Source: Anaerolineales bacterium
GTDB lineage: Bacteria; Chloroflexota; Anaerolineae; Anaerolineales; Villigracilaceae
NCBI GenBank assembly: GCA_021462845.1
Contig: JAJTXU010000019.1
Coordinates: forward strand, 1 to 36,359
Reading direction: 5' to 3'
DNA length: 36,359 bases
Shown: piece by piece, positions 1 to 36,359 of the stretch
Layout of the letters: every line of letters begins with the position of its first letter
Position numbering within the stretch: position 1 is the stretch's first letter
Position numbers and translations under genes: made by a program
The notes under the pieces: model-generated
The model's database searches: none
What the model was told of the DNA's origin: nothing
What the model saw: only the letters and a program-made list of their open reading frames with translations

Positions 1-3
1 TTT

Positions 4-68
4 GCCGCGAATTTCACTAATTCACGCGAATTTTTAAAAAATTAGCGGAAATTCGCGTAATTCGCGGC
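4..68. repeat. two-step inverted repeat in non-coding DNA
   Basis: The outer arms GCCGCGAATT (4-13) and AATTCGCGGC (59-68) and the inner arms ACGCGAATTT (24-33) and AAATTCGCGT (49-58) are perfect reverse complements, so this stretch can fold as a stepped hairpin or cruciform. No gene is visible in positions 1-227. The remaining part contains only AT/GC-mixed sequence with fragments such as ACCGCGAAGAATTCGC that resemble the other interspersed repeats of the window. Confidence 0.7.
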
Positions 69-227
69 TTGGTATTGGGGTTTTGCGTAAGTCCTACTAT
101 TACAAAAACGACGAACAGCGAGACGTCGCATGACAAATTTCACCGAGTACTCCATCCATTCTGCTTTGCGCCACGAAGGCGCAGTGTTGCAGAGAAAATA
201 ACCGCGAAGAATTCGCAACGCCGGGCG

Positions 228-611
228 CTAAAACAGATTTTCCTGCTTCGGCTCATCCGCCTCGTCCAACCCTCTCCACCCATACTTCTTCCAGTCCACT
301 TTATCTTTCACAAACACAACGCCTTCTTCTTCAAGCAACTGACGTTGCCTCTCCGCGCCCGCGCGTTCGCTGATCTTCCCCTGCGAATTGATGACTCTCT
401 GCCACGGCACGTCGTCGGGACAGTTCGCCATCGCGCCGCCCACCCAGCGCGGACCAAATGCCTTGTACGATTCAAAGTCCACGCCGTTGGGAGGCGGAAG
501 CATCAGCGCGATCTGTCCGTATGCGGCGACTTTCCCACGCGGGATCTGGCGAACGAGATCCCACACTTGTTCGTAATAGGCTTGCTGGTTTGGAGGGGAG
601 GTATAGCGCAT
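228..611 (-). CDS. alkyltransferase-like protein (ATL), MGMT DNA-binding fold
   Basis: 127 aa, the length of a stand-alone MGMT/Ada C-terminal domain. In true O6-alkylguanine transferases the acceptor sits in a PCHR motif. Here the site reads PWQRVI, with Trp at residue 70 in place of the Cys, which defines ATL proteins (Atl1/YbaZ type). The conserved Tyr of AYGQIA (Y31) and the arginine finger before VGGAM (R55) are present. ATLs bind O6-alkylguanine lesions without removing them and hand them to nucleotide excision repair (family knowledge). The protein should therefore bind damaged DNA in the cytoplasm and have no transferase activity. It is the last of three minus-strand genes. No Shine-Dalgarno sequence is obvious. 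Confidence 0.9.
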   Translation of the reverse strand: MRYTSPPNQQAYYEQVWDLVRQIPRGKVAAYGQIALMLPPPNGVDFESYKAFGPRWVGGAMANCPDDVPWQRVINSQGKISERAGAERQRQLLEEEGVVFVKDKVDWKKYGWRGLDEADEPKQENLF

Positions 612-650
612 AAATGTCGTTGCGAGTCTTCGAGAAGCAATCTCCTCGTA

Positions 651-694
651 GTAAGAGAGAATTTGGAGAATTAGAGAATTGGAGACTAGAGATT
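651..694. repeat. 7-8-nt periodic gene-border repeat
   Basis: Degenerate tandem units of the type GGAGAATT / AGAGAATT / GGAGACT run through this stretch. It lies between the ATL gene and the Cys-pair gene and covers the last two codons and stop of the latter. The reverse complement resembles the CTCCAAT/CTCCAGT units at 34098-34150. Confidence 0.6.
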
Positions 695-967
695 AACGAA
701 CTCTCCTCCAGAGATATTCTTCTCGATCAATTGACGCGACGAGTCGAAGGTTAATTCCACTTCGATCTGCTGAAAACACAGATTGCTTCCCATTAATCCC
801 TTGCGGACAAAGTAACCATCGCCTGAATCGTTGATGCTGAGGTCGTTGTCGAGGTCAACGCGACCTTCGAGAATTTCGCCGCAACGATTACATTTCACAT
901 GGAAGGTGAAATATTTTTTCTCAGGCTTGGCGGATTCGCTGGAGAAGAGCTTGTTGAGAAAGGACAT
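686..967 (-). CDS. small conserved protein with a Cys-pair motif
   Basis: 93 aa, cytoplasmic, no signal peptide or membrane segment. The core reads FTFHVKCNRCGEILEGRVDL. The single CxxC at about residues 26-29 could be half of a zinc site completed by a second chain, since no second Cys pair is present (only one more Cys, in the region SNLCFQQIEVEL). I do not recognise a named family. The stop codon and the two codons before it fall inside the periodic repeat at 651-694, so the C-terminus may have been reset by the repeat. The start at 967 is preceded by a weak AAGGGA ribosome-binding site. Confidence 0.7.
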   Translation of the reverse strand: MSFLNKLFSSESAKPEKKYFTFHVKCNRCGEILEGRVDLDNDLSINDSGDGYFVRKGLMGSNLCFQQIEVELTFDSSRQLIEKNISGGEFVNL

Positions 968-980
968 CAGGTTCCCTTTA

Positions 981-1006
981 ACCGCGAAGACGCGAAGAAC
1001 GCAAAG
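981..1006. repeat. interspersed ACGAAG/ACAAAG-type repeat
   Basis: Three repeated pieces of the form CGCGAAGA are followed by ACGCAAAG. The pattern resembles the stretches at 26761-26790 (reverse complement), 28874-28941 and 32245-32275. It is intergenic, between surE and the Cys-pair gene. Confidence 0.5.
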
Positions 1007-1036
1007 TTTCTTTCTTCTTTCATCTTTCTTTGAAGT

Positions 1037-1798
1037 TTAAAAACCCCACTTCTTCAACACATCCATCGCTTTGTAATTTGTCAGGTCCAGTTGCAGCGGC
1101 GTGATGGAAACATAGCCGGCGTTTAACGCGCCGAAGTCGGTGCCGGGTTCGTCAACACCAGTGGGCGCGTCGCCGCCAATCCAATAATACGGCTTTCCGC
1201 GCGGATCGCGGCGTGAATCGAGCGCGTCGCGGTAGACGCGCAGTCCCTGCCTCGTGATCATGTAGCCTTTGAGTTCAGCCTCTTTCAAATAAGGGATGTT
1301 GACGTTGACCACAACATCCTCGGGCAGTCCATTGGCAATGACGTGTTCCGCCACGCGCCGCGCCACGATGGCGGCGGTGGAGTAATCCAACGCGCCTTTA
1401 TGTCCATCGGGCGATTCGAGCGACACAGCGATGCCTTTTACGCCGGTGATGGCGGCTTCCATCGCGGCGGTGACGGTTCCAGAGTACGTAATGTCGTGTC
1501 CCAAATTTCCGTGAGGGTTGATGCCCGAAATAACAAGGTCAACTTTTTCAGTGATGCCCAACAAGGCGAGCGCGACACAATCCGACGGCGCTCCGTCGGT
1601 TTGCAACGCGGACGTGCCGTCTGCAAGCGTTGTTTCGCCCACGCGCAATGGACGTTCGAGCGTCTTCACATGCCCCGAAGCCGACCAGTTTTTATCCGGC
1701 GCGAACACCGTCACTTTGCCGAGCTTGCGAATTTCTTGCGCGAGGGCGAGTAGTCCCGGCGCTTGAACGCCGTCGTCGTTGGTTACGAGGATGTGCAT
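1037..1798 (-). CDS. surE: 5'/3'-nucleotidase SurE
   Basis: 253 aa, full family length. SurE removes the phosphate from nucleoside 5'- and 3'-monophosphates in a metal-dependent reaction and is linked to survival in stationary phase. Family signatures are all present: the N-terminal MHILVTNDDG with the metal-binding Asp pair (D8, D9), the PDKNWSASG loop, LQTDGAPSDC, and the SGINPHGNLG motif followed by YSGTVTAAMEA. The start is supported by GGAG eight bases upstream. It is probably co-transcribed with the two minus-strand genes downstream. Nothing odd is seen in the sequence. Confidence 0.97.
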   Translation of the reverse strand: MHILVTNDDGVQAPGLLALAQEIRKLGKVTVFAPDKNWSASGHVKTLERPLRVGETTLADGTSALQTDGAPSDCVALALLGITEKVDLVISGINPHGNLGHDITYSGTVTAAMEAAITGVKGIAVSLESPDGHKGALDYSTAAIVARRVAEHVIANGLPEDVVVNVNIPYLKEAELKGYMITRQGLRVYRDALDSRRDPRGKPYYWIGGDAPTGVDEPGTDFGALNAGYVSITPLQLDLTNYKAMDVLKKWGF

Positions 1799-1813
1799 AA
1801 TTCTCCGTTTTCC

Positions 1814-1841
1814 GATTCGAGATTTACGATTTACGATTGCT
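1814..1841. repeat. heptamer repeat upstream of surE
   Basis: Four consecutive 7-nt units: GATTCGA, GATTTAC, GATTTAC, GATTGCT. It belongs to the set of 7-nt-period repeats found at gene borders in this window and lies about 15 bp upstream of surE. Confidence 0.7.
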
Positions 1842-1950
1842 CGGCGATTATAACCCCCGCTGGCTGCGGAATAAAAAAAGAGTATGATGCCGTCTCTAAG
1901 GAAGCTTTCGTCCCCCGATTCTAATGTGATAGCAAGCCAAAGGAGTTATT

Positions 1951-1974
1951 ATGTTAATGGTGAAGCACGAGTGA
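1951..1974 (+). other. possible 7-codon upstream ORF (MLMVKHE)
   Basis: An AAAGGAG Shine-Dalgarno sequence at optimal distance precedes ATG at 1951, and the frame closes at TGA (1972-1974), 26 bases before the lipoprotein start at 2001. The lipoprotein itself has only the weaker AGGTGAAGA. The good ribosome-binding site therefore serves the tiny frame. This could be a translated leader that couples or dampens expression, or a relic of an earlier start. No other support is available. Confidence 0.3.
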
Positions 1975-2000
1975 ATCAGTTCAGGATTGGCAGGTGAAGA

Positions 2001-2573
2001 ATGTTTGATAAGAAGTCTATTGCGGTCATACCTTTGGTTTGCGTGTTGGTCATAGCAGGTTGCGCCTCAAAACCCGTTCCAACCGTTTTGCCTGAACCTA
2101 CCGTCACGTCGATTCGGCAACAACCTACTTCTGAAGTTTTCATTGGAATACCCCCGATCCAAGATCCTCTCGTTCAATTCGAAAACGAAAGTGTGGAAGA
2201 ATTCGTCGCGCGCATTGCCGCTAGGGACATTAGTTACAGCCGCACGGTCTTGATTATCCTCTCACAATTGAAGGTCAAAGGCACTGTGTCGCATGGGGTA
2301 CCATCGGGCAGGCAGGATGTGCAACAATGCTGGTTTTATGAGACTTACTCAAACCGGGCGTGTACAAACGATGATTTGGAGAGGTATTTTCAAGAACGCT
2401 CGATTCCCAAGATATTCTTTGCGTTCGTCTACTCTGATGGATTCGAATCTCTATTCTTGGTCGAACATTATTATGACGGGGATGAACACTACTTTACCGA
2501 ATATTATCGCCTAATCTTGGAAACCAAAGATGGGCGATGGGTCGAAAAAAGCATACTTCCGCTCTATTGGTAA
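2001..2573 (+). CDS. predicted lipoprotein of unknown function
   Basis: 190 aa. The N-terminus has a basic start, a hydrophobic stretch and a lipobox VIAGC with the lipidated Cys at residue 21, followed by a Pro/Thr-rich linker (about residues 24-45). The mature domain (about 50-190) is rich in aromatic and acidic residues (YYDGDEHYFTEYYRL). It contains two Cys (QQCWFY and RACTND) that could form a disulfide once exported. I do not recognise a family. It stands alone on the plus strand and ends at the palindrome at 2612-2637. Confidence 0.75.
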   Translation: MFDKKSIAVIPLVCVLVIAGCASKPVPTVLPEPTVTSIRQQPTSEVFIGIPPIQDPLVQFENESVEEFVARIAARDISYSRTVLIILSQLKVKGTVSHGVPSGRQDVQQCWFYETYSNRACTNDDLERYFQERSIPKIFFAFVYSDGFESLFLVEHYYDGDEHYFTEYYRLILETKDGRWVEKSILPLYW

Positions 2574-2611
2574 GTGAAATCCTGTATTTGTGAGTGTGTT
2601 GCAATAAAAAC

Positions 2612-2637
2612 GTAGGACGAGATTAATCTCGTCCTAC
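2612..2637. terminator. perfect palindrome between convergent genes, likely bidirectional terminator
   Basis: The arms GTAGGACGAGATT (2612-2624) and AATCTCGTCCTAC (2625-2637) are exact reverse complements with no unpaired centre. The site lies between the converging ends of the lipoprotein (2573) and the propeller gene (2645). On the minus strand it is followed by a T-rich stretch (complement of the CAATAAAAA at 2601-2610), so it can end minus-strand transcripts. Its composition also fits a dispersed palindromic repeat. Confidence 0.6.
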
Positions 2638-2644
2638 TGCTGTT

Positions 2645-3802
2645 TCACCCAACCACTGCCGCCTCCACCGATTGGATCGGCGGCAGGAAATCTGCCAGCA
2701 ATTCCCAGTGATCGCCCGAATCGCGCGTGTAAAACAATTGACCGGTGTTCGTGCCAATGTACACGCCGGCATCCTCAAACGAGTCGAGTCCCATCGCTTC
2801 GCGTAAAACGTCCACGTAGGCGCGCTCAGGCAGACCCGTGGTAAGACGCGTCCACGAATCGCCCGCATCGCGGCTGCGCCAGACTGCAAATTGTCCATCC
2901 ACGCTGATGTGATACTCCTGAGATTCTTCCGGCACCGTGTAAATCGTGCGCGGGTCTGTGGGATGCACGCCGATCGCAAAACCAAAAGGCGTCGGCAATT
3001 TGCCCTCGCCGATGTCAACCCAATCTTCGCCGAAATTGTCACTGCGATACACGCCGCAATGATTCTGTTGATAGATCACGTTCGGCGTTGAAGGGTGCAT
3101 CGTCATCTTATGCACGCACTGCCCGAACTCAGGATATTTCTCTGGCATGAAATCGGCGCGCACATTTTTGTTGTACGGTTTCCACGTCGCGCCGCCATCG
3201 TCGGTGCGGTAACATCCCGCGGCAGAAACAGCGATGTACATGCGTTGTTCATTTGCCGGGTCGAGCAAGATCGTGTGCAAGGTCAGCCCTCCCGCGCCCG
3301 GTCCCCAATCGCCGCGTTGCGGATGATCGTACAGACTTTCATTCAACGCCCACGTTTCGCCGCGATCGGTTGATTTGAACAGCGAAGCGGGTTGCGCGCC
3401 GGCATACAACACAGTCGGCTCGCTCGCGCGACCGGGTTTGATATTCCACACTTTGATCATCTTTTCAGGATTTTCCCGGATGCTCTCGCCGCCCTCGGAT
3501 CGAAACGCCTCTTCCACCGTGCTGGCTGGTCTGCCCGACTTCGACCCTCGCGACAGGGCAGGCGACTCCTTTGCCTGCGTCCACGTTGCTCCAAAATCGT
3601 CCGAGTGGTGCATGGTCGGACCGTAGACGAAATGACTCGTCGCCGCGTGAAGCCGTTGGTCGCGTTGATCCATCTGCATGTGCATCACATTCCAACCCTT
3701 GAAGTGAATATCGCTCATCTGCCACTGCCTGCGTTTTTCATCGCTTTCGAAAATAAACCCGCCTTTACTCGTTCCAACCAATATCAGGACTCGTTTGCTC
3801 AT
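2645..3802 (-). CDS. Asp-box (BNR/sortilin-like) beta-propeller protein
   Basis: 385 aa, no signal peptide, so probably cytoplasmic. Six Asp-box motifs of the S/T-x-D-x-G-x-x-W type are visible: SDDFGATW, STDRGETW, TDDGGATW, SDNFGEDW, SRDAGDSW and TRDSGDHW. These mark the turns of a six- or seven-bladed propeller. Such proteins are often labelled exo-sialidase or glycosyl hydrolase, but the motif is structural and the catalytic Arg triad and Tyr/Glu of sialidases are not evident. Enzymatic function is therefore unsupported. The start is backed by an AGGAG site. It is divergent from the SH3b lipoprotein at 3928. Confidence 0.85.
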   Translation of the reverse strand: MSKRVLILVGTSKGGFIFESDEKRRQWQMSDIHFKGWNVMHMQMDQRDQRLHAATSHFVYGPTMHHSDDFGATWTQAKESPALSRGSKSGRPASTVEEAFRSEGGESIRENPEKMIKVWNIKPGRASEPTVLYAGAQPASLFKSTDRGETWALNESLYDHPQRGDWGPGAGGLTLHTILLDPANEQRMYIAVSAAGCYRTDDGGATWKPYNKNVRADFMPEKYPEFGQCVHKMTMHPSTPNVIYQQNHCGVYRSDNFGEDWVDIGEGKLPTPFGFAIGVHPTDPRTIYTVPEESQEYHISVDGQFAVWRSRDAGDSWTRLTTGLPERAYVDVLREAMGLDSFEDAGVYIGTNTGQLFYTRDSGDHWELLADFLPPIQSVEAAVVG

Positions 3803-3875
3803 GGGGGACTCCTTTTGAAACAGAAAAAATGTTCTAATTGCATTGTATCACAATCCCGCCAGACCATAAGACCTA

Positions 3876-3904
3876 TTGCGGTAAGATTTTTCTCGCGCTA
3901 AGAT
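3876..3904 (+). promoter_or_regulatory. candidate sigma70-type promoter for the SH3b lipoprotein
   Basis: TTGCGG (3876-3881) and TAAGAT (3899-3904) are separated by 17 bp and lie just upstream of the AAGGAGG and ATG at 3928. The -35 match is only partial. Confidence 0.35.
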
Positions 3905-3927
3905 GATTGCACCAAGGAGGATGAATA

Positions 3928-4680
3928 ATGAGGAGAATAATAGGATGCGCCACCGTTTTGATTTTGATTTCCGCTTCATGTAATTTGCCTTTGGGGACAC
4001 AAACGCCTCTGCCCCCATTGAAAACTGATACGCCGCCTGCGGGCAACTCCACGCCTTCGGTCATCCCGATCGAAACCTTTCTAACCTACGCATTGCCGAC
4101 CCCCACGCCCACCTTGCCCCTGAGGTTGGTGGTTGCCTCTCCAAAAGAGCAGATCGTGAACTGCCGGTTCGGTCCGGGCATCGCCTATTCGGTTGTGGGA
4201 GAACTCAGCCCCGGGAAATATGCCGAAGTGATCGGTAAAAGCCCCGACCTTGCGTGGTGGCAGGTTCGTAACCCGAACAACCCTTCGACAACCTGCTGGC
4301 TCTCCTCCGATTTCACAGATACGGAGGGCAATATCGACGCGGTTCCAGTGGCGACAGCGCCTCCGGTCACTGTATCAGCCGTACTCGTGAGCATCGACCC
4401 GCCGCTGATGAACGTGGCGTGCGACTCGTTTCCTCGAGTCGTCACCATCACCGTCGAGATCGCGGCATACGGTCCGTCCAATGTGGTTTGGATGTGGAGG
4501 GAGGAAAGCACGGGCGATACCTCGGGGGAGATGTCTGTCCAGTTTGAGGAGGGCGGTAAAAAGAGCGTGCAGGATTTTTATCAGGTGCGAAGCGCTCGCG
4601 ATTATGCCCTGGTCGTTCAAACGCTGGAGCCGAATAGCGTTACAACCCGGGAACCGTTCAAGGCTGTTTGCGCACCCTGA
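3928..4680 (+). CDS. SH3b-domain lipoprotein
   Basis: 250 aa. A hydrophobic leader ends at SASC (Cys18), a plausible though weak lipobox, followed by a Thr/Pro-rich linker to about residue 68. A bacterial SH3 domain spans about 70-130. It is recognisable by VNCRFGPGIAYSVVGEL and the AWWQV strand, and such domains bind peptidoglycan or protein partners outside the membrane. The C-terminal domain (about 150-250) looks like a beta-sandwich with two Cys (NVACDS and FKAVCAP) that may form a disulfide. AAGGAGG at ideal spacing fixes the start. This SH3b plus beta-sandwich layout is common in cell-surface proteins of Anaerolineae (general knowledge). The ligand is unknown. Confidence 0.85.
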   Translation: MRRIIGCATVLILISASCNLPLGTQTPLPPLKTDTPPAGNSTPSVIPIETFLTYALPTPTPTLPLRLVVASPKEQIVNCRFGPGIAYSVVGELSPGKYAEVIGKSPDLAWWQVRNPNNPSTTCWLSSDFTDTEGNIDAVPVATAPPVTVSAVLVSIDPPLMNVACDSFPRVVTITVEIAAYGPSNVVWMWREESTGDTSGEMSVQFEEGGKKSVQDFYQVRSARDYALVVQTLEPNSVTTREPFKAVCAP

Positions 4681-4721
4681 TATTTTAACGAACTCGCGAA
4701 GCGATTCTGACGGGATTCCAC

Positions 4722-4727
4722 TATAAT
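4722..4727 (+). promoter_or_regulatory. consensus -10 box before the histidine kinase operon
   Basis: A perfect TATAAT stands 33 bp upstream of the kinase start. No good -35 box is visible. The predicted 5' UTR is short (about 25 nt) and has no Shine-Dalgarno sequence. Confidence 0.45.
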
Positions 4728-4759
4728 GTTTCCTGCGTCTTTTTGCGCGAATCAAACTC

Positions 4760-7700
4760 ATGAGGACAAAAAAGAAATCGGTTTCGGAATTGCCGCCAGC
4801 GGAGGCGCATCACCGCAACTTGTTGCGCGTGTTTCCAGATACGCTTCTTGAAGTTTCCGCAGACGGCGACGTGCTGGACTTGATCCCTGCCCGAAATGCG
4901 CCCCCGCTTTTTGATGGGGCACAGCGGGCGTGGGGGAATCTCCGCGACTTTTTGCCGCCCCAAATTTGTTCCACTGCCTTGTCTGCTATTCGGCTCGTCT
5001 TGGATGGCAAACTGGTACGCCCGCTTGAATTTCAATTGCCCAGCGGCGCGGAGTCTCGCGAATATGAAATGCGAATCACGGCTTGTTCCGAGACATCGGC
5101 GCTTCTGATTCTGCGGAATACGACCTTGTCTCAGCCTCTTGCGTATGGTGACGAAAATTTGATCCACGAGTTGGAGGTCAAGAATCAAGAATCGGAAACC
5201 CTGCGCGAAAGTTTGGCGGGCATCGTCGGCTCGCTGGAGTTTTCGGAGATTATCGAGAAGATCCTCGATCAAATTAAACGGGTTGTGCCATACGATAGCG
5301 CGTCTATTTGGCGGATCGACGGGCGCGATCAAAAATTCATCGCGGGGCGGAATTTGCCTGCCGAGTTGCTGGTTGGGGATTATTCGTTTGAGATCGACGA
5401 TGATAATGCCGTTCTTCCGATTTTGAGGGACGATGCTCCTTATTTGTTGAAACTCGATGTGCAGAACCAAATGAGGGATTTTCAAATCCCGCCGCACAAT
5501 TACATTCATTCATGGCTGGCGATACCGCTTAAGGCGCGCGGGAAAATCTTCGGTGTGATCGCCCTGGACGGGCGCGAGAAGAATCAGTTTACACACCACC
5601 ACGCTGAACTGGCGGTCATTTTTGCCGATCAAGTTGCCATCGTGCTTGAAAACTCTCGTTTGTTTGCCGGCTTGCAATCTGAATTATTGGAGCGTCAGCG
5701 CGCCGAGCAGGCGTTGAGGGAGGAAGAACAGCGGTATCGCCTGCTTTATGAAACCGCCAAAAAACAAGCGCAGGAACTCGCCCTGATCGGCAGAGTGCGC
5801 AACGCCATGGCGCATGCGATCGATCGACACGGGTTGATCTTCAACGTTGTGGAATCGATCGCCGAATCGTTTGGGTACACACAAGTCAGCCTTTATTTGC
5901 TACAAGATGAGGTGTTGATCATGCAACACCAGGTGGGATATGAAACTCCCTATACGACCATTGCCCTCGACGAGGGCGTGATCGGCAAGGTCGCGCGGAC
6001 CGGCGCTCCCATCTTCCTTGAGGATGTTTCCACCAACCCGCTCTATCGGCAGGCGGTGGAAGGCGTTATCTCTGAAATTTGCATTCCCTTATTGGATAAG
6101 GGAACCTTCGTTGGAATCCTCAATGTAGAAAGCACGCAGGGAGTGAAGTTGACGGAAGCCGACTTTAAGTTGATCTCCACCTTGGGCGAGCATATCGGTA
6201 TTGCCCTGGAAAACTCCCGCTTGTTTTCCGAGTTGCAGATCGAGTTAACCGAACGATCCCTTGTGGAAGTCAACCTTCGCCAGCGTGAGTTTGTGCTCGA
6301 GGCGGTGATGTTTGCCGCCGAACAGTTTCTTACCTCTTCCAATTGGAGGGATGTTATCGAAGCAGTGTTGGAGCGCCTTGGCAGGGCAATGCACGCTACA
6401 CACGCCTACTTGTTTGAAAACTTCACAGATCCTGATGGTTTGGAAAGAGCAATGTTATTCCGCGAGTGGACCGCTCCGGGCTACCCAACCGCAACCGATT
6501 ATGGTTCATACATCGAGGCGCATATCATCCAGGTCCTGCCGGGTAGCGCCAACGAATACCTGCAGCGCGGCGAAGCCTATGCCGGCAATTTGAATACCTA
6601 TTCGCCCGTAGATAAGCCCCGTTTTGAAGCCATTGGCATGAAAGCCCATGCGGAAGTTCCTCTCATGGTGGATGGGCGCTGGTGGGGAACGGTCGGTTTC
6701 GACGTTTATGATGAGGTACGCGAATGGTCGCATTTCGAGGTAGACGCCCTGCGTGTGGCGGCAAACTTGCTGAGTAACGCCATCCGCCGCCAAAAGCATG
6801 AGCAAGACCTGCAAAAAGAGTTGGGGGAGCGGAAGAGCGTCGAAGCCAGATTGCGTCAGCGTGAATCGATCCTCGAAGCGGTCGCCGATGCGGCAAACAT
6901 CTTCCTGAAATCCTCCAATTGGCGAGATGAGATCGATGCCGTTCTCGAAATAATCGGCGGCGCTATCAACGCCTCTCATGCCTTCGTGTTCGAAAACCAC
7001 GAACTATCAGACGGTAACGTGGTCTCATCCATGCAATTCGAGTGGACCGCGCCCGCATTTGCGAGTGATCTTATTAACCCTGAGTACCAAAACGTCCCTG
7101 TAAAAGAAACAAATTTCGAAGCTTGGTATGAGAAGATGTCCAACGGACAACCCTATATCGGCGACGAGAAGCATCTTGATAAGGCGCAACTGGATTCCCT
7201 TCACGAACGAGGCATAAAAGCGCTCCTCGATGTTCCAATCTATGTGGATGGCAAATGGTGGGGCACCGTCGGATTCGACGATATGAACATCGCGCGGGAA
7301 TGGACGAATATCGAGATCGACGCTTTGCTGGTTGCGGGGAATGTTCTCGGCGCCGCCATCAAACGACAATTGGATGAAGCCGCCCTCCAGCACGAACTAC
7401 ACCAACGTAGAAAACTGATCGGCGAATTGGAATCAAAAAATGCCGAACTCGAACGCTTTACCTATACCGTATCGCACGATCTGAAATCGCCGCTCTTTAC
7501 CATTCGAGGCTTTCTCGGCTACCTCAGGCAAGACGCCCTCTCCGGGAACACCGAACGACTCGAAGCCGATATCCAGCGCATTGTGGATGCCACTGACAAA
7601 ATGCAACAATTACTGAACGACCTGCTTGAACTTTCGAGAGTAGGCAGGCTCATGAACGAACCGGCGCTGGTCAATATGCAACAGCTGGTTTCCGATGCGC

Positions 7701-8164
7701 TGAATTTATCGCACGGGCAGATCCATCAACGCGGAGTGGAAGTGCGCGTGCAAGACAACTTACCCAACGTGCAAGGCGATCGTCAGCGAATCTTTGAAGT
7801 AGTTCAAAACCTGGTCGCTAACGCCGCCAAATTCATGGGCGAACAGCCAACACCCATTATCGAAATCGGCGCATCGGGCTGGCAACATGAAATGCCCATT
7901 CTTTTTGTGCGCGATAACGGCGTGGGGATCGAGCCTGAGCATCATGATCGCATCTTCGGCTTATTCAACAAACTAGATCCCAAATCAGACGGCACAGGCA
8001 TCGGCCTTGCCCTCGTCAAGCGCATCGTTGAATTTCACGGCGGCAACATCTGGGTGGAATCTCAACCGGGCAACGGCGCGACGTTTTACTTCACTCTTCC
8101 CGCGCAGGGGACAACTGATTCAGACTATAATCAGTCATCTCATCCTGAGGAGGACTCTCCATGA
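4760..8164 (+). CDS. cytoplasmic multi-GAF sensor histidine kinase
   Basis: 1134 aa, no transmembrane segment, so it should sense an internal or diffusible signal. Domains in order: PAS-like region (about 20-125), GAF1 (160-302), GAF2 (340-495), GAF3 (510-675), GAF4 (700-870), HisKA with phospho-acceptor His906 in VSHDLKSP, and HATPase_c (about 1005-1120) with the N-box NLVANAAKF and G boxes VRDNGVGIE and GTGIGLALVKR. All catalytic elements are present, so it should autophosphorylate. GAF3 and GAF4 are recent internal duplicates, sharing SSNWRD near their start and VDG-WWGTVGFD near their end. Short charged, coiled-coil-prone linkers join the GAFs. No response regulator follows. Its last codons overlap the next gene by four bases (ATGA), so it heads a four-gene operon. 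Confidence 0.95.
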   Translation: MRTKKKSVSELPPAEAHHRNLLRVFPDTLLEVSADGDVLDLIPARNAPPLFDGAQRAWGNLRDFLPPQICSTALSAIRLVLDGKLVRPLEFQLPSGAESREYEMRITACSETSALLILRNTTLSQPLAYGDENLIHELEVKNQESETLRESLAGIVGSLEFSEIIEKILDQIKRVVPYDSASIWRIDGRDQKFIAGRNLPAELLVGDYSFEIDDDNAVLPILRDDAPYLLKLDVQNQMRDFQIPPHNYIHSWLAIPLKARGKIFGVIALDGREKNQFTHHHAELAVIFADQVAIVLENSRLFAGLQSELLERQRAEQALREEEQRYRLLYETAKKQAQELALIGRVRNAMAHAIDRHGLIFNVVESIAESFGYTQVSLYLLQDEVLIMQHQVGYETPYTTIALDEGVIGKVARTGAPIFLEDVSTNPLYRQAVEGVISEICIPLLDKGTFVGILNVESTQGVKLTEADFKLISTLGEHIGIALENSRLFSELQIELTERSLVEVNLRQREFVLEAVMFAAEQFLTSSNWRDVIEAVLERLGRAMHATHAYLFENFTDPDGLERAMLFREWTAPGYPTATDYGSYIEAHIIQVLPGSANEYLQRGEAYAGNLNTYSPVDKPRFEAIGMKAHAEVPLMVDGRWWGTVGFDVYDEVREWSHFEVDALRVAANLLSNAIRRQKHEQDLQKELGERKSVEARLRQRESILEAVADAANIFLKSSNWRDEIDAVLEIIGGAINASHAFVFENHELSDGNVVSSMQFEWTAPAFASDLINPEYQNVPVKETNFEAWYEKMSNGQPYIGDEKHLDKAQLDSLHERGIKALLDVPIYVDGKWWGTVGFDDMNIAREWTNIEIDALLVAGNVLGAAIKRQLDEAALQHELHQRRKLIGELESKNAELERFTYTVSHDLKSPLFTIRGFLGYLRQDALSGNTERLEADIQRIVDATDKMQQLLNDLLELSRVGRLMNEPALVNMQQLVSDALNLSHGQIHQRGVEVRVQDNLPNVQGDRQRIFEVVQNLVANAAKFMGEQPTPIIEIGASGWQHEMPILFVRDNGVGIEPEHHDRIFGLFNKLDPKSDGTGIGLALVKRIVEFHGGNIWVESQPGNGATFYFTLPAQGTTDSDYNQSSHPEEDSP

Positions 8165-9060
8165 AGCGCGCCGTCAGTATCAGCCTGGGTTCCGCCACCC
8201 GCAATAAAACCGTCGAGATCAGCCTGCTGGGCGAAACAGTTCGCATCGAACGTATCGGCACAGATGGCGATGAAAACAAAGCGCGTCAAATGTTCCGCGA
8301 AATGGACGGCAGTGTAGACGCGTTCGGCGTAGGCGGCATCGACCTTGGCGTGCACACCCCCTGGAAGTTTTACCCCCTCCACAGCGCGCTCAAATTGGTG
8401 CAAGATGTAAAGCGCACGCCCTACGTGGACGGAAGCGGAGTGAAAGACACCCTCGAAGCGCGCGTCATGCAATGGCTCGAAAAGAAGATCGGCGACGAGA
8501 TCCAACCCAAAACGGCCTTTCTGGTTGCAGGTATCACCCGCTACGGCATGACTGAGTCGTTCATCAAAGCCGGCTACCAATGCGTTTTCGGCGACCTGAT
8601 GTTCGGCTTGGATATCCCCCTCGCCATTCACACGATGAGCGCGCTCAAGACCACCGCAAAACTGCTCATGCCGGTCGTCGGGCGTATGCCGCTCAGCATG
8701 CTTTACCCCACCGGTGAAAAGCAGGAAAAGGTCACGCCCAAATACGAAAAATATTACCAGGGCAATGCCGTCACCGGCGGCGACTTTCTATACGTCAAAC
8801 AACACATGCCGGAAGATATGCGCGGAAAGATCATCGTCACCAATACCACCACGCCCGCCGATGTGGAATTTCTCAAAAAACGCGGCGTGAAATATCTCGT
8901 CACAACCACGCTCAATATCGAAGGACGCTCCTTTGGCGCCAATATGCTGGAAGCGGCGCTCATCGCTGTGGCGGGCAAGGGGCGCGTCTTGACGAACGAC
9001 GAACTAAACGCGCTCATCGACCAACTGGGCTTGGAGCCACAGTTACAAAAATTGAATTAA
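8161..9060 (+). CDS. conserved protein of unknown function, Rossmann-like
   Basis: 299 aa, soluble. Notable segments are the N-terminal VSISLGSATRNK, IERIGTDGDENKA, VGGIDLGVHTP, a central AGITRYGMTESFIKAGYQCVFGDLMFGL, and a C-terminal TNTTTPADVEFLKKRGVKYLVTT. The alternation of beta strands and Gly-rich turns suggests an alpha/beta nucleotide-binding fold. Similar proteins are, as far as I recall, sometimes labelled quinate dehydrogenase-like, but I see no catalytic evidence for that and do not assign it. AGGAGG precedes the start, which overlaps the kinase stop by four bases. The next gene, a nucleotidyltransferase, starts 28 bases later with its own AAGGAGA. The pair is likely to act in one pathway (inference from order). 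Confidence 0.8.
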   Translation: MKRAVSISLGSATRNKTVEISLLGETVRIERIGTDGDENKARQMFREMDGSVDAFGVGGIDLGVHTPWKFYPLHSALKLVQDVKRTPYVDGSGVKDTLEARVMQWLEKKIGDEIQPKTAFLVAGITRYGMTESFIKAGYQCVFGDLMFGLDIPLAIHTMSALKTTAKLLMPVVGRMPLSMLYPTGEKQEKVTPKYEKYYQGNAVTGGDFLYVKQHMPEDMRGKIIVTNTTTPADVEFLKKRGVKYLVTTTLNIEGRSFGANMLEAALIAVAGKGRVLTNDELNALIDQLGLEPQLQKLN

Positions 9061-9088
9061 TTCAAAGGCATATATCGAAGGAGAAATT

Positions 9089-9982
9089 ATGGATGCTGTC
9101 GTGATCGCTGGTGGAATACCCAACCCGGAAGACCCGCTATACACCTACCTGAAAGGCGACGCCAAAGCGCTCGTGGATATTGCCGGCAAACCCATGGTGC
9201 AATGGGTGCTCGACGCACTCAGCGAATCCCAGCGCGTGAAGAACGTCATCATCGTCGGGCTTTCACCCAAAAACAAGTTGATCTGCAAGAAACCATTACA
9301 TTACCTCACCAACCAGGGACGCATGCTCTCCAACATTGTGGCGGGCATCAACAAGTCTGTTGAACTGGATAAGAAAAGCAAATACGTGCTGATCGTATCC
9401 TCCGACATCCCCGCCTTGAAAGCGCACATGGTGGACTGGCTCGTGGATACTGCCATGGAAACGCAAGACGATCTCTACTATGGCATTTGTTTGAAAGACG
9501 TGATGGAAGCTCGCTTCCCCGGCTCGAACCGCACCTATACCAAACTCAAAGGTATGGAAGTGTGCGGCGCGGACGTCAACCTCACCCACGTCCGCATGGC
9601 GACCGAACATTTGGATACCTGGGAAGACCTGCTCGGCGCGCGGAAAAGCCCGCTCAAGCAGGCGAGTAAGTTGGGGCTGGGTTTGCTATTCTCCCTCTTT
9701 ACGCGACAACTCACCATCGAAGATGCCGTTCGGCGAATCAGCGAGCGGATTGGCATCAAAGGGCGAGCCATCATCTGGCCCTATGCCGAAGCCGCAATGG
9801 ATGTGGACAAGCCGCACCAGCTCGAACTCCTTCGCGCCGACCTTGCGAAAGGTCAACGCAAAGCCGCCTCGAAGACGAGGGCTGTGATGAAAAAAACAAC
9901 GAAGAAGGTTGCCTCCGCGCCTAAGAAAAAGGCGGTTGGCTCAAAGTCTGCGCGGCTCAAGCCCACACCAAAACGTAAATGA
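9089..9982 (+). CDS. MobA-like NTP transferase with a lysine-rich tail
   Basis: 297 aa. The N-terminal part (1-125) follows the GT-A nucleotidyltransferase plan: VVIAGGIPNPEDP, then KALVDIAGKPMVQWVLDAL, and a metal-site segment SSDIPALK near residue 112. Such enzymes join a nucleotide to a sugar phosphate, alditol phosphate or cofactor. The residues do not reveal the substrate. About residues 260-297 are an Ala/Lys/Thr-rich basic tail (KKTTKK, PKKKAVGSKSAR) resembling histone-H1-like tails, which could bind nucleic acid, polyphosphate or the anionic membrane surface. Its stop overlaps the start of the PAP2 phosphatase, so a role in lipid or polyprenol-linked head-group metabolism is a reasonable but unproven inference. 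Confidence 0.85.
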   Translation: MDAVVIAGGIPNPEDPLYTYLKGDAKALVDIAGKPMVQWVLDALSESQRVKNVIIVGLSPKNKLICKKPLHYLTNQGRMLSNIVAGINKSVELDKKSKYVLIVSSDIPALKAHMVDWLVDTAMETQDDLYYGICLKDVMEARFPGSNRTYTKLKGMEVCGADVNLTHVRMATEHLDTWEDLLGARKSPLKQASKLGLGLLFSLFTRQLTIEDAVRRISERIGIKGRAIIWPYAEAAMDVDKPHQLELLRADLAKGQRKAASKTRAVMKKTTKKVASAPKKKAVGSKSARLKPTPKRK

Positions 9983-10539
9983 ACTTACGAACCATCCTTG
10001 AATGGGATGCGCGTCTTTCCGATCAAATGCGCGTGGCTGAGAAGCCAGGCGCATTGCGCGCTTTGGCGGTCTTCTTCGCGCATTCCGGCGATTCGTGGTT
10101 TTGGTGGATCGCCATGGCAATCCTATGGGCATTGGGAGATTCCTTTTGGAAGGAGTGGGCGGTAATTCAGTTTGTCGGCATCGGGGGGCTGGCGGCGCTG
10201 GTGATGGGAATCAAATTCACGGTGCGCAGGAGCCGCCCTGAGGGTGAGTGGGGAAGCATCTATCGCAACACTGACCCGCATTCATTCCCGTCTGGACATG
10301 CGGCACGGTCGTTCTTTATCGCGGTTGTCGCCGCGTGGTTTGGTCCCGCCTGGCTTGCCATTGTCTTATGGTTATGGGCGCCATTGGTCGCGTTGGCTCG
10401 CGTGGCAATGGGCGTGCATTATGTTTCGGATATTCTCGCCGGCGCGGCGTTTGGGGTGATCGTCGCCCTGATCGGTCTACAAATTTACGAACCGATCTTC
10501 CTCTCGTTCTTCCGCCTCATCGGTTTTCCTCTGTGGTAA
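9979..10539 (+). CDS. PAP2-family membrane phosphatase
   Basis: 186 aa. The three phosphatase motifs are present: KFTVRRSRP (motif 1, KxxxxxxRP), PSGHAARS (motif 2, PSGH), and ARVAMGVHYVSDILAG (motif 3, SRxxxxxHxxxD-like). The His of motif 3 is the nucleophile in this family. Four to five hydrophobic helices surround them. The family removes phosphate from phosphatidate, phosphatidylglycerol phosphate or undecaprenyl pyrophosphate. It has no Shine-Dalgarno sequence of its own: ATG overlaps the preceding TGA, so translation is probably coupled to the nucleotidyltransferase. It is the last gene of the kinase operon. Confidence 0.93.
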   Translation: MNLRTILEWDARLSDQMRVAEKPGALRALAVFFAHSGDSWFWWIAMAILWALGDSFWKEWAVIQFVGIGGLAALVMGIKFTVRRSRPEGEWGSIYRNTDPHSFPSGHAARSFFIAVVAAWFGPAWLAIVLWLWAPLVALARVAMGVHYVSDILAGAAFGVIVALIGLQIYEPIFLSFFRLIGFPLW

Positions 10540-10570
10540 AAATTTAACAGCGCGAAATGCGCAGTAGACG

Positions 10571-11038
10571 TCAATTTCCCTTTGACACGCTCGCCAAATG
10601 CTCCTCGATGTGCGCGAGATCGCGTTCCACCCACGTTTGCAAAGTAAAACCGCTCCCTAATTCCACGTGGCGCGATTCGCGCGCCCACGCGGCAGGCGGG
10701 AGTTGCCGCAAAAACTCAACCAGCGATTCAACGCTCGCTACAAACCCATCCAACAGTTCTGGGAGCGATTCGTTCGCGTTGTAATGCCCTGCGGCATAAA
10801 CATCCCCGTCAAAATTTTGAAATTCAGGGTTGTTCTCCAACGCCGTGCGACGCGCTCGCACACCATACGCTTGCGCGTCCACATCGCGCGCGTGTGCGGC
10901 AACTTGGTGCGCGTTCCAGCCGCCTGCCGTCAACGGAGCGAAAGGATCGTTCACGGCAAGGCATTCACGGCGGAATTGTTTAGCCGCTTCGAGCAGGCGC
11001 GCAAGAAGTTTTTCCCGATAATCCAATAGTTCCTTCAT
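10571..11038 (-). CDS. DinB-like four-helix-bundle protein
   Basis: 155 aa, soluble, mostly helical. The metal-site pattern of the DinB/mycothiol-isomerase superfamily is visible: GGWNAHQVAAH gives His44 and His49, and the C-terminal RDLAHIEEHL gives His143 and His147. Members are thiol-dependent S-transferases or metal-binding proteins of unknown reaction, so the substrate is not predictable here. A GGAGG site precedes ATG. The gene converges on the PAP2 gene with a 31-bp gap and no clear terminator. Confidence 0.85.
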   Translation of the reverse strand: MKELLDYREKLLARLLEAAKQFRRECLAVNDPFAPLTAGGWNAHQVAAHARDVDAQAYGVRARRTALENNPEFQNFDGDVYAAGHYNANESLPELLDGFVASVESLVEFLRQLPPAAWARESRHVELGSGFTLQTWVERDLAHIEEHLASVSKGN

Positions 11039-11197
11039 GATTCCTCCAAGGATGCCGGCATTTTCCCGGCGCCGATCTCAACTGATCCATGCTGGATGTA
11101 AACGCCGCGTCATTCCCAATTTCAACCTGATTCGCCATGAGCAGGCTGATTCAGCGTCCCGAACATTTTACGCGAACAACTGCATAGCGCAGAAAAC

Positions 11198-11899
11198 TCA
11201 CGAGCCGCACACCGGCGCCTGATCGGGATTTTCTTTGGCGTTTAACGGCAATCCCAAATATGGCGAAGGATCCAACGTGTTGTCGATCTCAATTTCATTT
11301 TTGAATTGACCCGTCCCATCATCTTCGACAATGGAAAAATGTAAATGGATCCCAACGGGATTCTCCGGGTCGCCAGAGTAATCGCCTTGATAGCCGAGGA
11401 ACGTCCCCGCCTCGATGGGGATTTCAGAAACCCCGGCGGGAAATTCTTCTGCAATGAACGAGTTGCCAAAGCGATCAGCCATGTGAGTGTAATACAGCCA
11501 GATCTGTGTGCCGGGGTCGAGCGGGTCGCTTGGCACGCGCACGATCACAGCAGATTTCCACTCCGGCAGGCGGGTGAGGTAGCCGGGGTATGCCGAAATC
11601 ACGGGCGTGATGCCCACCTCGGCGCCGCCGAAGATGTCTATGCCTTGGTGGGTATGGCGAATCCCGAATGAATCACCCCACAGGAATCCGGCGAACCCAT
11701 CGGTGGGGAAGAGGAAAGGGGCAGATCCGCATTGGGAGCCGGCAGACAGTTTCCAATTGGGATGCGAAGCGGGGTTTTCCATCCACGCCCGAAATTTGAG
11801 CATTCGTTCGGCATTGGGTCGATACATATAGTATGCGGTTATTATCGCCGTCACCAATGCCGCGAGAACGATGGTGATTATCAAAATACGCTTAGGCAT
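11198..11899 (-). CDS. membrane-anchored M23 (LytM-type) peptidase
   Basis: 233 aa. One N-terminal membrane segment (about 4-26) has no lipobox, so the enzyme is anchored facing outward. The M23 zinc centre is intact: HQGID gives His84 and Asp88, YYTHMA gives His139, and GIHLHFS gives the HxH motif with His185 and His187. The family cuts peptide cross-links of peptidoglycan, or acts as a LytM scaffold when residues are missing. Here none is missing. The domain is interrupted by an insertion around 141-165. The start is weakly supported, with no good ribosome-binding site. It lies in the same direction as DinB after a 159-bp gap in which no gene is seen. Confidence 0.88.
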   Translation of the reverse strand: MPKRILIITIVLAALVTAIITAYYMYRPNAERMLKFRAWMENPASHPNWKLSAGSQCGSAPFLFPTDGFAGFLWGDSFGIRHTHQGIDIFGGAEVGITPVISAYPGYLTRLPEWKSAVIVRVPSDPLDPGTQIWLYYTHMADRFGNSFIAEEFPAGVSEIPIEAGTFLGYQGDYSGDPENPVGIHLHFSIVEDDGTGQFKNEIEIDNTLDPSPYLGLPLNAKENPDQAPVCGS

Positions 11900-11923
11900 G
11901 AGATTGAATTATCCATTTGAGAA

Positions 11924-12796
11924 TTAGGGTGAACCTATTAAAGTAATGTAATCCAGATAGATGATTTCGCCGGTTGCATGGGTGAGGGTAACGGAATGCT
12001 CACCCGGCGATAATTTGGGAGATGACCATTCTGACCCGGTGGATTGGTTCAGGGTTTGGTTGTTCCCGTCGATGGTAATGGTCATGGTTCCCAGCTGGGG
12101 GTCTGGCACATACCCGATGATGAATTGAGTGCCGGTGAAGGTAAATGTTGCCGTGTCGTCGATGAAGATGGAGATGGATAGGGTCCCTTCATACGCCGTA
12201 TCGACGGTTTCGCCGATCCACCCGCCATCGTAGAGGATGAAATCGTCGAAGTCATCAATTTTGATCGTGGAAGAGGTTGTGGCAGTGCCAGTTCGGCGCG
12301 GTGTCACCGTAGGAGATGAAGTGGAGGATGCAGGTGTTGTGGTTGCGCCGGTTTTGCTTGGTGTAGCCGTAGGAGATGAAGCAGTTGATGCCGGTGTTTT
12401 GGTTGCGCCAGAACCACCCGGTGTAGAGGTAGTAGATAGAGTAGACGAGGCAGATGTTGAAGTACTGGTTCCTACGATAACGGATTGCGGCTGAGGGGTA
12501 GATGTAACCGCCTGGCTTGCTGAGTGGCTCGCTTCGATTGCAAGTGTTGCAGGGACTGTGGATGTTTTATCCTTATGGGATTGAGCGGCTGTAGTAGGCT
12601 CTTCAGTTGACGTGAAGGCCCCAAGGAACTGGAATTTAAACGGCGTCAATGTTGCCTCGGCTGGAATTTCTGCCTGCGGTTTTCTGATGAAAAATATTAA
12701 TGCAATACAGAGTATGCCAGCGATTGAAAATGCGGCAACTCCAATTGGGATGATGATTTCACGGTCGCCTGCCAGTCGCTTTACCATGCGTGGCAT
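11924..12796 (-). CDS. single-pass membrane protein with Ser/Thr-Pro stalk and beta-sandwich domain
   Basis: 290 aa from ATG at 12796 (ATG at 12787 is equally possible, and a TTG at 12892 would add 32 residues unlike a signal anchor). Layout: short basic N-terminus MPRMVKRLAG, one membrane helix (about 15-37), a 130-residue Ser/Thr/Pro/Ala stalk that includes 20-residue tandem repeats, and a C-terminal domain of about 105 residues beginning IKIDDFDDFILYDGGW. The last domain has the strand pattern of a carbohydrate-binding-like jelly roll (FTFTGTQFIIGY, GTMTITIDGNNQTL, GEHSVTLTHATG, YLDYITL). It should be displayed outside the cell on a flexible stalk. Function is unknown. It is divergent from the riboswitch-controlled protease. 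Confidence 0.75.
   Translation of the reverse strand: MPRMVKRLAGDREIIIPIGVAAFSIAGILCIALIFFIRKPQAEIPAEATLTPFKFQFLGAFTSTEEPTTAAQSHKDKTSTVPATLAIEASHSASQAVTSTPQPQSVIVGTSTSTSASSTLSTTSTPGGSGATKTPASTASSPTATPSKTGATTTPASSTSSPTVTPRRTGTATTSSTIKIDDFDDFILYDGGWIGETVDTAYEGTLSISIFIDDTATFTFTGTQFIIGYVPDPQLGTMTITIDGNNQTLNQSTGSEWSSPKLSPGEHSVTLTHATGEIIYLDYITLIGSP
12289..12468 (-). repeat. three 60-bp tandem repeats encoding a 20-residue stalk unit
   Basis: Units begin at 12289, 12349 and 12409. The first two are closely similar and share GTAGGAGATGAAG and GGTTGCGCC. The third is degenerate. The encoded unit is of the form GATTTPASSTSSPTVTPRRT. An exact 60-bp period keeps the frame, so copy number can change without a frameshift. 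Confidence 0.85.
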
Positions 12797-12907
12797 TATA
12801 CCGAATGGATGCGCTTGCTTGGAAAATGTGTTGAAAAAAATAGGCGTTTGGTCGATCAGCCCTCTTTCATCACCCACTTGTACGGTGAGCAAAAGGTTAC
12901 ACGTTAC

Positions 12908-12936
12908 TTGATTTTTACAATAAGTTAATTTATTAT
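12908..12936 (+). promoter_or_regulatory. sigma70-type promoter of the M6 protease
   Basis: TTGATT (12908-12913), 17 bp, TATTAT (12931-12936). The predicted start of transcription near 12942 coincides with the 5' edge of the riboswitch aptamer, which supports both calls. Confidence 0.65.
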
Positions 12937-12940
12937 TAAT

Positions 12941-13048
12941 CCGTCAAAAAGGCAAACCCATCGTGAGGTGGGGACGCAAAGTCATGGATCTCCCAACTCT
13001 CTGCGTAGAAGTTGGAAGACCGCCAGACCGCCATCGTACGCATGGCGG
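12941..13048 (+). ncRNA. cyclic di-GMP-I riboswitch (GEMM-I) with expression platform
   Basis: The hallmark segments GGCAAACC (12951-12958) and GGGACGCAAAG (12971-12981) flank a perfect hairpin: CCCATC (12957-12962), GTGA tetraloop, GGTGGG (12967-12972). The second arm is GG-A-TCT (12986-12991, with the expected bulged A88) paired to AGACC (13017-13021), and it continues as CCAACT (12993-12998) with AGTTGG (13010-13015). The 3' GCCAGACCGCC matches the consensus end of the aptamer. Counting back from the invariant GCAAACC, the selectivity position 20 is G (12951), which favours c-di-GMP over cGAMP. CCGTCA (12941-12946) can pair with TGGCGG (13043-13048) as P1. The same TGGCGG can instead pair with CCGCCA (13028-13033), which includes the ligand-contacting C. 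This gives two exclusive states. Confidence 0.92.
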
Positions 13049-13058
13049 ATATTTAATT

Positions 13059-13074
13059 AAGGAGGTGTCTCCTT
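13059..13074 (+). promoter_or_regulatory. small hairpin with T-tract in the riboswitch leader
   Basis: AAGGAG (13059-13064), GTGT loop, CTCCTT (13069-13074), then TTCC. It is a short perfect hairpin that buries a GGAGG-like sequence 70 bp before the true ribosome-binding site (AGAGGAG at 13127-13133). It may be part of the expression platform. Confidence 0.4.
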
Positions 13075-13141
13075 TTCCATAACGAATAAGTCACAATCCA
13101 ATCCACAGTATGCAAGTCAAACTATCAGAGGAGTAATAGTT

Positions 13142-15451
13142 ATGAAAGCAAAGTGGTTTCATGTAACAATGATTGCGGCGCTTTTGGTGATCGCAGTCGT
13201 CCCTATCGCAAGCGCGGCGCCTCCCGTTCCAGCCGACCCTATGCTCGGCTCTGACGTCGATAATGCGCCGCATCCGCTTGGTGAGCGACAATACGCCGCC
13301 ACGTTGAGGGGGTTGGAGGCGAAGTTCCATGGCAAGGCGGGGGATGGTAGTATTTATTTGGACGGGGGCGAGCATGTGTACCCGTTCTATCGAGACCGCT
13401 ATGTCGAGTTGGAGCGCGAAGGCGAAGATACGATCTGGACCCTGCTGGGTCAGTTCGGCACCCAGGTCCATCCCTCCTATGGCGATGTAGCCGGCCCCCT
13501 GCACAATGAAATTCCCGAGCCCGATCGCGCAGTGGATAACACCACGATCTGGACAGAGGATTTCAGCCAAAGCATGTACAACAAAATGCTTTTTGACAGC
13601 ACCCCAGGCGCCAACTCGATGCGCAATTTCTACATCGAGCAGTCGTCCGGCCGGTATGCGGTCAACGGCACTGTAGAAGATTGGGTCACAGTTCCTTTTA
13701 ACGAGGCTCGCTATGGCGCAAATTATTGCGGAAGCATTGTCTGCGCCACAACCTGGCTTTTCATTCGGGATTCTGCATCGACCTGGTATAACAACCAGAT
13801 CGCCGCTGGCAAAACCCCCGCTGAGATCGATGCTTACCTGAGCCAATTCGATGTGTGGGATCGTTATGATTACGACGGCGATGCCAACTTCAATGAGCCT
13901 GATGGTTATATCGACCACTTCCAGGCTGTTCATGCCGGCGAAGGCGAGGAGACCGGTGGCGGCGCGCAAGGCACCAATGCTATTTGGAGCCATCGCTGGT
14001 ACGCCTTCTATACCCTTCAGGGAAGCGCAGGACCTGCGTTTAATAAATTGGGTGGTCTTCAAGTTGGCGGATCCAGCTATTGGATCGGCGATTACACGGT
14101 CGAACCTGAGAACGGCGGCGTAGGCGTATTTGCTCACGAGTTTGCGCATGACTTGGGCCTTCCCGATCTCTACGATACATCCGGTAACACCGGCGGCGCT
14201 GAAAACTCCACGGGCTTCTGGACGCTTATGTCCGGCGGTTCTTATGGCGCCTCTGGCAAAGCCGCTGACGGTATCGGCACCAAGCCTGTGCACATGAGCG
14301 CCTATGAGAAGCTCTACTTGGGTTGGTCGAATGCCGCGGTTGTGAACTACGATGAGACTGCTTTCTTGAAGATGGGTCCTGCCGAGTTCAACTCTGCCGA
14401 TCCGCAACAACTTCTTGTGCTTTTGCCCAACAAGGAAGTGGAAAGCTTCATCGGCGATCCCTATGCCGGAAGTTACTACTATTTCTCCGGCGCTGGGATG
14501 GACCTCGATAACACCATGACTCGTGATGTTACTCTGCCCGCGGGTACCGTATCACTTTCTGCGAAAGTGAACTATGACATTGAGGCAGAGTGGGATTATG
14601 CGTATCTCACGGTCAATGGCGCAAATGTAGCCACCAACCTTTCCACAAATGACGATCCGAATGGTCAGAACTTTGGCGAAGGCATCACCGGCGCGTCTGG
14701 CGGATGGGTGGATCTGACCGCCGACCTTTCAGCGTATGCCGGTCAGACAGTCACCCTCGGGTTCCGCTATTGGACCGATGGCGCCGTGGCAGGCACAGGC
14801 TTCTCGGTGGATGAAATCAGTATCACCGGCCTTCCTGTCGATGGCGGCGAGAGCGATGCAGGTTGGACGTACAGCGGCTTCTCGCTCACCACTGGTACCG
14901 TAACGCAGTCCTATGCCAATTACTACATCGCTGAATACCGCAAGTACATCGGGTATGACAAGTCTCTCAAGACGGGTCCCTACAACTTCGGTTTCCTCAA
15001 CGATCCGAACAAGGGAAATTGGGTTGAACACTACCCGTATCAAGACGGCTTGTTGATCTGGTACCTCGACTATTCCTTCGCGGACAACAACGTCGGCGAC
15101 TACTGCTCTGCCGGCACATGCGGTGGTTTCTACCTGCCGATCGACGCGCATTCCAACATGATGCTCCGCCCCGATGGAACGGTATGGCGCCCGCGTGTTC
15201 AGTCATTTGACTCGACATTCGGTGTCAACCGAGTTGACCGGATTTGTTTGAACGTCAACTCCGTCAAGAAGTGCTATGGCGGCTACCCGGGTAATTCCCG
15301 CTTCGACGATACGTTGGGGTATTGGGAAGCTCCCGATTCATCCATCGGCAACAACGGCTGGTCGAGCGTTCCGTTGCCCGGTGTTGGCGTTACCATCACG
15401 GTCGTAAGTGAATGGAACGGCTGGGCATACGTGCTCGTCGCGCCAAAGTAA
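13142..15451 (+). CDS. secreted M6-family metalloprotease (immune inhibitor A type)
   Basis: 769 aa. A Sec signal peptide (residues 1-25, ending ASA) is followed by a propeptide-like region (about 26-115) and a catalytic domain (about 120-440). The zinc motif HEFAHDLGLPDLYD places His332, Glu333 and His336 with the downstream Gly/Asp typical of M6. FNEARYG, YDYDGDANFNEPDGYIDHFQAVHAGEGEE and ENSTGFWTLMSGGSYG are further family signatures. The C-terminal half (about 445-700) contains a beta-sandwich (VTLPAGTVSLSAKVNYDIE to GFSVDEISITG) as in InhA. The enzyme should degrade extracellular proteins. AGAGGAG fixes the start. The mRNA leader carries a c-di-GMP riboswitch, so secretion of the protease should follow the motile/sessile switch. 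Confidence 0.95.
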   Translation: MKAKWFHVTMIAALLVIAVVPIASAAPPVPADPMLGSDVDNAPHPLGERQYAATLRGLEAKFHGKAGDGSIYLDGGEHVYPFYRDRYVELEREGEDTIWTLLGQFGTQVHPSYGDVAGPLHNEIPEPDRAVDNTTIWTEDFSQSMYNKMLFDSTPGANSMRNFYIEQSSGRYAVNGTVEDWVTVPFNEARYGANYCGSIVCATTWLFIRDSASTWYNNQIAAGKTPAEIDAYLSQFDVWDRYDYDGDANFNEPDGYIDHFQAVHAGEGEETGGGAQGTNAIWSHRWYAFYTLQGSAGPAFNKLGGLQVGGSSYWIGDYTVEPENGGVGVFAHEFAHDLGLPDLYDTSGNTGGAENSTGFWTLMSGGSYGASGKAADGIGTKPVHMSAYEKLYLGWSNAAVVNYDETAFLKMGPAEFNSADPQQLLVLLPNKEVESFIGDPYAGSYYYFSGAGMDLDNTMTRDVTLPAGTVSLSAKVNYDIEAEWDYAYLTVNGANVATNLSTNDDPNGQNFGEGITGASGGWVDLTADLSAYAGQTVTLGFRYWTDGAVAGTGFSVDEISITGLPVDGGESDAGWTYSGFSLTTGTVTQSYANYYIAEYRKYIGYDKSLKTGPYNFGFLNDPNKGNWVEHYPYQDGLLIWYLDYSFADNNVGDYCSAGTCGGFYLPIDAHSNMMLRPDGTVWRPRVQSFDSTFGVNRVDRICLNVNSVKKCYGGYPGNSRFDDTLGYWEAPDSSIGNNGWSSVPLPGVGVTITVVSEWNGWAYVLVAPK

Positions 15452-15476
15452 GACCACAGCAAGATCAGATTTAAAG

Positions 15477-15510
15477 ATTGCGCCCCGAATGAATTCATTC
15501 GGGGCGCAAT
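15477..15510. terminator. bidirectional intrinsic terminator after the M6 protease
   Basis: A perfect palindrome with 17-bp arms (first arm ATTGCGCCCCGAATGAA) stands between convergent genes 26 bp after the protease stop. It is followed by TTCTT on the plus strand. The minus-strand continuation is less T-rich. Confidence 0.85.
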
Positions 15511-15531
15511 TTCTTAACCAGCCTGACGCGC

Positions 15532-16041
15532 TCATGGGATCGGCACGCCGATATTGGGTCCGGTGGTTGGTCCTATTGGCAGACCCTCTTCTTGATCGAT
15601 GGCGGGACAGAGCACAAAATTGCCGTTTAGGTCGGTGTGATAGGTATATTCCTGCCCATTGGCAGACAAATCGATTCGATAACCGGGCACCTGCCCCTGC
15701 GGATAGGTCTTTCCGGGCGCGGGACACCCCAGCGCAGAATTGAGCCAGGTGAAAGGTTGGGTGTTCACAAGTTCAACTTGTTCGATCGCGATTCCCAAAG
15801 AGCGAGCAAGGTCATCCTTGGTGATGCTGATAAATTTCTCTACCGGCGCGTTGGAAAAGTCGATGTTTTCTTGAGGGGTTGACTGGGGAAAGATGCTCTC
15901 CGGGGTTGAAGTGATCTCTTGGGTCGGAACAGGTTGCGGCTCTTGAGGCGCATCTACGACTGGTTCGCCGGCGCTTCCCGCTCCGCAACTTGCCAGCAAG
16001 AATAAGTTTACGATCAAAAATGGGATCCAACGGTAATTCAT
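15532..16041 (-). CDS. lipoprotein with a Cys-paired C-terminal domain
   Basis: 169 aa. The signal peptide ends in lipobox LLASC (Cys19), followed by a Pro/Glu/Thr-rich linker to about residue 62. The mature domain (about 65-150) has the order DLARSLGIAIEQVELV, FTWLNSALGCPAPGKTYPQG, GYRIDLSANGQEYTYHTDLNGNFVLC. The two Cys probably form a disulfide. The SLGCPxPG and GYxIxLxxxGxxYxYHT signature recurs in surface lipoproteins of Chloroflexota and cyanobacteria (recollection), but no function is known. AAGGAG supports the start. The last residues are Pro/Gly-rich (GPTTGPNIGVPIP). Confidence 0.8.
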   Translation of the reverse strand: MNYRWIPFLIVNLFLLASCGAGSAGEPVVDAPQEPQPVPTQEITSTPESIFPQSTPQENIDFSNAPVEKFISITKDDLARSLGIAIEQVELVNTQPFTWLNSALGCPAPGKTYPQGQVPGYRIDLSANGQEYTYHTDLNGNFVLCPAIDQEEGLPIGPTTGPNIGVPIP

Positions 16042-16210
16042 GATACTGACTCCTTATAAGTTTAATTCGCTTGAAAGACCACCAATCGATCAATTAAGCG
16101 ACGTTTTCCTGTCTGGGAATGTTCCCGAATTGTAGTACAGAAATTCGCCAGGGCGTCGGGCAGGCGCATCCAGCGTCACAGCGCGGTCATATTCCTCTTA
16201 TTGCAACGTG

Positions 16211-16216
16211 TATAAT
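16211..16216 (+). promoter_or_regulatory. consensus -10 box before the Bmp-like lipoprotein
   Basis: TATAAT lies 29 bp upstream of the GTG start at 16245. No convincing -35 box is seen. Confidence 0.45.
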
Positions 16217-16244
16217 CTGTTCATTCCAACATCGGAGAGAACTT

Positions 16245-17282
16245 GTGCGAAACATCTTCCAAAGAGCCGCTTTACTGCTGATATTCTTTCTCAATGCCTG
16301 TGGAGGAACTGAACCATCCGTCACAGTCACACCTTTGCCATCAGAGACCCCGATCATCCCGCCAACGCTTACCGCAACACCGACAATTCCCCTGGCGGTA
16401 TTGATCCTGCCCGCAAACCTCGACCCTGAAACAGCGAACCTCTACCAAACCACTGTCTACGATCTAACACAGAGTTCGGGGTATCGTTTCCAGGTGCGAG
16501 ATTCCATCACCGAGGCAGACTTGGCGGAGCCGGGACTAAAGATCGTGATCGCGCTTCCGCCCGATCCCGGTATTGCAGTTTTAGCCGTCGCCGCGCCGCA
16601 CGTGCAATTTCTTTCGATCAATATCCCGGGCGTTCTACCCGGCGGTAACATTAGCACGTTGGGAGGCGAAGGTCAGACCGGCATCGCCGCCTTCCTCGCT
16701 GGCTATACTGCCGCGCTCCTCACCGAAGATTATCGTATCGGCATGATCTTACCCAAAGGGAACGCCGACGCGCAACAAGCCTCAACTGCTTTTCGTAACG
16801 GCATGGCATTTCATTGCGGATTATGCCGCCCGATCTTCTTCCCCTCGTTCTGCCTCGTGGAAAACCTGCAATCGTGTTACCCCCAATATGTTGAAATCCC
16901 GACGGATGAAGATCCCGCCCGCTATGGTCCATACGCCGATTATCTCATCCTCCAACGAGAGGTGGATACGCTTTTCGTTTACCCGGACGTGGCAGACCCA
17001 GACCTGCTGACATATATCGGCACGACTGGTGCGCTCCTCATTGGCACATTCACTCCCGACGAACGCCCCGGCGGCTGGGTGATGACGATTCAACCGGATG
17101 TGATCAAAGCCATTCAAAATGCCTGGCCCCAACTGATTGCAGGGCAGGGAGGCGTCACGGTTCAATCCCCCTTGGGGCTGAGTGACGTGGACCCCAGCCT
17201 GCTCAGCCCCGGGAAGCAGAAAGATGTGCAGGAAATGCTCGATAAACTTCAACAAGGGTTGATCAATACCAACAACCCGTGA
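16245..17282 (+). CDS. Bmp-like periplasmic-binding lipoprotein
   Basis: 345 aa from GTG at 16245, chosen because GGAGAG precedes it and it gives a clean lipoprotein leader (lipobox FLNAC, Cys19). An ATG at 16119 would add residues unlike a signal peptide. After a Thr/Pro linker, the mature protein has the alternating fold of type-1 periplasmic-binding proteins of the Bmp group: VLILPANLDPE, KIVIALPPDPG, VQFLSINIPG, GIAAFLAGYTAALLTEDYRIGMILPKGNADAQQASTAFRNGM, VDTLFVYPDVADPDLL. The AFLAGYxAAL and RIGMI segments are characteristic. Family members bind nucleosides or small signals for ABC uptake. No ABC genes are adjacent, so it may be a sensor or orphan receptor. Four Cys are clustered at CGLC, FCLV and SCYP. 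Confidence 0.78.
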   Translation: MRNIFQRAALLLIFFLNACGGTEPSVTVTPLPSETPIIPPTLTATPTIPLAVLILPANLDPETANLYQTTVYDLTQSSGYRFQVRDSITEADLAEPGLKIVIALPPDPGIAVLAVAAPHVQFLSINIPGVLPGGNISTLGGEGQTGIAAFLAGYTAALLTEDYRIGMILPKGNADAQQASTAFRNGMAFHCGLCRPIFFPSFCLVENLQSCYPQYVEIPTDEDPARYGPYADYLILQREVDTLFVYPDVADPDLLTYIGTTGALLIGTFTPDERPGGWVMTIQPDVIKAIQNAWPQLIAGQGGVTVQSPLGLSDVDPSLLSPGKQKDVQEMLDKLQQGLINTNNP

Positions 17283-17291
17283 TTGAATCCA

Positions 17292-17319
17292 ACACTCCCG
17301 TGAATGCTCACGGGAGTGT
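17292..17319. repeat. strong stem-loop between convergent genes
   Basis: ACACTCCCGTGA (17292-17303), ATGC loop, TCACGGGAGTGT (17308-17319): a 12-bp perfect stem. Neither side carries a T-tract, so it is not a standard intrinsic terminator. It could still protect mRNA 3' ends of the Bmp-like and receiver genes. Confidence 0.6.
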
Positions 17320-17380
17320 GGACAAAGAAGGAGGAGGAGAGAAACGGCAGGCGTAAAACCTGTGTGCGTGAAGGATAGGA

Positions 17381-17779
17381 CTAACGGGCTTGAGCAAGCC
17401 ATGCCATGGCTTTGACCACCAGCACAGCCGGGTTGACCGGTTTGAGCAGGTATTCATCCGCCGCCGACTCGTTGGCTTCGATCGCCAATTGGGCGGTATT
17501 TGCCGAAACAAGCATGATGATGGGACCGCGACTGGCTTTGCGCAACTCGCCGATCAGTTCCATACGCTCGTCCCGCGTAAGTTGAATATCCACCAGCACG
17601 AGGGACGGGGCAACCAGACGGGCGGCTTGAACCGCATATCGCGGGCTTGATTCGCTGAGTACGATACAATTCCGCTGGCTGAAGAGGGCGTCCCATGCCG
17701 CGACTGAATTCGGTTGGTCAGAAACGATCAATACGGTGTGGAGGGGGATTGTGTTTGTGTCGGTTTTCCAGGCTACCAT
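17381..17779 (-). CDS. stand-alone response regulator receiver domain
   Basis: 132 aa, a single REC domain without output domain. The phospho-acceptor Asp64 sits in LVLVDIQL, the conserved Lys113 in YLLKPVNP, and the Ser92 switch residue in IIMLVSANTAQ. The usual acidic pair near the N-terminus is reduced to one acidic residue (S20-D21), which may weaken metal binding. Single-domain receivers act by protein contact or as phosphate sinks. No kinase is adjacent. The orphan kinase at 4760 is a possible but unsupported partner. The gene is divergent from the GNAT operon promoter, about 25 bp away. Confidence 0.9.
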   Translation of the reverse strand: MVAWKTDTNTIPLHTVLIVSDQPNSVAAWDALFSQRNCIVLSESSPRYAVQAARLVAPSLVLVDIQLTRDERMELIGELRKASRGPIIMLVSANTAQLAIEANESAADEYLLKPVNPAVLVVKAMAWLAQAR

Positions 17780-17802
17780 TTTGGCTTTGCCTTTCTAGTA
17801 TC

Positions 17803-17832
17803 TTGACGGAGAATCGACCGGCGTGTTACACT
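17803..17832 (+). promoter_or_regulatory. promoter of the GNAT operon
   Basis: TTGACG (17803-17808), 18 bp, TACACT (17827-17832). The start of transcription would be near 17839, about 30 nt before the leader ORF. Confidence 0.6.
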
Positions 17833-17859
17833 CGCGCCTATCAAATTTTCAAGGAAGGA

Positions 17860-17928
17860 GGCGCGACCCATGTTTTTCAGCAAGATCGTTGTCGGTACAC
17901 AAGACTTCACCCATTCCGGGATCGCGCC
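17860..17928 (+). promoter_or_regulatory. structured leader enclosing the ribosome-binding site of the leader ORF
   Basis: GGCGCGACCC (17860-17869), which contains the end of the AAGGAGG site and abuts the ATG, is complementary to GGGATCGCGCC (17918-17928) near the end of the leader ORF, with one bulged base. Opening or closing this stem would control ribosome loading on the leader. A further copy of TCGCGCC lies at 17832-17838, at the edge of the predicted transcript. Confidence 0.5.
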
Positions 17929-17941
17929 TGTAACTCGTTAG
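17870..17941 (+). CDS. candidate 23-residue leader peptide
   Basis: ATG at 17870 is preceded by AAGGAGG about 9 bases upstream, and the frame ends at TAG (17939-17941). The product starts MFFSKIVVG and ends SGIAPVTR, with no signal peptide or known family. The ORF lies between a good promoter and an intrinsic terminator placed directly in front of the first GNAT gene, the position typical of attenuation leader peptides. The codons are not enriched for one amino acid, so classic amino-acid attenuation is not suggested. Stalling by an antibiotic or other ligand at the ribosome is possible (inference). It could alternatively be a small functional protein or part of a structured RNA. Confidence 0.5.
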   Translation: MFFSKIVVGTQDFTHSGIAPVTR

Positions 17942-17967
17942 GATACGATAACGTTTAACGTATTCAA

Positions 17968-18000
17968 CAGCCACGGCGTCCCCGTGGCTGTTTTTATTTA
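17968..18000 (+). terminator. intrinsic terminator/attenuator in front of the GNAT array
   Basis: CAGCCACGG (17968-17976), CGTCC loop, CCGTGGCTG (17982-17990), then TTTTTATTTA. It is a textbook intrinsic terminator. Only 20 bp separate it from the first GNAT start (18021), and that gap has no promoter, so the operon must be reached by read-through. Confidence 0.85.
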
Positions 18001-18020
18001 TTTCACAGGAGAATGCAACC

Positions 18021-18599
18021 ATGTTCGACATTCAAACACAATTATTCGAAGGCAAAGACGTTCGTTTCGGTCCCATTGACCATGAAAAGGACCCGGAGAT
18101 CGAATCGAAATGGACGCACGACTCGGAGTTCATGCGAATGTACAGCCTCGACCCGGCGCGTCCCATGTCGGCGGCGATGGTGAAGAAGGCGTATGAAAAA
18201 CTCGAGAAAGAGATCGAAGAAGAGAAGAACATGTTTTACTTCACCATCCGCGCCCGCGACGATGACCGCTTGATCGGCAAAGCGCAGGTCAGCCGCATCG
18301 AGTGGTCGAACGGACATGGATGGGTCGAGTTGGGATTCGGCTCCGCGGACGATCAGCGCAAGGGCTTTGGAACTCAGGCATTGGGAATGTTATTGCGCTT
18401 CGGCTTCGGCGAGTTGAACCTGCACCGCATCAGCGCGCGCGTGCCGGAATACAACGAAGGCGCGATTGCCCTGTTCAAGAAACTGGGCTTCACGGAGGAA
18501 GTCCGCCGACGCCAGGCATTGGACCGTGATGGTCGCCGTTGGGACCTGTTAACTTTCGGCTTGTTGAAAGATGAATGGACGAGACAGGCTGAGGCGTAG
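18021..18599 (+). CDS. GNAT N-acetyltransferase 1 (RimJ/RimL-like)
   Basis: 192 aa, single GNAT domain. The acetyl-CoA pyrophosphate loop reads QRKGFG (about residues 112-117), preceded by the beta strand WVELGFG and followed by the ELNLHRISARV strand and YNEGAIALFKKLGF, the order of Acetyltransf_3 proteins. RimJ/L relatives acetylate N-termini of ribosomal proteins, other proteins or small molecules including antibiotics. The acceptor cannot be read from sequence. AGGAGA precedes the ATG. It is the first of five consecutive GNAT genes and is reached only by read-through of the terminator at 17968-18000. The N-terminal part (WTHDSEFMRMYSLDPARPMS) aligns by eye with the second and third copies. 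Confidence 0.93.
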   Translation: MFDIQTQLFEGKDVRFGPIDHEKDPEIESKWTHDSEFMRMYSLDPARPMSAAMVKKAYEKLEKEIEEEKNMFYFTIRARDDDRLIGKAQVSRIEWSNGHGWVELGFGSADDQRKGFGTQALGMLLRFGFGELNLHRISARVPEYNEGAIALFKKLGFTEEVRRRQALDRDGRRWDLLTFGLLKDEWTRQAEA

Positions 18600-18608
18600 G
18601 AGGAAGCG

Positions 18609-19178
18609 ATGAAAGACTTATTACGCGGAGAATTGATCCGCTTTACAGCCGAGGAGCCGGAGACTCTGGCGCGTTCGGAAGTCCGCTGGCAGACGGATAC
18701 GGAATTCCATCGGCTGGCTGATATTGACCCCGCCATGCTGTTTTCGTCGAAGCGCATCCAACAGCGAGCGGAGGAGCGGATCGAAAAAGGATTCATGCCA
18801 AAGCGCTATGCGTTTTATGTGCGCGCGCTGGCAGATGACCAACTGATCGGCTTTCTCGTCCTGTGGCTGGACTTGGTCCATAACGAAGTTTGGGTGGGCT
18901 TGGGAATCGGCGAGCGCGATTTTTGGGGCAAAGGCTTCGGCACCGATATGATGAAGGTGGCTTTGCGATACGCGTTCACGGAGCTCAATGCGCATCGCGT
19001 GTCGCTGGGTTTGCATTCGTACAATGAACGCGCAAAACGTTCGTACGAGAAAGCAGGCTTTCGTTATGAAGGCACCACCCGCGAAGACGCCCGGCATGGA
19101 GACGTGTACACGGATGGTTTGTGGATGGGCATCCTACGCGAAGAATGGCTGGCGATGCAGAACGGAGAAAGCAAATGA
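18609..19178 (+). CDS. GNAT N-acetyltransferase 2 (RimJ/RimL-like)
   Basis: 189 aa, single GNAT domain. VGLGIGERDFWGKGFGTD carries the acetyl-CoA loop in the DYWGKGYG style common in RimJ-type enzymes, followed by TELNAHRVSLGLHSYNERAKRSYEKAGF. The nine-base gap from gene 1 holds AGGAAG. Gene 3 starts inside its stop (ATGA), so the two are translationally coupled. Close similarity to gene 3 (ITRL/LIRF start, GERD-WGKG-G core, GxREEW end) points to tandem duplication. Substrate unknown. Confidence 0.93.
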   Translation: MKDLLRGELIRFTAEEPETLARSEVRWQTDTEFHRLADIDPAMLFSSKRIQQRAEERIEKGFMPKRYAFYVRALADDQLIGFLVLWLDLVHNEVWVGLGIGERDFWGKGFGTDMMKVALRYAFTELNAHRVSLGLHSYNERAKRSYEKAGFRYEGTTREDARHGDVYTDGLWMGILREEWLAMQNGESK

Positions 19179-19747
19179 AAGATATTTACACCGGCGACAT
19201 AACGCGCTTGATCGTGTTGGATGCGAAGGAAGGCGCAAAAGCGTTTGCGCGTTGGGATCGTGACTCGGAGTTCAGGCGGTATTTGGATAGCGGCGCCGCG
19301 AACCTGATCTCGTCAAACAAGATTGAAAAAGAGATCGAGGAGGATGCGAATGAAAATTCACATCGGTTTTATCCCTTTGGCGTCCGCGCGTTGACAGGCG
19401 ATGCGATGATCGGCATCGTTGACTTGTTCGTCTATAACTGGACTGGACGCGATGCTTTCGTGGGGATCGGTTTTGGCGAGCGCGACTATTGGGGCAAAGG
19501 CTATGGCGCGGATGCGATGAACCTGATCCTGCGCTTTGCCTTTACCGAATTGAACCTGCGGCGCGTGACGCTCAACGTGTTCGAATACAACCCGCGCGCG
19601 ATCCGTTCGTATGAGAAGGTCGGGTTCCGCCACGAGGGAAGGATTCGGCAGGCGCTGAACAAGGAAGGCAAACGCTGGGACATGCTCTTCATGGGCATCC
19701 TGCGTGAAGAATGGATGGAACAAAATGACTACAAAACTACAAACTAA
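19175..19747 (+). CDS. GNAT N-acetyltransferase 3 (RimJ/RimL-like)
   Basis: 190 aa from ATG at 19175. This start is chosen because it overlaps the previous stop by four bases and has GGAGA upstream; an ATG at 19121 would extend into gene 2. The core VGIGFGERDYWGKGYGADAM binds acetyl-CoA, followed by TELNLRRVTLNVFEYNPRAIRSYEKVGF. It ends ILREEWMEQNDYKTTN and overlaps gene 4 by 23 bases. It is a paralogue of genes 1 and 2. The acceptor substrate is unknown. The tight overlaps suggest balanced co-production of all five proteins. Confidence 0.93.
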   Translation: MKDIYTGDITRLIVLDAKEGAKAFARWDRDSEFRRYLDSGAANLISSNKIEKEIEEDANENSHRFYPFGVRALTGDAMIGIVDLFVYNWTGRDAFVGIGFGERDYWGKGYGADAMNLILRFAFTELNLRRVTLNVFEYNPRAIRSYEKVGFRHEGRIRQALNKEGKRWDMLFMGILREEWMEQNDYKTTN

Positions 19748-20729
19748 CGAAACGCTTCTCGACTCAACGATCAGCCTGCGTTTTGCAAGATGGGACGATC
19801 TCTCCGCTGTGACACAACTCGTCTATGACGTGTGCGAAGCGGACGGCGATACCACCGTCGCTGTGACCGAGGAAGAGATGGCGCTCGAATGGAAGACGCC
19901 CGGCTTCAATATCGAAACGGATGGCATCGTCGCCGTCACGCAGGATGGGCGCATCGTGGGCTTCGAAGAGTTCGCAGACGAACACGAACATGCCAAACTC
20001 CGCACGGATGGATACGTCCACCCGCAGTTCAAGGGATTGGGAATCGCCACGTCCATGATGCAAGCCGTCGAAGAACGCGCCCGCAAAGAGATCGCGCTGG
20101 CTGAGCCGGATGTCCGTGTGTGTTTGCAAAGCACATTGGATAACCGCGACGAAAGCGGAAAAAGCGTGCATGAAAGCGAAGGGTACAAGGTCATTCGTTA
20201 TCACTGGCGGATGCAGGCAGATCTCGATGCGCCTCCGCCTGTTGTGACCTTTCCCAGCGGCATTGAATTGCGTCCTTTTATCAAGGGCGTGCATGACCGC
20301 GCGGTTTGGGAGGCGCACAACGAATCCTTCCGCGACCATTGGGGACATCACGATGTTCCATTCGACCGCTGGGTACTCCGCAAGTTCAGCAGATCAGACT
20401 TTGACCCAACACTGTGGATGATCGCGTGGGACGGCGAACAGATCGCGGGTTTCTCGCAGAACCGCTACCGCATGGGCGTCGGCTGGATCGGTACGCTGGG
20501 AGTCCGCCGTCCGTGGCGGAAAAAGGGACTGGGTTACTCGTTGTTGATCCATTCCTTCGGCGAGTTCTACAAACGCGGCACCAAGACTATCGGTCTTGGC
20601 GTGGATGCGCAAAGTCCCACAGGCGCCACGCGCTTGTATCAAAAAGCGGGCATGCGCGCCGCCAGCGAATTTGTCACGTATGAAAAAGAGTTGCGTCCCG
20701 GACGCGAACTCGAAGAGCATGATGAGTAG
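19725..20729 (+). CDS. tandem-GNAT acetyltransferase 4
   Basis: 334 aa from ATG at 19725 (MTTKLQ). It holds two GNAT domains, as in MshD-type proteins. The N-domain (about 15-160) has the acetyl-CoA loop PQFKGLGIAT. The C-domain (about 175-320) has RPWRKKGLGYSLL, then KRGTKTIGLGVDAQSPTGATRLYQKAGM. Both loops look intact, whereas in many tandem GNATs one is degenerate. MshD acetylates cysteinyl-GlcN-inositol in mycothiol synthesis, but the other mycothiol genes are absent here, so that role is not supported. The start lies inside gene 3, so translation is probably coupled. Gene 5 has the same architecture and C-terminal ending (YEKELRPGREL / YEKEFRPGKEL). Confidence 0.93.
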   Translation: MTTKLQTNETLLDSTISLRFARWDDLSAVTQLVYDVCEADGDTTVAVTEEEMALEWKTPGFNIETDGIVAVTQDGRIVGFEEFADEHEHAKLRTDGYVHPQFKGLGIATSMMQAVEERARKEIALAEPDVRVCLQSTLDNRDESGKSVHESEGYKVIRYHWRMQADLDAPPPVVTFPSGIELRPFIKGVHDRAVWEAHNESFRDHWGHHDVPFDRWVLRKFSRSDFDPTLWMIAWDGEQIAGFSQNRYRMGVGWIGTLGVRRPWRKKGLGYSLLIHSFGEFYKRGTKTIGLGVDAQSPTGATRLYQKAGMRAASEFVTYEKELRPGRELEEHDE

Positions 20730-20738
20730 GAGAATAAA

Positions 20739-21773
20739 ATGAACACACTTCTTGAAAAACAAAATATCCTTTCGCTCCCTGCGGGCTATACCGCGCGCGG
20801 CGGAAGCATTGACGATTACAAGATCGCTTGCGAGTTGTTGAACCTTCATTCCATGCACATGAACGGGAGCGTGGATCTGAACGACCCCGAATTGCTCCGC
20901 CTGGATTGGCAGAACGAAGGCTTCACGCCAGAGACTGACTTGCGTTTGATCTTCGACGAGCAGGGAACCCTTGTCGCGTTCATCGAATGTTGGATGACGC
21001 AACAACCGCCTGTTCACCCGTGGATCTTTGGATGCGTGCATCCCGATCATTGGGGCAGGGGAATCGGAAGTCATATTAATTCATGGGCAGAGGATCATGC
21101 GTATATCGCGTTGGAGAAATGCGCGCCCGAACTCCGTGTTGCGCCGCGCACAGGCGTAGAAGCGCATAATGAAACAGGCGTTGCGCTGATGGAGGGACTC
21201 GGATGGAAACACATCCGCTCGTTCTATCGCATGGTAACAGACTTGGATTCGCCTCCGACTGAACCGTCATTGCCAGAGGGGATCGTCATTCGCCCGTTCG
21301 ATCCCGAAACCGAACTAGAGGAAGTCTATCGAACATTTGTGGACACGTTCAACGATCACTTTGGGTTCATCGAACAGCCGTTTGAAAAAGGCTTTGCTGA
21401 ATATAAACATAACATGGTCGAAGAGCCCGGCTACTCCCCAGAGATGTGGTTCGTGGCAATGGATGGTGACAAGATGGCTGGCATTTGCATTTGCCGCCGC
21501 GAAGATACTGAAGATCCCGAATCGGGCTGGGTGGGCGAACTGGGTGTGCGCCGCGCCTATCGCAAACGCGGGCTGGGTCTTGCTTTGCTCAAACATGCCT
21601 TCGCCGCGTTCCATGCCGACGGCAAAAAGCGCGCAGGCTTGGGCGTGGATGCGAGCAGTCTCACCGGCGCGTTGAAACTGTATGAAAGCGCAGGCATGCG
21701 AGTCCAGCGTCAATTCAACCAATATGAAAAAGAATTCCGCCCGGGCAAAGAATTGGCTGTAGAATCGTTATAG
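20739..21773 (+). CDS. tandem-GNAT acetyltransferase 5
   Basis: 344 aa, two GNAT domains. The N-domain loop is PDHWGRGIGSH (about residue 106). The C-domain carries WVGELGVRRAYRKRGLGLALLKHAF, then KKRAGLGVDASSLTGALKLYESAGM. The C-domain is clearly paralogous to that of gene 4 (GLGVDA-S-TGA--LY--AGM, YEKE-RPG-EL). The N-domain contains an extra Cys/Trp-rich stretch (FIECWMTQQPP). AGGAG in the nine-base gap sets the start. It is the last of the five-gene array. The AAACCTG inverted repeat follows. Confidence 0.93.
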   Translation: MNTLLEKQNILSLPAGYTARGGSIDDYKIACELLNLHSMHMNGSVDLNDPELLRLDWQNEGFTPETDLRLIFDEQGTLVAFIECWMTQQPPVHPWIFGCVHPDHWGRGIGSHINSWAEDHAYIALEKCAPELRVAPRTGVEAHNETGVALMEGLGWKHIRSFYRMVTDLDSPPTEPSLPEGIVIRPFDPETELEEVYRTFVDTFNDHFGFIEQPFEKGFAEYKHNMVEEPGYSPEMWFVAMDGDKMAGICICRREDTEDPESGWVGELGVRRAYRKRGLGLALLKHAFAAFHADGKKRAGLGVDASSLTGALKLYESAGMRVQRQFNQYEKEFRPGKELAVESL

Positions 21774-21792
21774 GCTATACTCAATGTAATAA

Positions 21793-21888
21793 AAACCTGA
21801 CAGGTTTCCGCGACGCCGCCATTGATCAAGAATCTCTGATGCGCGTTTGCTTCTTCCGACTCAGCGCTTGAAAAAACCTGTCAGGTTT
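21793..21888. repeat. paired AAACCTGACAGGTTT inverted repeats
   Basis: AAACCTGACAGGTTT (21793-21807) and its exact reverse complement AAACCTGTCAGGTTT (21874-21888) are 66 bp apart. Each is itself a near-palindrome (AACCTG-N-CAGGTT). The second lies just before the ribosome-binding site of the next gene. They could be operators, a long-stem hairpin that limits transcription out of the GNAT array, or a dispersed repeat. Confidence 0.75.
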
Positions 21889-21908
21889 ATTTTGCTCAAG
21901 GAGACCCC

Positions 21909-22268
21909 ATGAACGTCAAATGTTCGTTTTGCCAAACGCCTTACACCCTCAGCCGCGTGCAAATGCTCGACGCCCTGCAAGAGATGGACGCGCATAAACT
22001 GACTCACTACGACGCGCACTGTCCGCGCTGCCGGCGCGCCACGCGCGTCGAGCGCAAACGCATGGAAATGTTCTTCCCGAACTGGCGCGAGGCGTTGAAA
22101 CAATTCGAGGCGGAGATGCAGGCTCACCCGCAGAGCGAAGCGCCTCTTCCCCAGCCTGAGTCTGCTCCTGTTGCCCCAGCCGAATCAAATCCTCAGCCGG
22201 CTGCCGCAAAGAAATCGGCGGCTGAGAAAAAAACATCGGCTAAAAATAAGGCGGCAAAAAAGAAATGA
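21909..22268 (+). CDS. Cys-pair (zinc-ribbon-like) protein with Lys/Ala tail
   Basis: 119 aa. The N-terminal half has CSFCQTPY (Cys5, Cys8) and HCPRCRRAT, two CxxC pairs that would bind one zinc ion. The second half is low complexity: a Pro/Gln/Glu stretch, then PAAAKKSAAEKKTSAKNKAAKKK-like Lys/Ala repeats at the C-terminus. The tail resembles that of the nucleotidyltransferase at 9089 and would favour nucleic-acid or ribosome contact. AAGGAG supports the start. Its stop overlaps the HAD gene (ATGA), so the two are coupled. I do not recognise a named family. Confidence 0.8.
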   Translation: MNVKCSFCQTPYTLSRVQMLDALQEMDAHKLTHYDAHCPRCRRATRVERKRMEMFFPNWREALKQFEAEMQAHPQSEAPLPQPESAPVAPAESNPQPAAAKKSAAEKKTSAKNKAAKKK

Positions 22269-22870
22269 GCATTCGCGCTGTTTTTTTCGACCTCGGCGGA
22301 GTTATCGTCCGCACGGAACATCAGGCTCCGCGGCAAAGACTCGCGGCGCAATTCGGCATGGATTATGAAGACATCGAGAAACTTGTTTTCGGCGGCGGAG
22401 CGAACAACTCTGCGGCGCGCGCCTCGGTGGGGGAGATCACCGAACAGGAACACTGGCTGAATGTGATGAAAGCGCTCAAACTGCCAGCCAGCGATGTTGC
22501 GCGCGTGCGCGAGGAATTTTTCGGCGGCGATATCATCGATCGCAACCTGCTGGAGTTTATGCGCTCGCTCAAGCCGAAGCGCAAAGTGGGAGCCATCTCC
22601 AACGCATGGGACGGTTTGCGCGCCTACATGGAGCGTGAAAAATTCGCCGATGTGTTCGACTCCATTGTCATCTCGGCGGAGATTAAAGTAGCGAAGCCTG
22701 CCGAGAAGATCTATCGCATCGCGTTGGAACAATTGCAAGTTGAGCCGAACGAAGCCGTGTTCGTGGACGATATGCCCGCAAACATCGAAGCGTGCGAAAA
22801 GATCGGCATGAAGGGAATCCTTTTCACGGATGCCGAATCTGTGTTGAAACAACTCAAAGCCATTCTCTAG
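22265..22870 (+). CDS. HAD-superfamily hydrolase, subfamily IA
   Basis: 201 aa. Motif I is FFDLGGVIV; the second Asp of the usual DxD is replaced by Gly, as in epoxide-hydrolase-like and some YihX-type HADs (DLGGV/DLGNV). Motif II is AISNAWDG, motif III is the Lys of KVAKPAEKIY, and motif IV is VFVDDMPANIE. The cap domain is small and helical (about 20-85). YihX-type members are sugar-phosphate phosphatases. The substrate here is unknown. The start overlaps the previous gene by four bases. Confidence 0.92.
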   Translation: MSIRAVFFDLGGVIVRTEHQAPRQRLAAQFGMDYEDIEKLVFGGGANNSAARASVGEITEQEHWLNVMKALKLPASDVARVREEFFGGDIIDRNLLEFMRSLKPKRKVGAISNAWDGLRAYMEREKFADVFDSIVISAEIKVAKPAEKIYRIALEQLQVEPNEAVFVDDMPANIEACEKIGMKGILFTDAESVLKQLKAIL

Positions 22871-22872
22871 CT

Positions 22873-22900
22873 TCCAATCTCTAATCTCCCATCTCTTGTA
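22873..22900. repeat. heptamer repeat before the MFS gene
   Basis: Units TCCAATC, TCTAATC, TCCCATC, TCTTGTA with a strict 7-nt period. The probable TTG start of the transporter lies inside the last unit. Confidence 0.7.
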
Positions 22901-24131
22901 TCGCCCCTCCCCATCCCGCGTTTATCTCTTCATTGAGTTCTCCGCTTCCGCGTGCTTCTCGATGATGTTCGTCGTCACGTCGCTGTATGAGGCAACTGTT
23001 GCGGGGCTGACCCCTGTTCAATTGATCCTCGTTGGCACTGCGCTTGAAATTTCCGCGTTCGTGTTCGAAGTGCCGACGGGCATCGTCGCCGATGTGTATT
23101 CGCGCAGGCTTTCGATCATCATCGGGTACATATTGATGGGCGTTGGTTTCCTTGTGGAAGGACTCTTCCCCGCGTTCATTCCGATTCTCCTTGCGCAAAT
23201 CATCTGGGGGTTGGGTTACACCTTTACCAGCGGCGCAACGCAAGCATGGATCACCGACGAGATCGGTGAAGACGATGCCAATAAATTATTTCTGCGCGCA
23301 ATGCGAGTCGGTTTATACGCATCATTGATCGGCATGGCGCTTGCCGCGCTGGTCGGCGTGAATAATGTTGCCATGCCGATTCTAGTTGGCGCGATCGGCG
23401 TGTTGTTGATCGGCGTGATCCTGATCTTCATCATGCCTGAGAAAAATTTCCACCCGACGCCGCGCGAAAACCGCAACACCTGGCAACACATGTGGCATAC
23501 CTTTCAACAAGGCGCGGATGCGGTTCGCTCCAAACCGCGCTTGATGAGCATCGTCGGCGTTGGCTTGTTCTATGGAATCTACAGCGAAGGGTTTGACCGT
23601 CTGTGGGTCAAACATTTGTTGGATCAGTTCAGCCTGCCGATTTTGTTTGGGAGCAACCAAGTGGGGTTCTTCGCCGTCCTGCGCGCGGCTGGCACGCTTC
23701 TGACCATCCTTGCGGTTCACGTAGCCGAAAAACGCGTCGACTCGACCAACTCCATCGCGATCGGTCGCGCGATGCTTGTTGTCACGGGGCTGATCTCAGT
23801 TGCCATGCTGGGGTTCGCCCTCTCGCCGTTCCTTCTCCTCAGCCTTGGGCTGTATCTCATCATCGACGCGTTGCGCGACGTTCGCATTCCCTTGCAAACC
23901 GCATGGGTGAATCAAAAACTGGATTCGAAAGTCCGCGCCACAGTGCATTCGATGTTTGGTCAAGTGGATGCGATTGGGCAAATGTTGGGAGGACCCGTTG
24001 TCGCCGTTATCGCCGTGCTAGGTTCCACCCTCGCTTCCCTCGTGACGTCGAGCCTGCTTCTCACCCCCGCGCTTTTCTTCGTCAGCCGCGCCAACTCGAT
24101 ATCTGAGGGCGAAGCGGGCGATAAAAATTAG
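22896..24131 (+). CDS. MFS transporter
   Basis: 411 aa with 11-12 predicted membrane helices. The loop between helices 2 and 3 reads PTGIVADVYSRRLS, the major-facilitator motif A (GxxxDxxxRR). Family: drug or metabolite efflux-type MFS, substrate unknown. The start is uncertain. TTG at 22896 keeps the first helix, but no Shine-Dalgarno sequence precedes it and the sequence there is a heptamer repeat. The frame is open further upstream into the HAD gene, and the first ATG (about 22961) would truncate helix 1. It follows the GNAT array, Cys-pair and HAD genes on the same strand without a clear terminator. It converges with the next gene, one base apart. Confidence 0.9.
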   Translation: MYRPSPSRVYLFIEFSASACFSMMFVVTSLYEATVAGLTPVQLILVGTALEISAFVFEVPTGIVADVYSRRLSIIIGYILMGVGFLVEGLFPAFIPILLAQIIWGLGYTFTSGATQAWITDEIGEDDANKLFLRAMRVGLYASLIGMALAALVGVNNVAMPILVGAIGVLLIGVILIFIMPEKNFHPTPRENRNTWQHMWHTFQQGADAVRSKPRLMSIVGVGLFYGIYSEGFDRLWVKHLLDQFSLPILFGSNQVGFFAVLRAAGTLLTILAVHVAEKRVDSTNSIAIGRAMLVVTGLISVAMLGFALSPFLLLSLGLYLIIDALRDVRIPLQTAWVNQKLDSKVRATVHSMFGQVDAIGQMLGGPVVAVIAVLGSTLASLVTSSLLLTPALFFVSRANSISEGEAGDKN

Positions 24132-24132
24132 T

Positions 24133-24792
24133 TCACTTCTCTTCTGCCAACCCCATAAGGAACAACCCATGAATGCCGCCAACAATCGCGCCTGCAATGA
24201 ATAACGTCAATGCCATGAGCGCCACCGATTGCCAAAGAGCGGACATCTTGAACGCCATGTCAATTCCCCAAAAGATGACGGGCATGCCGAACATCCATGC
24301 CAGCATGTTGGCGGGAATCCACGCGCCCGCGCGTTTGACCTTGCCGCGCATGACGAGCCACTGAGCGAACGATAGCACCGCGCCGCCAACCGCGCCCATC
24401 CCAGCCGCGAGCAGGAAGACGATCCATTGCGGCGGTTCAGCCATCGGGGCGGAGGAAGCAGTCGCTTCGCCCATGTTCATGATCGTGGAAGGGAGGTATC
24501 CCAACACGTACGCGATCAACGCGCCGATCATCGTTCCACGCCACCAGGCAAAGCGTTCGATGCCTGGGAACCAGGGTCGCATAGCCCACCATTGCGCCAA
24601 CCCCACAATAGTCGCTTCGACCGCGCCGCTTGCCACCGCGAAGGCGAAGGACAATAAAATACTGGTCAGTGTTCCCACGCCATCCAACTGTGAGAAGACA
24701 AGACCAGTAATGAGAAACGTCAACCCCAGCCCGACCATTTCACTGGACGCATTCGCCAGTGTCCAGCGCGACCACAATTGATTCTTATTCAT
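24133..24792 (-). CDS. multi-pass membrane protein of unknown function
   Basis: 219 aa with five or six hydrophobic helices. Repeated elements are seen: VEATIVGLAQWWAMRPWFPGIERFAWWRGTMIGALIAYVLGYLPSTIM in the first half and AVGGAVLSFAQWLVMRGKVKRAGAWIPANMLAWMFGMPVIF in the second. This suggests an internal duplication of a QW-x-x-MR...GAWI/W-RGTM-GALIAY unit. Such proteins are frequent in Chloroflexota and cyanobacteria without known role. GAAGGG precedes the start. It overlaps neither neighbour but leaves only one base to the MFS stop. Confidence 0.8.
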   Translation of the reverse strand: MNKNQLWSRWTLANASSEMVGLGLTFLITGLVFSQLDGVGTLTSILLSFAFAVASGAVEATIVGLAQWWAMRPWFPGIERFAWWRGTMIGALIAYVLGYLPSTIMNMGEATASSAPMAEPPQWIVFLLAAGMGAVGGAVLSFAQWLVMRGKVKRAGAWIPANMLAWMFGMPVIFWGIDMAFKMSALWQSVALMALTLFIAGAIVGGIHGLFLMGLAEEK

Positions 24793-24825
24793 GTTTCCCT
24801 TCCGGGCGAGCGATTGGATTCTATG

Positions 24826-25521
24826 TCAATGATGTATACGGACAATGATTGGTTGGGTTGTTTTTCTGTCGTGCATATGATTGATCGTGACAAACTCGAA
24901 TCCGTTCGATTGTATCTTCGGCACGATGGTTTCGACGATCTGCGCCGCTTTCGAGCCGTGACCATGCCCGTCGTGCAAGACGATGACCGAGCCTGAAATG
25001 GACGCTTCCAAAACTTGTTGGATCGTCCAACTCAATGGCTGGGTGAAATGCGGCGGGATGCAATTCCACATCACGAGGCGGTAGCCCCATTCTGCGAGCA
25101 AGGATTTTGTCTTCGATGTGAACGCTCCATACGGCGGGCGGACGTCGCGTATCTCGGTTGAGGAAATCCCGCACGCTTGCGAGATCAATGTTTTTGTTCG
25201 CTCCAACTGGTCTTGCAACACATCGGGTCTTTCAAATGGAAACGGGATATGACGATAGCAATGGATTCCAATCTCATGTCCGCCCGCATGGATTTGCTTC
25301 ACGAGACTTTGATTTTTTTCCACATCCTTCCCGATCAAAAAGAATGTCGCGCGGACTTCGTGCTTCGCCAGCACATCCAACACCTCAGGCGTGTCGCGCG
25401 GATGCGGACCGTCGTCGAAGGTGAGGGCGATCTCGCGGCGGGAGGCGTCTCCGCGCCAGAGTATGTCGGGGTGGCGGGATTGCATCCATGCGTAGGCGCG
25501 GAGGAGGTGAGGGGTGAGCAT
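24826..25521 (-). CDS. polysaccharide deacetylase (NodB homology domain)
   Basis: 231 aa. NodB motifs are present: TFDDGPH (Asp36, Asp37), GIHCYRH (His87, His91), RPPYG and VIVLHDGHG. Together these give the metal site and the catalytic acid/base of CE4 enzymes that remove N-acetyl groups from peptidoglycan or chitooligosaccharides. No signal peptide is visible, which is unusual for a cell-wall enzyme. The start may lie elsewhere, but the palindromic repeat at 25535-25615 lies directly upstream. No ribosome-binding site is seen before the ATG at 25521. Confidence 0.9.
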   Translation of the reverse strand: MLTPHLLRAYAWMQSRHPDILWRGDASRREIALTFDDGPHPRDTPEVLDVLAKHEVRATFFLIGKDVEKNQSLVKQIHAGGHEIGIHCYRHIPFPFERPDVLQDQLERTKTLISQACGISSTEIRDVRPPYGAFTSKTKSLLAEWGYRLVMWNCIPPHFTQPLSWTIQQVLEASISGSVIVLHDGHGHGSKAAQIVETIVPKIQSNGFEFVTINHMHDRKTTQPIIVRIHH

Positions 25522-25534
25522 GAATTGTTTTGAA

Positions 25535-25615
25535 TTTCGGAGCGCAGACTTCAGTCTGCAATTTCTGGCGAATTGAAATCTGCTATGTTAGCGGACTGAA
25601 GTCCGCATTCCGTAT
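25535..25615. repeat. palindromic repeat element, copy A
   Basis: TTTCGGAGCGC, then GCAGACT-TC-AGTCTGC (25544-25559), a 31-bp spacer, GCGGACT-GA-AGTCCGC (25591-25606) and ATTCCGTAT. The right half provides the last codons and stop of the HD protein (25583-25615). Copy B, interrupted by an insertion, is at 28784-28992. Confidence 0.85.
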
Positions 25616-26248
25616 TTCATCCATGAACTGTTTCAAGAATTGCACCATCACTTCGTGACGCTGCTCGGCGATGCGTTTGGCGGTGGCGGTGTTCATTTTG
25701 TCTTTGAGCAACAATAATTTTTCGTGGAAGTGATTGATCGTGTCGCTGTTGCTGTTTTTATATTGCTCAAAAGTGGCGTGCAATTGTGGGGAGGAGGATG
25801 GATCATACAGCGGACGATTCTTGTATCCGCCGTACGCGAAGGCGCGGGCGATGCCGATCGCGCCGATGGCGTCGAGTCGGTCGGCGTCCTGGACGATGAA
25901 GCCTTCGAGCGAGTCCATTTTGTTTTCGACGCGCGCGCCTTTGTAGGAGATGTGCTTGATGATGCGGCACACCGCGTCCGTGGTGGAGGGGTCGAGGGAA
26001 AGCGAATCCAGCCAGCCCTGCGCGCGAAGCGGGGTTTCATCCCCCGAAGCGTTGAACTTCCAATCATCCAGATCGTGAAGCAGGGCGGCGAGTTGGACGA
26101 TGAAGGCATCCGCCTTTTCGATTTCGCAGATGTGGAGGGCGGTCTGCCAGACGCGATAGATGTGCCACCAATCGTGCCCCGACGAATCGTCTGAAAATTC
26201 CTGCTTGATGTAGTCGGCGGTTTGTTGGATGATCTCTTGCTGGTTCAT
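25583..26248 (-). CDS. HD-domain phosphohydrolase (YedJ-like)
   Basis: 221 aa from ATG at 26248 (MNQQEI), chosen because it overlaps the upstream gene by four bases. A longer frame reaches back through that gene and is not believable. HD residues are SGHDWWH (His25, His29), LLHDLDDW (His58, Asp59) and QDADRLDAIG (Asp of the fourth motif), so a metal-dependent phosphohydrolase acting on a nucleotide or phosphate ester is expected. The last residues, NADFSPLT, are encoded by the palindromic repeat GCGGACTGAAGTCCGC, so the C-terminus was created or replaced by repeat insertion. The catalytic core is untouched. Confidence 0.9.
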   Translation of the reverse strand: MNQQEIIQQTADYIKQEFSDDSSGHDWWHIYRVWQTALHICEIEKADAFIVQLAALLHDLDDWKFNASGDETPLRAQGWLDSLSLDPSTTDAVCRIIKHISYKGARVENKMDSLEGFIVQDADRLDAIGAIGIARAFAYGGYKNRPLYDPSSSPQLHATFEQYKNSNSDTINHFHEKLLLLKDKMNTATAKRIAEQRHEVMVQFLKQFMDEIRNADFSPLT

Positions 26249-26583
26249 CGGATTTGCTCGGCGAAGAGGATCGAGGCGATGATCGCGATGAAGGATAAAC
26301 CCGCGCCTGTGAGTGTGCCAACCAGCGTGGAGACGAGCGCCGCGACGATGTTGTTCCAATTCGATTTTGTGATAAGGCGAATCGTCAGCCGCCAGGCGAT
26401 GATGACCGCAAGGATGTTTCCTACGCCCTGACAAATGAACGAGGCGTTGAGCGCTATCGAAGCCAAGCGTCCGCTAAACCCATTGAGCAAGACCAATTGA
26501 CCGAACGAGAGGATGACGCTGATGATAATGAGCAGAACGAAAGTTATTACGGCAGAGATGATGGCGGGGGTTTTGTTGGGCAT
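26245..26583 (-). CDS. small membrane protein
   Basis: 112 aa from ATG at 26583 (MPNKTPAI), supported by AGGAGACAG upstream. Three hydrophobic stretches: AIISAVITFVLLIIISVILSF, SFICQGVGNILAVIIAW, and IVAALVSTLVGTLTGAGLSFIAIIASILF. No family recognised. It is coupled to the HD gene by an ATGA overlap, so the two may act together. Confidence 0.75.
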   Translation of the reverse strand: MPNKTPAIISAVITFVLLIIISVILSFGQLVLLNGFSGRLASIALNASFICQGVGNILAVIIAWRLTIRLITKSNWNNIVAALVSTLVGTLTGAGLSFIAIIASILFAEQIR

Positions 26584-26637
26584 GCTGTCTCCTGTGAATG
26601 ATTTTACACTGTATCGCCTGCGTTTAGAATATTGTGG

Positions 26638-26817
26638 TTCTACCGTTTTTAACGGGATAACTCGGGACAACTCTTTTCAAACACATAGGCTTGCATTGAG
26701 CTTGTCGAAATGACACGACGGTCACCAAGGAAAACCCGATGAACTCAAGGCTCTTTTTTTCCCTTTGTGTACTTTGTGTCCTTCGTGGTGAGGCTCTTTC
26801 CCGTTAAAAACGGTAGA
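26638..26817. repeat. inverted repeat enclosing a mosaic of interspersed repeats
   Basis: CTACCGTTTTTAACGGGA (26640-26657) and TCCCGTTAAAAACGGTAG (26799-26816) are exact reverse complements, and each contains the near-palindrome CCGTTTTTAACGG. Between them lie a CATTGAGCTTGTCGAAATG repeat (about 26694-26712) and the 26761-26790 block whose reverse complement reads CACCACGAAGGACACAAAG. The 180-bp unit looks like a small non-autonomous element next to a transposase fragment. Confidence 0.7.
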
Positions 26818-26835
26818 GCCAGAATTTGCATTGAG

Positions 26836-27162
26836 TCATCGGTTGAGCGTTCCAGACGCGTTGATGCCCTCCGCCAGAAAGGGCTGTAACCGCTTGGAAC
26901 AGACCCGCCCAGAGACCTCCCATACCTGCTCCAGAACTTGCGCCACTTCGCCACGATACACGGCTTTATAGGTTTTAGGTTTCCCTTTTAGGCGGTTTTG
27001 AACTTGCCTTTGATTTTTCAGTACTCGGATCGCATGTTTCCGATGGTATCCGGTAGCAGAGGTAAATTCATCCAACATCTTTTGCTTTTCTACCTTTTTG
27101 GCTTTGAGGTATCGCGGTCGCAGAACTTCAAGTAATTCACGCTTGCTTTTCAAGCTCATCAT
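26836..27162 (-). pseudogene. N-terminal fragment of a DDE (integrase-type) transposase
   Basis: 108 residues remain. The N-terminus KSKRELLEVLRPRYLKAKKVEKQKMLDEF, then TGYHRKHAIRVLKN, is the helix-turn-helix region of a roughly 400-residue transposase with an rve catalytic domain. EVSGRVCSKRLQPFLAEG is the start of the conserved middle part. The frame then breaks off into unrelated residues (NASGTLNR) and the whole DDE catalytic domain is missing, so it cannot transpose. GGAGGAG precedes the start. I do not assign an IS family. Duplicated 21-bp motifs at 27199-27254 probably mark the old IS end. Confidence 0.85.
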
Positions 27163-27171
27163 GTCGCTCCT

Positions 27172-27195
27172 CCAATAGGCTCTTTAGCCTATTGG
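27172..27195. repeat. hairpin in the transposase leader
   Basis: CCAATAGGC (27172-27180), loop TCTTTA, GCCTATTGG (27187-27195), 10 bp before the transposase start. It may reduce translation from read-through transcripts, as in many insertion sequences. Confidence 0.6.
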
Positions 27196-27198
27196 AAA

Positions 27199-27254
27199 GT
27201 AACATTTTCACTGATGCAACGATACTTCCCTCGGTAACATTTTCCCTGATGCAA
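27199..27254. repeat. two direct repeats at the remnant IS end
   Basis: GTAACATTTTCACTGATGCA (27199-27218, then A) and GTAACATTTTCCCTGATGCA (27234-27253, then A) differ at one base and are 35 bp apart. They resemble the inner and outer transposase-binding sites of an IS terminus. No clear matching end was found on the other side. Confidence 0.7.
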
Positions 27255-27286
27255 TTCGGGCTGATATTTGCTTTGTGTTGTCCGTG

Positions 27287-27292
27287 TATAAT
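27287..27292 (+). promoter_or_regulatory. consensus -10 box after the IS end
   Basis: TATAAT, 22 bp before the ATG at 27314. It lies about 30 bp outside the IS-end repeats and may drive the small membrane protein and thiolase genes. Confidence 0.45.
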
Positions 27293-27313
27293 TCACGCGC
27301 GGAGGCTTGTGTT

Positions 27314-27550
27314 ATGAATTTTTTACTTTCGCTCGATACGATGTGGATCGTGGCGTTGATCCTTGGCGCGTTCATCGTGTATGAATTGCGCTCAGGCGAA
27401 ATTCATCTGCGCTTTTTTGGTCCCATCACGCGCGCCAGAGCGCCGATCATCTATTGGCTGTTCATCATCTTCTACATCGTAGCTCTGGGCATCGTGGTAT
27501 ATGCGTGGATCAGCGGCGTGAGGATTCCCGTATCCGAATTGTTTAAATGA
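27314..27550 (+). CDS. small two-helix membrane protein
   Basis: 78 aa from ATG at 27314 with GGAGG eight bases upstream; an ATG further up at 27275 has no site. Two hydrophobic segments (TMWIVALILGAFIVYEL and IIYWLFIIFYIVALGIVVYAW) are separated by a basic loop (RFFGPITRARAP). No family recognised. It is 22 bp before the thiolase and probably co-transcribed. Confidence 0.75.
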   Translation: MNFLLSLDTMWIVALILGAFIVYELRSGEIHLRFFGPITRARAPIIYWLFIIFYIVALGIVVYAWISGVRIPVSELFK

Positions 27551-27572
27551 CAAAGAGTAGTTTGGAGAACCA

Positions 27573-28781
27573 ATGACGACTGCAGTCATCATAGACGCGA
27601 TCCGCACGCCGATCGGAGCCTTGGGCGGGATTCTCTCCCCGCTTCGCCCCGACGATATGGCGGCTTCTGTTATCCGTGAAGTGATTCAACGCTCCAGCCT
27701 TGACCCCGCGCTTGTGGAAGAAGTGATCCTCGGATGCGCGAATCAAGCGGGCGAAGATAACCGCAACGTCGCGCGGATGTCCGCGTTGCTGGCGGGGTTG
27801 CCGGTTGAAGTCGCGGGCGTGACGGTGAATCGTCTGTGCGCGTCGGGGTTGAACGCGGTGAATCAGGCGGCGCGGGCGATCAAGGCTGGGGAGGGCGAGG
27901 TCTTCATCGCGGGCGGAGTCGAATCGATGAGTCGCGCGCCGTACTCCATCCCAAAAGCGGAGGCGGGATTCTCGTTCGGCAATCTCACCGCATGGGATAC
28001 CGCGCTCGGTTGGCGATATCCGAATCCAAAAATGAAAGAAGCGCACGGCACGCACTCGATGGGCGAGACCGCCGAAAACATCGCGCAGGAACGTCCGCAT
28101 ATCACGCGCGAAAAACAGGATGAGTTTTCATTGAAGAGTCATCAACGCGCCATTGCCGCGATTGATTCGGGACGACTCGCAAAAGAAATTTTGTCAGTTT
28201 CGATTCCGCAAAAAAAAGGCGAGCCGAAAATTGTGGATACCGACGAACGTCCGCGCCGCGACACAACAATGGAATCGCTTGCGCGACTCAAGCCCGCGTT
28301 TGCCAAAGAGGGTGGAACTGTGACTGCGGGAAATTCGTCTGGACTCAACGATGGCGCGGCGGCAGTGTTGATGATGAGCGAAGAAAAAGCCAGCGCATTG
28401 AATCTCAAGCCTCTTGCGCGAGTCGTCGCATCGGCTGTGGCTGGAGTCCCACCGCGCGTGATGGGATATGGCCCGATCCCTGCAACGAGAAAAGTGTTGC
28501 AACGAGCGGGCTTGCAGATGAAAGACATCGGACTCGTCGAACTCAACGAAGCCTTTGCCGTGCAATCGCTCGCGGTGATGGAAGATTTGGAACTTGATCC
28601 CGAAATCGTCAACGTCAACGGCGGCGCGATCGCCATCGGGCATCCGCTTGGATGTTCGGGCGCGCGATTGGTGACAACGCTCGCGCATGAAATGAAATTG
28701 CGCGGCAATATCAAATATGGACTCGCCACGCTTTGCGTCGGCGTTGGTCAAGGCGAAGCGACGATCATCGAGACTTTATAG
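27573..28781 (+). CDS. thiolase (acetyl-CoA acetyltransferase / 3-oxoadipyl-CoA thiolase type)
   Basis: 402 aa, full length. Active-site residues are complete: Cys89 in [10 protein letters not shown] takes the acyl group, His357 in [14 protein letters not shown] activates it, and Cys388 in LCVGVGQG is the acid/base. The thiolase cleaves or condenses acyl-CoA with CoA in beta-oxidation, or in aromatic-ring catabolism. The segment [12 protein letters not shown] is typical of the 400-residue PcaF/PaaJ branch, so 3-oxoadipyl-CoA is a candidate substrate. Without neighbouring pathway genes this stays open. GGAG precedes the start. Confidence 0.94.
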
Positions 28782-28783
28782 AT

Positions 28784-28992
28784 TTTCGGAGCGCGGACTT
28801 CAGTCCGCCTTATGTCAAAAGCGGACTGTTGCAAGTTAACAATTAAACCGAGCAATCCTTTCACTCCATTTTGAACCACGGAGACACTAAGTCACGGAGC
28901 TTTTAAATTGTTTTTCTCAGTGTCCCCGTGTCTCAGTGGTTAGGTTTGTTACTCGATTAATTTATAAAAGATCAAAAGTCCGTATTCCGTAT
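28784..28992. repeat. palindromic repeat element, copy B, interrupted
   Basis: TTTCGGAGCGC, then GCGGACT-TC-AGTCCGC (28793-28808), a short spacer and GCGGACT (28821-28827). The expected right half AGTCCGTATTCCGTAT appears only at 28977-28992. The 149 bp between are absent from copy A at 25535-25615. No gene is present in 28782-29015. Confidence 0.8.
28828..28976. mobile_element. MITE-like insertion inside a palindromic repeat
   Basis: The insert splits the second palindrome of copy B. It has imperfect terminal inverted repeats (TTAACAATTAAACCGAG at 28836-28852 and CTCGATTAATTTATAA at 28952-28967) and an inner inverted repeat of the AACCACGGAGACAC type (28874-28899 and 28916-28941). It codes for nothing. 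It has the size and structure of a non-autonomous miniature element. Confidence 0.6.
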
Positions 28993-29015
28993 GTATTGAG
29001 ATAAGATAAACAACC

Positions 29016-30194
29016 ATGAAAAGAACAATTTCCCTAACCTCTTTCCTCTTTCTTCTTTCTCTCCTCGTTGCTTGCAACGCGCCGATTGCATCTCCCGAAG
29101 CGTTGGCGCAATCTCCCACGTCAATTCCCGAAACGCCAATCCCCGCCACACCTGAGCCAGCCGAGATTGATGCTCCGCTCGTCCAATCGCCGGAGTTGAT
29201 CAAGATTCAATTCCTCGACCCTCGCGATGGCTGGGGCGTGACGCAGACTCAGATCGTCCGCACGAACGACGGCGGCATCACGTGGTACAACGTCACGCCG
29301 CCTGAAATGGGCGAGGCTGGCTACAGCGTGGACTGGTTCATCATGGACAACGACCATGTGTGGCTGCAACTAGCCGACAATGCGAATTATCCATTCGCCG
29401 GGTTTCAATATCGCACAACCGACGGCGGAGTCACATGGAGCGAAATTGATACGCCATACAGCGGCGCTCACGTTTCGTTCCTCGATCCCAATAACGGCTG
29501 GGCATTGGCAGACCTCGGCGTTGGCGCAGGCTCGAACGCGGTCGCCGTCTATCAAACCACCGACGGCGGCGCAACGTGGACTCAAAAATTCACCAACGAC
29601 CCGAACCGCCCTGTGTCTTCCGATTCGCTTCCGCTCGGCGGACTCAAACAAGGCTTCACGCCGCTCAACATGCAAACCGCATGGATCTACGGCGTGATCT
29701 ACGCGCCGGGTTCGCCGTACATCTTCCGCACCGATGACGGCGGCGCGACGTGGTCGCCGGTCACACTCCCGTTGCCGGAGGGCGGCGCAGATGCCGAACT
29801 CAGCGTCGAACAAGTTTCATTCGCCTATGACAACACTGTGTTCCTCGTCATGCGCAACACCTCCGATGCGATCAACACGCCGGTGTATGTTTCCACCGAT
29901 TCGGGTAACACCTGGTCGCTCACGCCCACATTGATTCCCCAGAGCGGCGAGGTGAGTTTCATCTCGGCGAGCGAGATCGTCATCTATAACCGCGAGCAGT
30001 TTTACGTCACGCGCGACGCGGCAAAAACGTGGAGCATCATCCCGCCCGACGTCAAGTTCGGCGATTCGTTTTCCGGCATGGATTTCGTCAGCGCGGATAC
30101 CGGCTATGTCCTTTCGCTAAATTCAGACACAAATCACACGTCGCTATATCGCACCGACGATGGAGGCGCCACATGGTTTCCCGTTATTCCCTGA
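29016..30194 (+). CDS. lipoprotein with YCF48/Asp-box propeller
   Basis: 392 aa. The signal peptide ends in LVAC (Cys20) and is followed by a Pro/Thr/Glu linker to about residue 55. Seven Asp-box-like turns follow: TNDGGITW, TTDGGVTW, TTDGGATW, TDDGGATW, STDSGNTW, TRDAAKTW and TDDGGATW. This matches a complete seven-bladed propeller, with DGW/NGW strands as in YCF48 proteins. It should sit on the outer face of the membrane as a binding scaffold. YCF48 relatives assist photosystem assembly, but nothing photosynthetic is near. The start lies just after the interrupted repeat. The next lipoprotein starts 22 bases before its stop. Confidence 0.88.
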   Translation: MKRTISLTSFLFLLSLLVACNAPIASPEALAQSPTSIPETPIPATPEPAEIDAPLVQSPELIKIQFLDPRDGWGVTQTQIVRTNDGGITWYNVTPPEMGEAGYSVDWFIMDNDHVWLQLADNANYPFAGFQYRTTDGGVTWSEIDTPYSGAHVSFLDPNNGWALADLGVGAGSNAVAVYQTTDGGATWTQKFTNDPNRPVSSDSLPLGGLKQGFTPLNMQTAWIYGVIYAPGSPYIFRTDDGGATWSPVTLPLPEGGADAELSVEQVSFAYDNTVFLVMRNTSDAINTPVYVSTDSGNTWSLTPTLIPQSGEVSFISASEIVIYNREQFYVTRDAAKTWSIIPPDVKFGDSFSGMDFVSADTGYVLSLNSDTNHTSLYRTDDGGATWFPVIP

Positions 30195-31099
30195 TCGCAT
30201 TCCTCATCCTCTTTTTAATTGGATGTACCCCCGGCTCTCCCGCAGGGACGCCTGCCCCAACCGCGTCGGCGATTCCTCCCGCCTCGACGCCCACTTCAGC
30301 GCCCACGCCCGCGCCGGATTACGCCGCGCAGATTCGCAACGGGCAATATCAACTCGGCATACCCGATTCGTTGCGCGTCGTGCAATTCACCGATGGAAAA
30401 TATGAATCAAGCCCGCCCGGAAGTCCGGACTATGCCTCTGCGACTCTGATGGATCACTCCGCGCGCGGCGACCTCAATGGCGATGGCGTGGATGAAATTG
30501 CGGTGGCTGTCGTTGAAAATTATGGCGGCACAGGCAACTTTGTCTTCATTGCGGTGTATACGCTGACGAGCGGCGAGCCTGTTTTCCAAACATCCACGCT
30601 GGTGGACGATAGACCGGCGATCAACGCGCTGTCCATTGAAAACGGGGAAATTTTCCTGCGCGCCATCACGCACGCTTCAGAAGATCCGTTTTGTTGCCCC
30701 ACGTTGCAAAATGAACGGCATTATCAACTCATTGACGATCAACTCCAAATCAGCGATTACGTTACTTTCACGCCTGATGGGAGACCACGCACGATTACCA
30801 TCGATTCGCCATTGAATGGCTCGGAAGCCTTTAGCGCGGTTCAGGTCAAAGGCAGTTTTGCCATTGCCCCGTTTGAGAACACCTTCGCGTATCGAATCTA
30901 CGATGTGGGCGGAATCGAACTGTCTGCCGGCGCAGTGACTGTGACCGCTACCGACTTCGGCGCGCCCGGCACGTTTGATACCATGATCAACATCGGCGGG
31001 CTGTTATCAGGCTCGGTCATCCGCGTTGAGATTCAAGACATCAGCGCGAAGGATGGTTCATTGCTCGCCATGGATTCGGTCGAATTGGTTGTAAAATAG
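30173..31099 (+). CDS. lipoprotein with FG-GAP-like segment and beta-sandwich domain
   Basis: 308 aa from ATG at 30173 (MVSRYSLIAF), chosen because it gives a perfect lipobox LIGC (Cys18). It overlaps the preceding gene by 22 bases. After a Pro/Ala/Thr linker (to about 50) comes a domain with ARGDLNGDGVDEIAVAVVENYGGTGNFVFIAVYT, an FG-GAP/EF-like calcium-loop sequence (DLNGDGVDE). The C-terminal part (about 200-308) has PLNGSEAFSAVQVKGSFAIAPFENTFAYRIYD, similar to Gmad2-type immunoglobulin-like domains. The function is probably adhesion or sensing at the surface. Ligand unknown. Confidence 0.8.
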   Translation: MVSRYSLIAFLILFLIGCTPGSPAGTPAPTASAIPPASTPTSAPTPAPDYAAQIRNGQYQLGIPDSLRVVQFTDGKYESSPPGSPDYASATLMDHSARGDLNGDGVDEIAVAVVENYGGTGNFVFIAVYTLTSGEPVFQTSTLVDDRPAINALSIENGEIFLRAITHASEDPFCCPTLQNERHYQLIDDQLQISDYVTFTPDGRPRTITIDSPLNGSEAFSAVQVKGSFAIAPFENTFAYRIYDVGGIELSAGAVTVTATDFGAPGTFDTMINIGGLLSGSVIRVEIQDISAKDGSLLAMDSVELVVK

Positions 31100-31141
31100 C
31101 CGTACCGCAAAATTCATTTTGCGCACCTACTGGAGGTAATC

Positions 31142-31549
31142 ATGCCGCACCTTGTTCGAGATTGGATGAGCAGTCCCATTGTCGTCGTTGACCCGGATAC
31201 CACCGTTTCGTACGCCATGACGTTGATGCGGCGGCGAAACATCCATAGCGTGATCGTGGATATGAGCGAGAAGAACAAACAATATGGCATTCTCACCACC
31301 ACCGACATTCGCGATAAGATCGTGGCGGTGAACCGCAATGCCGCCGAGACGCATGTGAGCGAGATCATGTCGGGTCCCATCATCACCGGCAAAGCGGAAT
31401 GGACGCTGGCGGAATGTTCGCGTGTGATGCAGGAGAAAAAATTTCACCACCTGCCGGTTGCCGACGAGCACGGAACGTTGATCGGCATGATCTCCGCCAC
31501 AGATATTTTCATGGCGGTCGAAGAGGCGGGCTGGGAGGAGCCGTCGTGA
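31142..31549 (+). CDS. CBS-domain pair protein
   Basis: 135 aa made only of two CBS motifs: 1-60 (VRDWMSSPIVVVDPDTTVSYAMTLMRRRNIHSVIV...GILTTTDIRDK) and 70-130 (VSEIMSGPIITGKAEWTLAECSRVMQEKKFHHLPVADEHGTLIGMISATDI). CBS pairs bind adenine nucleotides or S-adenosylmethionine and regulate partner proteins. The GIL/GMISxTDI ends with the conserved Thr/Asp for ribose binding are present in both. GGAGG gives a firm start. No partner is fused or obvious next door. Confidence 0.93.
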   Translation: MPHLVRDWMSSPIVVVDPDTTVSYAMTLMRRRNIHSVIVDMSEKNKQYGILTTTDIRDKIVAVNRNAAETHVSEIMSGPIITGKAEWTLAECSRVMQEKKFHHLPVADEHGTLIGMISATDIFMAVEEAGWEEPS

Positions 31550-31554
31550 CATGT

Positions 31555-31604
31555 GTAACGCGACTTTCAAGTCGCAGTTAAGGGCGACATAAATGTCGCG
31601 TTAC
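31555..31604. repeat. compound palindrome upstream of the RNase H gene
   Basis: Outer arms GTAACGCGAC (31555-31564) and GTCGCGTTAC (31595-31604) are exact reverse complements. Inside are two more near-palindromes, GCGACTTTCAAGTCGC (31560-31575) and GCGACATAAATGTCGC (31584-31599). The sequence can fold as one long hairpin or as two side-by-side hairpins. It ends 10 bases before the RNase H start, which has no Shine-Dalgarno sequence. Confidence 0.8.
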
Positions 31605-31614
31605 GATATACACA

Positions 31615-32238
31615 ATGCCGAAGCAAAAATTCTACGTCGTTTGGAAGGGACGCAAGACCGGCATCTTCACCTCATGGGCGGAGTGTGAACAACAGGTGAA
31701 GGGATTCGTCGGCGCGGAGTTCAAAGCGTTCGAGTCGCTCAAAGAAGCCGAGTCAGCCCTCCAGTCGAAGTATGAGGCGTTCAAGGGGCGGGCGTCCACG
31801 ATGGGGAAGTGGAAGGAATCCGAAGAGCCGCCCCTCCTGCCATCCCTCTGCGTGGACGCGGCATGCAAAGGTTCGCCGGGCAAAATGGAATATCGCGGCG
31901 TCGAAACGGAATCGGGGAAGGAAATTTTTCGCGCGGGTCCGTATCCCGATGGGACGAACAACATCGGTGAATTTCTTGCCATTGTCCGCGCGCTCGCATG
32001 GTTGGCGAAACAGAAAAAGAAAATGCCGATCTATTCCGACTCTGAGAATGCGATCGCGTGGGTCGAGATGGGTGTGTGCAAAACGAATTTGAAACACACC
32101 GGCAAGAACGCGTTGATCTTTGCGATGATCCGTAGCGCGGAGAACTGGCTGGCTGAAAACGAATTAGACGACGATGCGGTGTTGAAATGGGACACGCATG
32201 AATGGGGCGAGAACCCGGCGGATTATGGGAGGAAGTAA
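31615..32238 (+). CDS. RNase H1 with N-terminal viroplasmin-like domain
   Basis: 207 aa. Residues 1-48 (KFYVVWKGRKTGIFTSWAECEQQVKGFVGAEFKAFES) are the Caulimovirus-VI/viroplasmin fold that binds RNA-DNA hybrids or double-stranded RNA. The RNase H catalytic residues are Asp81 (LCVDAACKG), Glu119 (NIGEF), Asp142 (IYSDSENAI) and Asp203 (GENPADYG), so it should cut the RNA strand of hybrids. The domain order is that of eukaryotic RNase H1 and of a bacterial subset (Clostridium, Bacteroidota, Chloroflexota). No ribosome-binding site is visible. The compound palindrome lies immediately upstream. Confidence 0.93.
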   Translation: MPKQKFYVVWKGRKTGIFTSWAECEQQVKGFVGAEFKAFESLKEAESALQSKYEAFKGRASTMGKWKESEEPPLLPSLCVDAACKGSPGKMEYRGVETESGKEIFRAGPYPDGTNNIGEFLAIVRALAWLAKQKKKMPIYSDSENAIAWVEMGVCKTNLKHTGKNALIFAMIRSAENWLAENELDDDAVLKWDTHEWGENPADYGRK

Positions 32239-32244
32239 TTTTTT

Positions 32245-32275
32245 AAACACGAAGGACACAAAGACCACAAAGGAA
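32245..32275. repeat. interspersed ACGAAGGACACAAAG repeat
   Basis: AACACGAAGGACACAAAG is followed by ACCACAAAGG, matching the reverse complement of 26761-26790. Its last bases (AAGGA) are close to the ribosome-binding site of the hydrolase at 32290. Confidence 0.7.
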
Positions 32276-32289
32276 GATCAAGGAAATTT

Positions 32290-32853
32290 ATGAAAACCGC
32301 ATTGATCGTCATTGACATTCAGAAAGATTATTTTGAGGGTGGGAAGAATCCGCTGGTGAACCCGCTGGCGGCGGCGAAGAAGGCGTATGAATTGCTCCAG
32401 TGCTTCCGCGAGCATGGCGGACGACACGTTCATATTCAGCACATCGAAGAGAGTCCCGACGCGCCTTTCTTTGTGAAAGGAAGCGAAGGCTCGGACATTC
32501 ACGACTCGGTCGCGCATTTTGAGGGTGAGCCGATTGTGTATAAGAACGAGGTCAACTCGTTTCTCAATACCAACTTGCTTGATGTTTTGAAGCAGTGGGG
32601 AACGGAACGCGTCGTCATCACAGGCATGATGAGTCACATGTGCGTGGACGGAACTGCGCGAGCCGCGAGCGATCTGGGTTTCAAAGTGATCGTCGCCGAA
32701 GACGCTTGCGCCACCAAAGATTTGAAATTTGACGATACCGTCGTTCCCGCCGATCACGTCCACAAATCATTTATGGCGGCGCTCAAAGCGTATGGCGATG
32801 TGATGAAGACCGATGAGGTCATTGCGTTGCTGGCAAGCGAGATGAGTCGGTGA
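32290..32853 (+). CDS. isochorismatase-like cysteine hydrolase
   Basis: 187 aa. The catalytic triad of the cysteine-hydrolase superfamily is complete: Asp9 (IVIDIQKDYF), Lys85 (IVYKNEVNSF) and Cys118 (GMMSHMCVDGTARAA). Family members hydrolyse amides or vinyl ethers (nicotinamide, carbamoylsarcosine, isochorismate). The GMMSHMCVD sequence and size fit the YcaC/PncA-like amidase side, with the substrate undetermined. AAGGA is upstream. Its stop overlaps a possible GTG start of the M48 gene. Confidence 0.92.
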   Translation: MKTALIVIDIQKDYFEGGKNPLVNPLAAAKKAYELLQCFREHGGRHVHIQHIEESPDAPFFVKGSEGSDIHDSVAHFEGEPIVYKNEVNSFLNTNLLDVLKQWGTERVVITGMMSHMCVDGTARAASDLGFKVIVAEDACATKDLKFDDTVVPADHVHKSFMAALKAYGDVMKTDEVIALLASEMSR

Positions 32854-32855
32854 GC

Positions 32856-32916
32856 AGTAATAAGTTATCAGTGATAAGTGATCGGTCTCCAATCATCAAT
32901 CGCAAATCGCAAATCG
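32856..32916. repeat. two heptamer-repeat blocks before the M48 gene
   Basis: 32856-32882 read on the minus strand gives ATCACTT, ATCACTG, ATAACTT, ATTACT. 32893-32916 on the plus strand gives TCATCAA, TCGCAAA, TCGCAAA, TCG. Both have a strict 7-nt period, as elsewhere at gene borders. Confidence 0.7.
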
Positions 32917-32918
32917 AA

Positions 32919-34055
32919 ATGACAACCCTCGACCCTGAAAAACAAAAGCAAGCCAAGCAATACGCGCGCATCCGCCGTCGCTTGTGGTTGGTGGATACAA
33001 TTTTCAGCGCGGCATATTTCCTCGCGTGGATTTACTTCGGCTGGGCGATTTCGCTCCGCACATGGCTTACTGATCACTGGTCACTGTTCACTTACCCCTG
33101 GCTCCTCGTCCCCGCGTTCGTTGCCATCTTTGGTGGGGTCTTCTTCCTCCTGAATCTTCCTCTCGGCTACTACAGTGGATTTGTCCTGCCGCATCGCTTC
33201 GGTCAATCGAACCAGACTCTCAAAGGCTGGATCGTTGACCAAATCAAAGGGCTGGCGGTCGGACTGCCCCTCGGCTTGATTCTCATCGAATTACTGTATC
33301 TCGCCCTGCGAGTCACTGGCGACTTGTGGTGGCTGTGGGCGGCGGGCGGATTGCTCGTCTTCAATGTGTTGCTCATCAACCTCGCGCCGATCCTCATCAT
33401 GCCGTTGTTCAATAAATATGTTCCGCTTGGCGATGAACACAAAGATTTGGCGGACCGTTTGTTGAAACTTGCCGAACGCGCGAATACAAAAGTCCGCGGG
33501 GTGTTCAAGTTCGATATGTCGAAGCGGACGAAGTCTGCCAACGCCGCGCTGACGGGCATCGGCAACACGCGCCGAATCATTTTGGGCGACACGCTCATCA
33601 ACGAATTTTCTGCGGACGAAGTAGAGACCGTGCTTGCTCACGAGTTGGGACATCACGTCAACCGCGATATTCCAGTGTTGATCACGTTTGGAATAATAAG
33701 TACTACGCTGAGTCTGTATCTCGCGTCGCTGGGGTTGAATTGGGCGATTGGCGCGTTCGGCTTCACGTCGCCTGCGGATGTCGCCGCGTTGCCTGCCCTG
33801 GGACTCATCATCGGCGCGTATGATCTCGTCACCATGCCGCTCAACAACGCTGTCTCGCGCTGGCGGGAGAACATGGCTGACGATTACGCGCTCCGGTCAA
33901 CGGGGAAGAATGAAGCGTTCGCGTCTGGGTTTACGCGCTTGGCGAATCAGAATCTCGGCGAGGTTGACCCCGAAAAATGGGTGGTGTTCATGTTTTACTC
34001 GCATCCGCCGTTGGGGGAGAGGATCGCTAAAGCCACAAAATGGAAATCCGCCTAA
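32919..34055 (+). CDS. M48-family membrane metalloprotease (CAAX protease 1 / Ste24-like)
   Basis: 378 aa from ATG at 32919 (MTTLDPEKQ). A GTG at 32850 would add 23 residues encoded by repeat sequence, so it is less likely. Four to five membrane helices surround the cytoplasmic zinc site VLAHELGHHVNRD (His241, Glu242, His245) with the third ligand Glu317 in WRENMADDYAL. The layout follows the Ste24 family, with an N-terminal multi-helix region before the M48 domain. Such enzymes do quality-control or processing cleavage in the membrane. The loop after helix 1 (LTDHWSLFT) is encoded by a heptamer repeat. Confidence 0.93.
   Translation: MTTLDPEKQKQAKQYARIRRRLWLVDTIFSAAYFLAWIYFGWAISLRTWLTDHWSLFTYPWLLVPAFVAIFGGVFFLLNLPLGYYSGFVLPHRFGQSNQTLKGWIVDQIKGLAVGLPLGLILIELLYLALRVTGDLWWLWAAGGLLVFNVLLINLAPILIMPLFNKYVPLGDEHKDLADRLLKLAERANTKVRGVFKFDMSKRTKSANAALTGIGNTRRIILGDTLINEFSADEVETVLAHELGHHVNRDIPVLITFGIISTTLSLYLASLGLNWAIGAFGFTSPADVAALPALGLIIGAYDLVTMPLNNAVSRWRENMADDYALRSTGKNEAFASGFTRLANQNLGEVDPEKWVVFMFYSHPPLGERIAKATKWKSA
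33069..33096. repeat. heptamer repeat inside the M48 coding region
   Basis: Units ACTGATC, ACTGGTC, ACTGTTC, ACTTACC. The core matches the reverse complement of the block at 32856-32882. It is translated as TDHWSLFT in a loop between membrane helices. Confidence 0.75.
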
Positions 34056-34063
34056 CAAATCAA

Positions 34064-34096
34064 AACGACCTCGACACACTCCATGCCGAGGTCGTT
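34064..34096. terminator. stem-loop terminator between M48 and obg
   Basis: AACGACCTCG (34064-34073), 13-nt loop, CGAGGTCGTT (34087-34096). On the minus strand TTTTGATTTG follows, so it best terminates the obg transcript. It lies 8 bp after the M48 stop and may work in both directions. Confidence 0.7.
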
Positions 34097-34097
34097 C

Positions 34098-34185
34098 AAT
34101 CTCCAGTCTCCAATCTCCAGTCTCAATTCTCCAATTCTCTAATTCTCTCTGCACGCAAAATTACCAATTACCAATTACCAATTAC
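34098..34185. repeat. two heptamer-repeat blocks downstream of obg
   Basis: 34100-34150 has CTCCAGT, CTCCAAT, CTCCAGT, then 7-8-nt CTCAATT/CTCCAATT/CTCTAATT units. 34161-34185 has TTACCAA three times and TTACT. Both blocks lie between the terminator stem and the obg stop. Confidence 0.8.
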
Positions 34186-34189
34186 TGCA

Positions 34190-35455
34190 TCACTCCTGCC
34201 ACTCTAACTCAAAATCGCCAACGGCAACCGAATCGCCCTCTTGCACTCCCGCTTTGCGTAACGCCTCGTCCACGCCGAGAGTTTCCATGATCTTTTGAAA
34301 GCGGCGCACTGAGCCGTCGTGCTCCCATTGAGTCATTGCGGCGGCGCGTTCGATCGCCGTACCCGACACGCGCCATTCTTGCGAGCCTTCGCGCGTCACT
34401 TTGAAATCGCGCGGATCGTCTTTCGCTTTGTACACCGGCATCGGCGCTTCGAACGATTCGAGTTCGGGAGTCTCCTGCAAAATTTGATATGCTTTCACTA
34501 GCAATTCGCGCGTGTTCGTTCGCGCTAACGCCGAGATGGTCATCAACTCTACTTTGAGTTTTTTGAATTGCTTTTGAAGCGCGGGGAGTTTCTCTTGCAC
34601 ATCGGGCTGGTCAATTTTATTGAGCGCAACGATCTGCGGCTTTTTCGCAAGGTTCGGGTCGAACAATGCCAGCTCTGAATTGATCTGACTGTAATCCGCG
34701 AATGGATCGTCGGACAACCCATCGAGCAGATGGATCAGCACGCGCGTGCGTTGGATGTGGCGTAGGAAGTCGTGTCCCAGCCCCGCGCCGTGACTCGCGC
34801 CTTCGATCAGACCGGGGATGTCTGCCAGCACGACGGAGGCGTTCACGTCAATTTCAGCGACTCCGAGATTCGGCTCCAGCGTGGTGAACGGATACGCGGC
34901 GATCTTCGGCTTGGCGTTCGTCAACACGGAAAGCAGTGTGGATTTGCCCGCGTTGGGGACGCCGATCAAGCCGAGGTCGGCGATCAGCTTCAATTCGAGT
35001 CGGAGGCGTTTTTCTTCGTGAGGCGCGCCCTTCTCGGCAGTGCTAGGCGCTTGGTTGCGCGAGGTGGCGAAGTGCTGATTGCCGCGTCCGCCGCGCCCGC
35101 CTTTGCAGACGACGAGTCGCTGACTTGGTTGAGTCAGGTCGCCGATGATCTCGTTCGTTTCCGCGTCGAAGAGAATCGTGCCGGGCGGGACGTGAATGAC
35201 GAGGTCTTTGCCCGCGCGACCGGACATTTGCGAAGGTCCGCCTTTGACGCCCTCCTCCGCTTTGAATTTTTGATTCTGCCGAAACGCGGAAAGCGTGTTG
35301 AGCGTGGACTTCACCTCGAAGACAACGTCGCCGCCCCTGCCGCCGTCGCCGCCGTCGGGTCCGCCGCGCGGAATGAATTTTTCGCGATGGAAATGCACCA
35401 TCCCGTCGCCGCCCTTGCCCGAACGGACGTGGATTTCAACTTGATCTGTGAACAT
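34190..35455 (-). CDS. obg: ribosome-associated GTPase Obg
   Basis: 421 aa with three domains. The Gly-rich Obg fold (1-158) reads VRSGKGGDGMVHFHREKFIPRGGPDGGDGGRGGDV. The G domain (159-330) has GVPNAGKST (G1), the switch segment PFTTLEPNLG, DIPGLIEGA (G3), NKID (G4) and SALA (G5). The OCT domain (about 345-421) includes FKVTREGSQEWRVSG and VGVDEALRKAGVQEGDSVAVGDFELEW. Obg binds the 50S subunit and ppGpp and is normally essential. The OCT domain is the variant found in Gram-positive and Chloroflexota proteins. A TATAAT box lies 9 bases upstream of the start and there is no ribosome-binding site, so the mRNA may be leaderless. Confidence 0.97.
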   Translation of the reverse strand: MFTDQVEIHVRSGKGGDGMVHFHREKFIPRGGPDGGDGGRGGDVVFEVKSTLNTLSAFRQNQKFKAEEGVKGGPSQMSGRAGKDLVIHVPPGTILFDAETNEIIGDLTQPSQRLVVCKGGRGGRGNQHFATSRNQAPSTAEKGAPHEEKRLRLELKLIADLGLIGVPNAGKSTLLSVLTNAKPKIAAYPFTTLEPNLGVAEIDVNASVVLADIPGLIEGASHGAGLGHDFLRHIQRTRVLIHLLDGLSDDPFADYSQINSELALFDPNLAKKPQIVALNKIDQPDVQEKLPALQKQFKKLKVELMTISALARTNTRELLVKAYQILQETPELESFEAPMPVYKAKDDPRDFKVTREGSQEWRVSGTAIERAAAMTQWEHDGSVRRFQKIMETLGVDEALRKAGVQEGDSVAVGDFELEWQE

Positions 35456-35463
35456 GATGGCTG

Positions 35464-35469
35464 ATTATA
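35464..35469 (-). promoter_or_regulatory. -10 box directly before obg
   Basis: TATAAT on the minus strand, ending nine bases before the ATG at 35455. Transcription would begin at or within one or two bases of the start codon. No good -35 box is visible. Confidence 0.5.
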
Positions 35470-35506
35470 TCGTTAGATTCTGCGCCCTCGGAAAACCATG
35501 AACATT

Positions 35507-36359
35507 TCATTGGGAGAGAAACAGATCCAATATCGGGGTTTTCTTGAACATCGCTTTGAATCTCCAGAGTGCGAACGCAACCCCGCCGACGAACATCAAT
35601 TCTGTCGCTTCCTCCCAAAACTCGAACCAGACGAGGCTGTCCACGAAGATGGCGTTGAGCGCGATGCGGAAGTAGGCGAAGCCGAGCGCCCCCAATCCCG
35701 CGCAGAGCATGGCTTTTGCGCGAAAAGGCATCACGGACGGTCCGTTCAGGAGGTAAAAGAATGTGACGATAAAGATGATCAGCGAAAGCGCGGGCAGGAC
35801 GCGCCGTTCGTAGATTTCATACGCTTCGAAGCGCGTGTACGAATACGTTACGTTGAAAATGGAGGTTGTGTACGCATCCGTTTGGAGCGGGGCGAGAAAC
35901 GGGATAAAGGTGAGCATGGCGAAGATCGGCAGGGCGAACAACGTAAAGGCTCTGATCTCTTTCAAAAATAACGGCTTGCGCCGCGCGTTGGTCAGCAGTT
36001 CGACCCATTCGATCAGCGCTAACAGCGTGAGACCGAACGCCAGCGCCATGCCAAAACTATGCAGATATTCCGAGATCAACGATTCGTGCCGGTAGATGTA
36101 GAAGTTGATCGCGCAGAAGATTTCCCCGATGAGGAAAGCAATTTGTCCCCACATGAGAACGACTAACGCCGGGCGCGTCTGGCCGATGAGCGCGACGATG
36201 ATCGCCAGGCACAACATCATGTAGATCGGCTTGATCACCAGCCCCGCGATGGCTTGAGCGGCTTGCTCATGGCGAGGCATCTCGCGGGTCGGAAGGGAGG
36301 CGATGTCGCGCGTCAGCGAGTTGCCCTCCATGAGATAGATCGTCACGGGGATGAGTCCC
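35507..36359 (-). CDS. multi-pass membrane protein, 5' end outside the window
   Basis: At least 284 residues. The frame stays open to the right edge (GLIPVTIYLMEG...), so the true start is beyond 36359. Seven or so hydrophobic helices are visible, for example PIYMMLCLAIIVALIG, ALVVLMWGQIAFLIGEIFCAINFYIY, HSFGMALAFGLTLLALIEW, ALPIFAMLTFIPFLAPL, VLPALSLIIFIVTFFYLL and FVGGVAFALWRF. Charged residues sit within helices (GEIFCAINFYIYRHES), which hints at a transporter or sensor. I recognise no family. Confidence 0.75.
   Translation of the reverse strand, partial: GLIPVTIYLMEGNSLTRDIASLPTREMPRHEQAAQAIAGLVIKPIYMMLCLAIIVALIGQTRPALVVLMWGQIAFLIGEIFCAINFYIYRHESLISEYLHSFGMALAFGLTLLALIEWVELLTNARRKPLFLKEIRAFTLFALPIFAMLTFIPFLAPLQTDAYTTSIFNVTYSYTRFEAYEIYERRVLPALSLIIFIVTFFYLLNGPSVMPFRAKAMLCAGLGALGFAYFRIALNAIFVDSLVWFEFWEEATELMFVGGVAFALWRFKAMFKKTPILDLFLSQ

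Follow-up and report, generated by a model that had tools for sequence, protein, structure and literature searches.

A family of putative ribosome-sensing transcription attenuators upstream of GNAT acetyltransferase arrays and other resistance-type operons in Anaerolineae

Analysis of a window of 36,359 nucleotides from an Anaerolineales bacterium (contig JAJTXU010000019.1, positions 1 to 36,359) shows that the leader of a five-gene GNAT acetyltransferase array belongs to an RNA family identified by comparison among relatives. The region preceding the array most likely functions as a ribosome-mediated transcription attenuator of the BmrB type that senses stalled ribosomes, a reading to which we assign a probability of roughly 0.78. 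The anatomy of the region, its conservation, covariation, the conservation of the reading frame and the link to resistance-type genes are established here; antitermination in the cell, the class of the inducer and the substrates of the GNATs are inferred, and there are no expression data. The earlier note, made without database searches, regarded the array itself as the strongest candidate for an undescribed system. This has to be corrected: what appears to be previously undescribed is a reusable attenuator family that has the GNAT array as one target among several. A partial search of titles in the open-access literature found no description of this leader family in Chloroflexota.

All features of the locus are on the forward strand. 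A consensus scan detected a promoter-like site at 17803-17832 (TTGACG, an 18-nt spacer and TACACT with the TG of an extended -10). It is followed by segment 1 (17855-17869), which consists of the Shine-Dalgarno sequence AAGGAGG at 17855 and CGCGACCC, and by a leader ORF of 23 codons (17870-17941; MFFSKIVVGTQDFTHSGIAPVTR*), the start and motif frame of which are kept in relatives. Within the ORF lies segment 2 (17918-17930; GGGATCGCGCCTG, with GTGCGCC in most relatives), which is complementary to segment 1 (pairing P1) and can alternatively pair with segment 3. From the leader stop codon on, the centroid fold contains a small hairpin (17941-17965); similar hairpins were seen by eye in relatives, without statistics. 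The intrinsic terminator T1 (17966-17992) comprises 11 pairs and a U-run, and its 5' half and loop constitute segment 3. The end of the T1 stem is 28 nt from the first ATG at 18021. Between positions 16500 and 23000, where chance alone would give 2.8 promoter-like matches, there are two, both on the + strand; the first precedes the leader and the second lies at the GNAT5 end. One of the refuters named in advance, a promoter separating T1 from the first gene, was not found in the 28 nt available by this consensus scan, which is not a mapping. Terminator-like matches number 9 versus 7.7 expected by chance, T1 having the most pairs among them; therefore the real test of T1 is its conservation.

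The array spans 18021-21773 and consists of three single-domain proteins, GNAT1 (18021-18599; PF13302, 70.0 bits with a cut-off of 25.4), GNAT2 (18609-19178; PF13302, 56.1 bits) and GNAT3 (19175-19747; PF13302, 67.6 bits), and two tandem proteins with two PF00583 stretches each, GNAT4 (19725-20729), which has an MshD-like architecture, and GNAT5 (20739-21773). All five exceed the Pfam gathering cut-offs for GNAT families (PF13302, PF00583), and the genes are separated by two gaps of 9 nt or overlap by 4 and 23 nt. The initial description of a 23-codon ORF with a strong ribosome-binding site, a terminator and five tightly packed GNAT genes, three single-domain and two tandem-domain, is confirmed. 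In the acetyl-CoA loop, GxG is present in 7/7 domains, but the classical R/Q before it in only 4/7, with W in the other three. The suggestion of distinct acceptors for the individual proteins, or of complexes among them, is still conjecture. Against the NCBIfam models for AAC(6'), RimJ/RimL-type, spermidine acetyltransferase and MshD proteins, the five GNATs score far under the curated cut-offs (e.g., GNAT4 with 64.4 bits against 163.1 for TIGR03448), so that substrates cannot be named. The closest solved structures to GNAT1 and GNAT4, the only two proteins searched, are assorted GNATs. A tree built from 66 sequences recovers the GNAT1 position as one clade (25 tips, support 1.0) and likewise position 3 (17 tips, 0.75), but not position 2 (0.63). 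A recent duplication as the origin of the array was rejected on these position-wise clades, because of which the array is probably old, with gains and losses. In many relatives, homologs of two downstream genes follow the array, one for a small Cys-containing protein without a Pfam match (21909-22268) and one for a HAD-family hydrolase (22265-22870); their membership in the same operon has not been shown.

The absence of the leader and terminator from orthologous loci had been named as the other refuter and was not found: both are conserved in relatives along with the array, and, with gene order and strand checked, the leader is located upstream of GNAT1-like genes in 53 of the 60 loci fetched from 58 relatives. 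Of these 53 leaders, 41 trained the covariance model and 12 did not, one of the latter (L062) being nearly identical to a trained one; one fetched locus (L173) has no leader match. A covariance model built from GNAT leaders only finds matches in 112 of 150 relatives, mostly with one to three copies each, and a wider model finds them in 170 of 396 genomes of the class and in one of about 345 genomes sampled from the phylum outside it (kinship splits are counts from listed rows and assume that unlisted genomes are sorted by kinship). In a typical copy, the leader ORF, as a rule of 22-33 codons, ends near the motif RSAPxxR, and a GTGCGCC segment pairs with the Shine-Dalgarno region of the leader and has a second partner in the 5' half of T1. 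The window leader reads GIAPVTR at the motif. By the script rule, no leader ORF was found in five loci (L179, L180, L182, L194 and L202). Among pattern hits in named genomes outside Anaerolineae, those in Microbacteriaceae (L230) and Desulfobacteraceae (L275) lack an R1 match and look like chance; the one in a MAG named Chloroflexus sp. (L273) is a true match. The R1 test covered only six of the 70 contigs. The promoter-like pattern TTGAC-N14-20-TGwTAnAnT is present just upstream of 70 of 107 leaders versus none of 2045 background windows.

T1 and P1 are backed by covariation. T1 is paired in 99.7% of cells in 42 leaders, with double changes at 4/8 pairs, and in 99.2% in 79 leaders, with double changes at all 8; the corresponding values for P1 are 93.0% and 91.1%, with double changes at 4/8 pairs in the larger set. 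None of 500 shuffles reached any whole-structure measure (79 leaders). A2 omits L063, for which a later hairpin was chosen, and 15 near-duplicates; L175 and L183 have no T1 by rule. For segment 2 and the T1 half, pair-by-pair covariation is weak; permutation shows that the leader's own partner outperforms permuted partners in 43 GNAT leaders (-13.67 versus -12.77 kcal/mol), in 51 other leaders (-13.86 versus -13.02 kcal/mol) and in 40 wider copies (-20.98 versus -18.64), with 0/5000 permutations as good in each set, and the own partner was likewise better for segments 1 and 2. These tests leave relatedness in. In two wider copies (L305 and L313), segment 2 and T1 are altered in step. For the leader in the window, the pairing of segment 2 with T1 is weak by the short measure: it scores -9.0, 15.5% of shuffles do as well, and the T1 of other leaders is on average a slightly better partner (-9.8). 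The longer stretch scores -15.2, without a shuffle control. Taken together, complementarity and permutation make mutually exclusive alternative pairings likely, folding in the cell being inferred.

Translation of the leader is likewise inferred from comparative evidence only, which makes it likely that the short ORF with its ribosome-binding site is translated. Under a peptide-blind rule, 100 of 107 leaders keep a shared open frame for the start codon and the motif, with 12 distinct lengths (five twice-fetched leaders counted once, L202 undetermined). A previous version of this test (95/96) was set aside as partly circular, because ORFs had been chosen by AP, AS or AL near the peptide end. In four leaders (L070, L078, L089 and L090), the motif is read in another frame.

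Elsewhere, too, the leader is associated with resistance-type genes. Among 59 other copies, 43 are followed by ABC exporter genes, which fall into two types (29 and 14), 13 precede GNAT/MFS operons, 2 precede ABC-F genes and one is unclassified; these copies, and the 40 wider ones, for which the strongest were taken first, were hand-picked from listed matches and are not random. An adjacent pair of exporter half-transporters is present in 40 of the 43 loci, two others being cut by the contig end (L146, L167) and one having a single gene (L181). The pair in the window's own genome (L147) contains PF00664 and PF00005 in both genes; no exporter substrate was identified. The ABC-F proteins (455 bits for L180 and 442 bits for L282 of the own genome) exceed the cut-off of 380. 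Three wider copies are located before genes for RsgA or RIO1-like kinases. The association with exporters, ABC-F ribosomal-protection-like genes and GNAT operons strengthens the initial suggestion of an inducible resistance design, which we regard as likely in the absence of a demonstrated inducer.

We propose that a ribosome translates the leader ORF as RNA polymerase approaches T1. In a leader without a ribosome, segment 1 would bind segment 2 and T1 would form; with a freely moving ribosome, which would reach the stop codon, segment 2 would be hidden and T1 would form again, so that in both cases transcription would stop and the GNATs would remain off. A ribosome held in the early leader, for example by an antibiotic, would hide segment 1 and leave segment 2 free to take the emerging 5' half of T1, and the polymerase would continue into the GNAT genes. 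The GNATs, the acetylated targets of which are inferred, would probably contribute either to the inactivation of compounds that act on ribosomes or to the protection of the translation machinery.

Folding gives mixed results for this scheme. In window RNA ending before the 3' arm of T1, segment 2 and T1 share 0.11 pairs, a number that rises to 6.06 when the leader start is masked and is 0 with a ribosome at the stop codon. Without a ribosome, however, RNAs with the same end already have at least 4 such pairs in 28/43 GNAT leaders and in 26/51 other leaders, and therefore segment 1 is not a clear winner there. At equilibrium with the U-run included, the window T1 is formed at 0.99-1.00 at every ribosome position; a value of 0.07 with an early ribosome had been obtained with the U-run left out and was dropped as proof of antitermination. 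At equilibrium the effect of an early ribosome on T1 is also small in the set of 94 leaders (0.94-0.96, down from 0.98-0.99), and shuffled segment 2 gives the same value (0.94) in the GNAT set. Equilibrium folding thus provides no demonstration of antitermination, and since it favors T1, any antitermination would have to be kinetic.

Neither a riboswitch nor another described RNA accounts for the leader: Rfam 15 yields no gathering-level match at the window leader or in the 20 relatives' loci that hold leader copies, and sRNA models score far under threshold over the leader (the sole gathering-level match in the window is c-di-GMP-I-GGC at 12942-13036). The bmrCD attenuator of Bacillus subtilis is induced by chloramphenicol, erythromycin and lincomycin and requires leader translation (PMC4191407). 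The BmrB ORF has 53 codons with the terminator inside, in contrast to the shorter Anaerolineae leaders with the terminator after the stop, and controls one operon as described, whereas the Anaerolineae family recurs before unlinked operons, several per genome and throughout the class, including GNAT arrays. The likeness is by analogy, with neither a leader homology test nor drug-response data for the Anaerolineae family. In Escherichia coli, the toiL uORF of topAI-yjhQ is a proposed sensor of several classes of ribosome-targeting antibiotics via differently placed stalled ribosomes (PMC12121999). YjhQ is a GNAT. Unlike the window leader with its intrinsic terminator, toiL controls translation and then Rho-dependent termination, before a toxin-antitoxin operon. 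The actinobacterial WhiB7/WblC regulon links antibiotics that target the ribosome with a set of resistance genes (PMC10727445, PMC7157823) via a trans-acting protein, as opposed to one RNA element per operon; among its members are Eis, which is a GNAT, as well as exporters and an ABC-F. The uORFC-6-1 motif, a uORF-containing structured RNA family of Bacillales with a proposed response to stalled ribosomes, is found mainly upstream of hflX (PMC8632094) and is a different RNA with one main target gene, mainly in another phylum.

The strongest rival, which we consider unlikely, is that the leader peptide itself is active, either as a nascent arrest peptide that depends on RSAPxxR at its C terminus or, as in the case of peTrpL, in trans; in Sinorhizobium meliloti, a leader peptide is reported to have a role in multiresistance regulation (PMC7298713). 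In its favor, C-terminal residues are conserved outside the RNA segment, the last R being kept through AGG and CGN codons in 71 of 94 leaders. The codon table covers 94 of 97 leaders (without L075, L183 and L193), and because the pattern requires Ala, only codon choice is informative there. Against this rival, Ala is GCG in 94/94 and Ser is AGT in 80/94, which indicates an RNA constraint; the window motif deviates, the script finds no RSAP-like motif in 23 of the 40 wider copies, and in four leaders the motif falls in a different frame. Very unlikely is an amino-acid or tRNA-starvation attenuator, in which the Arg, Ser, Ala and Pro codons near the leader end would sense scarce charged tRNA. 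The conserved leader end is compatible with it, its first R being kept through varied third codon positions in 81/94. However, the conserved codons are in or beside segment 2, such that a stall there would cover it and favor termination; no codon runs are seen; the targets are exporters, ABC-F proteins, GNATs, RsgA and RIO1-like kinases rather than biosynthesis genes; L305 and L313 lack RSAP and retain the pairing of segment 2 with T1; and the four frame exceptions apply here as well. That T1 is a constitutive damping terminator with an incidental leader ORF fits equilibrium folding and is nonetheless very improbable, given that the Shine-Dalgarno sequence and the open frame are conserved together with segment 2 and the matching part of T1, and that GNAT leaders often carry a second terminator-like hairpin (34/43 versus 13/51 other leaders, according to an automatic rule that makes a few false calls).

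In the literature searched, each antibiotic-sensing attenuator is presented for a single operon of a model bacterium; in the present case, one homologous attenuator family stands before many unlinked resistance-type operons throughout a class of Chloroflexota that are largely uncultured. If the attenuator mechanism is correct, the RNA model would become a tool to find new resistance or ribosome-protection genes by position and would offer a direct handle on the function of the GNAT arrays, and the presence of copies ahead of genes for RsgA and RIO1-like kinases would link the drug response with ribosome assembly. A bolder reading, towards which we lean only slightly, is that this homologous cis-acting family, with one copy per operon, constitutes a translation-stress regulon of Anaerolineae, in which exporters, ABC-F proteins, GNAT arrays and even the ribosome-assembly factors RsgA and RIO1-like kinase would each be read only upon a stall on their own leader. 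If so, the family would be comparable to the T-box but respond to ribosome poisoning, in place of a protein hub of the WhiB7 type. The GNAT arrays would then form an uncharacterized arm, which would detoxify compounds acting on ribosomes or modify the translation machinery.

The layout proposed in the earlier note, a leader ORF and an intrinsic terminator preceding five acetyltransferase genes, is confirmed: the window contains the leader ORF (17870-17941) upstream of the GNAT array, the terminator T1 (17966-17992) and, downstream of it, the five GNAT genes (GNAT1 to GNAT5, 18021-21773). A consensus scan detected a single promoter-like match near the leader, on its 5' side (17803-17832), and there is little space for a normal promoter between T1 and the first ATG, which are 28 nt apart. 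Compared with all named GNAT subfamilies, the five proteins scored far below the cut-offs, so their acetylation substrates are left unnamed. Inverted AAACCTG(A/T)CAGGTTT-like copies were noticed by eye in the intergenic stretch that separates GNAT5 from the gene for a Cys-containing protein (21785-21890). Elsewhere in the window, a c-di-GMP-I-GGC riboswitch (12942-13036, forward strand; 60.8 bits, cut-off 59) lies about 100 nt 5' of a 769-aa ORF (13142-15451), which we take to be a secreted M6-type metallopeptidase from its appearance.

A search with GNAT1 (E up to 0.001) produced matches of any kind in 130 of 150 relatives, and 60 loci from 58 genomes were fetched for comparison of the array. 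The gene order of the array, GNAT1 to GNAT5 and then the small Cys-containing protein, HAD hydrolase and MFS transporter, can be recognised within the genus and in a large part of the family; single genes have been gained or lost. Upstream of GNAT1, the relatives share the same layout, namely a promoter, an AAAGGAG-type Shine-Dalgarno (SD) sequence, a short ORF, a stop codon and one or two terminator-like hairpins. R1, a covariance model trained on GNAT leaders only, recovers the window's leader and that of 53 of the 60 loci; 12 of these 53 were outside the training set, one of them (L062) being nearly identical to a training leader. No R1 match was found in the other seven loci (L073, L076, L082, L088, L091, L092 and L093), the last three of which have a single GNAT3-like match and no array. 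At least three of the loci with a match (L066, L084 and L086, the same places as L193, L200 and L201 in the target survey) carry an ABC-2 ATPase or MFS gene between the leader and GNAT1. Locus L189, in genome G011 of the same genus, retains the leader immediately 5' of a GNAT5-like gene and those for the Cys-containing protein and HAD hydrolase; GNAT1-GNAT4 were not seen at this locus. The MFS transporter of the window (22896-24131, forward strand) resembles the efflux proteins TetA(P) and Tet(40), with scores (304 and 283 bits) below the cut-offs (750 and 800); many relatives have a homologue of it 3' of the array.

The leader layout likely represents an attenuator with three competing segments, antitermination in the cell being inferred. 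Among 42 aligned leaders (alignment A1), 99.7% of the T1 cells are paired and 4 of its 8 pairs show double changes; for the pairing P1, between the SD region (segment 1) and a GTGCGCC segment near the ORF end (segment 2), the values are 93.0% and 2 of 8. In alignment A2 (79 leaders from GNAT and ABC operons), the values are 99.2% and 8 of 8 for T1, and 91.1% and 4 of 8 for P1; the whole-structure measures of A2 were reached by none of 500 shuffles. The 5' half and loop of T1 (segment 3) are also complementary to segment 2, in 93.7% of A1 cells versus at most 57.1% when slid; in A2, the values are 89.7% versus at most 47.2%. Pair by pair, covariation between segment 2 and T1 is weak, with a single double-change cell in A1, a level not above that of shuffles, and five in A2, a number reached by 8 of 500 shuffles. 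Pairing between segments of the same leader is stronger than between permuted segments across all 94 leaders, in the 43 GNAT leaders and 51 others tested separately, and in 40 wider copies, for which the stretch was the whole ORF interior up to T1 (0 of 5000 permutations in each test). In some wider loci, such as L297 and L299, the best duplex lies away from segment 2, and in L305 and L313 an altered segment 2 is matched by a changed T1. These permutations leave shared ancestry in place, and there are contrary rows: in the window, L034, L043 and L083, segment 2 pairs better on average with T1 of other leaders than with its own.

Translation of the leader is inferred from comparison of the reading frame. 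With the first ATG after the SD taken as the start and the peptide ignored, start codon and C-terminal RSAPxxR motif share one open frame in 100 of 107 leaders, at 12 distances, one further leader being undetermined; four of the seven exceptions (L070, L078, L089 and L090) share a different frame, also open. The Ala codon is GCG in all 94 counted leaders and the Ser codon AGT in 80, a sign of constraint on the RNA. Some constraint on the peptide is suggested too, since 81 of 94 retain the first Arg, with third bases that vary, and 71 the last. Where others have RSAPxxR, the window leader reads GIAPVTR.

Folding of RNA ending before the T1 3' arm, with the first part of the leader masked, gives at least 4 pairs between segment 2 and T1 in 41 of 43 GNAT leaders and 50 of 51 others (in the window, masking the leader start raises the number from 0.11 to 6.06), and with a ribosome at the stop codon, in none. 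Against a clean switch, at least 4 pairs still form without a ribosome in 28 of 43 and 26 of 51, respectively. When T1 is complete and the U-run included, T1 is favoured at every ribosome position; therefore, antitermination would have to depend on timing. A second terminator-like hairpin, its 5' arm complementary to the T1 3' arm, was found by rule in 34 of 43 GNAT leaders (a few falsely) and not in the window, L034, L043 or L051; this pairing may allow joint opening of both terminators.

The leader is not confined to the array. R1 matches 112 of the 150 relatives, with 1-5 copies per genome, mostly 1-3. Downstream of 59 further copies are ABC exporter genes of one type (29) or a second type (14), GNAT or MFS operons (13), ABC-F genes (2) and an unclassified target (1, L182). 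Both half-transporters were seen in 40 of the 43 exporter loci. At L181, the leader is followed first by a 1065-aa ORF, GNAT-like in its N-terminal part (by eye) and with a long extension at the C-terminus, and then by an ABC exporter gene. The L180 ABC-F is ribosomal-protection-like (455 bits, cut-off 380). In the same genome as the window, contigs C295 (which stops within the first exporter gene) and C297 carry leaders 5' of exporter genes, one per type, and two weaker matches precede genes for a RIO1-like kinase (C321:8544-8682, L281; E 3.8e-5) and for a ribosomal-protection-like ABC-F (442 bits) followed by a GNAT (C268:26016-26145, L282; E 0.0015).

The wider set comprises 40 loci, 2 from this genome and 38 from genomes of the class outside the order. 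The targets are an ABC-2 ATPase, mostly with GNATs behind (9), a HAD-like protein, mostly with a tandem GNAT (6), an ABC exporter pair (4), ABC-F a short distance from the leader (4), an ABC-F-like match only at 1.5-1.8 kb (3), an unidentified first gene and, at 1.1-1.3 kb, an MFS-like match (3), a GNAT array directly (2), a RIO1-like kinase (2; L281, L313) and, once each, a tandem GNAT followed by MFS, RsgA (L305), an Acetyltransf_9 GNAT (L298), an exporter-like protein by distant match (L311) and, by eye only, a GNAT (L284) and an ABC-2 permease (L314); at L286 no gene precedes the contig end. Ribosome-assembly factors are thus possible further targets, given the leaders at L281, L313 and L305. 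An RSAP-like motif was not found by script in 23 of the 40 copies, many of which have variants such as TSAP or RIAP.

R1 finds matches in 24 of 301 genomes sampled from the phylum: 21 of the 25 that belong to the order and 3 of the other 276. R2, a model built from both GNAT and ABC leaders, was run on 396 genomes of the class and matched 170, namely 33 of the 37 from the order and 137 of the remaining 359. Of 400 genomes in a phylum sample, it matched 38: 32 of 36 from the order, 5 of 19 from other parts of the class and 1 of 345 from beyond it. These splits are hand counts from kinship values. A pattern scan of named genomes returned 70 contigs, 67 titled Anaerolineae, genera of these, Chloroflexi or Chloroflexota, the remaining three being L230, L273 and L275.

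The earlier interpretation of the array as attenuator-controlled is thus supported, and is widened from one array to an RNA family. The type of mechanism is already known; a class-wide, multi-operon RNA family with GNAT array targets was not found in Rfam or in the open-licence PubMed Central literature searched. Experimental precedents for sensing by such a leader are BmrB (PMC4191407) and toiL (PMC12121999). The inducer is inferred: the targets, with exporters, ABC-F factors, GNATs, RsgA and RIO1-like kinases among them, point to one theme, blocked or damaged ribosomes.
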